From positions 1 through 64,000 of the forward strand of contig JABURQ010000051.1 in the NCBI GenBank assembly GCA_014762625.1: DNA of 64,000 nucleotides. The letters are read 5' to 3'. Source of the DNA: Planctomycetaceae bacterium (lineage in GTDB: Bacteria > Planctomycetota > Planctomycetia > Planctomycetales > Planctomycetaceae). Position numbers and translations under genes: made by a program. The notes beneath the pieces were generated by a model that ran no database searches, had not been told where the DNA came from, and worked only from the letters and a program-made list of their open reading frames with translations. This document shows, one piece after another, positions 1 to 64,000 of this stretch (positions are counted from its first letter, which is position 1; each line of letters starts with the position of its first letter).

Positions 1-1
1 G

Positions 2-901
2 CCGCCTCCCCCCGCCGGCCCGGCAACTCGCCGTCTGGCGCGTGAACTTGGGGTCGATTTGCATCAGGTGAGTGGGACGGGACCGCACGGTCGGATCACG
101 ATCGAAGACGTTCAAGGTTACGTCAAATCCCGACTTGAAGGCGCTGCATCAGGCGGAGGCGGCGGTGTCGACGAACCGCCGTTGCCGGACTTCGGTAAAT
201 TCGGAGAGACCGAACGCGAGAAGATGAATAAGCTCTCGCGAACAGCCGCCGAGAATCTGAGAATGGCCTGGAACGTCATACCTCACGTTACTCAGCACGA
301 TCAGATCGACATCACCGAGACCGAAAAACATCGTCGTCAGTTCGTGGCCAAGATGAAAGACGGGCCGAAAGTGACGATGACCGCCCTGGCGATCAAGGCG
401 TCAGTAGTCGCGCTCAAAGAATTCCCCCGATTCAACGCCTCCTTAGATTCGCAAACCGGCGAGATCGTCTACAAAAAATATTTTAACATCGGAGTCGCCG
501 TCGATACCCCCAACGGTCTCGTGGTGCCCGTGATTCGCGATTGCGATAAAAAGTCGGTCTTGCAGATTGCCGCCGACGTCACCGATATGGCGATTCGTGC
601 CCGCGACCGCAAACTCGATATTTCCGAGATGCAGGGAGCGACGTTCACGATCACCAACCTTGGCGGGATCGGCGGAGTCGCCTTTACGCCGATCGTCAAC
701 TGGCCGGAGGTCGCGATCCTCGGCATGTCTCGTTCACAGACAATATTGGCGCGATCGGAGGGAGAAATCTCCGAACGGCTCATGTTGCCACTGTCGCTCT
801 CTTACGACCATCGCGTCATTAACGGCGCTGATGCGGCTCGATTCGTGGCCCGACTCGGACGAATTCTCAGCGATCCGTTCCAATGGCTGGTGGAAAGCTG
901 A
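2..901 (+). CDS. Dihydrolipoamide acyltransferase (E2) of a 2-oxoacid dehydrogenase complex, 5' partial
   Basis: The reading frame is open from base 2, so the gene begins upstream; the lipoyl domains are outside the window. The first visible residues (RRLARELGVDL, then GTGPHGRIT) are a peripheral subunit-binding domain that would dock E1/E3. A linker follows, then the CAT-like catalytic domain, ending in the active-site motif DHRVINGAD. The enzyme transfers an acyl group from lipoyl-lysine to CoA. The E3 gene starts 70 bases downstream, so this is an E2-E3 operon, probably with E1 upstream. Whether the substrate is pyruvate or a branched-chain 2-oxoacid cannot be decided from the visible part. 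Confidence 0.93.
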   Translation, partial: PPPPAGPATRRLARELGVDLHQVSGTGPHGRITIEDVQGYVKSRLEGAASGGGGGVDEPPLPDFGKFGETEREKMNKLSRTAAENLRMAWNVIPHVTQHDQIDITETEKHRRQFVAKMKDGPKVTMTALAIKASVVALKEFPRFNASLDSQTGEIVYKKYFNIGVAVDTPNGLVVPVIRDCDKKSVLQIAADVTDMAIRARDRKLDISEMQGATFTITNLGGIGGVAFTPIVNWPEVAILGMSRSQTILARSEGEISERLMLPLSLSYDHRVINGADAARFVARLGRILSDPFQWLVES

Positions 902-971
902 TCGAAGTCGTCTCGACCGATTGTGAGTGCGAAATAATTCCCAACACAACCTACGAAATATAGATAGTTCC

Positions 972-2399
972 ATGTCTGAGACTGATTTGAGTCAAGTTCA
1001 CGTTGTCGTCCTCGGAGGTGGTCCGGGTGGATATCCGGCTGCATTCGCCGCGGCCGACCACGGCATGCAGGTCACGTTGATCGATGAAGGGGTCGAACCA
1101 GGAGGCGTTTGTCTGCATCGAGGATGCATTCCCTCCAAAGCGCTGCTCCACGTCGCCAAATTGATCAACGAGACGCGCGAAGCGAGCGAATGGGGCGTGA
1201 CGTTTGCGGAGCCGGAAATTGATATCGATAAACTACGAGACTTCAAAGGGGGGGTCGTCAATCAGTTGACCGGCGGAATCGCCGCGCTATGCAAAGCACG
1301 CGGCGTAAAACTGATCAAAGCACGTGGTACATTTCTCGACTCCAAGACAATCTCCGTCGCGCATGAGGACGGCAAAACTGAAAATATCGAATTCGATTAC
1401 GGAATCATCGCCACAGGTTCTTCTCCCGCCATGCCGCCGATCTTCGATATCGGCGACGACCGGGTGATGGATTCGACCGGAGCACTGGAACTGAAAGACG
1501 TGCCCGAAAAACTCCTCGTAGTCGGCGGAGGTTATATCGGGCTCGAAATGGGGTCGGTCTATGCGGCGCTCGGGTCGCAAGTGACGGTGGTCGAGATGAC
1601 TGGCGGATTACTCCCCGGAGCAGACCGCGATCTGGTTAAGCCGCTGCAGAAACGACTTGAAGCACAATTTGAAGCGATCAACCTCAACACGAAAGTTGCC
1701 GGTCTCGAAGCCGGCGATGCCGGTATCATCGCCAAGTTGGAAGGAGAGGGCGTCGAACCGGAGCAGACGTTCGACCGTGTGCTGATTTCCATCGGACGCC
1801 GCCCGAACAGCAAAGGGTGCGGCTTCGAAAACACCAAAGTCGAGATCGACGACAAAGGCTTTATCGTCATCGACCGCAATCAACGGACCAACGACCCGAG
1901 CCTGCTCGCCATCGGAGACGTCGCGGGAGAGCCGATGCTGGCTCACAAAGCGACTCGCGAAGCTAAGGTGGCTGTGGAAACACTCGCCGGCGAACCCGCC
2001 GAGTTCGACAACCTCGCGATTCCCGCCGTGGTCTTTACCGATCCGGAACTTGCCTGGTGCGGTTTGACCGAGAATGAAGCGAAATCAGAAGGGATCGACG
2101 TCAACGTCGCCAAGTTTCCGTGGGCGGCTTCCGGACGCGCTCAGACGCTGGGACGCACCGAGGGACTGACGAAGCTGCTGATCGACCCCAAAACCGAACG
2201 CATCCTGGGAGTTGGTATTGTTGGTCCCGGTGCGGGAGAATTGATCGGTGAGGCGGTAGTGATGGTCGAGATGGGAGCGGTCGCCCGCGACATCGCCGAC
2301 AGCATCCACGCTCACCCCACTTTGTCGGAAACTCTGATGGAAGCGGCGGAAGCCGGTTTCGGTCAAGCGACGCATATGTACCGACCGAAACGTAAATAG
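972..2399 (+). CDS. lpdA: Dihydrolipoamide dehydrogenase (E3)
   Basis: This FAD enzyme re-oxidises dihydrolipoamide on E2 and reduces NAD+. In the 475-residue product the FAD-binding GGGPGG lies at about residues 15-20, the redox-active disulfide is C47-x4-C52 (CLHRGC), a second Rossmann motif (GGGYIG) is near residue 190, and the C-terminal catalytic His sits in HAHPTLSE. The length is normal for the family. The ATG at 972 is chosen because the protein then starts just before the FAD domain; an in-frame GTG at 927 would add 15 residues unlike any E3. It lies directly downstream of the E2 gene and is probably cotranscribed with it. Confidence 0.96.
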
Positions 2400-2451
2400 G
2401 AATACGCGCCGGACGTACTTTCGGTTTCCCATTCAGACGGATCGCCACGAT

Positions 2452-3522
2452 ATGAAATGGATTCGGATTCTTGTTGATCCTCTGCGACGACATTGGGTCT
2501 GGATCAAGTGGGTTGCAGCGATCGCGATTCTGACGTGGCTCTTTCGGCAAAACCGGGCCACTCTCAGACAGATCGACTGGCACAATCTGGACTGGTCGTT
2601 TTTTGCCGTGGGAGTCGTACTGACAGGCGTGGCTTTTCTGATTACGTTCACACGCTGGTATTATCTCGTCGTTTCTCAGGGGTTGCCGTTCACCTGGCGA
2701 GATGCTGTTCGATTGGGATTTATCGGAATTCTGTTTAACTACGTTGCTCCCGGCGCGGCGGGCGGAGACATCGTCAAAGCACTCCTTATCGCAAAGGAGC
2801 ATCCGGAACGTAAAGCGGTTGCGGCGGCGACGGTCTTTCTGGATCGTCTCCTGGGGCTGATTGCTCTGTTCTGCGTCGGAGCCGTCGCGTCGCTGGCGTT
2901 TCTACCGCTGACCGATTATCCGCGGCTGCAAATGTTGTTAAGCGTCCTCTGGGCGGGCACGCTGGGAGGATTGGTTGGACTGTTTCTACTTCTGCACACT
3001 TCTTTGCCTCAGTCGCGATTAGTGGCCTGGATGTTCAAAATCAAATTTGTGGGCCCGATTCTGGAAGAAATCCAACGCGGCATCCTGATGTATCAATCGC
3101 GAAAACGTGTCTTGTGGGGAGCCGTGGGACTGAGTGTGATCGGTCATTTTGCATTTCTGACGGTCTTCTACTGCGCCTCGCTGGCACTCGAATCCGGTCC
3201 CGCCGCGCCGAGCTTTATCGGTCATCTGTTCTTGATACCCGCTGCCGAGTTGGTCGGAGTGCTGATTCCAACGCCCGCGGGGATCGGAGCGTTGGAAGGG
3301 GCCGTGCAAGGGGTATTTGTGATGGGTAACGAGATGGCCGCTCATCCGGTCGAGAAAGAGCTGGCCGCCGCCGCCGGATTCAGCGTGGCGCTCGTCTTTC
3401 GACTGACAAACATGATGACCGCTCTGATTGGCGGAGCATTCTATCTCTCCAACCGCCGTGAGATTGAGGAAGTCCTCGAAGAGGAAGAACACCTGTTGGA
3501 AGACGAACAGATCACTGATTGA
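2452..3522 (+). CDS. Lysylphosphatidylglycerol synthase TM-region / flippase-like membrane protein (UPF0104 type)
   Basis: The 356-residue product is an integral membrane protein with about seven to eight hydrophobic segments (roughly residues 20-30, 45-70, 85-105, 130-160, 165-185, 215-240, 255-290, 300-335). The stretch NYVAPGAAGGDIVKA near residue 95 and the PTPAGIGALEGA stretch near 275 are typical of the LPG_synthase_TM family (MprF N-terminal domain and AglD relatives), whose members move lipid-linked substrates across the membrane or are uncharacterised. The soluble aminoacyl-transferase domain of MprF is absent. The C-terminus is Glu-rich and cytoplasmic in character. It starts 52 bases after lpdA, so it may be read from the same transcript. 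The substrate is unknown. Confidence 0.8.
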   Translation: MKWIRILVDPLRRHWVWIKWVAAIAILTWLFRQNRATLRQIDWHNLDWSFFAVGVVLTGVAFLITFTRWYYLVVSQGLPFTWRDAVRLGFIGILFNYVAPGAAGGDIVKALLIAKEHPERKAVAAATVFLDRLLGLIALFCVGAVASLAFLPLTDYPRLQMLLSVLWAGTLGGLVGLFLLLHTSLPQSRLVAWMFKIKFVGPILEEIQRGILMYQSRKRVLWGAVGLSVIGHFAFLTVFYCASLALESGPAAPSFIGHLFLIPAAELVGVLIPTPAGIGALEGAVQGVFVMGNEMAAHPVEKELAAAAGFSVALVFRLTNMMTALIGGAFYLSNRREIEEVLEEEEHLLEDEQITD

Positions 3523-3621
3523 CGGTCTGTCGCTCTTCCAACTGGCGCACACCCATCACGAGCCGATACCGAATGAATTCTTCGGGAGGGCAGTTCCCCG
3601 ACTGACTGACCTGCCTTTGAC

Positions 3622-4755
3622 TCAGCGTTCGCTGATCGGGACGTAAGGTCGATCGTCCGGCCCGGTGTAGTTCGATGAAGGACGAATGATTTTATTGTCG
3701 CTGATTTGCTCCAGCACGTGGGCACACCATCCCGCGATACGGCTGGAGGCGAAAACGCAGGTGAATAACTCACCCGGAACGCCCATGTAATGCTGGACGG
3801 ACGCAGAATAGAAATCGACGTTGCACTGACGACCGATTTCGGCGACGACCTGCTTTTCAATTTCGACCGAGAGGTCGTACCACTTTGTGTCGCCCGCTTC
3901 TTGACCAAGTTTTTCGGAGTATTCCTTGAGGTGTTTGGCACGCGGATCCTGTGTCTGATAGACGGCGTGTCCGAACCCCATGAACTTTCCTTTGCGGCTG
4001 CGAACATCGGCCACCCAATCGGCGACCTGATCCACATCACCGACCGACTGTAACGTTTTCAGAACTTCCGTGTTCGCTCCGCCGTGCAGCTTCCCTTTGA
4101 GGGCACCAATCGCGCCGGTGATCGCGGAGTACATATCCGTGAGTGTCGCGATGATGACACGCGCGGTGAACGTACTCGCGTTGAAACCATGTTCCGCGTG
4201 CAGGATCAGAATCAGATCCATCGCTTTTGCAGCGTCCTCGCTCGGTTCTTCACCATTCAACATGTACATGAAGTTGGCGGCAATCGACAGCTCCGGCTTG
4301 GGAGCGAGTGGCTCGTTACCGTCCCGGAGACGGCGAATCGCCGCAGTCAAGGTTGGCAACACGGCCACAAGGCGAATGGCATTTTCCTTGTTCGACTCGT
4401 CCGATTCCTCTTCCGCAAGTGGATCGTAGTGACCGAGCACCGAGACCGCCGTTCTCAGTGCCGCCATCGGAGGCACTCCGCTAGGGAGTGACTTGAGGGC
4501 TTCGAGGACTTGAGGAGGAGCTGTTGCGTGTGAGGTCAGCGATTCGTGAAACTCATCGAGTTCGGATTGTGTGGGGAGTTCGCCATACAACAGCAGATAG
4601 GCCACTTCTTCGTAAGTGCTGTGAGCACAGAGGTCGTCGATGTTATATCCGCGGTAGATCAGTTTGCCGATCTGTCCGTCAATCGAACAGATCGAACTAT
4701 CGGCTGCCTTGATCCCCTTGAGACCTTTGGCAACAGTCTTGGCGTCCTCACTCAT
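3622..4755 (-). CDS. gltA: Citrate synthase
   Basis: This enzyme condenses acetyl-CoA with oxaloacetate in the first step of the TCA cycle. The 377-residue length fits the shorter Gram-positive/archaeal-type dimeric citrate synthases. The catalytic triad is visible: H224 in LHGGAN, H263 in GFGHAVY and D314 in VDFYS. The CoA-binding region GVPGELFTCVFASSRIAGW follows. A ribosome-binding sequence (agagga) lies 8-9 bases before the ATG at 4755. 2-methylcitrate synthase is very similar and cannot be ruled out, but no prp genes are nearby. The neighbours are the E3 gene (facing this one) and an HtrA-like gene on the same strand downstream. Confidence 0.93.
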   Translation of the reverse strand: MSEDAKTVAKGLKGIKAADSSICSIDGQIGKLIYRGYNIDDLCAHSTYEEVAYLLLYGELPTQSELDEFHESLTSHATAPPQVLEALKSLPSGVPPMAALRTAVSVLGHYDPLAEEESDESNKENAIRLVAVLPTLTAAIRRLRDGNEPLAPKPELSIAANFMYMLNGEEPSEDAAKAMDLILILHAEHGFNASTFTARVIIATLTDMYSAITGAIGALKGKLHGGANTEVLKTLQSVGDVDQVADWVADVRSRKGKFMGFGHAVYQTQDPRAKHLKEYSEKLGQEAGDTKWYDLSVEIEKQVVAEIGRQCNVDFYSASVQHYMGVPGELFTCVFASSRIAGWCAHVLEQISDNKIIRPSSNYTGPDDRPYVPISER

Positions 4756-5016
4756 CGAAGTATTCCTCTGGTGCTTGCGTATCGGGTGTTGGATATCGAT
4801 CGAAACTTCCTTGACGTCATTCGTTCAAGGTCCGTCACGAACGATCGCGAGTCAGCACAAGCAGGCGAGTTAAGTGCTGACCCCGCAGGAGGTGGGTGAG
4901 TCTAGTATAAACACCCACTCGGACAGGTTCAACGAAACAGAACCTCTTACACAGCTTGAGTTTGCCCAAGAGGAGAGAATATGGCGATTTTCAGCTCTCC
5001 CGGTACTCTGCCGGAG

Positions 5017-6168
5017 TTAGTTCTCCGGCAAGGGAGGCGGCTCGGGCAAGATCGTTTCAACCACTTCCGTCTCTCGTGAGACTAGCTCGACATTGGGAAC
5101 GTCGGGAAGTACATGGTCCGGCAATTTCACGGCCAGCCGACCTGATTGAAGCTCTTCAATTCTCTGGCGAAGAATCGATACCGGAACCGCGTACGATTCC
5201 GTGCGCCCTCCGCGAGCAATGTTCAACCCGATTGCGTCTCCGTCCAGATTCAACAACGGCCCGCCGCAATCGTGGGAAGACATCACGGTATCGTGTTGCA
5301 TAATCCCCTGAAATCCGGCCCGCCTGGTACTGAGCTTGGCTCCCATGCGATTCTGAATCGCCTGTCGATGAAAATGGTCTTCATTACTGCGTCCCAGAGT
5401 CACTTGAAAATTGAGGTATTCCTGACCGCGCAATACGCGGACGAACAGGGAGTCGCCGGGGCTGTACCCTTTCAGGGCGTTGAACATTTTGTCCCGGTTT
5501 TCGACCACGATGTCCGAGACTTGCAGAATGATATCCCCGCTGCGGAGCCCCGACCGTGACGCGGAGCTGAAAGGACGAATTGATTGAATTTTTGCCTGCT
5601 CCACAGCCACATCCATCTCAATACCGAGCCAGGCTTTTCCACGGATCTTTGGGATATCGAGGGATTTCACACTGGAAACCCCCACCGCCACGGGAGAGGC
5701 TTCGAGGCCGGGAGTGATGACCCAGCGTCCCATCTCCTGCATGTCAGTTTCAGCCCATTGGATGGGGTGGAGTTCGTCTTTATCAACATGCAGTAATGCA
5801 AGGTCGTACTCACGATCGGCCGCCAGCAGCTTGGAACGAATTTCTGAATCATCATAAAAACGGCAAGTCGGGTTCGCCTGAAGTTCGCTCGCTTTAGTCA
5901 GAATGTGACCTTCAGAATCAATCACAACTCCCATCGCGACATGCTTGTTCTGACACCAGACCTCCACCGTCGACTTCCGGGCAGCGGCCACAACCGGCTG
6001 AAACGCGGCCCGCAAACGTCGTCCGCTCAACTGTAAGTCAGCATCCAAATCCTTCGCGGGAGCGACCGCAGGGCTGGCCAACAGAGTTGCCAGAATCAAC
6101 AACGCCAACGGAAAAAACTCCTGGAACTGCGGCCAGAACGGGGTAAGTCGAGTCTTGCGTTGAATCAT
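5017..6168 (-). CDS. HtrA-like protein with PDZ inserted in the trypsin fold and non-canonical active site
   Basis: The 383-residue product has an N-terminal hydrophobic export signal (residues 17-38) and resembles HtrA/DegP proteases but is rearranged. The first half of the trypsin fold covers about 60-170: the expected His position in the TxAH loop reads TKAS (S94), while the Asp is kept (D122 in YDLALL). A PDZ domain follows at about 177-258 (AWLGIEM to VTLGR). Only after it comes the second part of the protease fold, with the nucleophile loop reading HDCGGPL (C301 in place of Ser), then GLNIARGG and YAVPV. The tail is Pro/Glu rich. With no His and Ser replaced by Cys, classical proteolysis is unlikely; a scaffold, sensor or inhibitor role is inferred. 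It lies 57 bases downstream of an intact HtrA gene on the same strand, so they are probably cotranscribed. Confidence 0.8.
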   Translation of the reverse strand: MIQRKTRLTPFWPQFQEFFPLALLILATLLASPAVAPAKDLDADLQLSGRRLRAAFQPVVAAARKSTVEVWCQNKHVAMGVVIDSEGHILTKASELQANPTCRFYDDSEIRSKLLAADREYDLALLHVDKDELHPIQWAETDMQEMGRWVITPGLEASPVAVGVSSVKSLDIPKIRGKAWLGIEMDVAVEQAKIQSIRPFSSASRSGLRSGDIILQVSDIVVENRDKMFNALKGYSPGDSLFVRVLRGQEYLNFQVTLGRSNEDHFHRQAIQNRMGAKLSTRRAGFQGIMQHDTVMSSHDCGGPLLNLDGDAIGLNIARGGRTESYAVPVSILRQRIEELQSGRLAVKLPDHVLPDVPNVELVSRETEVVETILPEPPPLPEN

Positions 6169-6225
6169 GAAGCTGCTCCAGAGAGATGGCTATTCCAAAT
6201 GGTTTTGAGATCACATGTTGATGCG

Positions 6226-7251
6226 TTAGCGGGTATCGCGATAGGGGTCGCGTCGGGCTAAAGTCACTTCCAGTTCAATCAGTTTATTGTTTCTTTGTAT
6301 CTCGACTTTGATGGCGACATCCGGAGGATATTGCGAAACGATTTCCACCAGCTCGCGAAAATTCTTCACCGGCTTCCCGTCAAAACTCTTCACGACATCC
6401 CGCACGCGGAATCCGGCTTCTGCGGCAGGTGACCCTGGTTTCACCGATGTCAGTGAGCAAGGGCCGTTACGATTATAGGGATCGCCGCCCACTCCCAGGA
6501 AACCCGCGGGCGAGGAAAGAGATTCCCAGTTTTCATCGTAAATATTGACTGGCACATGCAGATTCCAGGAGGTCGAAACACCGATGCGGCTATTGATTCC
6601 GATCACGCGGCCCTGCATATCAAATAACGGGCCGCCCGAATCACCACCCACCAGCGTGGCGTCCGTCCGAATCATTTCGTTGGTAATGTTGTTAATGCGT
6701 CCGATCCGCAGAACGGGAGGACGCCCCTCGCGACGACCGCCGGGATGCCCCGTAGCAATACACCAGTCTCCAACTTCATACGAATCAGAAGGAGCCATCT
6801 TGCAGTAAGGCCATTCGCCGTCGTCGACAATCCTCAGCACACCAGCGTCGGAATCGTGTTGCGTACCTAAAGTTTCGGCGCGAGCCACCGTTCCATCCGG
6901 GAACCAGACGGTCGCTTTCAAACCTCGCCGACCGATGACGTGGGCCGCGGTCATGATGTAACCATCCTTGCTGATCACCACCCCACTTCCCTGGGAGCTT
7001 CCGATGACCACCGCCACGGTCGCCTTGAGCATCTGCTCGCGATGTTTTTGAATGGCATCTTCGACCGCTTTGAGGTCTTCCACCGATTCGGGAAGCCGTT
7101 TTTTGAGAGCGGCAGAGGAATCCGTCGCTTGGGATTTGGTCTCGGATTGAAGAGCGGGAGCGGAGGTCGCCACCGTGAGCACCAGGAGCAGCGTCAGAGC
7201 GTAAGTGCAGAATCGTCTGTAAGAGTGGAATGTGCTCAAGGATCGCCTCAT
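6226..7251 (-). CDS. HtrA/DegP-type serine protease with one PDZ domain
   Basis: The 341-residue exported protease has a signal sequence at about residues 15-35 and a helical linker. The trypsin domain has a complete triad: H104 in TAAHV, D135 in SDAGVL and S205 in GDSGGPL. One C-terminal PDZ domain covers about 250-335 (FLGVGGD to VTLAR). It would act outside the cytoplasmic membrane in protein quality control or cleavage of exposed chains. A ribosome-binding sequence (cggag) precedes the ATG at 7251. It is the first gene of a two-gene minus-strand unit with the rearranged HtrA relative, which suggests that the two products work together. Confidence 0.9.
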   Translation of the reverse strand: MRRSLSTFHSYRRFCTYALTLLLVLTVATSAPALQSETKSQATDSSAALKKRLPESVEDLKAVEDAIQKHREQMLKATVAVVIGSSQGSGVVISKDGYIMTAAHVIGRRGLKATVWFPDGTVARAETLGTQHDSDAGVLRIVDDGEWPYCKMAPSDSYEVGDWCIATGHPGGRREGRPPVLRIGRINNITNEMIRTDATLVGGDSGGPLFDMQGRVIGINSRIGVSTSWNLHVPVNIYDENWESLSSPAGFLGVGGDPYNRNGPCSLTSVKPGSPAAEAGFRVRDVVKSFDGKPVKNFRELVEIVSQYPPDVAIKVEIQRNNKLIELEVTLARRDPYRDTR

Positions 7252-7635
7252 CGTTGCTCCGAATGTTCACGAATGCACCAGGCCTGCCTGATACATCGAC
7301 AGATGGGACTTTCTATAATTACCGCATTCAACAAGCGATAGACAACCCCCTGCGTTCGATTTTAGTCGCAAGCTTCATTATATCAGTGGGTTACGAATAT
7401 TAAGCCGGATCAGGAATGGACTCGTCGATCCTTACCGATCATTCAGAATAGGCAAGATTGGATCCAATTGACGGCTGAAAAAGAGCGTGCTACTCCCCAC
7501 AAAATCCCCCTATGCAGCCTCGGGAACTGTTGCTAAAATTCGCCGCTTAACCGGGGGTGCACGACGCAATCGGTTATCAAATAACAACTTACTGCCTGAT
7601 AGACACGCTTGCTGAGACCACATTCAGCGGGAAGG
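7252..7635. other. Divergent intergenic region
   Basis: This 384-base gap lies between the minus-strand HtrA pair and the plus-strand TIGR03009-type gene. Apart from the candidate minus-strand promoter at 7316-7345 I see no convincing gene, hairpin or repeat. A promoter for the rightward gene should also be here, but no strong -35/-10 pair stands out. Confidence 0.5.
7316..7345 (-). promoter_or_regulatory. Possible promoter for the HtrA pair
   Basis: Read on the minus strand, TTGTCT (7345-7340) and TAATTA (7321-7316) are separated by 18 bases, a fair match to a housekeeping sigma promoter about 65 bases upstream of the HtrA start codon. It is assigned by eye only. Confidence 0.35.
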
Positions 7636-8880
7636 ATGCCGCCTGTGTTCATTCTCAATAAATTGCGCCGCTTGCTCTTCGTTCTGACCACCGCCATGAC
7701 GGCCTTCAGTTTCACTGTCGTGTCCTGGGGGCAACCCAACACGCTGGAAATTCGTGATTCAGACGTTCCGCAGAATCGGGAATTCAATGAAGCCGCGCCC
7801 CGCGTTGCGCGCCAGCCCTTAAATCCGGCTGCGCGCCAGCCCATTAACCCTCAGCTCCTCCAGGTGTTGAAAGACTGGGAACAGAAAACTCAAGACTACA
7901 AGAAACTCTCAGGCGGGCATCGTCGTTTTGTCTACGACTCCGTCTTCCAGGTCGAGAAACGATCGGACGGCGATTTTTACTACGAAGCCCCTGACAAAGG
8001 TCGCATCGATATCAAGCAGGTCGAGATTCCGGCAGGTGCCAAAAGTCAGAAGCTTAATAAACAGGGCAAGCCGTATTCTCTGCAGAGTGACATCCCGGAA
8101 AAATGGATTTGCGACGGCAAACAGATTGCCCAGGCGAACGACGAACGCAAAGAGTACATGATCCACAACATTCCTCCGCAGGATCAGGGGATCAACATCA
8201 TGGACGGTCCGCTGCCGTTTCTGTTTGGTCTGCCTGCCGAAAAAGCGGTCGAACGTTACGATTTCACTCTCCTGCCCCAAACTAACGAGCGGAGTGTGTG
8301 GCTGAAAGTCCTGCCTCGTCGCAAACAGGACGCGGTCAACTGGAAAGAAGCGGAAGTGATCCTCGATCGGAAGACCTATCTGCCGATCGCGGTGAAACTC
8401 GTCAATCCGGCAGGCACCACGGAAACCGTTTATAGTTTCCGAGACTTGAAGATTAACGAGCATGCCATCATCTCGAACATCTTCGGTCGCGGAAATCCGT
8501 TCGATATCAAACGAGTGCTGAGAGGCTACAAAGAGATCAAGCAGGCCCAGGCCAAAGGAGCCATTCCGCAAAATGGGGTGCCGAAGCAAGCTCAACCCGA
8601 TCCTCAGCCGCAACCCCGACCCCAACCTAAAAACAACGTCGCGGGAGAGCCTCAAGGCAAGCCCATGCCGAATACGGTGAACGCCGAATGGAAAAAGGTC
8701 CAGGCCTTCTTCGAGAAAGAGGGCTTTGAGGTTGAATTTCAGAGAGCGGGACCTGCCCCTTCCAAAGAACTGGTTTTTCGAGTGGCCCGACAAGAGCCGG
8801 CTGCCGGAACTCCCGTCAAACCGGGGCAGAAGTTGATTTTCTTCCTGTATGAAGAAGTCCGGGCGGCTTCGAATCCCTGA
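7636..8880 (+). CDS. Secreted planctomycete protein of TIGR03009 type with C-terminal PASTA-like domain
   Basis: The product (about 414 residues) begins with a signal peptide (LRRLLFVLTTAMTAFSF). The central part (about 70-310) has the features I associate with the planctomycete family TIGR03009: a lone WEQKTQDYKKL-type helix, a LolA-like beta domain with KWICDGKQ, a GPLPFLFG turn and a TYLPIAVKL strand. A Pro/Gln-rich linker (about 325-350) leads to a C-terminal PASTA-like module with the ending AAGTPVKPGQKLIFFLYEE. PASTA modules bind muropeptides or act as spacers in other proteins. The start is uncertain: the ATG at 7636 is used, but a GTG at 7645, with ggaagg better spaced before it, or a TTG at 7609 are possible. 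The molecular role is unknown. Confidence 0.72.
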   Translation: MPPVFILNKLRRLLFVLTTAMTAFSFTVVSWGQPNTLEIRDSDVPQNREFNEAAPRVARQPLNPAARQPINPQLLQVLKDWEQKTQDYKKLSGGHRRFVYDSVFQVEKRSDGDFYYEAPDKGRIDIKQVEIPAGAKSQKLNKQGKPYSLQSDIPEKWICDGKQIAQANDERKEYMIHNIPPQDQGINIMDGPLPFLFGLPAEKAVERYDFTLLPQTNERSVWLKVLPRRKQDAVNWKEAEVILDRKTYLPIAVKLVNPAGTTETVYSFRDLKINEHAIISNIFGRGNPFDIKRVLRGYKEIKQAQAKGAIPQNGVPKQAQPDPQPQPRPQPKNNVAGEPQGKPMPNTVNAEWKKVQAFFEKEGFEVEFQRAGPAPSKELVFRVARQEPAAGTPVKPGQKLIFFLYEEVRAASNP

Positions 8881-8895
8881 ATTCACTAGGCGACT

Positions 8896-9399
8896 CTAGC
8901 TCACACTCGTCGGTTGAGAGAGTGCGAGGTAGTCAGGCCGATCCGCGGATGTCCGACAAAGCTGTGAATTCAGGATTTGTCCGTCTTCAATCAGAAAAAC
9001 TCCTCCGAGTTGTGAAACGTCTCCTTCCGGCTTCCCCGGTAGATGCCCTTCCCAGAGGGTGCAGACGGCCCCTTTGAGCCACACCCCCGGTCCCAGAAAA
9101 TCGGTGATCTTCCCCTTTTCGACTCCCAATAGTTCATAGAGTTCCTGCTCGGGGTCAGAGATCGCTTCCAGATCATCGAGATTATAACGAGCAAAGAATG
9201 CAGTGGCCTGATCTCGGTCTTTCATCATATGCACGAGCACGATTTGAACGCCGTTCGCTTCGATGACAGAACGAGCGTCGGCGACGTCGTTGAGCGCCTG
9301 TTTGCAGAAAGGGCAGCCTGCATGCCGGAGAAAAACGAGCAGTTTTCGCCCCGGCTGGTTCAGTCGCTCGAATTTTTCGGGAAATTGGACGGTTTTCAT
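8896..9399 (-). CDS. Thioredoxin-fold peroxiredoxin-like protein (SelL / AhpC-TSA type)
   Basis: The 167-residue cytoplasmic protein has a thioredoxin-like fold with the redox motif C29-P-F-C32 directly after a beta strand (KLLVFLRHAG). It lacks an export signal. Proteins of this size with a CxxC at this place and the pattern VQIVLVHM followed by a GVFLIEDG strand belong to the peroxiredoxin-like/SelL group. It probably reduces a thiol or peroxide substrate, but the substrate is not known. It is convergent with the TIGR03009-type gene (15 bases apart) and upstream of the tRNA-Gly on the opposite strand. Confidence 0.75.
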   Translation of the reverse strand: MKTVQFPEKFERLNQPGRKLLVFLRHAGCPFCKQALNDVADARSVIEANGVQIVLVHMMKDRDQATAFFARYNLDDLEAISDPEQELYELLGVEKGKITDFLGPGVWLKGAVCTLWEGHLPGKPEGDVSQLGGVFLIEDGQILNSQLCRTSADRPDYLALSQPTSVS

Positions 9400-9507
9400 A
9401 GTGGAAATATCCGAACCTGAGTCGTGGAGAGGGACTCCGTCATTATGGTCATCCCGACATCGCTTGTCATCGACCTATTTTTCCTTCCAAAACGTTCGTG
9501 AGGTCGC

Positions 9508-9537
9508 TTGACGAACGCAAACTGTGCCGACTATTCT
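9508..9537 (+). promoter_or_regulatory. Promoter of tRNA-Gly
   Basis: TTGACG (9508-9513) and TATTCT (9532-9537), 18 bases apart, end 28 bases before the tRNA. The spacing and the lack of any other gene downstream support it. Confidence 0.5.
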
Positions 9538-9565
9538 ATTTGTCGTCGGTTGAGAGACCGCTTTT

Positions 9566-9638
9566 GCGGGTGTAGCTCAGTGGCTAGAGCGTCTGGTTGC
9601 CATCCAGAAGGCCGGGGGTTCGACTCCCCTCACCCGCT
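9566..9638 (+). tRNA. tRNA-Gly (anticodon GCC)
   Basis: A complete 73-base cloverleaf. The acceptor arms GCGGGTG (9566-9572) and CACCCGC (9631-9637) pair fully. The D arm is GCTC/GAGC, the anticodon stem TCTGG/CCAGA encloses loop TTGCCAT with anticodon GCC at 9599-9601, and the T arm has GGTTCGACT. The discriminator base is T, usual for bacterial tRNA-Gly. CCA is not encoded. Confidence 0.97.
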
Positions 9639-9885
9639 CTTTTTTCTCAGGTGATGAACCAAGGCTTCAGGCGTTCTCCAGTACAGAGCAACCTGGGACG
9701 GTTCATTTCCCTCCTTCAAGTCAATAATCAGACGATTCCGCAAGTCGCGGAGAGAAATCAGACGACAGCCGTAGCCTCCTCCAGCCATCGCGAACGATCG
9801 GCAGATTCGGACACGAGGCCGACGGCTTATTTCATGAGTGCCGTTTTGAGGAATGACCTTCTCTCGCGGTATCAGAAAGACCACC

Positions 9886-11385
9886 ATGACAGATACACCC
9901 GAAGATCAACTCGAAGTTCCCGACATCAGCGAAGCCACGGCAGCTTCCGCAATTGATGTCCCTGAAATTTACGAGATGTCGCTCGATGTCACGATTGACG
10001 ATGCCGGCCCGTGCCGCAAACACGTCAAAGTGACCGTCCCGCGGAAAGACATCGATCACCACTTCGAGGAAACTGTCGAGAAATTTCGGGGAGAAGCGGA
10101 CGTTCCCGGTTTCCGTCCCGGCATGGTGCCGTCCCAGTTGATTCAGAAGCGTTTCAAGAAAGAGTTGGCGAGCCAGGTCAAACAGGACATCCTCCTCGAA
10201 AGCCTCGAGCAGATTTCTGAAAAAAATGATCTCGACCCAATCAACCAGCCGGATATCGATCTCGAATCGCTCGAACTCCCCGAAGAAGGGGACTTCACTT
10301 ACGAATTTGACGTCGAAGTTCGACCCGAATTCGATCTCCCCGACTATAGCGGTCTGAAACTCGATCGTCCCACCAAGGAAATCGACGACGAGGAAGTCGA
10401 AAAATCGCTCGAACGATACCTCTCCCAATACGCTTCTCTTGAGGACCGCGAAGGAGCGGCGGAAGCCGACGATTTCGTCGCCTTAAAATTGAAAGCCGAA
10501 CAGGACGGCAAGACCGTCCGCGAAATTGATGAGTTCTACGTCCGCGTCAAGCCGACCTTACGATTTGAGGATGCCGAACTGGAAGGCTTCGACAAACTGA
10601 TCGCCGGTCACACCAAAGGGGATAAGGTCGAAACCATCGCCACCATCAGCGATGAAGCCGCCAGCATCGAAATGCGCGGGGAAGAGCTCGCTTTGACCCT
10701 CGAAATCATCGAAGTGAAAGCAATTAAACTTCCGGAACTCGACAGCGAGTTCCTGGAGCGGATCGATATGGAGTCTGCTGACGAGTTGAAAGATGCGATT
10801 AGGGATTCGCTCGAACGGCAACTCAAGCACGAACAGCGTCAGTCGGCCCGGAAACAGGTGCTCGAACAGATCACCGCTTCCGCCGATTGGGATCTCCCCG
10901 AAAAGCTTGTCCTCAATCAGGTCGATAACGCCTTGCGTCGCGAAATGCTTGAAATGCAACAGGCCGGCTACACAACGCAGCAGATTCGCAGCCGCGAAAA
11001 CGAAATGCGTCAAAAGGCGGTTTCCGAAACCCGCCAGGCTCTGAAAGAACACTTCGTCCTCGACAAAATCGCCGAAACCGAAGAAATCGAAGTCACACCG
11101 AGCGATATCGAATCGGAAATCTTCATGATGGCGATGCAATCCGGCGAGAACCCTCGTCGCGTGCGAGCTCGTATGCAGAAGTCGGGAATGATCGAAAATC
11201 TCGAAGCCCAGATTCGCGAACGCAAAGCAATCGATTCCATTCTCGATCGGGCCACCTTTAACGACGTCCCGGCTGAGGAAGACGATGACGGCGACAATGT
11301 CGAAGCCGTCCGATACGCCCTCTGCCAGACAGTCACTCACGCCCCGGCGGAGGAAGAGGCCGAGACCGAAGAGACTGACGAGTAA
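9886..11385 (+). CDS. tig: Trigger factor (ribosome-associated chaperone and peptidyl-prolyl isomerase)
   Basis: Trigger factor binds the ribosome exit site and shields nascent chains. In the 499-residue product the N-terminal ribosome-binding domain carries the signature GFRPG at residues 75-79, an FKBP-like domain occupies about 190-275, and a long helical Glu-rich C-terminal arm follows. The length is somewhat above the usual 430-450 because of acidic extensions at both ends. The ATG at 9886 is preferred; an in-frame ATG at 9853 would add 11 residues, but its purine-rich gagga abuts the start. A terminator follows at 11410, yet two clpP genes come next, the familiar tig-clpP order. Confidence 0.93.
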   Translation: MTDTPEDQLEVPDISEATAASAIDVPEIYEMSLDVTIDDAGPCRKHVKVTVPRKDIDHHFEETVEKFRGEADVPGFRPGMVPSQLIQKRFKKELASQVKQDILLESLEQISEKNDLDPINQPDIDLESLELPEEGDFTYEFDVEVRPEFDLPDYSGLKLDRPTKEIDDEEVEKSLERYLSQYASLEDREGAAEADDFVALKLKAEQDGKTVREIDEFYVRVKPTLRFEDAELEGFDKLIAGHTKGDKVETIATISDEAASIEMRGEELALTLEIIEVKAIKLPELDSEFLERIDMESADELKDAIRDSLERQLKHEQRQSARKQVLEQITASADWDLPEKLVLNQVDNALRREMLEMQQAGYTTQQIRSRENEMRQKAVSETRQALKEHFVLDKIAETEEIEVTPSDIESEIFMMAMQSGENPRRVRARMQKSGMIENLEAQIRERKAIDSILDRATFNDVPAEEDDDGDNVEAVRYALCQTVTHAPAEEEAETEETDE

Positions 11386-11409
11386 ATCAAAAAGAATTGA
11401 TGTGACCAG

Positions 11410-11435
11410 GCGGGGTCTCTCGGACCCCGCTTTTT
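11410..11435 (+). terminator. Rho-independent terminator after tig
   Basis: A perfect 8-base stem (GCGGGGTC / GACCCCGC) with a 5-base loop is followed by TTTTT at 11431-11435, 25 bases after the tig stop codon. Confidence 0.85.
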
Positions 11436-11556
11436 CATTGGTATTTCAGACAGAACGCGACGCCGAACGCCTCACTTTTTCACAGGGTTGACTCGGTGTC
11501 ATACAATGAGCTATCCCACCAGCAAATCACAGCATTCGCTCCAAGGAAGATTCACT

Positions 11557-12180
11557 ATGTTTGATTCGTTTGCACAAGGGCCGATCGACCCACAACTTTC
11601 TCGTGGGCGAGACGTGACCCGACAGCGTCAAATGGGCATCGGAGATCTGCTTCTGGAAAACCGAATTGTTTTTCTGGACGGCGTCATCAACGATGCTTCC
11701 GCCAACCTGATCGTGATGAAACTCCTCTACCTGCAGTCCGAGAACCGTCACCAGGACATTCACTTTTACATCAACTCTCCCGGCGGTTCGGTCACCTCTA
11801 CCCTCGCAATCTACGACACGATGCAGTTTCTCGACTGCAAAGTCGCCACCTACTGCGTCGGTCTGGCCGCGAGCGGCGGTGCGATTCTCGTTGCGGGGGG
11901 CGAAAAAGGAAAACGGTTCGCACTCAAACACTCCAAGATCATGATTCACCAGCCGTACGGACAGGTTGGCGGTCAGGTCTCCGATATCGAGATTCAAGCC
12001 GAAGACATCCTCGCCACACGCCAGTTGCTCAACGAAATTCTCGCCGAGCACACCGGACAACCGATCGAACGCGTGGCGAAAGACACCGAACGGGATCGCT
12101 ACATGACGGCTCCCGCCGCCGTGGAGTACGGTCTCGTTGACGAACTGCTGGAAAAACCTCCCAAAAAAGAAGAGGCGTGA
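11557..12180 (+). CDS. clpP: ATP-dependent Clp protease proteolytic subunit, first copy
   Basis: The 207-residue serine peptidase subunit forms tetradecameric barrels fed by Clp ATPases. The catalytic residues are visible: S106 in GLAASGGAI, H131 in MIHQP and D180 in TERDRYM. The residue after the catalytic Ser is Gly instead of the usual Met, so this is the divergent copy of the pair. The ATG at 11557 has an aaggaaga ribosome-binding sequence 6 bases upstream; longer starts at 11488 would add 23 residues without family character. It lies between tig and a second, more canonical clpP, and may form mixed barrels with it. Confidence 0.94.
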   Translation: MFDSFAQGPIDPQLSRGRDVTRQRQMGIGDLLLENRIVFLDGVINDASANLIVMKLLYLQSENRHQDIHFYINSPGGSVTSTLAIYDTMQFLDCKVATYCVGLAASGGAILVAGGEKGKRFALKHSKIMIHQPYGQVGGQVSDIEIQAEDILATRQLLNEILAEHTGQPIERVAKDTERDRYMTAPAAVEYGLVDELLEKPPKKEEA

Positions 12181-12306
12181 CTTCGGGCCGCGAATTCGTT
12201 TCCTATTGATGGAGTCCGATTCGTGTGCTAATTACTGCTGGACACTCCACAGGTGCGTCCGGCAGATGGCGATTCAGGCAATCTGCACAATTTACGGAAT
12301 AGTATC

Positions 12307-12909
12307 ATGACCGCACTTGTTCCCTTTGTCATTCAAAAAAACGGCCGCGATGAGCGGGCGATGGATATTTACAGCCGACTGCTCAGCGATCGTATCGTGA
12401 TCCTCGGCAGCCAGGTCAACGACGAGGTTTCCAACAGCATCGTCGCACAACTTCTGTATCTGCAATTCGAAGATGCTGAAGCCGACATTCACTTTTACAT
12501 CAACTCGCCGGGCGGCTCGATTACCGCCGGAATGGCGATTTACGACACCATGCAGTACATCAGCTGCGACGTGGCGACCTACTGTATCGGACAAGCCGCC
12601 AGCATGGGAGCCGTGTTGTTGACGGCGGGAGCCCCCGGAAAACGAAACGCTCTCCCCAACAGCCGCATCATGATCCACCAGCCGCTGGCGGGGATGGAAG
12701 GGACCGCGACCGAACTCGAAATTCACGCCAAGGAAGTCCGACGTGTGAAAAAGCGGATGAACGAAATTCTCCTGAAGCACACCGGGCATTCCCTGGAGAA
12801 AATCGAGGAAGACACCGATCGCGATAACTTCATGACGGCGGCCGAAGCCAAAGAATACAACCTGATCGACAGCGTTCTCGAACACCTGCAACCGGGACAA
12901 ACCCCGTAA
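12307..12909 (+). CDS. clpP: ATP-dependent Clp protease proteolytic subunit, second copy
   Basis: The 200-residue subunit has the canonical ClpP features: S99 in [10 protein letters not shown]124 in MIHQPL and D173 in DTDRDNFM, with the usual YINSPGG strand before them. The start at 12307 gives a short N-terminal axial segment (MTALVPFVI) typical of ClpP. It is 126 bases downstream of the first copy, which leaves room for its own promoter. The product very probably degrades regulated or damaged proteins with ClpX or ClpA/C; those ATPase genes are not in the window. Confidence 0.95.
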
Positions 12910-12945
12910 CTTGTAGAATGCCTGAGTAACAGACACCTGGGTGGG

Positions 12946-12968
12946 CACTGGCGGCTTGCCCGCCAGTG
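12946..12968. other. Stem-loop after clpP
   Basis: A perfect 9-base inverted repeat (CACTGGCGG / CCGCCAGTG, 5-base loop) lies 36 bases after the second clpP. There is no T-tract, so it may be an RNA end-protecting hairpin or a dispersed repeat and not a standard terminator. Confidence 0.5.
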
Positions 12969-13041
12969 TGTGCGACCGTTAAAAAGTCGTAACAAAGCAG
13001 ACAGATTATTATCAGCAATCATCGGTCAAGGACGACCTCTG

Positions 13042-13932
13042 ATGCGAAACTTGATTCTCCACATTCTGATGCTCGGCACGCTGCCAATGCTCGGTTGCGT
13101 CCGTGGAGATGTCGATCTTCTCGAAGCGCGTCTCCGCTCGAAGGATGCCGAACTGAGAGCCCTCAACGATCGACTGGAAACGACCGAACGTCAGTTGGCC
13201 TCCTCGCGGCGCGAGAAAACGCAACTTCAGCAACAACTCGCCAGGAACTCCGCCAAGCCCGAAGAAATCAGCCGTCTGGCGAACGTCGAGGCCATTGAAA
13301 TCAATCCGCGCCTGACCGGTTCTCTCAATGAAGACGACCAACCGGGAGACGACGTCCTGAACGTCGTGGTTGCCCCCGTCGATGCCTCGGGAGAAGTGGT
13401 CAAACTGGACGGCCGCGTGGAAGTCGAAGCGATCGATCCCTCTCTGCCGGAGTCTGAACGCAAGCTGGGACAATGGGCGATCTCTCTCGAAGATTCCGCC
13501 CAACAATGGCACGACGGCTTCCTCGGCCAGGGGTTTCAATTAACGACTCCCTGGCAGCGTCCGCCTCAATCGCGTGAGATTGTGTTGCTGGCCCGCTACA
13601 CCACACCCGACGGACGCGAATTCTCCACCACGCAGGAAATCACGGTGACACCTCCCGGCGGTGTGGGCAAAACTCCCAATCCGCTTCCCCTGCCGCTCTC
13701 GCAGGACGAGCAATCGGAAACGTTTCCCGAGATCCGACCGGTCGAGTTCCAACAACCGGCCCCCTCCTCGAAACCGTTTCCCGCTTCGGTTCCGAAAATC
13801 ACGCCGGCTCCCAAGGACTCTTCCCCGAATGAGCCCAGGCCGCTCCCCATCGATGCCGATCTCCAACCGATCCCGTTGAACGATGTGTTGAAATCACCGC
13901 TTCCACGCGAGACACCTCCCTTCGCGGAGTGA
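13042..13932 (+). CDS. Putative lipoprotein with coiled coil
   Basis: The 296-residue product starts with a hydrophobic segment ending in a lipobox-like PMLGC (C at about residue 18), so it is probably lipid-anchored outside the cytoplasmic membrane. Residues about 25-75 form an amphipathic, Glu/Arg/Gln-rich coiled coil. A beta-rich domain follows at about 95-215 (DVLNVVVAPVDASG to TTQEITVTPP), then a Pro-rich, probably unstructured tail. The start at 13042 is preferred because it places the signal sequence at the N-terminus and has aagga upstream. The next gene starts 3 bases after its stop. No function is known. Confidence 0.7.
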   Translation: MRNLILHILMLGTLPMLGCVRGDVDLLEARLRSKDAELRALNDRLETTERQLASSRREKTQLQQQLARNSAKPEEISRLANVEAIEINPRLTGSLNEDDQPGDDVLNVVVAPVDASGEVVKLDGRVEVEAIDPSLPESERKLGQWAISLEDSAQQWHDGFLGQGFQLTTPWQRPPQSREIVLLARYTTPDGREFSTTQEITVTPPGGVGKTPNPLPLPLSQDEQSETFPEIRPVEFQQPAPSSKPFPASVPKITPAPKDSSPNEPRPLPIDADLQPIPLNDVLKSPLPRETPPFAE

Positions 13933-13935
13933 GCA

Positions 13936-14616
13936 ATGGAATCACGACCAGCGCCTATTGCAGTTTTCGTCAGTTTCCTGACGATCAGTTCTCTGATCTT
14001 TGTGGGACGTTCAAAGCCACCGGAACGTCTCGTGAGTGAGGCGGAATCCTACCGGCAACGTATCGATGCAAAGTTTCGTAAAGAAGCGATGAGAGAAAAA
14101 CTTTTTGACGCGATACTTGGCCCACCTTCTTCAAAAACCGAGGTATCCACGAGCAGATCGAAGGAATCGAATTGGACAAGGAACTATTCCGACGATGTGA
14201 AAAGAGAAGTGATCAACGGTGTTCTCAATGAAATTCTCAATGGGGAGGCCATGCAAAACTCTCGTAAGTTCTACGGCCAACCCGGTTCCAATGTCGTTGC
14301 TCTGTTAACGGATGATGAATTCAAACTTCCTGTACCTCTTCGTGTTCATGTCCCCGGCTGGAAGATTCAATTGCGAACATCAGACTATGAGCCGGATGAT
14401 TCTGCACCCCGCATGTTGCTGGTTCGATTTGAGGAATTTAATCTCGATAAAGAGCTTGGAAACACATTGTTTAATGCGCATGTGGAAGTGTTGCTGACCA
14501 ACGGAGGTGGCTCACCCGATGGGGAGATCCACATTGGTGGAATATTGATCTTCTTTTATGTCAAAAAGACCAACGGGAAGTATGAGGCTCTCTTTGCGGG
14601 AGCGATTGACCCCTGA
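13936..14616 (+). CDS. Secreted or membrane-anchored protein of unknown function
   Basis: The 226-residue product has one N-terminal hydrophobic segment (about residues 6-24, PIAVFVSFLTISSLIFVG), a charged helical region and a C-terminal beta-rich part (LRVHVPGWKIQLR, GGILIFFYVKK). I do not recognise the family. It starts 3 bases after the preceding lipoprotein gene, with ggag before the ATG, so the two are almost certainly cotranscribed and may act at the same envelope site. Confidence 0.65.
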   Translation: MESRPAPIAVFVSFLTISSLIFVGRSKPPERLVSEAESYRQRIDAKFRKEAMREKLFDAILGPPSSKTEVSTSRSKESNWTRNYSDDVKREVINGVLNEILNGEAMQNSRKFYGQPGSNVVALLTDDEFKLPVPLRVHVPGWKIQLRTSDYEPDDSAPRMLLVRFEEFNLDKELGNTLFNAHVEVLLTNGGGSPDGEIHIGGILIFFYVKKTNGKYEALFAGAIDP

Positions 14617-15030
14617 CTTTATCGTGTTGATGATTTCGATCGCGCCGTGAAACTGATGCAGTAGATTCTCGTCGGAATCAGTTATTCCCTACCGGAAAAC
14701 TGGCCAGGCTTGTTTCTCCCTTTGACGCGATGGCGGAAAGTGTGAGCGTAGAATTTTTTGAGGCTCATACGAGTCGAGACTCTCGTGATCCCGTCTTAAC
14801 GAAATCTGCCCTGCGACCAATAATAATTTTCAAAAACAGAAAAGAATTCTGGCACATCCCAAATTATCAGTGTATAAATAAGTTTACCATTACTGGAGAG
14901 AGTCAAGGCTCAAGGAATGTGATTGAGATCAAATCCAGCGATGTCCCTGCGGATTCTATGATTCAGCGCGCTCCCTGATTCGGTGGGAACGCTCGACTGT
15001 CAGCGGCGGTTTCAGGGCGAGCATTGATCC
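14617..15030. other. Intergenic region before the DUF1559 gene
   Basis: A 414-base gap. It is AT-richer than its surroundings near 14820-14890, with a TATAAA at about 14874, and could hold the promoter of the DUF1559 gene. A possible 82-codon frame at 14730-14978 has no ribosome-binding site and no recognisable composition, so I do not call it. Confidence 0.4.
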
Positions 15031-16041
<1,011 letters not shown>

Positions 16042-16763
16042 TCCCTGGAACCGGCAATCACGGCTGGCGACTGGTTGGCTCCTTTCAGTTTGTGGCGATG
16101 TCTTTGATCGCCTGAAAGCAGGAACCATGCCCGGCGGGTCCTGCGGCGAATCTTTGCTTTCCGTGTTCGAAAAAGATTTGGTTGTCTGAAGGCTGAACCC
16201 CGAGGGTTTTCAAAGATGGGCTTTTTGCAAGACCTCAACTTCTAAATCGATCTCATGTATCAGTCTCAAATTACGTTTTCGACTTGAGGCCGGGTCCGCG
16301 TCAGGTATGACACCGAACACCTCGTGGTTTACAAACAGGCTGCTGGAACCACTAGATGTTGTGGAGTTTGTTCTTTGTACTTGGTCTTTCGTTTGCAAAG
16401 CACAAAGAACAAAGCACTAAATACAAATACCGATTTGCCAAAGATCGCGATGGTTGGATCACCGAGTTCCAAAATCGGAATTTAAAAATCCCAAATTGAC
16501 AGACCGCCGATGACGCGGATTTCTGGGATGGATTTCGACAACACGAGAGAGAACAGAAAAAACTCACGCAGCGCCGCGGCGACGCAGTGAAACAGGGAGA
16601 AAGTCTGGTCACATTTCGCACCCGCAGGATGAGAAGATAGAAACTACCGCCTTCGGTCTTGAATCCTCGCTATTGCTCGGCGACCTCAGTTGCTCTCCGT
16701 CACCCAACCGATCTATCGATCGGTCGGGCCACCCGGCTACCCTGCTCCCCACACCTCTCTCAC
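16042..16763. other. Long gene-free region with decayed repeats
   Basis: A 722-base gap between the DUF1559 gene and the exonuclease gene facing it. It holds a 12-base inverted repeat at 16367-16413, a low-complexity CAAAG-type stretch at about 16395-16430, a stretch at about 16560-16590 that resembles the widespread ctcacgcag...gacgcag intergenic repeat, and a small palindrome (ACCGATC-4-GATCGGT) at 16707-16724. No open frame here looks like a gene. It is best read as a landing or decay zone for dispersed repeats. Confidence 0.5.
16367..16413. repeat. 12-bp inverted repeat in low-complexity intergenic DNA
   Basis: TTTGTTCTTTGT (16367-16378) and ACAAAGAACAAA (16402-16413) are exact inverse copies 23 bases apart. 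The adjacent gcaaagcacaaagaacaaag run is of the kind found in many copies between genes in several phyla. Confidence 0.6.
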
Positions 16764-17585
16764 TCACCCCTCTTCCGGGTTCGGCCAGTCGCCCCAGTGC
16801 TCAAGGTAGTTCTGATAGGCGGCGGAGTCTGCTTTCTGTTCCTCCAGCATTACTTTCACCTCTTCGACGCGTTGGTGTTCTTCGTCCAGATTTAATAGTC
16901 CCAGCAGAACGCGGGTTCTCAGGAAGACGAAGTAAGTATCGAGGACGTCGCTTTTGCAGTAGTCGTTGATCTCCTGAACCTTGCCGTCGTCGTACATCCC
17001 CTGCACCATCGAGCCATCGACGCCGGTTTTGCCCGGCTTGCCGATCAGATTCGCCAGCAGGTTGAGGCCGCCGGTGACGCGTGAGGCTCCGAAGTTGGAA
17101 ATCAGATCCATCAGGTCGAGATGGGCGTTGTGATTGTAGCGGTTGCGGGATTGGTCGTAGGTGCGGGCATCGACGTTGAACCATTTCGGCAGAGAGAGGC
17201 CGTACCGATAGGCGGCGAGTTCCATGACCGGCATGTCGTAGCCGCGACCGTTAAAGGTGACGAAGGTCGGGCAGCGATAGTGCATGTAGCCCTGCCAGAA
17301 TTTTTTGGTGATCTGGTAGGGATCGTAGTCGGGTTCGTCGAGCGTGGTGAGATCGAGCATTCGGAAGTGGTCGTCGACTTTCGCGACGGCGACCGAAATC
17401 GGCAGCATGAAGGTGGGAGGGATGACGTCTTTTCCGGTCGCTTCCAGCAGTTCCTCCCGGTATTTCTGAATCGCCTGGGGGGCGTCGAGTTCGTCGTCGG
17501 GATAGCGGACGCGGGCGATCAGATCGCCGTCGGCGATCGTTTCGACGTCGAAGATGAGATAGGCAACTCGGTCGGGAGCAGTCAT
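16764..17585 (-). CDS. Predicted 3'-5' exonuclease, PolB-exonuclease-like (DnaQ superfamily)
   Basis: The 273-residue product has the three exonuclease motifs of the DEDD superfamily: Exo I D13-x-E15 (FDVETIA), Exo II in [10 protein letters not shown], and Exo III in [10 protein letters not shown]. The arrangement matches the stand-alone family related to the proofreading domain of family B polymerases (PF10108 type); there is no polymerase domain. It probably trims DNA or RNA 3' ends. The ATG at 17585 is used; a TTG three codons upstream is less likely. It is divergent from the MoxR gene. Confidence 0.85.
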
Positions 17586-17761
17586 AGGAGGCAAGCTTTC
17601 TGAAAATCCGTTTTGAGGTCAAAGCACCTTTGCTTGAATGATCCGGCTAACGTTATGATGAGAGTATCGACCTGCATCATAATGATCCTGGGGCTTGCGA
17701 GCCACGAGGGAGTTTGTGCGGTCGCCGATTGATCGCAGAAATCCTCAGAAACAGACCTTCT

Positions 17762-18829
<1,068 letters not shown>

Positions 18830-18858
18830 GCATCTCTGATGGCTGAACGAGGCAATCT

Positions 18859-19227
18859 TCAGTCGACGGCGGCGAGGGCGTCGTCGCGCGTATCGTACAG
18901 CGCCCAGAGTGTATCGAGGGCCGTGATGCGGAGTAGTTCCGCCGCGCCGGGACTCGTCCCGCACAGGACCATTTCTCCGCCGCGACTGCGAACGTATTTG
19001 TGACATCGCAGCAAGAGCGCCAGAAAGACGGAGCCGAAATAGTTCACTTCGCTCAAGTCAAAGATGACGATCGGCGCCTGTTGTTCGGCGAGCGGGGTCA
19101 TGACGATATCGGCAGCCTGTTCGATCAGATCCCAACGCATTTGTTCGACGTCTGAGGCGGGGGTGATCACCAGCGTATTGCCGTGCCATTCAAATTGGAA
19201 ATCTTCCTGATCGTGCGGATCGCTCAT
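18859..19227 (-). CDS. STAS-domain protein (anti-sigma factor antagonist-like)
   Basis: The 122-residue product is a single STAS domain: strand [10 protein letters not shown], strand [23 protein letters not shown] with the candidate phosphorylation-site S66 (YFGS, where SpoIIAA has DSSG-type), strand GEMVLCGTS and a C-terminal helix. Such proteins take part in partner-switching control of sigma factors or in stressosomes, with a serine kinase and phosphatase encoded elsewhere. No kinase gene is adjacent. It is convergent with the MoxR gene, and its own promoter must lie in the short gap before 19312. Confidence 0.82.
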
Positions 19228-19311
19228 CGCTATTCGTCCTTGATGTCAAAAAAATCGAATTCGACGGGGAAGCATCAGAGTCCGATGACTCGTCAGGCTC
19301 TCGGACTTACC

Positions 19312-20664
19312 TCAGGGGCCGCCGACTTCGAGATTGGCGGTCAATTGTGCCGCGGTCGGCCCGCCGGGATAGATGGGGTTTTGCCCCGGATCATTTTCTT
19401 TCAGCCAGTCGGTCAGCGGGACGATCGTGTTTGGAGCGAGTTTGACGCCCCCTTTGTTGTTAAAGACCGCTTTTACGACCGGGAGGGTATTATCGTAGGC
19501 GGTCGCCACCATCGGTTGATGGGCGGCGAAACCGGCCTGGGAGGTCAGGTAAATCAGGCCTTGCTCCTGTCCCTTTTTGAGCGGTTGAAAGGCTCCGTAG
19601 ATTTTCAGGAAGGTCGAGATCCAGTAAATCTGTCCGGGTTTTTCATTATACTCGAGGGCTAACTGTTCGCAGGTTCTGGCGACTTGCCAGGCGATAATCC
19701 CGAGATTCACGTTCCCAGGGATGGGAACCCTCGGCAGAGAATACGCGGCTTGTGACCGGACGCGGGGATCGCGATTGGCATCGCTCATCGTCTGGACCAG
19801 CCCGGTTACGATGAACGGTTCACCGGCACGATTCACGTCGATCTGAGTTGCGACCAGCCCCTGAATCAAGCGGATCTGGTACCAGTAATAAGTGTCGGCA
19901 TCTTTGAGCTGTTGCTCCATGACGAGTGCCGTTTGCAACAGGTCATTACGGGGGAGCTTCACCTGCTCGCTGCTGATGATGCGGATGATGCCCTGAACCG
20001 CATTGATCTTGACCGCTTGATGTTGCTTCGCGTCTTCCAGGATGGCGACTAAAAACATCAGACTCGGTTCGAACGGTTCCGCGGGTGTTTGTGTTCGACG
20101 ATCTTCTTCGACGATATTGAGTTCACCGGCGATGGCCGCCGCCACGACTCGAACATCGAGTTGGTTTTGGAGCAAGTCTTTCAGCACGTCCAGCGTTTCG
20201 GTCAGCACCATTTCCCGAAACTTCCGTTTAATACGGGGATTGATCTGATTCGCTCCCGCATAATTCACCAGATCCCGCATGAACGTGCGACGGAGGCCGT
20301 TGATGTTTCCATATTGCTCCGGGATCGTCATCGCGTAGAGACGCGTTTCAATTCCTTCGCGAATCAGTTTGCGGCTTTGAGACGTGATCTCCCCCGAGCG
20401 CAAGGCTTGGACGTAATCCGTCTGGAGACGTTTGAACTCTTCCAGCTTCTCCCGGCTGATCAAGGCGTCGTTGATCTTCATCAGCGGATCGACGGGACCC
20501 GAAATGTTGACTCCGGGCGGCAGCTTCTGATTCGCGCCTTCCTGCTGTGAAGTCGGTTGGGCGCGGAGGGTCCCCCATGGAAGCAGAAGACAGATCAATG
20601 CCATGAGTGTCTTGCGCGAGAATGCGGTCCAGCCGGTCGGCATCAATGAAGTTTGTACGGTCAT
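19312..20664 (-). CDS. Secreted alpha-helical protein of unknown function
   Basis: The product (about 450 residues) has an N-terminal signal sequence (TLMALICLLLPWGTLRAQ, cleavage after about residue 36). The mature part is almost wholly helical, with a repeated rhythm of 35-45 residues (for example around LLQNQLDVRVVAAAIAGEL, AVKINAVQGIIRIISSE and RDPRVRSQAAYSLPRV) that looks like HEAT/ARM-type repeats. The C-terminus is Gly/Pro rich. The ATG at 20664 is used; longer in-frame starts would bury the signal sequence. It is divergent from the deacetylase gene. I do not recognise a catalytic site. Confidence 0.65.
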   Translation of the reverse strand: MTVQTSLMPTGWTAFSRKTLMALICLLLPWGTLRAQPTSQQEGANQKLPPGVNISGPVDPLMKINDALISREKLEEFKRLQTDYVQALRSGEITSQSRKLIREGIETRLYAMTIPEQYGNINGLRRTFMRDLVNYAGANQINPRIKRKFREMVLTETLDVLKDLLQNQLDVRVVAAAIAGELNIVEEDRRTQTPAEPFEPSLMFLVAILEDAKQHQAVKINAVQGIIRIISSEQVKLPRNDLLQTALVMEQQLKDADTYYWYQIRLIQGLVATQIDVNRAGEPFIVTGLVQTMSDANRDPRVRSQAAYSLPRVPIPGNVNLGIIAWQVARTCEQLALEYNEKPGQIYWISTFLKIYGAFQPLKKGQEQGLIYLTSQAGFAAHQPMVATAYDNTLPVVKAVFNNKGGVKLAPNTIVPLTDWLKENDPGQNPIYPGGPTAAQLTANLEVGGP

Positions 20665-20945
20665 GGATTTGATTTGAAAGGTATCAGGGATTGGATCGAG
20701 TGAGTCGCAAAGGGAAATGAAGACACGACTTGCGATTTCCTGTAGAATACCCCGAATTCCTGCCGAGAAGCAATCCTTTTCATGACTCATTCACGGATTG
20801 TGAGTTCCCGCCCGAGGAGTCTTGTCAGAAATTCACGTTACAGCGATCGCAGGGGATTCGCGTGCTGGGAGCCACTCGTTTTCCGGAATGCCGACGTCTC
20901 CGTCCAGCAGCCGTCCTAAGTGACGGTCAATCAGGAAGTTACGAT

Positions 20946-21872
20946 ATGCAAACTCTCTACCTTTCCGAGCTGTTTGAACGTCACAAAACCGGGAAACATC
21001 CGGAATCTCCCAAACGGATACGCGTTTTGCGGGAGCTGCTCGAAATCCCCGATGTTCTCAACGAGTGGACTCACAAAGATCCGCCGACTGTCGAGAGAAA
21101 GCTGATCCAGTCGATCCATCCGGAGGCCCACATCGCCAGTATCGAGGAACTCGCCGAGCGGGGAGGCGGACGAATCGATGCGGATACTGTGGTCTCGGCC
21201 GATTCGTTTGAGGTGGCTTTGCACGCCGTAGGAGCGGCGGTGTCGGCGGTGGATGATATTTTCTCCCGTAAAGCGACGAAATCGGTTTGCCTCGTGAGAC
21301 CGCCGGGACATCATTGCCGACCCGCCCAGGCGATGGGGTTTTGCCTGTTTGGGAATGTCGCCATCGCGGCGCAACATGCGCTCGATGAGTACGATCTGAA
21401 TCGGGTTCTGATCGTGGACTGGGACGTGCATCACGGCAACGGGACGCAGGAGATTTTCTACGATTCGGACCGCGTCCATTTCTTTTCCGCTCACCGATTT
21501 CCGTTTTATCCGGGGACCGGTGATTCCGATGAAACCGGCACCGGCAAAGGTCTGGGAGCGACGTGGAATCTGCCGCTGGAGTTCGGCATTTCGAGGAAGC
21601 AGTATCACGACAAGTTTTCCGCGATGCTGGAACAGGCGGCCCAGAAATGTCGCCCGGAACTGATTCTGATTTCTGCAGGCTTCGATGCGCACAAGGACGA
21701 TCCGATCGGATCGTTGGGTCTGGAAACGGAAGACTTCAAGACCTTAACCGAGCTGCTTCAGAAAACGGCGGACGAGTATTGCGAGGGGCGGTTGGTGAGC
21801 GTTCTGGAGGGGGGATATCATCTGCAGGCGTTGAAAGAGAGTGTGCTGGCGCATCTGCGGGCGCTGGAATAA
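20946..21872 (+). CDS. Histone-deacetylase family amidohydrolase
   Basis: The 308-residue zinc deacetylase is of the class II HDAC/acetoin-utilisation (AcuC-like) type. Visible motifs are PPGHH (119-123, catalytic His pair), the zinc ligands D160 and H162 in DWDVHHGNG, the second Asp ligand in AGFDAH and the C-terminal GGYH with its Tyr. In bacteria these enzymes remove acetyl groups from lysines, polyamines or small amides; the substrate here is not known. The ATG at 20946 has aggaag 6 bases upstream; the frame is open for 72 more codons, but these are not family-like. Confidence 0.9.
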
Positions 21873-22048
21873 GGGGGAATCACTCCCACTGCGTGGCGCT
21901 CGAAAATTGGCGGAAACTTCGCTGGGACGGCATTCTATCTGGTCAACACTACACTTTCCGGTTACACTCAGAGGATCTGCCCCGGACTTTTCCGCAGGCC
22001 GTCATTGCTGGTGGATCGATCGAGAAATCAGCAACGCGGAGGATTGTT

Positions 22049-22510
22049 ATGCACTGCCCATTTTGTCGAGATGGAGAATCGAAAGTCGTCGACTCACGGT
22101 TGAGTCAGCCGACGGAGATCCGACGTCGTCGCGAGTGTCTGCAATGCAGTCGCCGCTTTACGACTTACGAGCGCATCGAACAGGCACCGATGAAGGTGAT
22201 CAAGAAGGAAGGCTTGCGGGTCCCCTTCGATCGGGAGAAAATTCGCGCGGGGCTGGAGAAAGCCTGCTACAAACGGCCCGTCACCAACGAACAGATCGAC
22301 GACATTATTTCCACCGTCGAACAGGAGATCTATCAAGGCTTCGAACGCGAAGTTCCGTCGCGCGTCATCGGTGAGAAAGTGTTCGAGCTGTTGAAAGAAA
22401 TGGATCAGGTAGCGTTTGTGCGGTTTGCCTCGGTCTATCGCGAATTCAAAGACGTTAACGACTTCGTGGAAGAGCTCGGCCCGATGCTCAAGGAACGCGG
22501 ACGGATCTGA
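22049..22510 (+). CDS. nrdR: Transcriptional repressor NrdR
   Basis: NrdR represses ribonucleotide reductase genes by sensing (d)ATP. The 153-residue product has the family length: an N-terminal zinc ribbon with C3-x2-C6 and C30-x2-C33, then an ATP-cone domain ([16 protein letters not shown] to VREFKD-type end). The ATG at 22049 has a ggagg ribosome-binding sequence 6 bases upstream. It binds NrdR boxes near nrd promoters; none of those genes is in the window. The SGNH gene starts 27 bases after its stop. Confidence 0.96.
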
Positions 22511-22537
22511 ATCACACTTGTCGACGATCGAGTGCTT

Positions 22538-23398
22538 ATGAATCCTCTGATTCTGTTTCTCGCCGGAGGGTATAGTTTCTGGGTGGGACTCATGCTGATC
22601 TCCGCCCTCCTTATTCCCACTTCTCAGCGACCATCGTCGCTGATTCTGAAGTCCCTGGCTCTCTTTGCGGGGCTCATTCTGATCGCGGTCTCGATGACGC
22701 CGATCGCCATCTGGTGGTATGCGGGCCTGCTGGTCGCCTCGATCTACTGGTTGATCGCCTATCGGACGAAACAACCGCTTGCGGAACGACAGTCGCTCGC
22801 TCGCCGCGGAATCGCCGTTTGTCTGTTGAGTGCGTTGGTTCTCGAGTGGCCTTATGCGGTGCTGCCGAAAGTTCCCGTTCCGGAGCATCGAACACTGGTC
22901 ATCCTGGCCGATTCACTGACTGCAGGCCTGGAAGAGAATGACTTCACCTGGCCCGAGCGTCTGGCGGAGCGGGTCGATTCTCCGATCGAGGATCTTTCTC
23001 ACGTGGGAGCCGTCGTAAAAGATGGTTTGACCATGATTGAGAACGTCGATCTCGACGGGAAACTGGTGTTGATCGAATTGGGGGGGAACGATTTGCTGGG
23101 GAGTACGCCGGCGGATGAGTTTCACCGGAACCTCAACGAACTTCTCCAGAGGCTGACCGCGGCGGACTGCGCCGTCGTGATGTTTGAATTGCCGTTGCCT
23201 CCCTTTCGTTACGACATCGCTTACGCCCAGCGCAGTCTCTGTAACAGGTACGATGTCTCGTTGATTCCGAAACAGTATCTCTTGCGAGCGATCGCGGGAG
23301 AAGGAAAAACGGTCGACTCGCTGCATCTGTCGGAACAGGGACACGTACAGCTTGCCGACTTCATGGAATCGTTTCTGCAACCGGCATTCTCTCGCTGA
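22538..23398 (+). CDS. Membrane-anchored SGNH/GDSL-type hydrolase
   Basis: The 286-residue product begins with three hydrophobic segments (about 3-28, 38-58, 62-80) and perhaps a fourth near 95-112. A SGNH hydrolase domain follows: block I ILADSLTAG (GDS changed to ADS), block III GGND and block V DSLHLSEQGH with the Asp-x-x-His pair. It probably cleaves an ester from a lipid or glycan at the membrane face; the substrate is unknown. It lies 27 bases downstream of nrdR and may be cotranscribed with it. Confidence 0.82.
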   Translation: MNPLILFLAGGYSFWVGLMLISALLIPTSQRPSSLILKSLALFAGLILIAVSMTPIAIWWYAGLLVASIYWLIAYRTKQPLAERQSLARRGIAVCLLSALVLEWPYAVLPKVPVPEHRTLVILADSLTAGLEENDFTWPERLAERVDSPIEDLSHVGAVVKDGLTMIENVDLDGKLVLIELGGNDLLGSTPADEFHRNLNELLQRLTAADCAVVMFELPLPPFRYDIAYAQRSLCNRYDVSLIPKQYLLRAIAGEGKTVDSLHLSEQGHVQLADFMESFLQPAFSR

Positions 23399-23493
23399 TT
23401 GCGGGAATTCTTCGCCTGCCGAGCCTTTTGTCAGATCCCGGTTCGCGTCATGATGGAAACCGACCGTTCCGAAAATAGACTACATTGACCGTT

Positions 23494-24666
23494 ATGTCCG
23501 AAACTCCTCTGCATGTCACACACTTCATTACCCGCATGATTGTCGGTGGTGCGCAGGAAAATACGCTCTGGACGGTCCTCGATCAGCATCGCGAATACGG
23601 AGATAAAGTCACGCTCATCAGCGGCGTCGATGAGGGGCCGGAAGGGGAATTGTTGACGGTGGCTCGGGAGGCGGGAGTGAAGGTGGAAATCATTCCCGAA
23701 CTGGGACGTGCTCTGCATCCCTGGAAAGACTGGAAGAGCTATCGTGCGTTGATCCGGTTACTCAAACAGGACCCGCCACAAATTCTGCACACGCACAGTT
23801 CCAAAGCGGGCGTGATGGGACGCTCGGCGGCGAAGAAATTGAAGATCCCCGTGATTCATACGATTCACGGGGCCGCGTTTCATTACGGGCAACCTGCCCT
23901 CCTGCACAATCTCTACAAACAGGCGGAACGCTGGGCCGGAAAACGGACCGACCATTTCATTACCGTCTGTGATGCGATGCGCAATCAATACCTCGCAGCC
24001 GGCATCGGATCGCCCGAGGATTATACGACGATCTATTCCGGCATGGATGTGGAACCATTTCTGAAGCCGTCGCGTTCGCGCGATGAGATCCGCCAGGATC
24101 TCGGGATCGCCCCGGATGAAATTGTGATCGGGAAAATTGCGCGTTTGTTTCATTTGAAAGGGCATCACTTTTTGATCGAAGCCGCCAAACGCCTGGTTCC
24201 CGATCATCCGGAAGTGAAATTTCTGTTGGTGGGTGACGGCGTGTTACGGGAGCAATATCAACAGGAGATCGCCGCCGCCGACATGACCGATCATTTTATT
24301 TTTACGGGGCTCGTTCCTCCTACCGAAGTTCCCGATCTGATTCACGCGATGGATATTGTGGCCCACACCAGTGAATGGGAAGGGTTGGCGCGGGTACTGG
24401 TGCAGGGATTACTGGCCGGCAAACCGGTGGTCAGTTTTGATATCGACGGCGCAAGAGAAGTTGTGATTCCGGAGGAAACCGGATTCCTGGTGCCGTTCGC
24501 CGATGTGGATGCGTTGACTCACGCACTTCGTTCGCTGTTAACAGATCGAGAGTTGGGCGAACAGTTCGGCAGGACGGGGCGCGAACGTTTCACCGATCCG
24601 TTTCGGCATCAGACGATGACCCGCCGCATTCGAGAGGTCTACTTCGATTTGCTCTCCGGAAAATAA
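23494..24666 (+). CDS. Glycosyltransferase, GT4 family
   Basis: The 390-residue retaining glycosyltransferase has the GT-B fold. The N-terminal Rossmann half has the acceptor-side loop MIVGGAQENT and the HTHSSKAGVMGR segment. The C-terminal half has the nucleotide-sugar part with GKIARLFHLKGH, the EWEGLARVLVQGLLAGKPVV acidic motif and GFLVPF. GT4 enzymes use UDP- or GDP-sugars in cell-surface glycan synthesis. No other glycan genes are adjacent, so acceptor and sugar cannot be told. The ATG at 23494 is preferred to a TTG 9 bases upstream. Confidence 0.9.
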   Translation: MSETPLHVTHFITRMIVGGAQENTLWTVLDQHREYGDKVTLISGVDEGPEGELLTVAREAGVKVEIIPELGRALHPWKDWKSYRALIRLLKQDPPQILHTHSSKAGVMGRSAAKKLKIPVIHTIHGAAFHYGQPALLHNLYKQAERWAGKRTDHFITVCDAMRNQYLAAGIGSPEDYTTIYSGMDVEPFLKPSRSRDEIRQDLGIAPDEIVIGKIARLFHLKGHHFLIEAAKRLVPDHPEVKFLLVGDGVLREQYQQEIAAADMTDHFIFTGLVPPTEVPDLIHAMDIVAHTSEWEGLARVLVQGLLAGKPVVSFDIDGAREVVIPEETGFLVPFADVDALTHALRSLLTDRELGEQFGRTGRERFTDPFRHQTMTRRIREVYFDLLSGK

Positions 24667-25030
24667 ACGTCGTCGAATCAATCCCAAGCGTGACGCGACG
24701 AAAAGCGATGACAGCCTGCTTACGCTCGATAAACTTTGAGGGTTAAAACGATTCTATTTTCTCGGTCGGGTATTCCGTCAGACGATTGCTGCACCTTCGC
24801 CCCTTAGCTCTCGACGACCGGTCAATGATTACGAATTTTCACTTGTCCTGCTACGGGAGCTTCCCATAATTCCCTTGTCGGTTGAGTCGGCAAGCGAACC
24901 GCACCTGAATGTCTCTTGTCCAATTTAGTCTCAACCGACACTTTCCCTCCCCCCAAGTGTTTCTTCCTTGAGAAACCAAATCCTTCCTTCCTGAGACCTG
25001 CCCCATTTCCCTTCCAATGAAAGAATCACC
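24667..25030. other. Intergenic region
   Basis: A 364-base gap between the GT4 gene and a small membrane-protein gene. It is pyrimidine-rich near 24940-24960. I see no gene, hairpin or clear promoter in it. Confidence 0.4.
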
Positions 25031-25330
25031 ATGCGACAATTCTTCATTACCATCGTCAGTATCTGCCTGATACTGGCCACAGGATTTCTAACTGTTGATC
25101 TTCTCTTCGGTATCTGGACACCTTTAACGCGTCCGAGTCTCGTCGTGGTCACCGCCTTCCTGGCGTTTCTGCTGTGGCAATCGCGAAAGATGCGGGAGCA
25201 ACGGTTCCAGCAAGCGGTTGACAGATACGTCCACAAAGAAGCGATGCGTCAAATGGATATCGAACGCCGACGTGAACGGGAAAAAGTTTCCGCGTCAGAT
25301 TCACGTCCGTCTCAGATCATCGCTCCCTGA
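25031..25330 (+). CDS. Small membrane protein with basic C-terminal helix
   Basis: The 99-residue product has two hydrophobic segments (about 4-27 and 36-50, the latter LVVVTAFLAFLLW) followed by a strongly charged helix (SRKMREQRFQQAV to RRREREK) and a short polar tail. I do not recognise a family. A terminator directly after the stop codon supports a real transcription unit. The ATG at 25031 follows gaaagaa. Confidence 0.6.
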   Translation: MRQFFITIVSICLILATGFLTVDLLFGIWTPLTRPSLVVVTAFLAFLLWQSRKMREQRFQQAVDRYVHKEAMRQMDIERRREREKVSASDSRPSQIIAP

Positions 25331-25337
25331 CAATCAA

Positions 25338-25373
25338 AAAAGGCCGGGGTCTCGCGATCGAGATCCGGCCTTT
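25338..25373. terminator. Bidirectional rho-independent terminator
   Basis: AAAGGCCGG...TCTCG pairs with CGAGATCCGGCCTTT around a 4-base loop with one unpaired base; A-rich and T-rich flanks suit both strands. It lies between two convergent genes. Confidence 0.85.
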
Positions 25374-25425
25374 CTCAAACTGTCGGGTTCACTGAGGTCC
25401 TTTGATGACAGGATTGAAAGTTTTC

Positions 25426-25908
25426 TCAGACCGTTTCGCATTGGCCGTCCAGATGACGGCGAAGTCCGATTCCTGCGGCCTGAGGAGGGATCGAATAGAT
25501 TTTCAATTGGACGTCGGTGCTTTCGACTTGTCCGCGAATTTCGACAAACGAGATCGCCGACTCTCGATCGTCTTTGGGTAAGGCGGTCATCCGAAATTCT
25601 TCGATCTTCTCAAATCGCTGGCGGAGTTCCTGGAGATTGTAACTGAACTGGCAAAGTTCGGTTTTTCCATCGTAGCGTCCGCCGACAATTTCGACGCGGC
25701 TGAGAAAAAGTCCCACGCGCCATCCTTCTTCGCTGGCTTCGCATTCGAATCCAGCTCGGGCAACGTCTTCGGTCGGCTCAAATAATTCGGCCAGATCGGC
25801 AATAAAATTCTGGAGCCATTCGGGACGAAGGTCGCGTTGTTCCCGTTGCTCTTTCCAGCGATCGAGTTGCGCTATGAAATGCTGGACGGGCATATGAGAG
25901 TGGTTCAT
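25426..25908 (-). CDS. Protein of unknown function
   Basis: The product (about 160 residues) is soluble, acidic, and has no signal sequence. It starts with a helical segment (HFIAQLDRWKEQREQR) and continues with alternating strands (GWRVGLFLSRVEIVGG, AISFVEIRGQVES). I do not recognise the family. The ATG at 25908 is chosen; a GTG 9 bases upstream is possible. It is convergent with the small membrane-protein gene across a shared terminator. Confidence 0.6.
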   Translation of the reverse strand: MNHSHMPVQHFIAQLDRWKEQREQRDLRPEWLQNFIADLAELFEPTEDVARAGFECEASEEGWRVGLFLSRVEIVGGRYDGKTELCQFSYNLQELRQRFEKIEEFRMTALPKDDRESAISFVEIRGQVESTDVQLKIYSIPPQAAGIGLRRHLDGQCETV

Positions 25909-26307
25909 CGAGATCACCTCATTCGGCTGAAACTCGAACCGGGACGTGACAACGATATCGCACGACGCGATTGACGAAAATCGCGTTCGAAGATAGCCAT
26001 CACTTCTCGTCTCGGTTCAAGTTAGATCGTTCAAGGCTGTGCATCTCAGGACACGCCGGGTTCGAAGATCCGTGAACCGGCCGCACAAGTGAAGTGTCGT
26101 CTTTTGAAAGTGGTCCCACCACACCACAGATATCGGGATTTCCGAGCGGGAAGATTCACTCTATTTACGGGCGTTCACACGACTTGGAACTCGGAAGTAG
26201 TTATCGCAGCAGAAATAACGGCGTTCCCGTCTGACCGAGTCGGAGACGCACAGCAGACTGTAACGATTATGACGATCGGCGTTTGAGTGGAGTTCCGCGG
26301 ATCAATT
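25909..26307. other. Intergenic region
   Basis: A gap of about 400 bases between two minus-strand genes. It contains a 7-base stem (CGCGATT / AATCGCG) at 25966-25985. A 65-codon frame at 26089-26286 lacks a ribosome-binding site and is not called. Confidence 0.4.
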
Positions 26308-27774
26308 TTATTCGCCGAACATCCCCGATGGGAACGTTTTCCCCGCTAATTGATAGGCAATGAAATTCCCGACGAAGAACAACACGATAATCACCACCAA
26401 CGCGATTACCGCCGTCATCCAGGCCGGTTTCTTGTTGGGGTCAATCGGTTGACCGTGTTTGTCGTATTTGACTTCCTTCGCGGTGTATTTGAGTTGTTTT
26501 TCGAGCGTGTTCAGATCCCAATCCGGACTGAAGTAATAGGCGATCTGGCCGACGACGCGCGCGTTCAGGACGATCACCGGACCGCTCATAATCAAACCAC
26601 ACGCCAGGAGAATTCCCGGAACGGTGAGCGCGTTCCACGGGATGGCGGCAACTTCTGCTCCTGCGCGTCCCTGGATCCCTGGATCGAGTTGGTCTTTACT
26701 CCCTTTACGTTCGTGTTCCGCCGCCTTCTCCCGCGCCACGTAAATCTGATCGTTGGTGTTCATGACTCGGGCAAATTGATTCAATTTCGATTGAGAGGTG
26801 GCGGGAATCGCTCCCAGACATCCCAACACGGGAAGGGATGTGATGACGAGGAAGAGCAGCCAGTACGCGATCGCTCCCAACGATTTTCCCCAACCCGGCA
26901 AGACTTTGTGAATCATCCATCCATTGAGTTGTTGCGGCATCGCCATATGAGTCATCCCGACGGGAAGCATCGAAAAGACCAGCAGTTCACCAATCGCGAT
27001 CAAGATCGCTCCCGGCACGATCGAACCGTTCTTGATCATCATGCCGCCCCCCGCTCCGAACGCGATCACAAACGGAAACGCGGCGACCAACTGCCAACAG
27101 AAGAATTTAATTCCGAACGCGACATTGGTAAAGAAGTCAAAATTGACGCGTTTCAATACGTCTTTCTTTTTCAAACTGTGATTGATCGTCTCGGTGACCA
27201 AATGCCAAACCCAGCCGATGGGAGCCATCGCGAAGACAAACGTCAGCAGCAACCAGAACATTTGCGGCGGGATATTGACGCAATACCAAAGCATGAATCC
27301 GAACGCACAATCGAGCAGCACCAGCAGCACCAGCAGCATGCTCGATTTAATGGCGTAGCCTTTGTTCTTCATTAAGAACCGCCAGGCGTCTCCCCACATT
27401 CCCCGGTAGAACTCACCTTTGTTGGTGACTGTTCGTTTTTTCCTGCCGACCGGGCTACCTCCCCCACCTCCTGCAATAGCTCCTCCCCCTGATGAGAGAT
27501 CGGCTCCGCAGGCTCCGCATTCGATAGCGTCGTCTCTCAGAGCGGCCCCACACCGGGGACATACCCGTTGGGATCGGTCTTCCGCTCGACTGAGATCGAG
27601 ATCGGACAGAAAATCTTCGCCGAACGGATCGGATTCACTTTTCGATTTTTTCTTTTGTCCGGCGGGAATTTTTAGCGGAGCTTCGCATTTCGGGCATTTC
27701 ACCGTTTTTCCGCGCAATTTATCGGGCGCATTCAGGACTTTTTCACAACTTGAACAACGAACCTTGACTGGCAT
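26308..27774 (-). CDS. Multi-pass membrane protein with two N-terminal zinc ribbons
   Basis: The 488-residue product begins with a zinc-ribbon-like module (C8-x2-C and CPKC, within residues 6-35), then an acidic linker, a second zinc ribbon (CPRCG and CGACG, about 72-92) and a Gly-rich linker. From about residue 135 there are some seven membrane segments, with a charged soluble insertion (about 335-375) and a final anchor near 455-475. Zinc ribbons on a DUF4013-like membrane protein are common in planctomycetes, but the role is not known. The start at 27774 is the natural one, because the first Cys pair follows at once. Confidence 0.72.
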   Translation of the reverse strand: MPVKVRCSSCEKVLNAPDKLRGKTVKCPKCEAPLKIPAGQKKKSKSESDPFGEDFLSDLDLSRAEDRSQRVCPRCGAALRDDAIECGACGADLSSGGGAIAGGGGGSPVGRKKRTVTNKGEFYRGMWGDAWRFLMKNKGYAIKSSMLLVLLVLLDCAFGFMLWYCVNIPPQMFWLLLTFVFAMAPIGWVWHLVTETINHSLKKKDVLKRVNFDFFTNVAFGIKFFCWQLVAAFPFVIAFGAGGGMMIKNGSIVPGAILIAIGELLVFSMLPVGMTHMAMPQQLNGWMIHKVLPGWGKSLGAIAYWLLFLVITSLPVLGCLGAIPATSQSKLNQFARVMNTNDQIYVAREKAAEHERKGSKDQLDPGIQGRAGAEVAAIPWNALTVPGILLACGLIMSGPVIVLNARVVGQIAYYFSPDWDLNTLEKQLKYTAKEVKYDKHGQPIDPNKKPAWMTAVIALVVIIVLFFVGNFIAYQLAGKTFPSGMFGE

Positions 27775-27945
27775 TCGGGACTCCGGCTAGCAAACGTCCT
27801 AGTGTGTGGTCTCTGTGTCAGTTTTCGTGGAGAGATTGGCCCGTTCCCTCGTGTGTTGAAACTGTTTGGTATGCTACTGTACTGAGAGTTCAACCATTTT
27901 TCATCCTGTAACTTTCAGATTCCGCGCACGGTTTTTCCGGTTTGA

Positions 27946-27974
27946 TTGACCCTTGATTTGCGGACATCCATAAT
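27946..27974 (+). promoter_or_regulatory. Promoter of trpBA
   Basis: TTGACC (27946-27951) and CATAAT (27969-27974) are separated by 17 bases, 43 bases before the trpB start codon. I see no leader peptide with tandem Trp codons and no attenuator-like hairpin. Confidence 0.6.
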
Positions 27975-28017
27975 AAAGAAACCGTAATATCCCAACGAGA
28001 CAGGTAAGTATCCGATC

Positions 28018-29250
28018 ATGAGTTCACCATTCCTCTCTTCTCCGCATACCGTGGCCACCAGTCAGGTTCCCGATGAGCGTGGTCGCTTTGGAGAATTCGG
28101 GCGACGTTTTGTTCCCGAAACGCTGATGCACGCCCTCGAAGATCTCACCGAGCATTACGCGAAAGCGAAAGCCGACGCCGAATTTCAGATGCAACTGGAG
28201 GAACTGCTGCGAGAATATGTGGGACGACCGAATCCACTCTACTTCGCCGAGCGACTGACCGAACACGCCGGTGGGGCGAAGATCTATCTCAAACGTGAAG
28301 ACTTAAACCACACCGGCGCTCACAAAATCAACAACGCCCTCGGCCAGGCGCTCCTCACCATCCGGATGGGAAAGAAGCGAGTCATCGCGGAAACGGGAGC
28401 CGGGCAACATGGAGTGGCCACGGCAACCGCTTGTGCCCGTTTCGGTCTTCCCTGCGTCGTTTATATGGGTGAAGAGGATATCCGCCGTCAGAAACTGAAC
28501 GTCTTCAACATGAAGTTGATGGGGGCGGAAGTGCGACCGGTGACCTCGGGGTCGCGGACGTTGCGCGATGCGATCAACGAAGCAATGCGGGATTGGATGT
28601 CGTCCGTCAACGACACTCACTATATCATCGGCTCTGTCGTAGGACCGCATCCGTTTCCGATGATGGTACGAGACTTTCAGTCGATCATCGGTCGGGAAGC
28701 TCGTTTGCAGGTTCTCGAACATACCGGCTCTCTTCCGAACGAGGTGATTGCCTGTGTCGGGGGAGGCTCAAACTCCGCCGGCATGTTTTATCCGTTTGTG
28801 GACGATCAGGATGTCGCGTTGACCGGAGTCGAACCGGGAGGAAAAGGGAGCGGTCCTGGCGAACACGCGAGCACGCTGGTTCACGGTGAGAAAGGCGTTC
28901 TTCACGGAAGTTATAGTTACGTGTTGCAGGATCAAAGCGGCCAGACCAGCGACGTCCATTCCATTTCCGCCGGTCTCGATTATCCCGGCGTCGGTCCCGA
29001 ACACAGCTATTGGAAGGAAACGGGACGGGTCAATTACGTGAACTGCTCGGACGACGACGCTCTGGAGGCGTTTCAGTTACTCGCGCGGACCGAAGGGATC
29101 CTCCCCGCCTTGGAGAGTTCGCACGCTATCGCCCACGGCGTCAAAGCAGCCGGGAAACGTTCGAAAGACGAAGTTGTGATCGTATGTCTCTCGGGACGCG
29201 GCGACAAAGACGTCTACGAACTGGCCCGCATCCTGGGAAAAGACATTTAG
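28018..29250 (+). CDS. trpB: Tryptophan synthase beta chain
   Basis: TrpB joins indole to serine in the last step of tryptophan synthesis, using pyridoxal phosphate. The 410-residue product has the PLP lysine K103 in [10 protein letters not shown], the phosphate-binding GGGSNSAG near 240 and the C-terminal LSGRGDKD. The length and motifs are those of the ordinary TrpB1 type that works with TrpA. An aggtaag ribosome-binding sequence lies upstream. trpA follows after 81 bases. Confidence 0.98.
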
Positions 29251-29331
29251 TTCGATTCCTCCCCTCGACCGACCTCAGGTCACGTCCTCTTCCTGAGGCC
29301 ACACTCAACCCAGAATTTATCGGAACTCACT

Positions 29332-30156
29332 GTGACTGACTCCTCGCGTATCGCTCAGACATTTGAAAACCTCCAATCTAGCGGACACAAGGCGTTTATG
29401 CCCTTTATCGCCGCCGGGGATCCCGACCTGGAGACGACCGTGGAAGTGATTCGGGAGCTGGCGGAGGCGGGCGTCGATCTGATCGAAGTCGGGTTCCCTT
29501 ACAGCGATCCGATCGCCGACGGTCCCGTGATTCAAGCGTCCTATACTCGCGCTCTCGGCAAAGGTTTGAAGGTCGAACAGATTTTCGACACCGTCAAGAC
29601 GCTCACATCGACGCATGAGAATCTTCCGCCGCTCGTCGGCATGGTGGCATTCGCGATCATCTTTCGGATCGGTCCCGAAGCGTTCATCAAAAAAGCGGAA
29701 GAGGCGGGATTCAGCGGTTTGATCGTGCCCGATCTTCCGGGAGACGAAGCGGACGAATTCGCGGAACTCATCAAACAATCGTCGCTCGATCTGGTGCAGC
29801 TCATCGCGCCGACCACTCCCGAGAAACGGGTCGAAAAAATCCTGAATACCGCTTCCGGATTTCTGTATTGTATTTCCGTCGCCGGAATCACGGGAGCCCG
29901 CGATGAACTTCCCGCCGAATTGAACGACCAGTTACGCGATTTGCGTTCGAAGACCGACCTGCCGCTCGCAGTCGGCTTCGGAATCTCCAAACCGGAACAG
30001 GTCGATATCCTGAGAGACGTCGCGGATGGTGTGATCGTCGGTTCGGCGATCGTGCGCCATCTGGAAGATGTATCCGACGACGCGAGCAAAGCGTCGGCGA
30101 TTGAGGCGATTCGCGAACTGGCGGACGGGATGGTCGCGGCGACGCATCGATCCTGA
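29332..30156 (+). CDS. trpA: Tryptophan synthase alpha chain
   Basis: TrpA releases indole from indole-3-glycerol phosphate and passes it to TrpB. The 274-residue product has both catalytic acids: E52 in LIEVGFPYSDP and D63 in IADGP, and a phosphate-binding GFGIS near 220. The start is GTG at 29332; no in-frame ATG is available before the conserved FMPFIAAGDP. It forms an operon with trpB; the other trp genes are elsewhere. Confidence 0.97.
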   Translation: MTDSSRIAQTFENLQSSGHKAFMPFIAAGDPDLETTVEVIRELAEAGVDLIEVGFPYSDPIADGPVIQASYTRALGKGLKVEQIFDTVKTLTSTHENLPPLVGMVAFAIIFRIGPEAFIKKAEEAGFSGLIVPDLPGDEADEFAELIKQSSLDLVQLIAPTTPEKRVEKILNTASGFLYCISVAGITGARDELPAELNDQLRDLRSKTDLPLAVGFGISKPEQVDILRDVADGVIVGSAIVRHLEDVSDDASKASAIEAIRELADGMVAATHRS

Positions 30157-30295
30157 ACGGGTTGCAATTTCTTTCTTAATCTCCCTTTGACCCGCAAGAA
30201 TTCTCTCGTCACACTAAGACCAGTGAAGCGCAGGCAAGACGTCGCGTTGTCGGGGCTTTGCAATTTGGGTATTACGGAATTCAGGAGAGAAAGTT

Positions 30296-30868
30296 ATGAC
30301 CGACGCGTTCCATCATCGTGAACAATCCCTCGAAAATCGTTTTTTCTATCAACAGGATCAGAAGCTTATTGAACAGCTTCGCGCACACGAACAGGAAGAA
30401 GAAGGAATTCAAAAACTCGCCACCGCTACCGGGATTCACAATCACGACGTCCTGAAGGAACTTCTGGAGAATGGAATTCGCCCCGATTCAATCGTTGCGC
30501 TCTCTCTCGTTCCACTCATTTTCGTCGCTCACGCCGACAAAAATCTCGACGATAAAGAACAGGACGCGATCCTGGATGCCGCTATCGACGCCGGACTGGA
30601 ACCCGATTCCCCCAGTCACGAATTGCTGACCTCGTGGCTGCTCAAGAAACCGGAAGACGATTTGCTGGAAGCGTGGCGACATTACATCAATCAGCTCTGT
30701 CGCGAGTTACCCAAAGAGCGGATTGTCGATTTGCAGCAGCACCTTCTCGATCGTTGTCGCGGCATCGCCGAGGCGACGGGCGGATTTCTCGGTCGCGGCG
30801 GCATCTCCGAATCCGAACGGAAAATGCTGAATCACATTGAGTCGGCATTCGTCACGATTCACGATTAA
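30296..30868 (+). CDS. TerB-like helical protein
   Basis: The 190-residue soluble, acidic, helical product has a central segment (about 70-110) reading VPLIFVAHADKNLDDKEQD, typical of the TerB/DjlA-N fold, in which the Asp residues after the first helix bind a metal. A second helical half follows. TerB proteins are linked to tellurite resistance and stress signalling, but most bacterial copies are uncharacterised. A strong aggagag ribosome-binding sequence precedes the ATG. The sulfatase gene starts 25 bases after its stop and may be cotranscribed. Confidence 0.7.
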   Translation: MTDAFHHREQSLENRFFYQQDQKLIEQLRAHEQEEEGIQKLATATGIHNHDVLKELLENGIRPDSIVALSLVPLIFVAHADKNLDDKEQDAILDAAIDAGLEPDSPSHELLTSWLLKKPEDDLLEAWRHYINQLCRELPKERIVDLQQHLLDRCRGIAEATGGFLGRGGISESERKMLNHIESAFVTIHD

Positions 30869-30893
30869 TTCCCGGACAGGAAATCAATCTCTG

Positions 30894-32360
30894 ATGAAAT
30901 TCCCCAGTTTGATCGTCCCCCTCGTCGTATTTTTCGGACTCGTCGTTCCCCTCGATGCCAAGCCGCCGAACATCGTCTGGATCGTGGCTGAGAATGTGAA
31001 GCTCGACTTCGAATGTTACGGTGCGAAGAACGTTCGGACGCCGAACGTCGATTCGCTCGCCGCCGAAGGGATCCGCTACACGCACGTCTTCTCGACCTCG
31101 CCCGTCTGTGCTCCGAGTCGGTCCTGCTTTATGACGGGGATGTACCAGACCACCACCGACATGCACAACATGCGATCGCATCGTGAGGACGATTATCGAC
31201 TCCCGCCGGGCGTTCGACCGATCACGCAGCGACTTCAGGATGCCGGTTACGCGACGGCGAACATCGTCAACATCGGCGACAAAGTGGTCGGAACGGGGAA
31301 GCTCGATCTCAACTTCGTCAACGAAGGAGAACTCTACAACACGCAGAGCTGGGAAGAACTGGTGCAGCAGGAGCCGTTCTTCGCGATGATCAACACGCCC
31401 GAAGTGGAATACGATATCTACGATCGGAAGACGTACATGCACGATCGGGTGAAATGGGTTGGCGAGGAATGGCATCCGAAAGTCGCCACTCCCGAAAATG
31501 TGACGCCGCCTCCTTACTATCCCGATCATCCGCTGGTTCGTGAAGAATGGGCTCGGTATCTGAATTCCGTCAGCGGAATCGATGTGCGTGTCGGCTGGAT
31601 CATCGAGCGATTGAAGAAAGATGAAGTCTGGGACGATACGGTCGTCATCTTCTTCGGTGACAACGGTCGCCTCGAAGCCCGCGGAATTCACTGGTGTTAC
31701 GACAGCGGCTTGCACGTTCCGTTGATCGTTCGTTGGCCGAAGAATTATCCCGCTCCGCCTCAGATCACGCCGGGAGCGGTGAGTGATGAAGTGGTCAGTC
31801 TCATGGATTTAACAGCGACGACGTTGCACATCGCCGGGATTGAGAAACCGCCGCTGATGCAGTCGCGCAACTTGTTGGGCGATCAGGCGGATTCTCCGCG
31901 TCGTTATGCCTTCAGCGCACGTGATCGGATCGACGAGACGGTGATGCGGATTCGCTCCGTGCGGGGGAAACGATATCACTATTTGCGAAATGACTTTCCC
32001 GAGCGAAGCTTTCTCTCTCTCAACCGGTACAAGGAAAAATGTTTCCCCGTCAAACCGCTGATGCGTGAGTTGATGGCCGCCGGGAAACTGACCGGACCGC
32101 CGGCGGACTTGATGCAACCGCGTCTGCCGAAAGAGCAACTGTTCGACACGGAAGCCGACCCGCACGAGATCGAGAATCTGGCGGAGTCGGACGATCCCGA
32201 GATTCAGAAAGTGCTGGCCGAGATGCGGGCGGCCCTCGACGTCTGGATTGTCGAGACGGGCGACCGCGGACAGACACTGGAACCGGCGGAAATCGTCGCT
32301 CCCTTCGAGAAGGAAATGCACGACTGGTTCGGCACGCCGGAATGGTACGGCAAAAGGTAA
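30894..32360 (+). CDS. Secreted sulfatase (type I, formylglycine-dependent)
   Basis: The 488-residue product has a signal peptide (residues 1-22) and the sulfatase core. The formylglycine site is C72-A-P-S-R (VCAPSRS), which needs a formylglycine-generating enzyme. FFGDNGRLEARG and a later GLHVPLIVRWP supply further active-site residues. The first metal-binding segment reads VAENVKLDFECYG, with Glu-Asn where most members have two acidic residues. The C-terminal subdomain follows (EQLFDTEADPHEIENLA). Planctomycetes carry many such enzymes for sulfated polysaccharides. The ATG at 30894 is chosen because it starts the signal peptide. Confidence 0.93.
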   Translation: MKFPSLIVPLVVFFGLVVPLDAKPPNIVWIVAENVKLDFECYGAKNVRTPNVDSLAAEGIRYTHVFSTSPVCAPSRSCFMTGMYQTTTDMHNMRSHREDDYRLPPGVRPITQRLQDAGYATANIVNIGDKVVGTGKLDLNFVNEGELYNTQSWEELVQQEPFFAMINTPEVEYDIYDRKTYMHDRVKWVGEEWHPKVATPENVTPPPYYPDHPLVREEWARYLNSVSGIDVRVGWIIERLKKDEVWDDTVVIFFGDNGRLEARGIHWCYDSGLHVPLIVRWPKNYPAPPQITPGAVSDEVVSLMDLTATTLHIAGIEKPPLMQSRNLLGDQADSPRRYAFSARDRIDETVMRIRSVRGKRYHYLRNDFPERSFLSLNRYKEKCFPVKPLMRELMAAGKLTGPPADLMQPRLPKEQLFDTEADPHEIENLAESDDPEIQKVLAEMRAALDVWIVETGDRGQTLEPAEIVAPFEKEMHDWFGTPEWYGKR

Positions 32361-32497
32361 ACAAACCAGTCGCGATTAACTTTTTCTGCTGCCCTGAACG
32401 ATAAAATCACGTCCGGATTGACTCCACCGCTCGAAAGAGAGCCCGATCTTCGCAGACCGAATATCGCGGGCAGCAATGCGGAAACTGATTTTCATGG

Positions 32498-32512
32498 GTT
32501 GAATTATTCAAC
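32498..32512. promoter_or_regulatory. Perfect palindrome upstream of the ligase operon (candidate operator)
   Basis: GTTGAAT-T-ATTCAAC is a perfect 15-base palindrome 13 bases before a candidate -35 box, a place that suits an activator or repressor site. Confidence 0.4.
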
Positions 32513-32525
32513 GGGCTGCTCACTC

Positions 32526-32554
32526 TTGCCGAAAATAAGAGCGCAGGATATTAA
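32526..32554 (+). promoter_or_regulatory. Possible promoter of the ligase operon
   Basis: TTGCCG (32526-32531) and TATTAA (32549-32554) are 17 bases apart, 33 bases before the first start codon. The match is moderate. Confidence 0.35.
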
Positions 32555-32587
32555 TACTGTGATATTTTCTGTACTCGGATTTCCCGG

Positions 32588-33310
32588 ATGGAAAGCCAGC
32601 TTCAATTCGAAATCGGACGACAACCCGATTTATTCACCTGCGGGCCGACCTGCTTACAGGCCGTTTATCGCTTTTTCAATTACGAAACCCAACTCCAGAA
32701 TGTCATTGACGAAACTCCGCGGTTGGAGAACGGCGGGACGTTAGCGGTTTCGCTGGCCTGCCATGCGTTGGAGCGAGGGTTTCGAGCGATGATCCACACC
32801 TGGAATCTGTTGGTATTTGACCCGACCTGGTTTCCCAGCGATCCAGCCGATTTGCGGGCAGCTTTGATCGAACAACAACAGCTCAAGCAAGATCCACGCA
32901 TCCAGCAGGCTTCTGAAGTTTACCTTCGTTTTCTAGAGCTAGGTGGGGAATTGCGGATGGACGATCTCAATTCCTCCCTGATTCGCAAATATCTGAAGAA
33001 GAATATTCCCATCCTCACTGGTTTGAGTGCGACTTACCTCTATCGAGAGCCTCGAGAATACGGTTTGGACTCGCACCCCGATCCCATCCGGGGAACTCCG
33101 CAAGGACACTTTGTGGTGCTGTGTGGGTATGACTCGACGCAGCGAAAGGTGCTCGTCGCCGATCCGTTACATCCGAATCCGCTCGCCAATCAGAATCAGA
33201 AATACCTGGTTGGTTTGGACAGCGTGATCTGTTCGATCATGTTGGGAATTGTAACTTACGACGCCAACCTCCTGATTCTGATTCCCCCGGATCGAGAAAT
33301 CACCTTCTGA
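32588..33310 (+). CDS. Cytoplasmic C39-like (papain-fold) peptidase
   Basis: The 240-residue product has the catalytic residues of the C39/papain-like fold: C18 in FTCGPTC followed by a helix (LQAVYRFF), H174 in GHFVVLCGYD and D192 in VLVADPL. There is no signal peptide, transmembrane domain or ABC ATPase, unlike bacteriocin-exporting C39 transporters, so it acts in the cytoplasm, as a peptidase, transpeptidase or amidase. It is the first gene of a four-gene operon; the RimK-like gene starts 13 bases after its stop. From memory, papain-like peptidases are typical neighbours of RimK-like ligases with the RLAN N-terminal domain. Confidence 0.8.
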   Translation: MESQLQFEIGRQPDLFTCGPTCLQAVYRFFNYETQLQNVIDETPRLENGGTLAVSLACHALERGFRAMIHTWNLLVFDPTWFPSDPADLRAALIEQQQLKQDPRIQQASEVYLRFLELGGELRMDDLNSSLIRKYLKKNIPILTGLSATYLYREPREYGLDSHPDPIRGTPQGHFVVLCGYDSTQRKVLVADPLHPNPLANQNQKYLVGLDSVICSIMLGIVTYDANLLILIPPDREITF

Positions 33311-33323
33311 AAGAACGTTGCCG

Positions 33324-34802
33324 ATGCCGATCATTATTGTCGCCAGTCAGCCGGAAGATTGGCCGTTTGATTTACCCGGAATCGATGTGATTGATGAGTG
33401 GACTTACATCACCTCGACCCGCTATTCCGAGTTACGACATACCCGAGTCATCAATCTCTCGAGATCGCTGAAATATCAGAGCGCCGGATATTACGTTTCT
33501 TTGCTGGCGGAAGCCCGAGGTCATAAGCCGTTACCCTCCATACTGACGCTACAGGATTTGAAGTCTCAGTCTCTGGTCAAATTGATTTCGGAAGAGCTTG
33601 ATGAGCTATTTCAAAAATCACTGAACCCGCTTCACTCCGACGAATTTACCCTCTCAATCTACTTTGGGAGAAACATGACGACGCGCTACGACCGGTTGTG
33701 TCGGCAATTATTCAATTTGTTTCCGGCGCCCCTCTTGCGAGTCAGGTTTTCCAAGACGAAACAGAAATGGAACCTCCGCAGTGTCAAAGCACTCTCAGGA
33801 GGCGAGGTGCCGGAATCTCATCGCAGTTTCGTTGCGGAAGCCGCCGCGCGCCATTTCGCCAGTCGCTCAACTCCTCGCCCTAAAACCAATCGCTATCGCT
33901 ACGATATGGCGATTCTCTGGAATCCCGAGGAGCAGGAAAACGCCCCTTCGAACGAGCAGGCCTTGTCACGATTCTGTAAAGCGGCCGGAAAACTGGGGAT
34001 TTTCGCAGAACTGATCTCTCGCGATGACTATGGCTCCCTGATGGAGTACGACGCTTTGTTCATACGGGAAACGACCTCAATGAACGATCATACCTATCGT
34101 TTCTCCCGCAAAGCCGCCAATGAAGGACTCGTCGTTATCGACGACCCGCAATCGATCGCTCGCTGCACGAATAAAGTCTTTCTGGCAGAACTCCTCCAGC
34201 GCAATCACATTAAAGTTCCTAAGACCGTCGTCCTGCACCGAGAAACACTTTCTTCGCTCGAAGGAGCCCTGGGGTTTCCCTGCGTGCTCAAAAAACCGGA
34301 CAGTTCCTTCTCGGTGGGGGTCGTCAAGGTTCACTCCCTGGACGAATTGAAGTGTCAGGCGGCAGAATTCCTCGGGGAATCCGAGCTTCTCGTGGCCCAG
34401 GAATTTCTACCGACGGAATTTGACTGGCGAATTACGCTCTTGGATGGAAAGCCTTTGTTTGCCTGTAAATATTTTATGGCTCCGGGGCATTGGCAGATCA
34501 TCCAACAGGAAAAACACGGTCGAGGCCGATACGGCAAGAGTGAAACGTTGCCTGTCGAATTGGTTCCCCGGAAAGCGATCAGGCTTGCCACCAAAGCCGC
34601 TCAACTTATCGGCAACGGTCTGTACGGAGTGGACGTCAAACAGTCCGCCGGGGAGTTTTACATTATTGAAGTCAACGATAATCCGAACATCGATTCCGGT
34701 GTCGAGGATGCCGTTCTGCGGGACGAGCTGTATGAAAAAATCATGCAGGTGTTCCTGACGAGGATCGAGCGACAGAAGTCCGCCTACGAGGTCGGAGCAT
34801 GA
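33324..34802 (+). CDS. RimK-like ATP-grasp ligase with RLAN-type N-terminal domain
   Basis: The 492-residue product has an N-terminal alpha/beta domain (about 1-165, beginning PIIIVASQPEDWPF) that resembles the RimK-like ATP-grasp N-terminal (RLAN) domain, then a pre-ATP-grasp region and an ATP-grasp ligase (about 275-485). ATP-grasp features are NKVFLAELLQRNHIKVP, the phosphate-binding GFPCVLKKPDSSFSVGV, the adenine-side LLVAQEFL and the Mg-binding IEVNDNPNID. Such enzymes form an amide between a carboxylate and an amino group, as RimK adds glutamates to ribosomal protein S6. The stop overlaps the next start (ATGA), indicating translational coupling. An in-frame TTG at 33318 is an alternative start. 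Confidence 0.85.
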   Translation: MPIIIVASQPEDWPFDLPGIDVIDEWTYITSTRYSELRHTRVINLSRSLKYQSAGYYVSLLAEARGHKPLPSILTLQDLKSQSLVKLISEELDELFQKSLNPLHSDEFTLSIYFGRNMTTRYDRLCRQLFNLFPAPLLRVRFSKTKQKWNLRSVKALSGGEVPESHRSFVAEAAARHFASRSTPRPKTNRYRYDMAILWNPEEQENAPSNEQALSRFCKAAGKLGIFAELISRDDYGSLMEYDALFIRETTSMNDHTYRFSRKAANEGLVVIDDPQSIARCTNKVFLAELLQRNHIKVPKTVVLHRETLSSLEGALGFPCVLKKPDSSFSVGVVKVHSLDELKCQAAEFLGESELLVAQEFLPTEFDWRITLLDGKPLFACKYFMAPGHWQIIQQEKHGRGRYGKSETLPVELVPRKAIRLATKAAQLIGNGLYGVDVKQSAGEFYIIEVNDNPNIDSGVEDAVLRDELYEKIMQVFLTRIERQKSAYEVGA

Positions 34803-36040
34803 ACCAGTCTCCTTATCCTCTCTGGGAAGCGTACGGCGTGGAATTGGAATACATGATCGTGGATTCCGAGAGTTTCAATGTCCGCCCGATTTGCGATGAG
34901 TTGTTGAAGTCGGTCGCGGGACGCTACGTGTCGGACGTCGAACGTGGTGCCCTGGCCTGGTCGAACGAACTGGCATTGCATGTGGTGGAAATCAAAACCA
35001 ACGGTCCTGTTGCTTCTTTGGCAGGACTGGCCAAGAAGTTTCAACAGGAAGTCCTGGAAATCGAGTCCCGGTTGAAACCTCTGGGAGCGTGCCTGTTGCC
35101 GACGGCCATGCATCCCTGGATGAATCCGGATCGAGAAATGCGGTTGTGGCCTCACGACTACAGTCCGATTTACGAGGCGTATGATCGAATTTTCGATTGT
35201 CGGGGGCATGGCTGGGCCAACCTGCAATCGGCGCACCTGAACTACTCTTTTGCGAACGATCGTGAGTTCGCCAGTCTCCATGCGGCGATCAGACTCGTTC
35301 TGCCTCTGTTGCCGACGCTTGCTGCGAGCTCTCCCGTCTGCGACGGACGGTTGACGGGGTTGGCGGACACGCGCCTCGATGTGTACCGAAAGAACGCGAG
35401 GAGAATTCCCGAAGTGGCGGGGTTTGTGATTCCGGAAACCGTTTCTTCCCGAGCGGAGTACGAAGAGAAGATCTTTGCCCCCATGTATCGGGCGATTGCT
35501 CCTTACGACCCCGATCATTTGTTGCAGGACGAATTTCTGAACTCTCGGGGAGCCATTGCCCGCTTTGAAAGAGGCAGCATCGAAATTCGACTTTTGGATG
35601 TGCAGGAATGTCCCGCCAACGACCTGGCGATTGCGGAGGTTGTCACCACACTCTTAAAAGAATTAACGGAAGCCCGTTGGTCCTCTCTTTCGGATCAGCA
35701 GTCAATCCCGGTAGCGACTCTGGTAGACGTCTTGAGCAGGAGCACAGAACTCGCCGAAGAGTCCGTGATCAGCGAGACTCAGTTTCTCCGGATCTTCGGT
35801 CTTCAAGATGCGCGCCTCTCTGCCCGGGAATTCTGGCAGCGGATTATTCCTCAACTGGAACTTACTTCCGAAACACAGATGCGCATACAACGAATTCTGG
35901 AGTTAGGAACACTTTCGACCCGCCTGAAACAGAGCGTTTCAGAAACTCCCGTGCATCAGGAACTTTTGCAGGTCTATCGTCAGTTAGCAGAGTGTCTGCG
36001 AACGGGAGCAACATACGTGCCCGAGCGAGACATTCGATGA
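34799..36040 (+). CDS. Glutamate-cysteine ligase family 2 (GCS2)-type carboxylate-amine ligase
   Basis: The 413-residue product has the GCS2 signature GVELEYMIVD (residues 14-23), the central HLNYSF segment, and FERGSIEIRLLDVQECP near 265. GCS2 enzymes use ATP to make a gamma-glutamyl or similar amide. The amine and acid used here are not known; glutathione synthesis is unlikely because no glutathione synthetase accompanies it and the partner is RimK-like. It overlaps the RimK-like gene by four bases upstream and the amidohydrolase gene by four bases downstream, so the three are strictly coupled. Confidence 0.85.
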   Translation: MNQSPYPLWEAYGVELEYMIVDSESFNVRPICDELLKSVAGRYVSDVERGALAWSNELALHVVEIKTNGPVASLAGLAKKFQQEVLEIESRLKPLGACLLPTAMHPWMNPDREMRLWPHDYSPIYEAYDRIFDCRGHGWANLQSAHLNYSFANDREFASLHAAIRLVLPLLPTLAASSPVCDGRLTGLADTRLDVYRKNARRIPEVAGFVIPETVSSRAEYEEKIFAPMYRAIAPYDPDHLLQDEFLNSRGAIARFERGSIEIRLLDVQECPANDLAIAEVVTTLLKELTEARWSSLSDQQSIPVATLVDVLSRSTELAEESVISETQFLRIFGLQDARLSAREFWQRIIPQLELTSETQMRIQRILELGTLSTRLKQSVSETPVHQELLQVYRQLAECLRTGATYVPERDIR

Positions 36041-36765
36041 CATGGAAGTTGATTGTCACTTGTGAGCACGGCGGTCACAAAATTCCGCGACAATATTTTT
36101 CCCTGTTTCGATCGGCTCGTGAAACTCTCCCGACTCACCGTGGTTGGGACGCGGGGGCACTGCCGTTAGCACGCCGAATTTCAGAGTGCTTCAACGCTCC
36201 TCTGATACTTTCAACGACTTCGCGATTACTGGTCGATCTGAACCGGTCCGTCGGGCATCCGAGACTGTTTTCCGAATGGAGCCGGAAGCTGTCCCAACCG
36301 GCTCGAGATCAGGTTCTCGAAAATTTCTATCATCCTTTTCGCGATGAAGTGATTCAGACCATCCAGTCATTAATGTCAAAAAGGCAGAAGGTTCTCCATC
36401 TCTCCGTCCATACATTCACCCCCGAACTGGCCGGAAAACATCGGAAAACCGATGTCGGATTACTCTACGATCCTCGCCGACTGTCGGAAAAACAATTCGC
36501 ACGCCTCTGGAAGTCCTCCCTCCAGAAAGTGCTTCCTCGCACGATGTGCGTGCATTGCAACCAGCCCTATCAGGGAGTCTCCGACGGGTTCACGACATCG
36601 TTGCGTCGACAGTTCGACAGCGAGAACTATCTGGGGATTGAACTGGAGATCTCTCAGAAGTGGCTTACGGAGAATCAGCATTTCCCCAGTCGGCTCGAAC
36701 AACAGATCGTCGAGAGCTTGAGCGCTGCCTGGACATCATTCAAAACCATCGGCAGCCACGGATGA
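36037..36765 (+). CDS. N-formylglutamate amidohydrolase-like enzyme
   Basis: The 242-residue product has the FGase family pattern: VTCEHGGHKIP at the N-terminus, HRGWDAGA near 34, LLVDLNRS near 69 and HLSVHTFTPEL near 120, with His and Glu residues placed for zinc. Family members hydrolyse N-formyl or other N-acyl groups from glutamate or related amino acids. There are no histidine-degradation (hut) genes here, so a role in trimming or deprotecting the product of the two upstream ligases is inferred. The ATG at 36037 overlaps the GCS2 stop (ATGA). Confidence 0.82.
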   Translation: MTWKLIVTCEHGGHKIPRQYFSLFRSARETLPTHRGWDAGALPLARRISECFNAPLILSTTSRLLVDLNRSVGHPRLFSEWSRKLSQPARDQVLENFYHPFRDEVIQTIQSLMSKRQKVLHLSVHTFTPELAGKHRKTDVGLLYDPRRLSEKQFARLWKSSLQKVLPRTMCVHCNQPYQGVSDGFTTSLRRQFDSENYLGIELEISQKWLTENQHFPSRLEQQIVESLSAAWTSFKTIGSHG

Positions 36766-37065
36766 GCTCTGTTGTCCATAATCCATGTCGGCAAAATTCC
36801 TGAAAATTTTAATGAGACGAGGGTTTGGAATATTGACTCTTGTTTCGGAATATCAGGACAATAGATTCACTCCGAACCACCTGCTTACCGGACCGCTCCC
36901 ACCTCTCCGCCCGCCTGAGAATCAAGAGCTTCAGCGACCCTTAGCGATTTCGTTGTTTGCTTGATCTTTCTTTTTTCTGGTTCTGATATCGGTTGGAGGC
37001 GATGCCTCTCACGACCAACCGGCGATCGGGATCCTCTCAATCATGAGAACTGGAGAATTTCCAAA
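36766..37065 (+). promoter_or_regulatory. Intergenic region with possible promoter of the PPC-protein gene
   Basis: This 300-base gap holds TTGACT (36833-36838) and GACAAT (36857-36862) 18 bases apart, implying a leader of nearly 200 bases. I see no terminator hairpin for the ligase operon and no riboswitch-like structure. Confidence 0.35.
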
Positions 37066-39516
37066 ATGCGCGTCTCCTCCGCTGCCCGGATTCTGTTTTG
37101 TCTGTCTGCAAATTTTTTGCTTTGTCTGCCTGCGATGGCGGCGTCTCCTCGGCTTTCGAGCATTACGCCTCGAGGAATTCAACGGGGAGCCGAACATACG
37201 ATTCAATTTAACGGATCGAGCCTCGAAGATATCGAGGAGATCTTGTTCTATGAACCGGCAGGATTTACGGTCTCCAAAATCGAGCCGAACGGCAATAACC
37301 CAAAAGTTACGCTCAGCGTCGCTCCGGATTGCCGGTTGGGTGAGTATGTCGCTCAGGTCCGCACAAAAACCGGCCTCTCGGACTATCGGACCTTCTACGT
37401 CGAAGGGCTTCCGGCAGTGGCGGAAGCCGAACCAAACAGTGAATATGGCAACCCTCAACCAATCCCACTCAATGTGGTGGTCGGGGGTAATATTTCCAAT
37501 GAAGACGTTGATTATTTCGTTGTGGACGCGAAGCAGGGAGAACGCATTTCCGTCGAAGTGGTCGCTATGAGGTTGGGGACCGCTCTGTTCGATCCCTATG
37601 TGGCGATTCTGGACAGCAAACGATTTGAACTGTCTGCGAATGATGATACGGCACTCGCCTTGCAGGATGCCTACGCGTCGGTCATCGCTCCCGAAGACGG
37701 AAAGTATATCATTGAGGTCCGCGATAGTTCTTACGGGGCCGGCAGCAATTATCGTCTGCACGTCGGAACCTTCCCTCGACCAGCAATAGTCTACCCGGCG
37801 GGTGGAAAGCTCGGCGAAGAAACAGACGTCCAATTCCTGGGGCTGCCGGGTGGTCAACTAGCGACCAGGATTCAGCTCCCCTCTGTACCGGAAGCCGACT
37901 TCTCGGTCTTTGCGACTGATGCCGGAGGCGTCTCGCCCACAGGCAATCCCTTTCGACTCTTCGAACACGGTAATGCGTTCGAGCAGGAGCCGAACGACCA
38001 ATTCTCTCAGGCGACCCCGATGCAGCTCCCCTTAGCCTTCAACGGGGTGATCGATCGACCGGGAGACGTTGATTTCCTGAAGTTCACCGCTCAAAAAGGG
38101 CAGGTCTACGAAATCGAGTGTTTTGCTCGCCGCATTCGCTCCGGTTTGGATCCCGTCATGACACTTCACAACGCCTCAGGGGGCGCTCTTGTTGGAAATG
38201 ACGACTCCCGAGGGCCAGACAGCTACTTTCGTTTCAGTTTTCCTGAAGATGGAGAATATGTGTTGCAGATCGCCGATCATCTCGGCGGTGGAAGTCCGGA
38301 TTTTGTTTATCGGATCGAGTTTCATCCGGTCCGTCCCGCTTTGACCCTGAGTATTCCCCGCGTCGAGCAATATGGTCAGTACCGCCAGCAAATCTATGTT
38401 CCCCGCGGTGGACGATTTGGGGCCATCTTCAATTTCACTCGCACTGATTTTGGTGGGGAACTGATTCTGGACGGACACGATTTGCCGGCGGGAATCAATA
38501 TGGTCTGCGAGAACTTACCCGCCAATCAGACACAACTGCCGGTTGTTTTTGAAGTCGCCGCTGATGCTCCGTTATCGGGCAAGCTGGTTGATCTGACCGC
38601 CCGCCACATCGATCCCAATCAAAATATTCGAGGGGGATTCCGGAATCGGGCGGATTTCATCATCGGTCCACCGGGCCAATCGTTATATCGCTGGAGGGAT
38701 GTGGATCGCGTCGCTGTCGCGGTGGTTGATGAAATCCCGTTTTCGATTGAGATCGTCGAACCGAAAGCACCGCTCGTTCGTGACGGAGCCATGCAACTGA
38801 AAATTGTTGCCCACAAGAAAGAAGGCTGGGACGAACAGATCAACGTACAACTTCCCTTTCGCCCTCCGGGAGTCGGAGCGACCAGTTCCGTCAATATCCC
38901 CAAAGGTCAGAATGAGGCCTACTATCCCATGAACGCGAACGGTGGTGTGGAGATCAAGACCTGGCGAATCTTCGCTTTAGGAACATCGGGAGGGATGTGG
39001 GGCGCTTCGCAACTCGCGAAGCTGGAGATCAATGATCCCTTTGCTCGGTTTGAAGTTCAGCGGGGATCCTGTGAGCAAGGCCAATCAACACAAATCCTCT
39101 GCAAGATCAACCATCTTCATCCCTTTGAGGGAACCGCGACGGCAACTCTCCTGGGGCTTCCTCACATGGTGACGGCTGAGCCGGTGCAGTTTACCAAAGA
39201 GACTGCAGAGTTGGTGTTCAATGTGAAAACGGCCAAGGAAAGTCCGGTCGGCAAGCACAATGTGTACTGTCAACTGGTCGTCCCTCACAACGGCGAGTCG
39301 GTCGTGAGCACGGCAGGTGGGACACAATTACAGATCGATGCTCCCCTGTCGGTCCCCGTGGCACAAGTTCAACCCACTCCCATGCCGCAAGCAGCCACAC
39401 CACAACCGGCACCGATGCCCACCGCGGCTCCTCCCAAACCTCTCTCGCCTCTCGAAAAACTGCGTTTGGCCGCCAAACAGCGTCAGGATAAAGAGCAGTC
39501 CGGAGGAGTACAGTAA
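37066..39516 (+). CDS. Large secreted protein with two pre-peptidase C-terminal (PPC) domains
   Basis: The 816-residue product has a signal peptide (residues 1-25, ending LPAMAAS) and an N-terminal Ig-like IPT/TIG-type domain (about 28-113, starting LSSITPRGIQRGAEHTIQF). Two PPC-type beta domains follow at about 120-240 and 305-420, each opening with an EPN motif (AEPNSE, EQEPNDQ) and containing DVDYF or DVDFL and a GEYVLQI-type strand. More beta-rich domains and a Pro/Ala/Gln-rich tail follow. PPC domains usually accompany secreted hydrolases, but no catalytic domain is seen here. It is a typical planctomycete exported protein; a role in binding or surface structure is inferred. Confidence 0.82.
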   Translation: MRVSSAARILFCLSANFLLCLPAMAASPRLSSITPRGIQRGAEHTIQFNGSSLEDIEEILFYEPAGFTVSKIEPNGNNPKVTLSVAPDCRLGEYVAQVRTKTGLSDYRTFYVEGLPAVAEAEPNSEYGNPQPIPLNVVVGGNISNEDVDYFVVDAKQGERISVEVVAMRLGTALFDPYVAILDSKRFELSANDDTALALQDAYASVIAPEDGKYIIEVRDSSYGAGSNYRLHVGTFPRPAIVYPAGGKLGEETDVQFLGLPGGQLATRIQLPSVPEADFSVFATDAGGVSPTGNPFRLFEHGNAFEQEPNDQFSQATPMQLPLAFNGVIDRPGDVDFLKFTAQKGQVYEIECFARRIRSGLDPVMTLHNASGGALVGNDDSRGPDSYFRFSFPEDGEYVLQIADHLGGGSPDFVYRIEFHPVRPALTLSIPRVEQYGQYRQQIYVPRGGRFGAIFNFTRTDFGGELILDGHDLPAGINMVCENLPANQTQLPVVFEVAADAPLSGKLVDLTARHIDPNQNIRGGFRNRADFIIGPPGQSLYRWRDVDRVAVAVVDEIPFSIEIVEPKAPLVRDGAMQLKIVAHKKEGWDEQINVQLPFRPPGVGATSSVNIPKGQNEAYYPMNANGGVEIKTWRIFALGTSGGMWGASQLAKLEINDPFARFEVQRGSCEQGQSTQILCKINHLHPFEGTATATLLGLPHMVTAEPVQFTKETAELVFNVKTAKESPVGKHNVYCQLVVPHNGESVVSTAGGTQLQIDAPLSVPVAQVQPTPMPQAATPQPAPMPTAAPPKPLSPLEKLRLAAKQRQDKEQSGGVQ

Positions 39517-39961
39517 GCGTTGCGCGAGGTCGTCTCCTCCTGCAGACTGAAAACCATGACAGAGTTTCGCTATTTCGCACCACATCGCTGATTGAGTCCG
39601 CTTATAGAGGGCCAAAAACACCCTCATCGAGAAATCCCGAGGGAGTTTCCCGCGTGTCCTGAGAGAACTTTTCAAAAATATCGGAAAAATCCCGACCGAT
39701 CCCTTAGTGTGACCTAAGTTTAGACAACACCATGCTTGAGTCGTTCGGGGTGGCGAGGTTCGGGTCGTTCGATCGACCGCTGGAGACGTCGCACATCACC
39801 TTCCGGTCTAAGACCTGAACGTTGCCCCCCGGACACTCAGCACGGTTTTCACGCCCAAAATGTGAATTTTTATCAGGCTCCTGGGCATTTTTCCGAGATC
39901 CACAGTTGAGACGACTGCGTTATCGTGTGTGAATGCATTTCACAACACCGGGAGCCCCGTC
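39517..39961. other. Intergenic region
   Basis: A 445-base gap between two plus-strand genes for exported proteins. A weak stem (CCCTC/GAGGG) with A/T-rich flank lies at about 39618-39645, and a short inverted repeat CTTAG-6-CTAAG at about 39703-39718. I see no gene and no convincing promoter. Confidence 0.4.
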
Positions 39962-41539
39962 ATGCGCTTTCTCGTCGCCAGCTTCTTGACAGTTCTATTT
40001 TCGTCTCATGGCCTCGCTCAGGAGGCCTCTTCAAGTCCGGATTCCAACAAGCTGCCGTTCAAAATATCTCCAGAGACCACTTACATCACTGAACCACTCA
40101 CGAAAGAAGGTCGAGTGGACTACGGGGCGGCTCTTAATCAGATGATGAAGAAGGGAGTCACCCCCGAAACAAATGCCGCCGTTTATTACTGGCGAGCCAT
40201 GGGACCTCAGCCGGATGGTCTCGAATCGGAAGAATTTCTTGAGAATCTCAAACAGGAACTGGGGATCGATCCATTTTCCGAAAACGGCCCCTACATGGTA
40301 AATTTCAGACCGCCACAGAAAGCAGTGGATGCGGGTCAGGATCCGTTCGCCGATTATAACGCGGCTTTAGGGAGTCCCTGGAAATCGGATGATTATCCGA
40401 GTGTCAAAAAATGGATCGATTTGAATCAGGAACCTCTCGATATTGTTTTGGAGGGAACCCGACAACCTCACTATTTCCGTCCCATTGTCAAAACAGCTAA
40501 CGAGGAGCTACTCCTGACAACTTTACTTCCCGATATTCAACAGATGCGCGAGTTGGCTCGGTTGTTGAGTGCTCGTGCTATGTTGGCAATTGGAGAAGCA
40601 CGTTTTGAAGATGCCTCAAGCGATCTCATTGCCCTGCACCGATTGGCCCGTCACGTCGGTCAGGGAGCGACCATGATCGAATTACTGGTGGGAGTTGCGA
40701 TTGACGCTGTCGCTCGTGAAGGAGACTTACAACTGATCAATTGCGAAACCATCAGTGTGGAGCAATTGAAGGCTCATCAAAAGAGTCTCTCTGAATTACC
40801 CACACTTGCACATTGTGATCGGGCCATGACATCAGAACGCATGTTTAATTTAGATGAATTACAGACGATTGCCACCGGAAATCCAAAATCCGAGCAAGGC
40901 AAAACTTTTCTCTCTTTTGCAGGTCTCGATGCGTCTTCCACAATGGGTGCGATACTGTCAGAAATGTTCCAACACAGTATCGACTGGAATGTAGTTTTCA
41001 CGGGGATTAATGACTATCACGATAGCGTCGGAGAGGCGCTCTCTCTAGATTCTTTCGCCAAACGTTTCGAGACCATAAAACAGTTGAATCAGGAGTTGCA
41101 GGCGGAATACCAACAAGCGAACCGTCCTTCCGCCTTGGCGCTCTCCGTCCTGTTCTCGCCTCAATGCCGGGGAAACCATATTCGTTTGGTGTTGCTGTCG
41201 TTACTGACACCGGCCCTCGAACAGGTGGTGGTGGCGCAAACGCGAGGAAATTCCAATGCCCCCTTGACCGAAACGGCATTTGCGGTGGCTGCCTACCAAA
41301 AACGCGAAGGCAAGCTTCCCGACAATCTCCAGCAGTTGATACCTGCGGATCTTGCCGAGATTCCTCTCGATCCCTTCACGGGGCAGCCGGTCCATTATCT
41401 CGTCAACAATGACGCAGCCACCATTTATTGCCTCGGCAAAAATCTCCAGGACGACAAAGGAATCACGCAACAGGAAAATCGCAATGAGTATGACATCGTG
41501 GTGCGAATTCCGAAGCAGGAACCGGTCCTTGCGAACTGA
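39962..41539 (+). CDS. Secreted planctomycete protein of unknown function
   Basis: The 525-residue product has a signal peptide (LVASFLTVLFSSHGLAQ, residues 3-20). The mature part is mainly helical, with a typical C-terminal segment (TETAFAVAAYQKREGKLP, then LIPADLAEIPLDPFTGQPVHY) that recurs in many planctomycete proteins and resembles the end of type II secretion pseudopilin-like domains. I see no catalytic site. A cgggag sequence precedes the ATG at 39962; a GTG at 39929 would displace the signal peptide. It is convergent with hemL: the two stop codons are adjacent. Confidence 0.7.
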   Translation: MRFLVASFLTVLFSSHGLAQEASSSPDSNKLPFKISPETTYITEPLTKEGRVDYGAALNQMMKKGVTPETNAAVYYWRAMGPQPDGLESEEFLENLKQELGIDPFSENGPYMVNFRPPQKAVDAGQDPFADYNAALGSPWKSDDYPSVKKWIDLNQEPLDIVLEGTRQPHYFRPIVKTANEELLLTTLLPDIQQMRELARLLSARAMLAIGEARFEDASSDLIALHRLARHVGQGATMIELLVGVAIDAVAREGDLQLINCETISVEQLKAHQKSLSELPTLAHCDRAMTSERMFNLDELQTIATGNPKSEQGKTFLSFAGLDASSTMGAILSEMFQHSIDWNVVFTGINDYHDSVGEALSLDSFAKRFETIKQLNQELQAEYQQANRPSALALSVLFSPQCRGNHIRLVLLSLLTPALEQVVVAQTRGNSNAPLTETAFAVAAYQKREGKLPDNLQQLIPADLAEIPLDPFTGQPVHYLVNNDAATIYCLGKNLQDDKGITQQENRNEYDIVVRIPKQEPVLAN

Positions 41540-42838
41540 TTATCCTGCCGCCAGTTCCCGCATCACTTCCTGTGCCGCCGCGATCGTTTTCTGAATATCG
41601 TCTTCCGAGTGGACTGCCGACACGAAGTTGGCTTCAAACTGACTGCACGGCAGATAAACGCCGCGTTCCATCATGCCCCAGAAGTAGCTGGCGAACATCT
41701 CGGTATTGTTCTTCGCAGAAACCGTGTAACTGGTGACTTCTTCGGGGTTAAAGAAGAGCGTGAACATGCTGCCGACCTGTGCCGTCGAGTGCGGAAGTCC
41801 AGCGTTCTCAGCCGCCGCACTCAATCCACTGACGAGCGTTCGCGTCGTCTCTTCGAGTTTCGGATAGGGGTCGGTCTCTTTCAGTTTTCGCAACATGGCG
41901 AGTCCACTGGCCATGGCAACCGGATTGCCCGATAGCGTCCCCGCTTGATAGACGGGCCCTGTGGGAGAGATGGAGGCCATCACTTCGGCCTTTCCGCCAT
42001 AGGCTCCGACCGGCATTCCCCCGCCGATGATCTTTCCGAGAGTCGTCAGATCGGGAGTGACGCCGAATCGCTCCTGAGCGCCACCCAGGGCGACCCGAAA
42101 GCCGGTCATTACTTCATCGAAGATCAACAGTGCTCCGTGTTCGGTGCAAAGTTCGCGTAGCCCTTCGAGAAAACCTGACTGAGGCGCTACGCATCCCATA
42201 TTCCCGACGACCGGCTCGAGAATGATCCCTGCGATGTTCGGTCCTTCCTGGGCAAATACCTCCCGGCACTGTTCCAGATTATTGTATTCCAGCACAATCG
42301 TATCCTGAGTGCATCCCGCGGGAATACCGGGACTCGACGGCGTCCCCAACGTCAACGCTCCGCTCCCTGCCTGAACGAGAAGGGCATCGACGTGTCCGTG
42401 ATAGCAGCCGGCGAATTTGATAATTTTGTCTCGACCGGTATGCCCGCGGGCGAGACGAATCGCCGACATCGTCGCTTCCGTTCCGGAATTCACCATGCGG
42501 ACTTTTTCGATCGACGGCACGAGTTCGACGATCAATTCCGCCATCTCGGTTTCCAGAGTCGTCGGAGCTCCGAAACTCGTTCCGACTTTCAAAGCATCCT
42601 CAATCGCCGCGATGACGTCAGGATCTCGGTGCCCCAGAATGTGAGGTCCCCAGGAGCCGATAAAATCGATCAGTTGATTTCCGTCGATGTCGTAGAGATA
42701 GGCACCCTGTCCGCGTTCGATAATCAGAGGCTCACCGCCGACGACCCCGAAGGCCCGCGCGGGTGAATTGACGCCTCCTGGAATCACGCGGGAAGCTCGT
42801 TGAAAGTGTTCCTGACTTTTGGTTCGATTGAGTGTCAT
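41540..42838 (-). CDS. hemL: Glutamate-1-semialdehyde 2,1-aminomutase
   Basis: HemL converts glutamate-1-semialdehyde to 5-aminolevulinate in the C5 route to tetrapyrroles, with pyridoxamine/pyridoxal phosphate. The 432-residue product has the PLP lysine K269 in [10 protein letters not shown], the [11 protein letters not shown] segment before it, and the N-terminal [10 protein letters not shown]. It is of normal length. ftsY lies upstream on the same strand with a 21-base gap, so they may be cotranscribed. Confidence 0.97.
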
Positions 42839-42859
42839 CTTGAGATCACCGTTCGTTGT

Positions 42860-43801
42860 TTATTGTTCGAGCAAAGCGTCGACGAAAGATTTGGGATCGA
42901 AGATTTGCAGATCGTCGATCTGTTCCCCGACACCGACATATTTGACCGGGATGCCCATTTTCTGTCGGATGGCAACGACGACGCCTCCCTTAGCGGTACC
43001 GTCCAGCTTCGCGAGGATTAACCCGGTGCAATCAACGGCTTCGGAGAAGTTCGTCGCCTGCGAGATACCGTTTTGTCCGGTCGTTGCATCCAAGACGAGC
43101 AGCCGTTCGTGGGGAGCGCCGGGGATCACTTTATCGACGACCCGCCGGATCTTACCCAGTTCGTCCATCAGATTCTTTTGTGTCTGCAGGCGACCGGCGG
43201 TATCGATGATGATCACATCGGCTCCCGTCTCCAGACCTTTTTGACAGGCGATATGCGCCACACTGGCGGGATCGGAGCCGCTCGGTTGAGTCACGATCTC
43301 GCAGCCGATGCGTTGGCTCCATAAGGTCAATTGTTCGACGGCCGCCGCCCGGAACGTGTCCCCCGCACCGAGAATCACCTTCTTGCCGGCATTGTGCAGG
43401 TAATTCGCGAGTTTCCCGATACTGGTCGTTTTCCCGGCACCGTTGACACCGGTGACAAGAATCACCGTCGGCCCGTCGGTTTGGATGTTCAAAGGGGAGA
43501 GGGGGTCTTCCACATCCCAGACGTCCTGCCCTTCCCCTGCCAGCAAACTGATCAGTTTCGAGCTGACCGTTTCCCAGATCGCGTCGATGTCAACGGTCCG
43601 CCCGCCGTGCTTTTCTCGAAGTTCATTGATGATGGATGTGGCGGCGGAGACTCCCATATCGGATTGAATCAGCCGGGCTTCAAATTGTTCCAGCTTTTCG
43701 TCGTCGAGAATCTCCCCTGCCTTGAACAGGTCGCGCACATCAGTCCGCAAGACATCGCGTGTCTTCTGTAAGCCTTTTTTCAGCCGGTCGAAAAGTCCCA
43801 T
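42860..43801 (-). CDS. ftsY: Signal recognition particle receptor FtsY
   Basis: FtsY docks SRP-ribosome complexes at the membrane for cotranslational insertion. The 313-residue product has a short N-terminal helix in place of a long acidic A domain, an N domain (about 10-90), and an NG GTPase domain: P-loop GVNGAGKTT at 118-126, DTAGR in the middle and LAKLDGTAKGG near the end. The start at 43801 gives MGLFDRLKKGL, which is characteristic of FtsY. Confidence 0.97.
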   Translation of the reverse strand: MGLFDRLKKGLQKTRDVLRTDVRDLFKAGEILDDEKLEQFEARLIQSDMGVSAATSIINELREKHGGRTVDIDAIWETVSSKLISLLAGEGQDVWDVEDPLSPLNIQTDGPTVILVTGVNGAGKTTSIGKLANYLHNAGKKVILGAGDTFRAAAVEQLTLWSQRIGCEIVTQPSGSDPASVAHIACQKGLETGADVIIIDTAGRLQTQKNLMDELGKIRRVVDKVIPGAPHERLLVLDATTGQNGISQATNFSEAVDCTGLILAKLDGTAKGGVVVAIRQKMGIPVKYVGVGEQIDDLQIFDPKSFVDALLEQ

Positions 43802-43851
43802 GCGGTTTGGAATCCTGGTGTTGTTTCTGAGAGGAATGCTGACAGAGTGAG

Positions 43852-45336
43852 TCAGTCGATGAGTGAGACGAATCGCTCGAAAGCTTCTTTCCAGCGAGAC
43901 GTATTCGTCGGTTCGTATTGTTTAATCGAAGCGGAATTATGGACGACCTGCCGAATTTCCGACAGGGAGCCGATTTCTCCCAGCGAGCGAGCCTGCACCA
44001 GAACATTTCCCATCACGGTTCCTTCGACGGGACCGGCAATGACAGGTCGTCCGCAGGAATTCGCGGCGAACTGATTGAGGAGTTCATTTTGGCAACCGCC
44101 GCCCACAATGTGGATCACTTCGATCGGAGTTCCCGTCAGCTCTTCGAGCTGGCCGAGGACGACGCGGTATTTCAATGCCAGGCTCTCGAACGCACAGCGT
44201 GCTAACTGGCCTTCCGTTTCCGGTTCCGGCTGTCCATGCTTCCGGCACCATTCACGAATCGCGGTCGGCATGTCGGCAGGACTGAGAAACATGGGATCGT
44301 CCGGATTGATGAGTGACCGGAACGGCTCTGCGACCGACGCCCGTTGAACGAGTTGCGAGTAATCGATCGTTTTACCGGAGCGTTCGATCGATTCCCGGAT
44401 CTGAGTGATCAACCAGAGCCCCATAATGTTTTTGAGCAGGCGGTAGGTACCGTCAACGCCTCCTTCGTTGGTGACGTTTAGTTCCAACGCTCGTGGTGAC
44501 AGGATCGCGTCTTGAACCTCCACCCCCAACAACGACCAGGTCCCGGAACTGAGATAGGCCCAGTTCGGCGTTCCCGTCAATTCCGTCGGGACCGCCACAA
44601 CGGCGGCTCCCGTGTCGTGCGTGGCGGGAGCGATCACATCTATCCGAGGCAGGCCCGTTCGTTCGGCGACATCCTTGCGCAATTGTCCCAGCTTGGTCCC
44701 CGGATTGACGACCTCCCCAAACATCTCGGTCGGTATGTCAAATTTTCCTAAGAGGTCGTACGACCAATCTCGCGAACTGGGGTCGTAACATTGACTGGTC
44801 GTGGCATTCGTAAACTCAACCACCTGACTCCCCGAGAGACACCAGTTGAAAAAGTCGGGCATCATCAGGAATCGATCCGCCATCGACATCAATTCAGGGT
44901 TCGACTCCTGCATCGCAATCAATTGATACAGTGTGTTGATTTGCATGAACTGCAAACCGGTAGCAGCGAAGATGTCTTCGCGAGCAACACGCTGAAACGC
45001 CTTCTCCATCATGCCGTCGGTGCGAGGATCGCGATAATTATAAGGCTGCCCCAGGATTTCCCCGGTCTTCGACAGCAAGACATAATCCACCCCCCAGGTA
45101 TCGACGCCAACCGACGCGATATCCGAACCGAACTCCTGTTTGGCTCGCAGCAGCCCTTCCTGGATGCCGGTCCAGAGATGGAGAACGTCCCAGCGCAAAG
45201 AACCTGCCAGATTCACCGGGCCGTTGGAAAATCGATGTAACTCCTTGAGTTCGACTTTGTCACCATCGAACAAACCGGCCACGACACGTCCGCTGGACGC
45301 TCCCAAGTCGACTCCCAGATAACATCGCGCTGTCAT
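43852..45336 (-). CDS. rhaB: Rhamnulokinase-like sugar kinase (FGGY family)
   Basis: The 494-residue FGGY kinase has the N-terminal phosphate motif DLGASSGR (10-17), [12 protein letters not shown] near 75, the ATP-side [10 protein letters not shown] near 240, and [16 protein letters not shown] near 405. These are close to RhaB, which phosphorylates L-rhamnulose. Planctomycetes degrade rhamnose and fucose from algal polysaccharides, often with a microcompartment, but no aldolase, isomerase or shell genes are nearby. The ATG at 45336 is preferred to a start 36 codons upstream. Confidence 0.88.
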
Positions 45337-45428
45337 CAGTTCACTCTTCAAATCTGTGTGTGAAGGCAAGAATTTCTTCGGATCGCCATGATAACGGGAT
45401 TCGTGGGCAGATGAAATCCGCGCAAAAA

Positions 45429-45460
45429 GAAACGCTGTGGCCAAACAACCACAGCGTTTC
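45429..45460 (-). terminator. Rho-independent terminator of the small lipoprotein gene
   Basis: A perfect 12-base stem (GAAACGCTGTGG / CCACAGCGTTTC, 8-base loop) is followed, on the minus strand, by a T-rich run. It lies 20 bases beyond the stop codon of the gene at 45481-45678. Confidence 0.88.
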
Positions 45461-45480
45461 GGTCAGGTCGTGAAACCTGT

Positions 45481-45678
45481 TTATTCAGTCGCTGAGGTGC
45501 CTTCGGCTTCAGCGCCATCTTCAGCGGGAGCTTCATCGCCGGCGGGAGCTTCTTCAGCAGCGGAACTCTCATCTCCAGCAGGAGCTTCTTCAGCCGGAGG
45601 AGCACAGCCGACAGCTGCAAAAGAAACACAAACCACGCTCACCAGAGCGGCAAATTTTTTCAGTACATCAAGCTTCAT
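45481..45678 (-). CDS. Small acidic lipoprotein with repeated EEAPAGDE motif
   Basis: The 65-residue product has a lipoprotein signal (KKFAALVSVVCVSFAAVGC) with lipobox AVGC. The mature part consists of 40 or so residues, nearly all Ala, Glu, Gly, Pro, Asp and Ser, with the octamer EEAPAGDE twice and degenerate copies after it. It is probably an unstructured, negatively charged surface lipoprotein. The start at 45678 places the signal at the N-terminus. A strong terminator follows, so it is a single-gene unit. Confidence 0.75.
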   Translation of the reverse strand: MKLDVLKKFAALVSVVCVSFAAVGCAPPAEEAPAGDESSAAEEAPAGDEAPAEDGAEAEGTSATE

Positions 45679-45847
45679 CTCAGTATCCCTTTTCAAAATT
45701 CGATATTCAAACAGCCTATTCTCTCGAAAGAACTGACTGCTCCGGCCACTTAGCCGGTTTCTCACCTTATGAGCCTATTTAATGGCCTGATCCGCAGAAA
45801 TGCAACCAAACCACACTCTCTGGAGGGATAGCAGCCTGAAATGAACA

Positions 45848-46513
45848 CTATTGAACGTCATCCTCAACAGAATCCGGAATGTGCTCGCCTGTCAGTTCAT
45901 CGAAATGGGCCGCCATCAGAGCGTCGAGCTCTTGTCCCGGAGCCAGATTTCCCTCTGGCACCACCATCCGATAGAGCGACTCCACCATTTGCACCGCGAC
46001 TTCTTTCAGGTGAGTTTCGAGAACGAGATTCAATTGTCGGCGGGTCTCACGAGATTGGTTGATACTTTTTGCATTCTCAATCACCCCTTCAGGCGATAAA
46101 GCCCCCCCGACACCGAATGTGCTGTAGAGTTCGTCCCACTCACGATCCGACCAGTCTCGGAACAAGTGTGGGTGCTCTTCCTGGATCGACCGAATTTCAC
46201 GGTTTGTTTCACGATTGAATCGACCGGAACCCTCTGAAAAGGCGGGCGAGGAGAGGGAACCGAAAGACGAGTCTCCCCACAGAAATCGGTCCAGCGACAT
46301 TTCAAAGGCTTCCGCAAGGCTTGTGAGCGTGGTGATTCGCGGACGACGGCTGTTCTCCTGACGAAGATTGTAGAGAGTCGTCCGAGAAATATCCGCTCGG
46401 CGAGCCAACTCGACCTCGTCCCATCCGCGCTCCATGCAGCAGGCGCGAATGCGTCGCGCAATTTGACGAACGTCAGGCAATTCTCCCGGCTTTCGTGGTT
46501 TCGAGACAGCCAT
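45848..46513 (-). CDS. XRE-family transcriptional regulator
   Basis: The 221-residue product has an N-terminal helix-turn-helix of the XRE/Cro-CI type (about 17-75: IARRIRACCMERGWDEVELARRA, then SRTTLYNLRQ). The rest is helical, with no known sensor domain, and may serve for dimerisation or ligand binding. A gggagct sequence precedes the ATG at 46513. It is divergent from three small genes, and the shared region has several TGAACA copies, one set lying over the -35 of the opposite promoter. It is therefore inferred to control both units. Confidence 0.82.
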   Translation of the reverse strand: MAVSKPRKPGELPDVRQIARRIRACCMERGWDEVELARRADISRTTLYNLRQENSRRPRITTLTSLAEAFEMSLDRFLWGDSSFGSLSSPAFSEGSGRFNRETNREIRSIQEEHPHLFRDWSDREWDELYSTFGVGGALSPEGVIENAKSINQSRETRRQLNLVLETHLKEVAVQMVESLYRMVVPEGNLAPGQELDALMAAHFDELTGEHIPDSVEDDVQ

Positions 46514-46534
46514 GAGTCAAGCTCCCAAAAAAAC

Positions 46535-46604
46535 TGAACAAAATGGTGAACATTTTTGAACAATACTATTGAACATCCATAAACCTAATGTATAATATTG
46601 TTCA
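46535..46604. promoter_or_regulatory. TGAACA site array between divergent genes (candidate operator)
   Basis: TGAACA occurs four times in direct orientation (46535, 46547, 46557, 46570) and once inverted as TGTTCA (46599). The spacing of 10-13 bases is about one helical turn, as expected for a regulator dimer or oligomer binding one face. Confidence 0.6.
46569..46596 (+). promoter_or_regulatory. Promoter of the small-gene operon
   Basis: TTGAAC (46569-46574), 16 bases, TATAAT (46591-46596). The -35 box overlaps the fourth TGAACA copy, so a bound regulator would block the polymerase. Confidence 0.7.
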
Positions 46605-46665
46605 CTTCCTGTCAAATCGCTTCGACAACACGTTTTTCAAGGTTTTTCATAAAGGAGGCAAGCAT

Positions 46666-46977
46666 ATGGTTCGCGAAACGCGATTCTCGTTCGACCAGAA
46701 TTCCCCGCATCGACACGATCCACCGCCTGATGATTTCACCGAGGAGGACGACCTCTTTCTCGATGCCTTCTCTCAGCCGACAGCTCGGGACAGCTCAGCA
46801 AGGAATCAACGCAAACGGGTTCGCCCGAAGAAATCAGATCGGGGAGAGAGTTCAAACGCTCGCTCCTCATCCAGCGTCGAATCGACTGATGGAGAGCGAC
46901 GAGGGCACCTGGCCGATGCGGATTGGCTGAATCCTCCCCAATCACCCCGTCAACGTTCTTCGCGCAAATCGGCGTGA
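46666..46977 (+). CDS. Small, probably disordered, charged protein
   Basis: The 103-residue product is rich in Asp, Glu, Arg and Ser, has no signal sequence, and shows an acidic stretch (DDFTEEDDLFLDAF) followed by a basic Arg/Lys/Ser-rich half. It lacks regular secondary structure patterns, so it is likely unstructured alone. An unusually good aaaggagg ribosome-binding sequence lies 8 bases before the ATG at 46666. It is the first gene behind the TATAAT promoter. No family is recognised. Confidence 0.6.
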   Translation: MVRETRFSFDQNSPHRHDPPPDDFTEEDDLFLDAFSQPTARDSSARNQRKRVRPKKSDRGESSNARSSSSVESTDGERRGHLADADWLNPPQSPRQRSSRKSA

Positions 46978-47036
46978 TTGAGAAGTGTGGTCCTGCTTTC
47001 TATTTCAATTCCATCTCATCAATCGAGGCAACTCTT

Positions 47037-47207
47037 ATGGAAAATCCGAACAATGAACTCCGCAAGCAGATTTCGATTTTCATCCCCCTCTCGGACTGGA
47101 AAGCCATTCGTCTCGAAGCGGCTCGTCAGAAAATCCCGATGACCGAACTCTGTCGTCGCTGGATGAAAAAAGACATGCAACGTTTGAGAAGTCAGGAGCG
47201 AATCTGA
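47037..47207 (+). CDS. Small ribbon-helix-helix-like protein
   Basis: The 56-residue product has one strand (KQISIFIPLSDWKAIR) followed by two helices (RLEAARQKIPMTELCRRWMKK), the pattern of a ribbon-helix-helix (CopG/Arc-type) DNA-binding protein. It could autoregulate the operon or act as an antitoxin-like partner of a neighbour. A gagg sequence precedes the ATG at 47037. It lies 59 bases after the disordered-protein gene. Confidence 0.6.
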   Translation: MENPNNELRKQISIFIPLSDWKAIRLEAARQKIPMTELCRRWMKKDMQRLRSQERI

Positions 47208-47263
47208 TCTTCTCTGGATTTCCTCCGCTCTATTGAGCCTCTCACTAACGAAAGTAATCGACT

Positions 47264-47695
47264 ATGAAAAATACCCTTTCTCGCAATGCCTATCCGAGCG
47301 ATCTGACTCAAGCCCAGTGGGATGAAATTGACCTGCTCCTTCCACGAGAATCCGAACAGGGTCGAGCGCGTGAACACTCACTCCGCGAAGTCGTCAATGC
47401 GATGAATTACCGTTGGACGACAGGCTGTTCCTGGCGCATGTTGCCGCACGATTTCCCTGTCTGGCAGACGGTGTACTCCTATTTTCGCACATGGCAATCG
47501 CTGGGACTGTTGGGAGAGATCCGTCGCATTCTCCTCAGCCGCAAACTCAGAAATCGCTCCTCCAAGCGCGCTCCCGAGATGCCCGAAACGACGTCCCCGG
47601 AGAGACCGCTCTCCACTTCGGAGAGTCCGAGACCGTTACCCGAAGCGACTTCTCCCCGGCTGACATCTTCCCACTGGCCGACGGAATCGGTCTAG
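47264..47695 (+). CDS. Stand-alone IS5-type transposase N-terminal domain (DUF4096-like) with Ser/Pro-rich tail
   Basis: Residues about 8-95 of this 143-residue product match the N-terminal domain of IS5/IS1031-type transposases (YPSDLTQAQWDEIDLLLP, then REVVNAMNYRWTTGCSWRML and DFPVWQTVYSYFRTW). The DDE catalytic domain is absent. In its place is a tail rich in Ser, Pro, Glu and Thr. No terminal inverted repeats or target duplications are evident around it, and the frame, spacing and ribosome-binding sequence are intact. It is either a decayed transposase or, more likely given its place in an operon, a domesticated DNA-binding domain. Confidence 0.72.
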   Translation: MKNTLSRNAYPSDLTQAQWDEIDLLLPRESEQGRAREHSLREVVNAMNYRWTTGCSWRMLPHDFPVWQTVYSYFRTWQSLGLLGEIRRILLSRKLRNRSSKRAPEMPETTSPERPLSTSESPRPLPEATSPRLTSSHWPTESV

Positions 47696-47818
47696 TGACC
47701 TCGAAGATCGTAACGATTACGCGATTCTTACGGGCCGGTCAAAAGATTCGTGGAAGAACTCTTTCAGACCCCCTGCCAGAGTAGTCCTGCTCCCGCTTCT
47801 CAGGCTAGAATAATTTCC

Positions 47819-48973
47819 ATGGCAGGAAATTCGTTCGGACAAGCATTTCGGATCACGACGGCCGGCGAAAGCCATGGTCCAGGGAATCTTGTGATCATTG
47901 ACGGAGTTCCCCCCGGCATTCCTCTCTCTGTGGAGGAACTGCAGGTCGAACTGGATCGCCGACGTCCGGGGCAAAGCAAGATCACCACCCAACGAAAAGA
48001 ACCGGATACGCCGCAGTTTCTCTCGGGGATGTTTGAAGGCCACACTACGGGAACATCGCTGGCAATTCTCATCCCCAACAAAGATCAACGTTCGCGGGAT
48101 TATTCCGAGATCAAAGACAAATATCGACCGGGGCACGCGGATTATTCATTCGACGCCAAATATGGTCGACGCGATTATCGGGGGGGAGGTCGCTCCAGCG
48201 CTCGCGAAACGACCGTGCGGGTCGCCGCGGGTGTCGTGGCGAGCAAAATATTGAAACTCGAATGTAATGCACGGGTGCAAGGTTACGTCACCCAGATTGG
48301 AGATATCAAAGCCGAGATCCCCGATCCCGCCACCATCACGCGCGAATTGGTCGAGCAACTGCCGGACGGCAGCCAAAACATCGTCCGTTGCCCCGACCAC
48401 ATCGCTGCGGAGAAGATGGTGAACTTGATTGATGATTTACGTATGGAATGCAACTCCATCGGCGGGATTGCGGAGATCGTGGCGACCGGCGTGCCGGCGG
48501 GACTGGGGGAACCGGTTTTCGATAAGATCAAAGCCGATCTTGCCAAAGCCCTGTTCTCGTTACCGGCGGTGTTGGGAGTCGAGTACGGCATCGGTTTCGG
48601 CTGTGCCACGATGACCGGCAGCGAACACAACGATTTGTTTGAACCGGATACCTCCAACGCACCGGTCATTCAAAAAGATGTCGCCGGCGTCAAAACGACG
48701 ACCAACCGACATGGGGGAATGCTGGGCGGTATCACGACCGGAATGCCGATCGTTCTTCGAGCAGCCGTCAAACCGACCAGCAGCTTGCCGATCGAACAGA
48801 AAACCGTCACTCGTTCCGGCGAAGAAACCACCATCAGCACCAAAGGACGCCACGACCCGTGCCTGTTGCCTCGTTTCGTTCCAATGGCCGAGGCGATGGT
48901 CGCGATTGTGCTGGCCGATCACTGGCTGCGATGGAAAGCCCAATGTGGACGTATCAGTCCTGACCGTGGCTGA
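47819..48973 (+). CDS. aroC: Chorismate synthase
   Basis: AroC makes chorismate from EPSP in the last step of the shikimate pathway, with reduced FMN. The 384-residue product has the N-terminal GNSFGQAFRITTAGESHGP, the YRGGGRSSARET segment near 122, and the C-terminal RHDPCLLPRFVPMAEAM. The start at 47819 gives the usual N-terminus; upstream in-frame codons are not family-like. It is not in an operon with other aro genes. Confidence 0.96.
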   Translation: MAGNSFGQAFRITTAGESHGPGNLVIIDGVPPGIPLSVEELQVELDRRRPGQSKITTQRKEPDTPQFLSGMFEGHTTGTSLAILIPNKDQRSRDYSEIKDKYRPGHADYSFDAKYGRRDYRGGGRSSARETTVRVAAGVVASKILKLECNARVQGYVTQIGDIKAEIPDPATITRELVEQLPDGSQNIVRCPDHIAAEKMVNLIDDLRMECNSIGGIAEIVATGVPAGLGEPVFDKIKADLAKALFSLPAVLGVEYGIGFGCATMTGSEHNDLFEPDTSNAPVIQKDVAGVKTTTNRHGGMLGGITTGMPIVLRAAVKPTSSLPIEQKTVTRSGEETTISTKGRHDPCLLPRFVPMAEAMVAIVLADHWLRWKAQCGRISPDRG

Positions 48974-49069
48974 ATTAAGAACTCCCGGATTTCCTTTGAA
49001 CGACTTGGCGGGAGATGCTCTAATTTCTGGTAACGATCCGTTCCGACTTTCTTCTATCACACGAGGGTC

Positions 49070-50167
49070 ATGATGAGCCGCTCCTCCACTTCCGTCTCAC
49101 GCCGTCAATTTCTGACACAATCCGCTGCCGGTGCCGCAGCGACATTCGCCGCCCCGGCCGTCCTCACCGCCGGCAAGACCGACTCCCGAATTATCATGGG
49201 AGAAGGTGACTACAAATACGAAGTCCAGCATGCCTGGCCGCAACTGCCGTCCAAATACACCTGGCAGACCACCCATAATGTCGCTGTGGACAACGCTCAG
49301 AATCTGTACGTGATCCATGAGGGACGTGCCGATCAGACCGAGCACCCTTCCATTTTTGTTTTCGATAAAGACGGCAAATTTATCCGGGCCTTCGGAAGTC
49401 AATTTCAAGGTGGCGGACACGGGATCGAAGTTCGCGAAGAGGAGGGGCAGGAGTTTCTCTATGTCTGTGCGTATCAACAAGTGAAGTCATTTGCCAAACT
49501 GACACTCGAGGGAGAAACGGTCTGGCAGAAGTATGCTCCCATGAAATCCGGTGTTTATGCGGACGGAGAAGCCTCCAACCCCCAAAAAATCTGGGGACGC
49601 GATCGCTTCTTACCGACGAACTTTGCTTTCCTCCCGGACGGAGATTTCTTCCTCGTTGATGGCTACGGTTCGTTCTATGTGCATCGTTACGACAAAGACG
49701 CCAACTACAAATCGAGTTTCGGAGGGCCGGGCAGCGGAGAGGGAACGTTCGCCACACCGCACGGAATCTGGGTCGATGCTAGACCGGGACGGGAAGCACA
49801 ACTGGTCATCGCCGACCGCGCTCATCATACGCTCCAGTACCTGACCTTGGACGGAAAATATCTCGAAACGATCAAAGGGTTCGGCTTACCAGCCAATATG
49901 GACACCTACCAGAAATTGCTGTTGGTACCGGAATTACACGCCCGCGTATCGATTCTTGATGAAAACAATCAAGTGGTCGCCCAACTCGGTGACGATGTCG
50001 CCCGCGTGACCGCCAAAGATGGTCGCAGCATTCGTGGTGATGAGAAGAAATGGCAGCCCGGCAAGTTCGTGCATCCTCACGACGCCTGTTTCGACGCGCA
50101 CGGAAACATATTTGTGGCCGAATGGGTACAGACCGGGCGCGTCAGTAAGCTCAGGCGATTGAGTTAG
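49070..50167 (+). CDS. Tat-exported NHL/SMP-30-type beta-propeller protein
   Basis: The 365-residue product has a twin-arginine signal (S-R-R-Q-F-L, then a hydrophobic AGAAATFAAPAVL). The mature part shows repeated blade-like segments with NLYVIHEGRAD, FVFDKDGKFIRAFGSQF, GDFFLVDGYGS, ATPHGIWVD and GNIFVAEWVQTGRVSKL, the pattern of NHL/SMP-30-like six-blade beta-propellers. It is folded before export and acts outside the cytoplasm, perhaps in binding a substrate or partner. Two adjacent ATG codons (49070 and 49073) are possible starts, with gaggg upstream. Confidence 0.82.
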   Translation: MMSRSSTSVSRRQFLTQSAAGAAATFAAPAVLTAGKTDSRIIMGEGDYKYEVQHAWPQLPSKYTWQTTHNVAVDNAQNLYVIHEGRADQTEHPSIFVFDKDGKFIRAFGSQFQGGGHGIEVREEEGQEFLYVCAYQQVKSFAKLTLEGETVWQKYAPMKSGVYADGEASNPQKIWGRDRFLPTNFAFLPDGDFFLVDGYGSFYVHRYDKDANYKSSFGGPGSGEGTFATPHGIWVDARPGREAQLVIADRAHHTLQYLTLDGKYLETIKGFGLPANMDTYQKLLLVPELHARVSILDENNQVVAQLGDDVARVTAKDGRSIRGDEKKWQPGKFVHPHDACFDAHGNIFVAEWVQTGRVSKLRRLS

Positions 50168-50182
50168 CGAGCCGATCGAGTT

Positions 50183-50698
50183 TCACGGCGTCAAAATATG
50201 GCGCCCGTTTTCAAACTGCTTGTGGCATCCGTTACAGCTATTCAACATCGCTTTGTAATGCTTGGTCGCGGCGTCAAAATCCTTGCCGCGTGCTGCGGTG
50301 TAGAATGCTTTGCCGTGCTGGCGGACTTCAACGCAGTGTGCGTTCCAGTCTTCCACATCTTCTTCCGGGGGCCGCATCATGATCAGGTTGGCGGCTTCCG
50401 CCAGTGAGAGAGAATCGGCTTTGATCGCTTTCCATGCCGCATTGTCCTCGGGAGTTTTTGCCATCACGACTTTGAGTCGTTTATAGGTCGGTTGAAAAAC
50501 ATACTCCATGAATTCGTGCATGTCTTCCTCGACAGGAACCAGCTCGTCTCCTTCTTCAAGAGCCACCGGTTGAGTCGGCACGCTCGATGATTTTTTCTCG
50601 CCGCCAACCGAAGGTTGAGGCACAAAAACGGTTCCCATCAAGCAGGAAACCACAGCCAGAACGGTAAAAGCCAGAATTAATGAGGGGCGAGTATGCAT
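50183..50698 (-). CDS. Secreted cytochrome c'-like protein (class II)
   Basis: The product (171 residues) has an N-terminal signal sequence (LILAFTVLAVVSCLMGTVF). The mature part is helical, and its single heme motif C-N-G-C-H is near the C-terminus (NSCNGCHKQF), as in class II cytochromes c such as cytochrome c'. Electron transfer or gas binding outside the cytoplasm is expected. The ATG at 50698 is used, because the longer start adds nine residues before the signal. It is convergent with the Tat-exported propeller gene. Confidence 0.85.
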   Translation of the reverse strand: MHTRPSLILAFTVLAVVSCLMGTVFVPQPSVGGEKKSSSVPTQPVALEEGDELVPVEEDMHEFMEYVFQPTYKRLKVVMAKTPEDNAAWKAIKADSLSLAEAANLIMMRPPEEDVEDWNAHCVEVRQHGKAFYTAARGKDFDAATKHYKAMLNSCNGCHKQFENGRHILTP

Positions 50699-50901
50699 CT
50701 CTTGTCTCTCCGTATTCTCTCTCAATGAAGGATCATAGGTGTTTCCTCAAGACTGAGCCATCGATCGCGATAAATCAAGGCTTAAAGTAGGTGACGTCGA
50801 TGACGGGGACTCATCTGGACCCGATTTCTGACATGTTCTACTCTTTCCCGCTCAATGGATTGAGCGTTCCCCCATCCACAGTTGAAAGGATTCGCAAGAC
50901 G

Positions 50902-51903
50902 ATGGCCAATAGACGGCGTAAGTCTCGTGGCAGCAGCATCTTATCGACAATCATCGCATTTCTACTCATCCTCGGAATCGGTGTTGTCAATTTTTATAAC
51001 GGTGAGTTTGACCGAACGAGTGTCTGGGACTGGTTGTCCGATTTACGAGGTCCGCGTGTGGAACAGCGCGAAGCCTCGGTCCCGGTTCCCAAAGCCCCTC
51101 AAACCATTCGACTCGGCACCTTCAATATCCAGGTCTTCGGAAAGAGCAAGCTCGGCAAGCCCGATGTCATGGGAATTCTGGCGGATGTCGCACGACAATT
51201 CGATGTTCTGGCCATCCAGGAGATTCGGACTCAGGATGACAGCCATCTCGATCAATTCCTGCGCATGGTCAACCAGACCGGCCGTCAATATCGCGGGGTG
51301 ATTGGGGAGCGAATCGGCCGAACTTCCAGCACCGAACAATATGCGTTTGTGTACGACTCCGAAATAATCGAGGTTGTGGAGGGATCGGTCTATACGATCC
51401 AGGATCCCTACGATCGCCTGCATCGCGAACCGCTCATCGCCAGTTTCCGCGTTCGGGGACCGCCTTCGCGCGAGCCCTTCGGCTTTCGGTTGATCAACAT
51501 TCATACTGACCCCGATGAAACAAAAACGGAGTTGGACGCGTTGGCGGATGTCTTCGCCGTCGTCCAACAATCACCGGGAGACGACGATACGATTCTTCTG
51601 GGGGATTTGAATGTCGATGTGCGAAATTTCGGTCGTCTCTCTTTGCTGCCGGGAATCTCACCCGTAATTCGTGACCAGAATACCAATACACGCGGCACCT
51701 CCCAAATGGATAACATCGTTGTCGATCAACGTTATACGATCGAGATGACGGGACAAGCAGGCGTCATGGACCTCATGGAAATGTACGGCCTGTCTCGAGA
51801 GAACGCCCTGAAAGTCTCCGACCATCTTCCCGTGTGGGCCGACTTCTCCATGTTTGAAGGAGATCGCGGTCCCATGGCCTCTTCGTCCCCTGAATTGAAT
51901 TGA
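50902..51903 (+). CDS. Membrane-anchored endonuclease/exonuclease/phosphatase-fold protein
   Basis: The 333-residue product begins with a basic segment and one hydrophobic anchor (about 10-35, SILSTIIAFLLILGIGVV). The rest has the DNase I-like fold: TFNIQVFG, AIQEIRTQ, LINIHTDP, LLGDLNVDVR and VSDHLPVWADF with the catalytic Asn, Glu, Asp and His residues. It would cleave phosphodiesters outside the cytoplasm (DNA or a phospholipid head group). The ATG at 50902 starts at the anchor; a longer frame from 50791 exists. The FKBP gene begins 26 bases after its stop. Confidence 0.85.
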   Translation: MANRRRKSRGSSILSTIIAFLLILGIGVVNFYNGEFDRTSVWDWLSDLRGPRVEQREASVPVPKAPQTIRLGTFNIQVFGKSKLGKPDVMGILADVARQFDVLAIQEIRTQDDSHLDQFLRMVNQTGRQYRGVIGERIGRTSSTEQYAFVYDSEIIEVVEGSVYTIQDPYDRLHREPLIASFRVRGPPSREPFGFRLINIHTDPDETKTELDALADVFAVVQQSPGDDDTILLGDLNVDVRNFGRLSLLPGISPVIRDQNTNTRGTSQMDNIVVDQRYTIEMTGQAGVMDLMEMYGLSRENALKVSDHLPVWADFSMFEGDRGPMASSSPELN

Positions 51904-51929
51904 ACCACCGCCTGTCAGAGATCTTGATT

Positions 51930-52457
51930 ATGATCAAATTCCCAATAACGTCCGCCTGTTTCCTCCTGATCTTCTCCGGCTCCCTGTTCGTGGCGGGATG
52001 TCGATCGACCGCCGGTGTCAGCGACTTCGAGAACGACCAAACTACGCAAACAGCTTCCGAAGCGGACCTGATTCAGGCGAGTTTTCGTGTCGAAGGCCCG
52101 GATGGAAAGAACGCGGAAACAGATTTTCGATCGACCTCTTCCGGATTGAAATATCGCGTTCTCAGGCAGGGAAATGGGAAGCGCCCTACCGAATACGACC
52201 GGGTTCAGGTGAGTTATCGAGGCTGGCTGGATGATGGAACCGTCTTCGATTCCTCCTACGAGCGCGGCAAGCCGATCACCTTCAAACTGAGGAACGTCGT
52301 TCCCGGCTGGACGGAGGGAATGCAGTACGTTTCGGAGGGGGGGGAAATCGAACTGGAAATTCCGTCCAGTCTCGGCTACGGAGCTCAGGGTTCTCCTCCC
52401 TCAGTCCCTCCGTTTTCCACGCTCCACTTTATCGTCGAACTGCACGAAGTGTTTTAA
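51930..52457 (+). CDS. FKBP-type peptidyl-prolyl isomerase lipoprotein
   Basis: The 175-residue product has a lipoprotein signal (FLLIFSGSLFVAGC) and a C-terminal FKBP domain (about 85-175): SSGLKYRVLRQGNG, VQVSYRGWLDDGTVFDSS, VPGWTEGMQYVSEGG, LGYGAQGSPPSVPPFSTLHF. It would catalyse prolyl isomerisation of exported proteins at the membrane surface. The ATG at 51930 gives the lipobox at a normal place. It follows the anchored nuclease-fold gene by 26 bases and is probably cotranscribed with it. Confidence 0.9.
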   Translation: MIKFPITSACFLLIFSGSLFVAGCRSTAGVSDFENDQTTQTASEADLIQASFRVEGPDGKNAETDFRSTSSGLKYRVLRQGNGKRPTEYDRVQVSYRGWLDDGTVFDSSYERGKPITFKLRNVVPGWTEGMQYVSEGGEIELEIPSSLGYGAQGSPPSVPPFSTLHFIVELHEVF

Positions 52458-52516
52458 GAAGCGATGGCCTGAATTGTTCGTAGGGAAACCGATAAGTCCG
52501 AGCGTCTCCACAACAC

Positions 52517-53956
52517 TCAGGAGACCCCCACTTTGGTTGAGTCGGGCGTTGGTTGATGGTACAGCACCTGCTCGGGATGATTTTCCTTCAGTCCCATTAA
52601 TTCCAGCTCACGATCGGTGATTCTCTCCACCGAATACTGTTCCGCAACAGCCCGAGCCTGCGAGACGAACCGCGAATACATTGCCCGATCCGTGAGCAAA
52701 AGTTCCAGTTGTTGTGCCAGGTCAGCACTATCCCACGCTCGAAACTGGAGCCCGGCTTGTAAACCGTCGGCGAAGGGAAGTTCGGCGACACCGCCGAGAT
52801 CGGGAACGATCGCGGGAGTGGATTGGGTCATGGCTTCGACCGGCACCATTCCAAACGGTTCGCGATGAATCGAAGGATACACCACACAATAGCTCGCTCG
52901 ATAGAGAGCGGTCCGTTCATCGTCGCTCAGGAAACCGGTTTCCAGAACAGGCAGCCGAAGATTGTCGGCGATTCGACGGCAGGCTTCTCGATACGAACTC
53001 CCCCACGCAGTGGTTCCACAGATCGCCAGTTGGAAATCGATCTGGCGTTCCTGGAGAATTTTCGCCGCGTACATGAGCAGATCGATTCCTTTTTCCGGAT
53101 CCTGCCGCCCCATGTAGGTCACGAGAGGGCGGTCGTTCTGATATCCTTCCAGCCTGGAGGCGACCAATTGCTCGGCTCTTTCCAACGGCATCAGATCGCT
53201 CAGTTCCACACACGCCGGCATCACGGTCAGATCGTCATCGGTCAGGTTCAGATCCTCTTTCACGCGTGTCTTGTAGTCCTGACTGACGGTCATCGATGGA
53301 TAATCCGCGTGGCGAGCTCCTTCCGCTAATGCCCGAAACAGATTCTCACGTAGTCCGATATCCTCGGCGTAATTCGAGTAAACTTCGTAGCCCTGGAAAA
53401 TATTCAGGTACTTGAGTTCGTGATTTACGTATGGTTTGACGGCGTGACAGAATGGGCCGAAAATCGACAAATTCGGGAGCAGGTGTGTAATCTTTTCCCG
53501 GTTGATGATGCGGGCAAAGCGTTTCAGCATGCCCGGATCTGTCTCCACCCCGCGACAGACGTGTCGAATCAAACCATTCAGCGACCATTTGATGAAGTCG
53601 AATCCCCCCAGCCCTTTTTGATACATCTGCAATCGCATCTTTTGCGGAAAGAGGGACGTGAAAGCAGTTCCGGCAAAGTCGTCGATCGGGCTGATCTTCC
53701 AGCGAAAGATATTTTGCAGGATTCCGTTATAACGTGCGGCACTGAAAAACTTGTGATGAACGATGTCTGGATGAATATCGAACGGGCAACTTTCATCAAT
53801 CGCCCAGAAAATATGAACTCGGTAGCCCCGTTCAGCCAATTCATTGGCAATTCGCAGATCACGGATAACGGAACCGACCATCGCCCCGCCAATCATTATC
53901 AACCCGAAGCTGGGTGTCGGGCTTGGAATCGAGTCGCAATGGATTGACGTGTTCAT
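52517..53956 (-). CDS. Glycosyltransferase, GT4-like
   Basis: The 479-residue GT-B glycosyltransferase has the N-terminal GLIMIGGAMVGSVIRD loop, an internal helical part unlike the shorter GT4 at 23494, and a C-terminal half with VTYMGRQDPEKGIDLLMYA, CVVYPSIHREPFGMVPVEAM and GGVAELPF. The acidic EPFGMVPVEAM motif is the sugar-nucleotide site of GT4. Its acceptor is unknown. It is on the opposite strand to its left neighbour, with no other glycan genes beside it. Confidence 0.87.
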   Translation of the reverse strand: MNTSIHCDSIPSPTPSFGLIMIGGAMVGSVIRDLRIANELAERGYRVHIFWAIDESCPFDIHPDIVHHKFFSAARYNGILQNIFRWKISPIDDFAGTAFTSLFPQKMRLQMYQKGLGGFDFIKWSLNGLIRHVCRGVETDPGMLKRFARIINREKITHLLPNLSIFGPFCHAVKPYVNHELKYLNIFQGYEVYSNYAEDIGLRENLFRALAEGARHADYPSMTVSQDYKTRVKEDLNLTDDDLTVMPACVELSDLMPLERAEQLVASRLEGYQNDRPLVTYMGRQDPEKGIDLLMYAAKILQERQIDFQLAICGTTAWGSSYREACRRIADNLRLPVLETGFLSDDERTALYRASYCVVYPSIHREPFGMVPVEAMTQSTPAIVPDLGGVAELPFADGLQAGLQFRAWDSADLAQQLELLLTDRAMYSRFVSQARAVAEQYSVERITDRELELMGLKENHPEQVLYHQPTPDSTKVGVS

Positions 53957-54109
53957 GAGAATGTGCTTTTAAAGCGACGTGAAGGGGAAGTTATCTTCAC
54001 TTAATATCGGGTAGATTGACAATCTTCATCCAGTTTGGTTGCCCGTTTTCCCCTATGCCGCCAGCAATCTTACTCCGGCTTGCCTATCCTACCGCCATTT
54101 TCCGCCTTT

Positions 54110-54988
54110 TTAAGTCCAATAAGCCCTGATGACCGCACTATTATCCAATTCTCCCCATCCCTCATGGTGGCATTTCTCCAAGATTTGATCGTGCAATTGA
54201 GTCAGCGGAAGGTGGGTCTTCCGCTTCCGGCTCTCCTCGAGAATTAAACGCACATCCTTCCAGTGCTGGTCCAGGCGAGCTTGCGGCGTCCATTCCTGCG
54301 AGACCATTTTGGCCCCTTTTGTGGTCATGACGTGTGACCGCGCCGGTCCTGCCTGTAAGACCTCCAAAGTTGCTTGCAGATCAAATCCCAACGTCTTGGC
54401 AAACGATAACCCCTCTGCCAGCGCCAGTCTTTCGAGCCCCAGAACCAGATTCGTCACCAGTTTCATGCGGGCGCCCTGCCCAGCCGGTCCCACATGAAAG
54501 ACCTGTCGGCTGACGTCTTCCAATACCGATCTGTTCGTTTCCACGGCCTCAACAGTTCCCCCTACCAGAAGAATCGCATCTCCTGCTTCCGCTTCCGAAG
54601 AAGCCCCTCCAACACAGGCATCCAGATAGCCGATCCCATACTGCTGACATAATTTGAAATTATCTTCCATGAGATCCGGTGCGCCGGTCGCCATATCGAT
54701 AATGAAAGCAGGTCGGGAGTTCTCGGAAAGCTGGAAAACGGAATTCAGGACTTCGCGGGAAACGTCGGCTTCAGGGAGACAAAACACAGAACGCTCGCTC
54801 GCCATCAGGCAGGTTTCCAGATTCGATTCGACAGTCCCCCCCGATTCACGAAAGCGATCGCAGGCCTCCTGACTCACATCATACCCGATCACTTCCCAAT
54901 CCATCTTTTTCCACCGACGTGCAACCGCCGATCCGAGAAGTCCGAGACCGATGAGGGATAATGTCTTTTGTGGGGAAGGCTCAGTCAT
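54110..54988 (-). CDS. NAD(P)-dependent 3-hydroxyacid (HIBADH-type) dehydrogenase
   Basis: The 292-residue product has an N-terminal Rossmann domain with the dinucleotide motif LIGLGLLGSAVARR (GxGxxG), a VGGASSEAEAG segment at the active site, a catalytic-type lysine in GARMKLVTNLVLG, and an all-alpha C-terminal half. It belongs to the 3-hydroxyisobutyrate/6-phosphogluconate-like dehydrogenases, which oxidise beta-hydroxy acids. The substrate cannot be assigned. The ATG at 54988 is used; a frame of 74 more codons upstream does not fit the family. It is divergent from the pyrophosphatase gene. Confidence 0.85.
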   Translation of the reverse strand: MTEPSPQKTLSLIGLGLLGSAVARRWKKMDWEVIGYDVSQEACDRFRESGGTVESNLETCLMASERSVFCLPEADVSREVLNSVFQLSENSRPAFIIDMATGAPDLMEDNFKLCQQYGIGYLDACVGGASSEAEAGDAILLVGGTVEAVETNRSVLEDVSRQVFHVGPAGQGARMKLVTNLVLGLERLALAEGLSFAKTLGFDLQATLEVLQAGPARSHVMTTKGAKMVSQEWTPQARLDQHWKDVRLILEESRKRKTHLPLTQLHDQILEKCHHEGWGELDNSAVIRAYWT

Positions 54989-55212
54989 TGAATAATGTCC
55001 TGTACTCGTTGTGGGGTTCGGGTCAGTTTGCTTATCCGGTCCTCGTGCATCAATATCAGAAATCGATGAACGACAGGCAAATCTGGGCTTGAGTCCATTG
55101 AAAATGAGTGTGAGAATTGGGTGACGAACATGCAAATAGTCACCAATCACGCTAGAATGCTCACTCCAATTTCTCGCAACACCATGTCTTCGATCGCGGA
55201 CGAAAGCCACCT

Positions 55213-55758
55213 ATGACACATCCCTGGCACGACATCACACCGGGAGAAGATCTCCCGAGAGAATTTACCGTGGTCGTCGAGATACCTACCGGCTCAAAAG
55301 TGAAATACGAACTGGACAAAGAAACCGGTTTGATGCGGGTCGATCGAATCCTATATTCAGCAGTGCACTACCCCGCGAATTACGGCTTTATTCCACAGAC
55401 GCTCGCCGAAGATGACGACCCGATCGATGTGCTCGTCCTCTGTCAGGAGAAAGTGGAACCGATGGCGTTGATCACCGCCCGAGCCATCGGCTTGATGACG
55501 ATGGTCGACAGCGGCAAGAAGGACCACAAAATTCTGGCCGTTGCCTCCCACGATCCCGCGTACAACACCTTCCACGATGCCAGCGAACTTCCTCCCCACC
55601 GTTTGTCGATGTTGCGTCGGTTCTTTCAGGACTACAAAACCCTGGAAGAAAAGAAAGTGGAAGTGGATGAGTTTCAATCCGTGGAAACAACCTGGCCCGT
55701 CATTAACGATGCTCTCGAGCGATACAGTTCCCAACGTCGAAAAGGGTTCCATTATTGA
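55213..55758 (+). CDS. ppa: Inorganic pyrophosphatase (family I)
   Basis: The enzyme hydrolyses pyrophosphate to two phosphates. The 181-residue product has the family I signature D-D-D-P-I-D (67-72) for Mg binding, the conserved [11 protein letters not shown] and [10 protein letters not shown] segments, and normal length for bacterial soluble forms. It is divergent from the dehydrogenase gene and is followed by the OYE-like gene after 51 bases. Confidence 0.96.
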
Positions 55759-55809
55759 TCTCGTGACCTGGTCCTGCGAACTCCTCTTTTGAATTCCTGA
55801 TTCGCTCTC

Positions 55810-57243
55810 ATGGCTCGTTACTACAAATACAAAACTCCCGAGGATCTGATTCAGGATGCCGTTGAACTCGGTGATGAAATCGAGCTCAGCGAGGATTTCT
55901 CGGCACTCTTCGAGTCACTGGAGATCCGCGGACGCACGCTGAAAAATCGACTCGCGATCCAGCCGATGGAAGGTTGCGACGGGACGCTGGATGGTTTTCC
56001 GGACGAATTGACTTATCGGCGATACCAGCGTTTCGGCGCCGGAGGAGCGGGGCTGATCTGGGGAGAAGCGACCGCCATTGCAGATGAAGGTCGCATGAAT
56101 CCCAGACAACTCTGGATTCACGACAAAACGGTCCCCGCGCTCACTCAGATGCTCGATCAATGTCGCCAGGCTCACCGAGAAGCGACCGGCTCGGAAGACG
56201 GCTTGTTAATCGGTTTGCAACTGACTCATTCCGGTCGGTTTGCCTGTAACAAACCTTTAATCGCGACGCACGACCCGCTCGTCGATCCACTCACCATCGA
56301 TAAATCGACGGGAGAGCCGATCGATGAAAACTATCCCGTGCTGACTGACGATGAACTGAAACGAATTGAAGATCAGTATCTGGTGGCGGTAAAACTCGCC
56401 GTCCAGTGTGGTGTCGATTTTGTCGATATCAAACAGTGCCATCGCTACCTCCTCTCGGAGCTTCTGGGGGCCAAAAATCGCGCGGGAGACTACGGCGGAA
56501 GTTTTGAAAACAGGACGCGTTTGGTTCGCAACATCGTACAACGGATTCGAGCCGATTTTCCCGATTTGATCATTGCCACCCGATTCAACGCGTACGACGG
56601 CATTCCTTATCGCGGCGAGGGGGAGGATTTTATCGGACAACCGATCCCCCACGAACTTCCTATGGTCAACGGATTCGGTATGAATCCGGAAAATCATCTC
56701 GAAGAAGATAGCCGCGAACCGATCGAATTGGCCAAACAGATGCGAGCATGGGGCGTCGACTTATTAAATGTCTCGGCGGGCAATCCTTATGCCTGTCCCC
56801 ATTTCGTTCGCCCCGCCGAGTTTCCTCCCGTCGATGGATACCACGCTCCCGAACATCCACTTCTGGGAGTGTTGCGACATTTCCGTCTGACGAGATTAAT
56901 TCAACAGGCCGTTCCCGATATCCCGGTCATCGGAAGCGGTTACAGCTGGCTCCAGGATTTCGCTTTGCACGCCGGTGCTGCGAATGTCCAAAATGGTTAT
57001 GCGGCTATCGTGGGGATGGGGCGTGCAACCTTGTCTCATCCTGATTTTGCTATTGCTGTCGAAAAGCACGGCAAGATGAATCGCAAACAAATCTGTCGCA
57101 CGTTTTCCTACTGCACCAATCTGATGCGGACCAAAGACCATCCGCTGGGGCAATATCCGACCGGCTGCCCACCATTCGACAAAGAAGTGTACGACCCGTT
57201 GTGGAAAGAAGCGAAAGCCAAGATCGACGCGAAGTCGAAATAA
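55810..57243 (+). CDS. Old yellow enzyme/NADH:flavin oxidoreductase-like flavoprotein
   Basis: The 477-residue product has an FMN-dependent TIM barrel of the NADH:flavin oxidoreductase type: LKNRLAIQPMEGCDG, GAGLIWGEATAI, LIGLQLTHSGR, VDFVDIKQCHRYLLSELL and VGMGRATLSHP (phosphate-side loop). The C-terminal Cys residues (QICRTFSYCTN and TGCPP) lie where 2,4-dienoyl-CoA reductase-type members hold an Fe-S cluster, but their spacing (C-x6-C-x17-C) is unusual, and the C-terminal FAD domain of the longer members is absent. The substrate is unknown. Confidence 0.82.
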   Translation: MARYYKYKTPEDLIQDAVELGDEIELSEDFSALFESLEIRGRTLKNRLAIQPMEGCDGTLDGFPDELTYRRYQRFGAGGAGLIWGEATAIADEGRMNPRQLWIHDKTVPALTQMLDQCRQAHREATGSEDGLLIGLQLTHSGRFACNKPLIATHDPLVDPLTIDKSTGEPIDENYPVLTDDELKRIEDQYLVAVKLAVQCGVDFVDIKQCHRYLLSELLGAKNRAGDYGGSFENRTRLVRNIVQRIRADFPDLIIATRFNAYDGIPYRGEGEDFIGQPIPHELPMVNGFGMNPENHLEEDSREPIELAKQMRAWGVDLLNVSAGNPYACPHFVRPAEFPPVDGYHAPEHPLLGVLRHFRLTRLIQQAVPDIPVIGSGYSWLQDFALHAGAANVQNGYAAIVGMGRATLSHPDFAIAVEKHGKMNRKQICRTFSYCTNLMRTKDHPLGQYPTGCPPFDKEVYDPLWKEAKAKIDAKSK

Positions 57244-57433
57244 CGACTTCTCAGCCCGCGAGAATTAAGCGACCTGGATTTCCTGACTCCCAAACCGTGA
57301 GATGGAAATTCTGTGAACCTTTGGTTCGCTGGTTGCGTCCATCCAAGTGTGGCCGGAATGCCCCTAGTTTTCGCTGGTCAATTTCTGCCGGTTGACAATA
57401 ATTTGAGCAGAAAAAACAGTACTTCCCGTTGGG

Positions 57434-57461
57434 TTGTAATCAGATTCACGGATGGTATCAT
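57434..57461 (+). promoter_or_regulatory. Promoter of tRNA-Lys
   Basis: TTGTAA (57434-57439), 16 bases, TATCAT (57456-57461), ending 24 bases before the tRNA. Confidence 0.5.
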
Positions 57462-57485
57462 TTTCCTTCCGCTTTCGGGCGGAAT

Positions 57486-57558
<73 letters not shown>

Positions 57559-57596
57559 TTTCTTTTTGGCCTCTGCCCCGCCGATGATGCGAGACC

Positions 57597-58268
57597 ATGA
57601 CCGCATCCGAATCCACTCTTCCCGATCCCTACCGCCGGAATCCGATCTGGTTCGGGTTTCAAATTCTAATGAGGATCTCGTTCGCGATTCTGTTTCGTTA
57701 CCGCGCTCGGCATCCGGAACGGATCCCGGAATCCACCGGAGGCTTGATCCTCGGCAACCATCAGTCATTTCTCGATCCACTTCTGATTGGTTTACCATTA
57801 CAACGTCCGGTCAGTTACATTGCCCGTGAGAATCTTTTTCAAATCCCGATCATCGGATGGATCCTGCGGCGAACTTATGTGATGCCCATCAACCGTGAAT
57901 CCGCAGGGTCGGGAAGCGTTCGGGACGCTGTTCGCCGAATCAAAGCGGGATTTCTGGTCGGCGTCTTCCCCGAAGGGACACGGAGTACCGATGGGGAACT
58001 GGGGGAAATCAAACCCGGCTTTATCGCACTCGCACGACGCGCACAGCAACCGATCTACCCTGTCGGAATTGCCGGAGCCTATCGCGCCATGCCCAAAGGA
58101 AGGCTCAAACTTTACCCGCGAAAAATACGGGTGGTCTACGGCGAACCGATCCCTGCGGAAGAAGTGAAACGACTGGCGAAAAAAGGGAACGAAGAGGAAT
58201 TTCTCCGAGTGATTCGCGAGCATCTTCAAGCGTGCCTCAACGAGGCCAACCGCTGGTATCACTCCTGA
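57597..58268 (+). CDS. plsC: 1-acyl-sn-glycerol-3-phosphate acyltransferase (PlsC-like)
   Basis: PlsC adds the second acyl chain in phospholipid synthesis. The 223-residue product has the catalytic H55-x4-D60 in NHQSFLD, the FPEGTRS phosphate-binding motif near 127, and the last block YPVGIAGAYRAMP. It has a hydrophobic N-terminal segment (about 17-35) that would sit in the membrane. Its stop codon overlaps the 3' end of the convergent GTPase gene by ten bases. Confidence 0.9.
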   Translation: MTASESTLPDPYRRNPIWFGFQILMRISFAILFRYRARHPERIPESTGGLILGNHQSFLDPLLIGLPLQRPVSYIARENLFQIPIIGWILRRTYVMPINRESAGSGSVRDAVRRIKAGFLVGVFPEGTRSTDGELGEIKPGFIALARRAQQPIYPVGIAGAYRAMPKGRLKLYPRKIRVVYGEPIPAEEVKRLAKKGNEEEFLRVIREHLQACLNEANRWYHS

Positions 58269-60103
58269 AGACTCGAAGGCTCTTTTGAGACCGGCAAGTC
58301 GGTCGGGTCTTTTCGTCCCAGAGGGCCACGATTTGATAACGCCAGGGAATGACGCAACTGCTCGGCTGATTGCTGCAGGCTCTTCAGCGATTCCCGATCA
58401 TGATCGATCAGACGAACCGCATCTTCCAGAGCCGGGAAAAGCCCCCCCTGAAATCGACTTTCCGCCAGATCCTGAGCCAGCGCGTCGATTCTCTGATCGA
58501 GACCTCGCCGACATTTGCGAATGTAAAGCAGCATCAACAAGCCCGCCCAAAGCAGCAGAAAAATTCCGGCGGGAACATAGAAATCGAGCGTGTAGAGATC
58601 TTGCCCCCGATAAAACGAATCGTAAAAGAAGTTCTTTCCAATGGCGTACAGGAGAAACGCGGGAAACGAGAGAAACAGTAGTTCGTAAATTGTTCGAGTG
58701 AATGCTCCCGTATGACGACGAGCCTGTTGTTCGATGACGTCATCGATTTTTCGACCGGCCTCTCCCAAAAACGAATCCTGCACTTTCGCAGCCGTGTGCC
58801 GCATGGCGTCCAAAGTGGTCTGCATCAAGTCGTCATCGGAAATCTCGGCGGAGCGTGCGTATCCTCGGATAATCATCTGCGCTTCGCGAAGCTCGTCATC
58901 ATTCATACCCAGAGAGGAAACTCGTTCGAGCCGCTCCTCGGCATCGCTGGCTTGGAAATGGGTCTTTAATCTCCGAGCCCCCTCCATCGCACCGATCACC
59001 GCCATCTGCACGGGAGTTCGAGCGCGGAAAAAACTGAACGAGGCGATAAAACTTCCCATTCCGTTATAGAACCGGAGCGTCGCCGAAAAGGGACTGAATC
59101 CCCACACTTCGGTCACGCGGGACAACAGTCGCCTCTCCCATAAATTGGAACTGACCTGTAACTCCTGCTTAAGGACGTCGGACATCGATCCGCACAGCCG
59201 ATGTTTCTGTTCCTCGAGGGCCGCCTTCAGTTCTTCGACCTCCGGCCACGAACCATCGACCTTCTGGACGCACCGTTCGAGGGCTTCCAATGCCAGATCG
59301 AGTAAATTCGCCCGACGAATCTGCACGCGTTGCGATGAAATCATCTGCCCCGTCAACATATCCTGCAAACGGGCAAAATCCCCGGAAGGTCGCTGGCCGG
59401 CTTGCTGCTCCTGCAACGCGCGTAGGGAATCCACGAAAAAGAGTTCTGGAACCTCGTAGTGCTCGGACAGTTGTTTGGCCCAATCCTGCCGAATATCGTC
59501 ATCAACTTCCGCGTGTGACTGCACGAACAACAGCCGACATCCAGCCGCCGCGCGCGCCAGTTCGTCCGTCACTATTGCATCCCGGTATTTCTGTTGTGTG
59601 GAGACAATGATCAGGACATCGCAAAGAGGGAGAACGCGATGCAGGAGATCGAGATTACTGCCGGCGGTTTCGAGTTCCGGCGTATCCATATCGGGACAAT
59701 CGACAATCACGATGTCTCGCAGCAGTGGCGATTCCACGACATGTAACTCGAACTCCTCCAGCGGCAAGCCGAGTGTCTCGGGTTCACATTGAGGATGAAC
59801 GAGTAATAACGGCTTGGTCGTGGTGGGACGTTGTTTTCCGGTTCGGCTGATATCCTGACCGACCAGCGCATTGACCAGAGAACTCTTTCCGGTTCCCGTG
59901 CCGCCGAAGGTGGCGAGAACCAGAGGCGTTTCGAGGCGTATGCGTAAACTATCTACACGAGTCAACAGGCGTTTCAAAAGCGATCGACATTGTCGAGTCG
60001 GCCCCCACGGGACCTCCTGTTCGACCCAGCGATTGAGACGCGCCACGAGTTCATCGATTTCCGCCAGCATCTCCAGTTGGGCGACTTCGGGATTGTGACT
60101 CAT
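58259..60103 (-). CDS. Dynamin-like GTPase with C-terminal membrane segments
   Basis: The 614-residue product has a GTPase domain: P-loop GGTGTGKSS (67-75), a Thr-rich switch I (RPTTTK), G3 in DCPDMDTPE near 135. The G4 motif is degenerate (VQSHAEVD in place of N/TKxD). A long helical region follows, with a hydrophobic patch near 370-400, and two hydrophobic segments (about 500-520 and 530-555) that form a hairpin-like membrane anchor before a coiled-coil C-terminus. This suggests a dynamin-superfamily or YfjP-like GTPase acting on membranes. It lies 31 bases after a second GTPase gene on the same strand; paired bacterial dynamin-like proteins often form heteromers. Confidence 0.75.
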   Translation of the reverse strand: MSHNPEVAQLEMLAEIDELVARLNRWVEQEVPWGPTRQCRSLLKRLLTRVDSLRIRLETPLVLATFGGTGTGKSSLVNALVGQDISRTGKQRPTTTKPLLLVHPQCEPETLGLPLEEFELHVVESPLLRDIVIVDCPDMDTPELETAGSNLDLLHRVLPLCDVLIIVSTQQKYRDAIVTDELARAAAGCRLLFVQSHAEVDDDIRQDWAKQLSEHYEVPELFFVDSLRALQEQQAGQRPSGDFARLQDMLTGQMISSQRVQIRRANLLDLALEALERCVQKVDGSWPEVEELKAALEEQKHRLCGSMSDVLKQELQVSSNLWERRLLSRVTEVWGFSPFSATLRFYNGMGSFIASFSFFRARTPVQMAVIGAMEGARRLKTHFQASDAEERLERVSSLGMNDDELREAQMIIRGYARSAEISDDDLMQTTLDAMRHTAAKVQDSFLGEAGRKIDDVIEQQARRHTGAFTRTIYELLFLSFPAFLLYAIGKNFFYDSFYRGQDLYTLDFYVPAGIFLLLWAGLLMLLYIRKCRRGLDQRIDALAQDLAESRFQGGLFPALEDAVRLIDHDRESLKSLQQSAEQLRHSLALSNRGPLGRKDPTDLPVSKEPSSLQE

Positions 60104-60134
60104 GGGATTCCCAGGGATAAAATTTGTGACCGAT

Positions 60135-62030
60135 TTATTCCGCCGCAGACGGACGACTCGTGTGTTCTTCCAATGTCTCGATGGTGCGTTGAAGTTTGCG
60201 AACCAGTTCCTCGACATCCAGAAACTCTTCCGACTGGCAGATTCCCGCACCGGTTTGCAGGTCTTCCAGAAAACTTCCCCACAGATGTTCCTGTAGCTGT
60301 TCCAGTAGCCAGGTGACTCGACGCGCCACAAAGGCCGCATGCAAAGCCCGGAAACGGGCTTCCAGATTCGCGGAGAGGGAGGAGGCTCCCGAACTCACGG
60401 CCGTCTCTCCGACAGCCGCAGCCGCGGTTCCACCCACGACATCCCCCGCCACATGGACGACCGAACCGAACGCCGAATGAGCCATCGCCTGTGCCGCCGC
60501 ATCACCCGCCGGCCCAAAGCCGACCATGAACAGGGCCACGCTCGTCGCGGGACGCACGGCCGCACTGATTTGATCGATCCGCTTGAAAAACTGATATGAG
60601 TTGGGGCTTTGTTCCTGAAATCTGTGCATTTCGGAAGCCACGGTCTCTTTCAGTTCCTGTTCGAGGTCGAGAGCCGTATGCGCATTTTCCAACAGCCGGA
60701 ACAGATCGGATCGGGATTTTCCATCCAATAATGATTTCAGCCGTTCCGAGAGAACTTTGTTATCCGTTTCGGACATGAACTCCAACCGGTCAAAAACGCG
60801 TTTGACCGTTTCGAGGATTGCCGACCATTCTTTCTGACGATACAGCTCGATCGGTAATTCCTGTGGTCCGGAAAGACTCTCCCTGGCTTTCCGATACGGC
60901 CACATCACTCCTTTTCCGACCGCATTATAAAAATCGTGAACCGACCTCGACCAACCTTCTCGCTGTTCCCGCCACCATTCTCGAATCAGATCAACCACGA
61001 GGCCGTTCGGAGCCGGCGGCCAGTGATCGGAGCCGGCGAGCTGATCGTCTCCCAGGTGAGCCGTGGCTGATTGATAGACTCCCGAGCGCCGACGAATGTC
61101 GTTCAACCACGCTGGGATTCCAAATTCTTGATCGAGAAGTGATCTCAACGAACCTCGCAACGAACGAAGTTTGATGTCCGCAAAATGAAGCTGAGACAGA
61201 TCCTGCATCAGACTGTGGGCCTGCTCTTTATCCTGATTCGGATCGACGGGCCACGATCGTGGATAAAACGGAAGTCGATTTTCTGCAGCGGCTTGTTTGT
61301 CGCGCGGCGCCAAATAAACATACTCGGGGAGGATGTCGGTCTCGCTGCAAAATTTTTCCAGCCATAACGGCCAATACTCTTCATCGTCGGGAAGATCACA
61401 TTGATTGAAGACGACGAGAATCGCCTTGTCCTCAGCGCCCGCTTTGCGGAAAAACTTTTTGACGGCGGCGTCGTTGTATTTCTGCTGCGTCAAAACGGCG
61501 ATCAAGACATCCGCAGAGCGACGGATCATATCCGCACGATCCCAGTTGACCGGGGCATCACTATCGACATCCGGAGTATCGAGAATCAGCAAATTCTCGG
61601 GAGTCTGGTCGCTCTGTTTCCAGAACAGATAATGTTCCTCGGATTCCATCACTGCTTTGGAAGCGTCGCTCCATTCCTCCAGCCGGAAGTCGCTGAAAAT
61701 TTCGGACAGCGAAAAATCCTCCGTGAAACCGGGAGGGACCAGACAGGTGGCGTGTTTGGTCCCTGAAGCCAATGGGCAGACCTCACTCGCCGAGAATCTC
61801 GCCAGGTGATTGAAGATCACACTTTTCCCGATATTCGTTCCTCCCACCACGGCTGCGACCAGAAACGACTGCTCGCCAAGCTGCGGAAGAAGTTTCTGAC
61901 GTAAAGTCTCATGCCATTCGAGAGAACGCAATTCCGGAAGCTTGAGCAGGGACGCACTTCGATCGAGGGTTTGAATGGCGTCCGACAATTGACGAACGAC
62001 GGCGGAGGATTCTTGAAACAGTTCGTTCAT
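60135..62030 (-). CDS. Dynamin-like GTPase, partner of the downstream GTPase
   Basis: The 631-residue product has P-loop GGTNIGKSV (63-71), G3 LDTPDVDSDAP near 147 and a clear G4 NQCD near 215, so the GTP site looks complete. A long helical region follows. At about 485-545 there is a hydrophobic Gly/Ala-rich segment (SVALFMVGFGPAGDAAAQAMA and VHVAGDVVGGTAAAAV), possibly a membrane-inserting paddle. The C-terminus is helical. The arrangement differs from the partner, where the hydrophobic hairpin is at the very end. The role in membrane remodelling is inferred from the fold pattern and the gene pairing. Confidence 0.72.
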   Translation of the reverse strand: MNELFQESSAVVRQLSDAIQTLDRSASLLKLPELRSLEWHETLRQKLLPQLGEQSFLVAAVVGGTNIGKSVIFNHLARFSASEVCPLASGTKHATCLVPPGFTEDFSLSEIFSDFRLEEWSDASKAVMESEEHYLFWKQSDQTPENLLILDTPDVDSDAPVNWDRADMIRRSADVLIAVLTQQKYNDAAVKKFFRKAGAEDKAILVVFNQCDLPDDEEYWPLWLEKFCSETDILPEYVYLAPRDKQAAAENRLPFYPRSWPVDPNQDKEQAHSLMQDLSQLHFADIKLRSLRGSLRSLLDQEFGIPAWLNDIRRRSGVYQSATAHLGDDQLAGSDHWPPAPNGLVVDLIREWWREQREGWSRSVHDFYNAVGKGVMWPYRKARESLSGPQELPIELYRQKEWSAILETVKRVFDRLEFMSETDNKVLSERLKSLLDGKSRSDLFRLLENAHTALDLEQELKETVASEMHRFQEQSPNSYQFFKRIDQISAAVRPATSVALFMVGFGPAGDAAAQAMAHSAFGSVVHVAGDVVGGTAAAAVGETAVSSGASSLSANLEARFRALHAAFVARRVTWLLEQLQEHLWGSFLEDLQTGAGICQSEEFLDVEELVRKLQRTIETLEEHTSRPSAAE

Positions 62031-62185
62031 AGACCAGAAGTTTCAGTCAGTCAAACAAAGCAGCCCGGACGTTGACTCGCCGGGGAGTTCACGGAAAGTA
62101 TAACACATGATGAGACGGCGAATAGAGAACGATCCACCTCCCCAAACGGATCTCGGAACACCTCAAGTCATTTTGGAGTAATAAC

Positions 62186-63421
62186 TTACGCTTCCTGAAT
62201 CCGTCCCCAGGCGTGCTGTGCCGATTCGACAACAACGCAACTTTCAACCGCTTCGATCAGCCGTTCCACTTCCGTCGCCGATTCGAGCGGGAACAGATGC
62301 AATTCCTCCACTTCCTCACTCGGCAATTGACTCAGCAAGTAGATGCTCGCGTGCTCCAATGCGTCGAGAAGTTCGGTGGCTTCCGCCTGATCGTCGGGAG
62401 ACGACTCCCGTAAAGGCTCATAACAGTCGCGCGATTCCTGAGCAGTCTTGAGTAAAGAGACTCCTTCTCCCGGCTTTTCGCGGAGGTCGGTCAGCAGGAC
62501 AATCTTCCCTTCCCGGCGTACCAACTGCCTGGCTGTCGAAAGTGCGGAGATCACCTGCTTCCAACCGTGTCCTCCCGCATCAATATCCACACTCGCAATC
62601 ACCAGTTCGGGACGCTCATCGATACGGACCATCCAATGATCTTCCAGCCAGCGAGTTGTCTCACCGAGAACTGAATCGAGCTCGCCGGCTTGCACGAAGG
62701 CAAATTGACCGTCCGCAGAAGCCACCACCTGCACGGTGAATTGGGTCCCCAATAACCAGGCGGCCTCGTTCGTCAAATCGCGTAAGGGGCGATGATCTTC
62801 GGGAGCCAGTTCCCGATGCCCCACTCCCTGAGCTTTCTTGACGGCTTCCGCGTTCGACAAGCCGGGATAGAGTGAACTTGTAGTCCCCCGGTATCCCAAC
62901 CGACGATCGAAGGCGGTCTGCCCCACCGTCACGACGACATCCGCCTCAGTGATTTCACGTGACAGATAAAGTCGCTCCCCTCCCGCGGTCGACGCCAGAT
63001 AGGCACAGGCGGATTCGTCTTCGGGATCGTGAATGACCCAGCGAATTTTTTCCCGAACCTCTTTCGGCAAATCGACGCGGGGATCGTATTGTGTTCGGCC
63101 TCCCGGCTCGAAGGGTTGAACGACGACGACGTTTTCCGGATCGACTCGCGATTTGGAAAGCTCTTCCCAGACGCCTACCAGCAAGAGAGACGAGGCGGGA
63201 GTGTCCGCATCGAGCACGATCGCGACCTGGTCGTCCTCTAAAACCGCCTGATACAAAGACGGAAAATTGTTGGGGCGATCGAGCGCCTCCCTGATCGCCT
63301 CCAGCGGATTCTCTCGCGGTTTCGGCGCATGGAAACTCCCCAGCAGTTTTTCCGGCTCGATGGAACAGGAAAACTGTCTTTGCAACCCGTACGAGAGTTT
63401 CAGCAGACTAGAGGAACTCAT
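62186..63421 (-). CDS. LarA/DUF2088-like protein lacking the nickel-pincer lysine motif
   Basis: The 411-residue product resembles the N-terminal domain of lactate racemase LarA: LKLSYGLQRQFS, then EAIREALDRPNNFPSLYQAV, then VAIVLDADTPAS. LarA has, further on, a loop with a His and then GxSGGxK, whose Lys carries the nickel-pincer cofactor. Here the corresponding stretch is FDRRLGYRGTTSSLYPG (171-187), with neither the Lys nor the His. The AxGxHR segment also reads PGGRTQ. Nickel-dependent racemisation is therefore not expected; a sugar-acid or phosphate binding role is a guess. There are no larB, larC or larE genes nearby. The ATG at 63421 is used. It lies upstream of the GTPase pair on the same strand. 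Confidence 0.75.
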   Translation of the reverse strand: MSSSSLLKLSYGLQRQFSCSIEPEKLLGSFHAPKPRENPLEAIREALDRPNNFPSLYQAVLEDDQVAIVLDADTPASSLLLVGVWEELSKSRVDPENVVVVQPFEPGGRTQYDPRVDLPKEVREKIRWVIHDPEDESACAYLASTAGGERLYLSREITEADVVVTVGQTAFDRRLGYRGTTSSLYPGLSNAEAVKKAQGVGHRELAPEDHRPLRDLTNEAAWLLGTQFTVQVVASADGQFAFVQAGELDSVLGETTRWLEDHWMVRIDERPELVIASVDIDAGGHGWKQVISALSTARQLVRREGKIVLLTDLREKPGEGVSLLKTAQESRDCYEPLRESSPDDQAEATELLDALEHASIYLLSQLPSEEVEELHLFPLESATEVERLIEAVESCVVVESAQHAWGRIQEA

Positions 63422-63572
63422 GTGGAAAATCCTTTGTCGGATCGGGCAGGAAACCATTTTCGCACCCCATCCGACTCGTTACCATTGTTGGTACACTCGG
63501 GATGCCGGTCAACCGCAGCGGTGATCCTGTCCCGGCAATCCCTTTGACTTCTTAGAAAACCCGACAACCCCC

Positions 63573-64000
63573 GTGTGCCCCGCACCTCACACAGAACCGA
63601 ATGAAGACGACGAGTTGATGATCCGACTGCAGAGCGGAGATCAAACCGCGTTTGAGGAATTGGTTGATAAATATCGCGGGCCGCTGGAAGGCTTCTTTCA
63701 TAAAAACTTGCGAGACCGCCAGTTAGCCGAAGACCTGACTCAGGATACGCTCCTGAAAGTCTACAATAATGCGTGGGATTACCTGCCGCTCGGACGATTC
63801 CGCGGTTGGATGTATCGGATCGCGAAGAACCTGATGATCGACAAAATTCGCCGTCAGACAAACGATGTCATTCTCCTGGCCCGAAAAACGCGTCCCGCCG
63901 ATCGGGAACTCGATCCACTCAATTGGATCGCCGGAGATCGCCTGCCTCCCGAAGAGATGGCCAGCCATCAGGAACTGGCATCCATGGTGGATGATCTGTT
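63573..64000 (+). CDS. ECF-type RNA polymerase sigma factor, 3' partial
   Basis: The frame is open to the window end, so the C-terminal part (sigma region 4) is missing. The visible 142 residues contain sigma region 2: LMIRLQSGDQTAFEELVDKY, then the core-binding AEDLTQDTLLKVYNN, and region 2.4 RFRGWMYRIAKNLMIDKIRRQ that reads the -10 element. It is of the ECF type, common in planctomycetes. The start is taken as the GTG at 63573; the ATG at 63618 is the next candidate. It is divergent from the LarA-like gene. Confidence 0.9.
   Translation, partial: MCPAPHTEPNEDDELMIRLQSGDQTAFEELVDKYRGPLEGFFHKNLRDRQLAEDLTQDTLLKVYNNAWDYLPLGRFRGWMYRIAKNLMIDKIRRQTNDVILLARKTRPADRELDPLNWIAGDRLPPEEMASHQELASMVDDL

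Follow-up and report, generated by a model that had tools for sequence, protein, structure and literature searches.

The window analyzed here, the whole 64,000-nucleotide stretch of planctomycete DNA, contains near its start two adjoining genes for HtrA-like proteins. Across 5017-6168, the plus-strand frame is broken by stops and the coding strand is the minus strand, on which we delineated the following features of the nested protein, P0001, and of its upstream partner, P0002. Where three residue counts are given, they refer in order to alignment A2 (81 rows), a set of relatives (35 or 36 rows), and a phylum sample (20 loci).

5017..6168, minus strand: gene for the nested HtrA-like pseudoprotease P0001 (383 amino acids; stop codon at 5017-5019)
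6055..6168, minus strand: putative signal peptide, residues 1 to about 38, recognized by eye (basic start, hydrophobic stretch, ...SPAVAPAKD)
5653..6027, minus strand: first half of the protease fold, residues 48-172, with K92, S94, and D122 (Pfam Trypsin_2 79-159, phmmer, VIA-align)
5893..5895, minus strand: Lys92 codon, invariant in the family (81/81, 35/35, 20/20)
5887..5889, minus strand: Ser94 codon, at the catalytic His position (Ser in 75/81, 33/35, 20/20; no His)
5803..5805, minus strand: Asp122 codon, catalytic Asp position kept (81/81, 35/35, 20/20)
5395..5640, minus strand: nested PDZ domain, residues 177-258 (Pfam PDZ_2 181-258, E 2.5e-11)
5314..5394, minus strand: return linker, residues 259-285, with helix 263-275 (AlphaFold2 model)
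5131..5313, minus strand: second half of the protease fold, residues 286-346, with the nucleophile loop and last strands (phmmer 284-341, profile, VIA-align)
5266..5268, minus strand: Cys301 codon, at the catalytic Ser position (Cys in 80/81 of a CGGP-biased set, 31/35, 11/20)
5203..5214, minus strand: Arg319 to Arg322 codons, NIARxxR motif (R319 80/81 and R322 81/81 in a set biased by the NIAR..R pattern)
5020..5130, minus strand: C-terminal tail, residues 347-383 (AlphaFold2: low confidence in the middle; block means of 78 at the very end)
6226..7251, minus strand: partner P0002, an ordinary HtrA of 341 amino acids, 57 nt upstream of the nested gene

The AlphaFold2 model places a helix at residues 20-30, within the putative signal peptide of P0001. 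P0002, for which a putative signal peptide was also recognized by eye, consists of a Trypsin_2 domain (88-219) followed by a PDZ domain, and its triad of H104, D135, and S205 is intact. An Rfam scan detected two tRNAs and nothing else, and scans for promoters and terminators returned a signal near chance level.

Elsewhere in the window, a few kilobases from the pair, a trigger-factor-like open reading frame (ORF) and two ClpP-type protease ORFs, identified by eye, follow one another on the plus strand (9853-12909). Five of the ten further window ORFs that were scanned had no Pfam match at E 1e-6 (19312-20790, 26308-27774, and 60135-62030 on the minus strand; 39929-41539 and 7609-8880 on the plus strand). 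Shadow frames may be among them; for 26308-27774, there is an overlapping ORF on the opposite strand.

A PDZ domain between the halves of an HtrA fold

The original prediction, that the PDZ domain of P0001 lies between the two halves of the protease rather than after them, was confirmed by Pfam, phmmer, profiles of ordinary HtrAs, and an AlphaFold2 model compared with solved structures by VIA-align. Pfam matched only the start of Trypsin_2 (residues 79-159, profile positions 2-93 of 144), followed by PDZ_2 at 181-258, and PDZ_2 was found in all 81 members of A2. In a phmmer comparison with HtrAs of the PDB, residues 76-173 corresponded to positions 96-198 of the chain of 22kg, a DegP-like protein, and residues 284-341 to positions 200-262. 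As these two blocks fall on nearly adjacent positions of 22kg, about 110 residues, including the PDZ domain, are inserted between them.

The same order recurs across planctomycete genomes. With control profiles built solely from the ordinary neighbor HtrA family, leaving out 16 fused ORFs, the unfused nested proteins were scored NH-PDZ-CH in 91 of 100 cases, partial in 9, and ordinary in none, while 86 of the 87 neighbor HtrAs were scored NH-CH-PDZ, the remaining one being truncated. On P0001 itself, the C-half profile gave 16.7 bits, centered on position 312 of the stop-to-stop frame.

The AlphaFold2 model of P0001 (pLDDT 86.4, pTM 0.78, from an 81-row alignment) runs from strand 161-172 through the PDZ domain and helix 263-275 to strand 286-293. 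Superimposed by VIA-align, the two halves matched AlgW (7co5_B) with Z 24.9 and an rmsd of 1.9 over 182 residues and DegS-deltaPDZ (2rce_I) with Z 24.4 and an rmsd of 1.8 A over 173 of 198 residues; overall, many HtrA protease domains were matched at Z 23-25 over 173-184 residues, with an rmsd of about 2 in the best rows. As modeled, the two halves together form a trypsin-type double-barrel HtrA fold that encloses the PDZ domain, so that the structure prediction rebuilds a complete HtrA barrel and shows the insert as a nested domain, not an ordinary loop. Foldseek also ranked HtrAs on top, at low TM-scores, presumably because the alignment spans the insertion, and a search of viral folds yielded nothing beyond trypsin-like proteins and polyproteins matched at low TM. 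An alignment artifact as the source of the nested order is ruled out by the agreement of independent profiles with the structure model.

Among known proteases, those closest to P0001 are the HtrA/Deg serine proteases (DegS, DegP, DegQ), presumably MEROPS family S1C, with which it shares a trypsin-type fold and a PDZ domain. It differs from them in carrying the PDZ domain inside the protease fold, so that the expected order, with PDZ C-terminal to a continuous protease, is not met (0 of 100 proteins), and in having lost the His and Ser. All HtrA family models score P0001 far below their cutoffs, TIGR02037 at 89.9 bits against 416.2; this test is strict, given that the ordinary P0002 also falls short (148 against 416.2). 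The C-terminal processing proteases Prc and CtpA/B have the S41 fold. Their arrangement is only convergent with that of P0001, as they have another protease fold and are catalytic, and TIGR00225 scores P0001 at 13.7 bits against a cutoff of 218.6, over the PDZ part only. For Prc, a PDZ domain nested within this other protease fold has been described (PMC6686036).

Active-site residues and spread of the family

The predicted replacements in the active site, Ser94 at the His position and Cys301 at the Ser position with Asp122 retained, were found as proposed, in the motifs TKAS, YDLALL, and HDCGGPL, and P0001 does not meet the HtrA triad test. Lys92 and Asp122 do not vary in any of the three sets. 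Where position 94 is not Ser, it is Asn, Asp, or Thr in A2 and Thr or Asn among the relatives, and none of the 81, 35, or 20 rows has His there. Since the best 80 loci were retrieved by patterns containing CGGP or NIAR..R, A2 overstates how well C301, R319, and R322 are conserved. The rows of the other two sets were not found with these patterns; R319 is kept in 32 of 35 relatives and 19 of 20 loci of the phylum sample, and R322 in 33 of 35 and 19 of 20. The 20 loci of the phylum sample were hand-picked from matches to a profile that was itself built on pattern-found proteins, and their residues were read from pairwise alignments; the relatives include four divergent fusions (L071-L074).

At position 301, the phylum sample has Cys in 11 loci, Met in 3, Gln in 2, Ile in 2, Thr in 1, and Val in 1. 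Such variety at the nucleophile position makes catalysis unlikely as the conserved role, and the earlier suggestion of a non-proteolytic protein gains support from it and from the absence of His at position 94 in all relatives examined, the lack of activity being inferred. Judged from these alignments, the classical triad has been lost from the family, which keeps other residues (K92, S94, D122, R319, and R322), and Cys301 is not essential to the family.

P0001 could nevertheless be imagined as a cysteine protease in which Cys301, as the nucleophile, is paired with a base that is not the usual His but, for instance, His292 or Lys92. In 31 of 35 relatives, the Cys is part of an intact C-G-G-P loop, K92 is conserved in 35 of 35, and H292 is conserved in 29 of 36. 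However, His never occupies the His position, H292 is replaced by Thr in 5 of the 36 relatives, and Cys is found at 301 in only 11 of the 20 loci in which K92, S94, and D122 all stay fixed, and we regard this reading as highly improbable. Cys301 as a universal new nucleophile is ruled out by the C/M/Q/I/T/V variation in the phylum sample; a small opening remains for cysteine-type chemistry in the Cys-bearing branch.

Alternatively, proteolysis may have been abandoned in favor of sensing a metal, thiol, or ligand, with the former active site binding a metal or small ligand in the manner of MamO. The conserved polar set fixed around the old active site is compatible with this idea, and the MamO pseudoprotease is reported to bind metal and also to activate its active partner MamE (PMC4794232). 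Yet Cys301 is not universal, and the MamO family model scores only 29.6 bits against a cutoff of 800, leaving such a sensor, conceivable by analogy, very unlikely. There is a likeness to the MamO/MamE pair: MamO has a degenerate active site but is required for proteolysis by MamE (PMC4794232), and a degenerate triad in an HtrA fold together with an active HtrA partner is also what we find for P0001. In architecture the two differ, as MamO has a TauE-like transporter domain and a continuous protease domain, whereas P0001 has the nested PDZ and no extra domain (Trypsin_2 and PDZ alone exceed the Pfam cutoffs; there is no TauE-like domain).

By sequence comparison, the nested pseudoprotease is a widespread Planctomycetota family that forms one clade. 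A single-sequence query matched at E 1e-8 or better in 34 of 59 related genomes, its own included; a single-sequence scan of genome contigs found no relative. A profile search of a GTDB-based collection gave 469 loci, of which the best 80 were kept, all labeled Planctomycetota save seven, and a search of the phylum matched 183 of 294 genomes at E 1e-15, many of the matches being PDZ-only or half. In a tree of the protease part, a branch with SH-aLRT 95 separates off the nested proteins, and another, with SH-aLRT 100, the partners together with the copy of the window partner from its own genome; the tree carried a warning on six long branches. The possibility that P0001 is a single decayed gene is ruled out by the 469 relatives and the clade branch, and since the nested order and the loss of His and Ser are conserved across the family, they do not reflect damage to one gene. 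Judged by their equal lengths, some contigs probably occur in more than one set (L079/L040, L094/L042, L114/L044, L147/L047, and L096/L207), and two further alignments, A3 and A4, were discarded because rows had landed on the wrong half.

The seven exceptions (L115, L127, L130, L141, L146, L148, and L158) are labeled Verrucomicrobia, Verrucomicrobiales, Pedosphaera, or Akkermansia, two of them being MAGs named Akkermansia muciniphila, and they encode the nested protein with an adjoining HtrA. They may reflect either a spread beyond Planctomycetota or mislabeled MAGs.

Variants of the nested part also occur. In L189 (1118-4033, minus strand), L190 (3653-6547, minus strand), and L191 (3778-5898, plus strand), the protease halves enclose two PDZ domains, and the nucleophile position is occupied by Met or Gln; the ORFs of L189 and L190 also encode an active-type HtrA domain. 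The 1,146-amino-acid ORF of L192 (1244-4681, plus strand) joins an active-type N-terminal HtrA domain to an inactive domain with four nested PDZs. In L071, L074, and L201, ORFs of 804-837 amino acids apparently contain two HtrA-type parts followed by a nested part that is divergent and carries Ala, Phe, or Val in place of the nucleophile.

The adjoining HtrA protease

A link between P0001 and the neighboring HtrA, also suggested originally, has strong support from their adjacency, fusion, and co-occurrence, physical binding being inferred. Among the best 80 of the 469 loci, the partner lies directly upstream on the same strand in 68, was scored as fused in 6, and is missing in 6, two of which are near a contig end. 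The relatives search, after 4 of 40 loci without a nested core (L075-L078) were left uncounted, comprised 36 nested loci: 19 with an adjacent partner, 6 clear fusions, 4 divergent fusions, and 7 without a partner, one of these at a contig edge. The partner retains an intact H/D/S triad in 86 of 87 adjacent cases, the other being truncated, and 15 of the 16 fused partners retain it as well. The active half of five clear fusions (L099, L101, L103, L111, and L128) lacks a PDZ, which makes the nested PDZ the only one in the chain. In L104 (1-2004, plus strand), partner and nested protein share one open frame with an internal signal-peptide-like stretch; this stretch may point to two genes or a sequencing fault, leaving the fusion doubtful.

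At a cutoff of E 1e-30 or better, 28 of the 59 related genomes (own included) have both proteins, 2 only the nested one, none only the partner, and 29 neither (Fisher p 8e-15, uncorrected for phylogeny and ignoring shared ancestry). Thus, the partner is present in 28 of the 30 genomes with the nested protein; the two exceptions, G017 and G018, are fragmented assemblies. That some genomes keep the two genes apart counts against a joint function. In support of it, of eight genomes chosen for having no adjacent partner, six have a partner homolog of the same strength elsewhere (E 6e-64 to 7e-70, with E 2e-64 to 6e-65 among these), the other two being G017 and G018. Taken at the level of gene content, the nested protein pairs almost always with one distinct HtrA subfamily with a predicted intact triad, either adjacent or fused.

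The fused relatives resemble plant DEG7, in which an active and an inactive HtrA domain are joined in one chain (PMC3473262). DEG7, however, has the order PD-PDZ-PDZ-PDia-PDZ-PDZ (PMC3473262), whereas P0001 is a separate protein whose inactive domain surrounds the PDZ. The window, with two separate genes, has no DEG7-like tandem; only fused relatives, among them L099 and L128, have one.

Loop L3 and the proposed role of the pair

In the P0001 model, the PDZ domain is inserted between strands 161-172 and 286-293, where it occupies the predicted place of the HtrA loop L3. L3 has been called the 'sensor' loop of HtrA proteins (PMC4877387). In DegS, it comprises residues 176-189 and relays the signal from the PDZ to loop LD on the next subunit, Arg178 being a key residue (PMC11642142); in HtrA1, Arg302 has a similar function (PMC5666011), and L3 and signaling in trans have been described for DegS, DegP, and HtrA1 (PMC11642142, PMC5666011). 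In a profile alignment, position 170 of the nested family aligns with the L3 arginine of ordinary HtrAs, in the GRS motif of a DegP-like protein; it is Arg in 77 of 81 rows of A2 and in 28 of 36 relatives, and Leu in P0001. Its correspondence to the DegS residue numbering is inferred from the aligned sequences.

A model of the fusion L128 (pLDDT 84.2) has a pTM of 0.53, which leaves the packing of its two halves undefined. Its partner half shows a 4-residue gap between strands 128-137 and 142-144, while by sequence alignment the loop could be just some 3 residues below its usual length; the idea of a partner without any L3 was not kept, as the alignment permits a near-usual loop.

Considering that a working protease is nearly always encoded alongside and that the cutting residues are lost, P0001 is probably a built-in, dedicated regulator or partner of the neighboring protease, both the interaction and the effect on activity being inferred. 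We propose the following model. P0001 would be exported and, as a subunit with the HtrA fold but without catalysis, would work with the active HtrA of the gene immediately upstream. Trimers are the usual assembly of HtrA protease domains, and P0001 and P0002 chains may form a mixed oligomer, inferred by analogy, in which the inactive chain would act on the active one. A peptide or damaged protein bound by the nested PDZ would move L3 of the inactive subunit, and the moved L3 would in turn switch on the neighboring active subunit or release its inhibition.

The position of the nested PDZ at L3, together with the signaling from L3 of DegS and DegP to LD of a neighbor, makes the passage of a signal through L3 in trans a reasonable candidate, one that we place somewhat below an even chance. 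Two findings count against it: Leu at position 170 of P0001 and the incomplete conservation of Arg there among the relatives. Moreover, the unfused partner has its own PDZ, and the nested PDZ thus need not be the partner's sensor.

A simpler arrangement would have P0001 serve as a structural or adaptor subunit, its inactive barrel completing the oligomer or tethering substrates through the PDZ without any allosteric switch. The same pairing and fusion data fit this arrangement, trimerization is the reported function of the inactive domain in plant DEG7 (PMC3473262), and the two- and four-PDZ variants suggest a greater binding capacity. Against this, the placement at L3 and the fixed K92, S94, D122, R319, and R322 suggest more than a passive brick, and we consider a purely structural role unlikely, albeit not to be dismissed.

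To our knowledge, no PDZ domain inside a trypsin fold has been known, and the inactive HtrAs known to us, MamO and DEG7, have the ordinary order. A survey of 7,852 microbial PDZ proteins reported many copies in planctomycetes (PMC6411480); in its main text, the terms 'nested', 'inserted', and 'catalytic triad' do not occur. No published description of a nested-PDZ HtrA family was found in the literature searched, most subscription papers being outside its scope.

Allostery from the PDZ through L3 to the neighboring subunit is a central model of HtrA control, and in ordinary HtrA homotrimers sensing and cutting reside in identical chains. Returning to a regulatory P0001, we tentatively suggest, as a possibility that we would not yet favor, that catalysis and sensing have been split between homologous subunits, wherein the active HtrA cuts, its inactive twin with the PDZ at L3 senses the signal and switches the active one in trans, and the vacated active site of the twin now forms a different conserved site (K92, S94, D122, R319, and R322). 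If the pair works as proposed, sensing and cutting would be separated, such that each step would be mutable alone. For the Planctomycetota, with some loci labeled Verrucomicrobia, our analysis adds a large pseudoprotease family that includes versions with two or four PDZ domains in the same loop.

Follow-up and report, generated by a model that had tools for sequence, protein, structure and literature searches.

The window analysed here, a stretch of 64,000 nucleotides from a Planctomycetaceae bacterium, holds four genes arranged head to tail on the forward strand. The first (32588-33310, 240 aa) encodes a C39-like papain-fold enzyme of family Peptidase_C39_2 (PF13529; C39 hereafter) and is followed after a gap of 13 bases by a gene at 33324-34802 whose product, 492 aa from the ATG, joins an RLAN domain (PF14401) to a RimK-type ATP-grasp ligase (RLK). 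A GCS2-family ligase (PF04107; 34799-36040, 413 aa) and an FGase-family zinc amidohydrolase (PF05013; 36037-36765, 242 aa; FG) complete the operon, and ATGA overlaps occur at both the RLK/GCS2 and the GCS2/FG junctions. In a Pfam scan all four products score above the cut-off: C39 with 41.3 bits (cut-off 24, E=3e-10), GCS2 with 90.8 bits (cut-off 21, E=1e-25) and FG with 82.3 bits against a gathering score of 28.9 (E=7e-23). RLK matches RLAN with 170.7 bits (cut-off 25) at residues 27-173 (E=2e-50) and RimK with 33.2 bits (cut-off 21) at residues 283-457 (E=5e-8), and the joining of an RLAN part that exceeds its gathering score to a RimK-like ATP-grasp part places it among the RLAN (PF14401) RimK-like ATP-grasp ligases. 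These coordinates, junctions and scores bear out an earlier note on this DNA, which had read the locus as four same-strand, near-overlapping genes of named families. The scores of RLK, GCS2 and C39 against NCBIfam models all stay far under the curated cut-offs, and FG matches none of the models at E≤1. The host genome (6.2 Mb, 99.99% complete) contains one RLAN gene, two GCS2 genes, the second of which is YbdK-like, and one FGase gene, so that FG is the sole FGase found in a genome-wide search.

Is this arrangement more than a chance grouping? In 150 RLK loci, of which Planctomycetota contribute 70 (the window included) and named GTDB-set genomes the other 80, the order C39-RLK-GCS2 on one strand is present 113 times, with FG directly next in 73. 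Going by record titles, the RLK-operon loci span ten phyla or more, those of the named set including Planctomycetota, Pseudomonadota, Bacteroidota, Deltaproteobacteria, Verrucomicrobia, Acidobacteria (Vicinamibacteraceae), Spirochaetes/Leptospiraceae, Nitrospirota, Balneolaceae and Ignavibacteria, although single phylum assignments may be wrong because many of these genomes are MAGs. Cultured carriers of the RLK locus include Thiobacillus thioparus, Marivirga, Pontibacter, Nitrosomonas communis and Blastopirellula marina. Since the named set is made up of the top-scoring hits of a query alignment headed by the window's own protein, its proportions are biased, and whole-genome co-occurrence in 392 Planctomycetota genomes offers a less biased test. 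RLAN is present in 93 of these genomes and is patchy even inside the window's own family. A full RLK was found in 79 genomes, the operon types of GCS2 and C39 in 70 and 64, respectively, and all three in 62; GCS2 occurs without RLK in three genomes and C39 without RLK in only one, at a contig edge. Pairwise co-occurrence of RLK, GCS2 and C39 gives Fisher p values of 6e-59, 2e-56 and 2e-60 in a calculation that ignores kinship. Moreover, the three proteins diverge pairwise in a correlated way (r 0.57-0.71, while permutations reach no more than 0.14), and in one sampled protein (L067) RLK and GCS2 form a single-ORF fusion of 1028 aa; several related genomes have ORFs roughly 1000 aa long at corresponding places. 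In genome G247, GCS2 seems to be divided between two overlapping frames (L044 6462-7776), through either a frameshift or an assembly error.

The active sites are also well kept. In C39 the triad C18/H174/D192 and the oxyanion residue Q12 are invariant in 116 sequences, one from each locus compared; in RLK, K284, K323, E449, N451 and N453 are invariant in all 150 proteins. E15, E17, N56, E57, H61, E64, R258 and E262 are invariant in 125 GCS2s, where the ExE, ExxxHxxE and ExR-type motifs are invariant or nearly so, which gives this protein the metal and ExR motifs of its family in addition to its Pfam score. Likewise, E10, H11, H34, D38, N69, R70 and H125 are invariant in 75 FGs. The earlier note had found key residues intact in each of the four products of the window, the ATP-grasp lysines of the RimK-like protein included. 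That note had also held that a joint pathway would be unlikely if the genes lay apart in most relatives or if ligase or peptidase residues were lost in orthologues; the genes are kept in order in most loci, and the residues proposed for catalysis vary little or not at all. Gene order, co-occurrence, the RLK-GCS2 fusion and residue conservation together argue strongly for a joint pathway. Judged from these sequences, the four genes are a conserved, co-inherited module with intact active sites, and the recurrence of these genes in unchanged order in genomes that are assigned to many phyla indicates that the pathway is real and widespread.

The proposal of a four-gene pathway has to be amended in its details, FG being facultative. 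The FG state requires at least 17-19 forced changes along well-supported branches of the tree, and five genomes (G283, G257, G171, G342 and G231) have the operon C39, RLK and GCS2 and no FGase anywhere in the genome. Because FG has been lost or gained repeatedly, the core is taken to be the three genes C39, RLK and GCS2. C39 is otherwise nearly universal, but some genomes keep RLK-GCS2 without it, as the near-complete genome G266 does.

Which partners accompany RLK when GCS2 is missing? Most sampled RLK loci without GCS2 carry a GNAT acetyltransferase, either fused to RLK (L052, L062 and L064), fused to a DUF3335 C39-like domain (L066, L071-L073 and L081) or as a neighbouring gene (L065, L069, L070, L131, L158, L160, L170 and L177). 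A GNAT partner is also present in nine of the 11 planctomycete genomes that have a full RLK but neither the operon GCS2 nor the operon C39. The operon C39 and the DUF3335-type C39 domain are homologous (hhalign probability 95.6, E 1e-8), and no more than three changes on the tree are required to account for the GCS2/GNAT state. The GNAT partners, the homologous C39 types and the small number of state changes indicate that RLK and a C39-like enzyme recur together while the third enzyme alternates between GCS2 and GNAT. The GNAT-DUF3335 loci share the RLK family and a homologous C39 domain with the operon but have GNAT in place of GCS2 and, in the loci examined, no adjoining FG. Two of the GNAT loci, from planctomycete family f14 (L069 4306-6208 and L070 4748-7347), have the RLAN and ATP-grasp parts on separate ORFs, with GNAT downstream. 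A fusion of GNAT with a carbon-nitrogen hydrolase (nitrilase) also recurs beside RLK operons: it is sited between GCS2 and FG at L082 7735-9324 and L166 9739-11328, where FG would be at L162 9877-11496 and L074 7968-9572, and beside the operon at L142 10387-11973, and a further copy (L081 2328-3929) adjoins a GNAT-type RLK locus.

The frequency of GNAT partners raises the question of whether RLK is the common peptide ligase of a compatible-solute or capped-dipeptide pathway resembling that of N-acetylglutaminylglutamine amide (NAGGN), with the cap added by GCS2 here and by GNAT elsewhere. Both the sampled loci and the nine planctomycete genomes fit such a scheme, and one of these GNATs weakly matches TIGR03103, the NAGGN synthetase model, in its GNAT portion (35.9 bits, cut-off 569). 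NAGGN synthetase itself combines GNAT with ATP-grasp, as do the three loci in which GNAT is fused to RLK. However, the operon has neither a GNAT nor an asparagine-synthetase-like amidotransferase, and TIGR03103 is absent among the 25 families listed for RLK, which makes this reading quite improbable for the window.

RLK consists of RLAN at about residues 1-190 and a RimK/LysX-type ATP-grasp ligase at about residues 190-490. The structure predictions suggested in the earlier note were run for RLK and C39 (pLDDT 91.5 and 94.4) and recover ArgX/LysX/RimK and papain-type folds, respectively. Residues 193-483 of RLK match ArgX/LysX with Z 26.6 and RimK with Z 25.2-25.7. RLK nonetheless scores far below the models for RimK S6:L-glutamate ligase (TIGR00768, 57.9 vs a cut-off of 143.4; PRK10446, 21 vs 331), and the pathway's proteins bear only generic names in annotations, such as 'RimK family protein' in Legionella adelaidensis. 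The contacts of RimK with poly-glutamate are S7, R64, R189, N262, R8, S14 and S68 (PMC10092738). The first four align with RLK S209, R248, R369 and N451, all of them invariant or almost invariant; R8 corresponds to N210, so that four of the five alignable contacts are kept; S14 and S68 are unalignable.

The closest folds to the C39 model, made with AlphaFold, are the double-glycine C39 peptidases (Z 16.3, 136 residues aligned), phytochelatin synthase Alr0975 (Z 15.8, 162 aligned) and the isopeptidase PeiR (Z 15.0, 148 aligned), and the overlap with phytochelatin synthase and isopeptidase extends over 148-164 residues. Because the Z values differ so little, fold alone cannot tell a peptidase from an acyl transferase. 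C39 is a single domain with no ABC transporter part; it reaches 20 bits against the bacteriocin-processing family PF03412, below the cut-off of 22, and no match to PF05023 (phytochelatin synthase) was reported in the Pfam scan. The second substrate site of AtPCS1 includes an Arg and a Lys (PMC3855540), in place of which C39 has P164 and N197 at H-10 and D+5 when compared by offset only. We propose that C39 may act as a transacylase or isopeptidase-type enzyme.

The resemblance to double-glycine peptidases, the top fold match, could suggest that C39 is the leader peptidase of a RiPP pathway, and ATP-grasp enzymes do make graspetides (PMC8939145). Yet no conserved short precursor ORF occurs near the operon and no ABC transporter adjoins it in the window. 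No GCS2 protein is known to make graspetides, and the RiPP/graspetide reading is disfavoured as very improbable.

A second alternative is protein tagging, in which GCS2 would add a further isopeptide bond and C39, with its papain fold and a logic like that of deubiquitinases, would strip the tag together with FG. The ligase half of RLK is closest in fold to ArgX/LysX, which work with the carrier LysW, and to RimK, which works with RpsF; it keeps the peptide-binding residues of RimK, and PeiR is among the closest folds to C39. On the other hand, no conserved small carrier or target gene was found ≤900 bp on either side of the operon, and GCS2-family enzymes generally work on free amino acids. 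Tagging appears unlikely, if somewhat less so than a NAGGN-like solute, and these two are the main rivals of the reading favoured below.

The best NCBIfam match of GCS2 among the glutamate-cysteine ligase, YbdK and EgtA models is TIGR02050 (51.7 vs 176.4; EgtA 11.4 vs 370.8), and its nearest solved structure, YbdK 1r8g, is matched at an E-value of only 0.013. By sequence comparison GCS2 forms a deep branch of its own, apart from YbdK, GshA and EgtA. 'GCS2-type' cannot be read as glutamate-cysteine ligase, since the protein lies far below every cut-off there, and this branch may use no glutamate at all. The closest solved structure to FG is 2ODF (Atu2144, uncharacterised; E=6e-22). As to the N-formylglutamate deformylase function of HutG in histidine degradation, FG drew no NCBIfam match at E≤1 that would point to it.

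We hypothesize that the operon encodes a cytosolic non-ribosomal pathway for a small glutamyl-type amide conjugate, with a logic like that of GshA, GshB and phytochelatin synthase, and we give this reading a probability of roughly 0.6. In its favour are the gene order, the co-occurrence, the RLK-GCS2 fusion, the correlated divergence, the conserved residues, the unconserved flanks, the RimK contacts kept in RLK and the match of the C39 model to phytochelatin synthase and an isopeptidase. Counting against it are the equal closeness of that model to double-glycine peptidases, the missing Arg and Lys at the offsets compared, the RLK-GCS2 genomes that lack C39, the repeated loss or gain of FG, the chance that GCS2 uses no glutamate and the neglect of kinship in the p values. 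From established family chemistry one would expect two amide ligations driven by ATP, an acyl-enzyme step on a thiol and, optionally, the action of a zinc amidohydrolase. GCS2 would spend ATP on the first amide, most likely between a glutamate carboxyl and an amine. RLK would next attach an amino acid to the acidic GCS2 product, again at the expense of ATP, gripping the substrate carboxylate with the residues that RimK uses for its poly-glutamate chain. C39 would form a thioester on Cys18, followed by acyl transfer to another amine, as when phytochelatin synthase acts on gamma-Glu-Cys, or by hydrolysis, and FG would take off or recycle a terminal acyl or amino-acid group. An order in which GCS2 starts, RLK extends, FG trims and C39 releases is plausible, and the product is proposed to differ from glutathione. 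More specifically, GCS2 and RLK could make a gamma-glutamyl peptide that C39 oligomerises or transpeptidates, yielding an unrecognised glutathione-like cofactor or chelator; this is a doubtful version, which if true would constitute a bacterial counterpart of phytochelatin synthesis in at least ten phyla. A search of Planctomycetota for phytochelatin synthase, run without a positive control, found none. Invariant active sites in a unit conserved across many phyla, and present in cultured strains, point to a common undescribed small molecule or modification, and the three-enzyme core with its GCS2/GNAT alternation provides a concrete, testable scheme for finding the product.

When loci were compared outside the operon, no flanking gene was conserved beyond close relatives. 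In several distinct lineages the operon has as its neighbour, on the opposite strand, a gene for an EgtC-like class II amidotransferase (L033 8398-9288, L112 10433-11521, L115 10429-11559, L140 1262-2134 and L145 5205-6122), the two that were scanned scoring 199-204 bits against TIGR03442 (cut-off 218.65). A role in ergothioneine synthesis was considered and is unsupported, because the more distant neighbours, in the loci scanned, are carAB and other genes rather than egtB or egtD. A related gene flanks the operon in several lineages (L032, L103, L106, L135, L163 and L164) and encodes an MFS transporter in both cases scanned (L106 and L163); no flanking gene of this type adjoins the operon in the window. 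A protein of about 400 aa, without a Pfam match in the one member scanned, is encoded upstream of C39 in about ten loci (L033, L034, L036, L050, L084, L090, L112, L115 and L167). Annotated phages gave no RLK matches. Nine RLK relatives were found on viral contigs, seven of which match the ATP-grasp half only; these (L185-L190 and L192, on contigs classed as viral) apparently lack RLAN, since the matches begin near RLK residue 190.

How does the operon compare with known systems? Iyer et al. 2009 reportedly defined RLAN, described RLAN-ATP-grasp proteins with papain-like peptidases, GNATs and GCS2 as neighbours, and predicted peptide synthesis. None of the papers found in literature searches describes the operon or mentions the RLAN family by name, and those citing that work concern other systems (Pseudomonas RloABC, Shewanella flagellin and vesicle production). 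The operon is a well-supported member of this RLAN-GCS2-papain association and so of a known, as yet uncharacterised kind, whose members reportedly share its combination of enzymes; here the C39-RLK-GCS2-FG order is quantified across phyla, and the analysis adds the quantified core, the facultative status of FG, the fusion of RLK with GCS2, the alternation of GCS2 and GNAT and the conservation of residues. RimK (the poly-glutamate/RpsF ligase) and LysX/ArgX have the same ATP-grasp fold as RLK (Z 25-27) and several of the same substrate-carboxylate contacts, whereas RLK has the additional RLAN domain, scores far under the NCBIfam cut-offs for RimK and LysX and keeps other gene partners. Like GshA, GshB and phytochelatin synthase, the operon unites a carboxylate-amine ligase, an ATP-grasp ligase and a papain-fold enzyme that may be able to form gamma-glutamyl acyl-enzymes; it differs in that its ATP-grasp enzyme is of the RimK/LysX type with RLAN and its C39 yields no reported match to PF05023.
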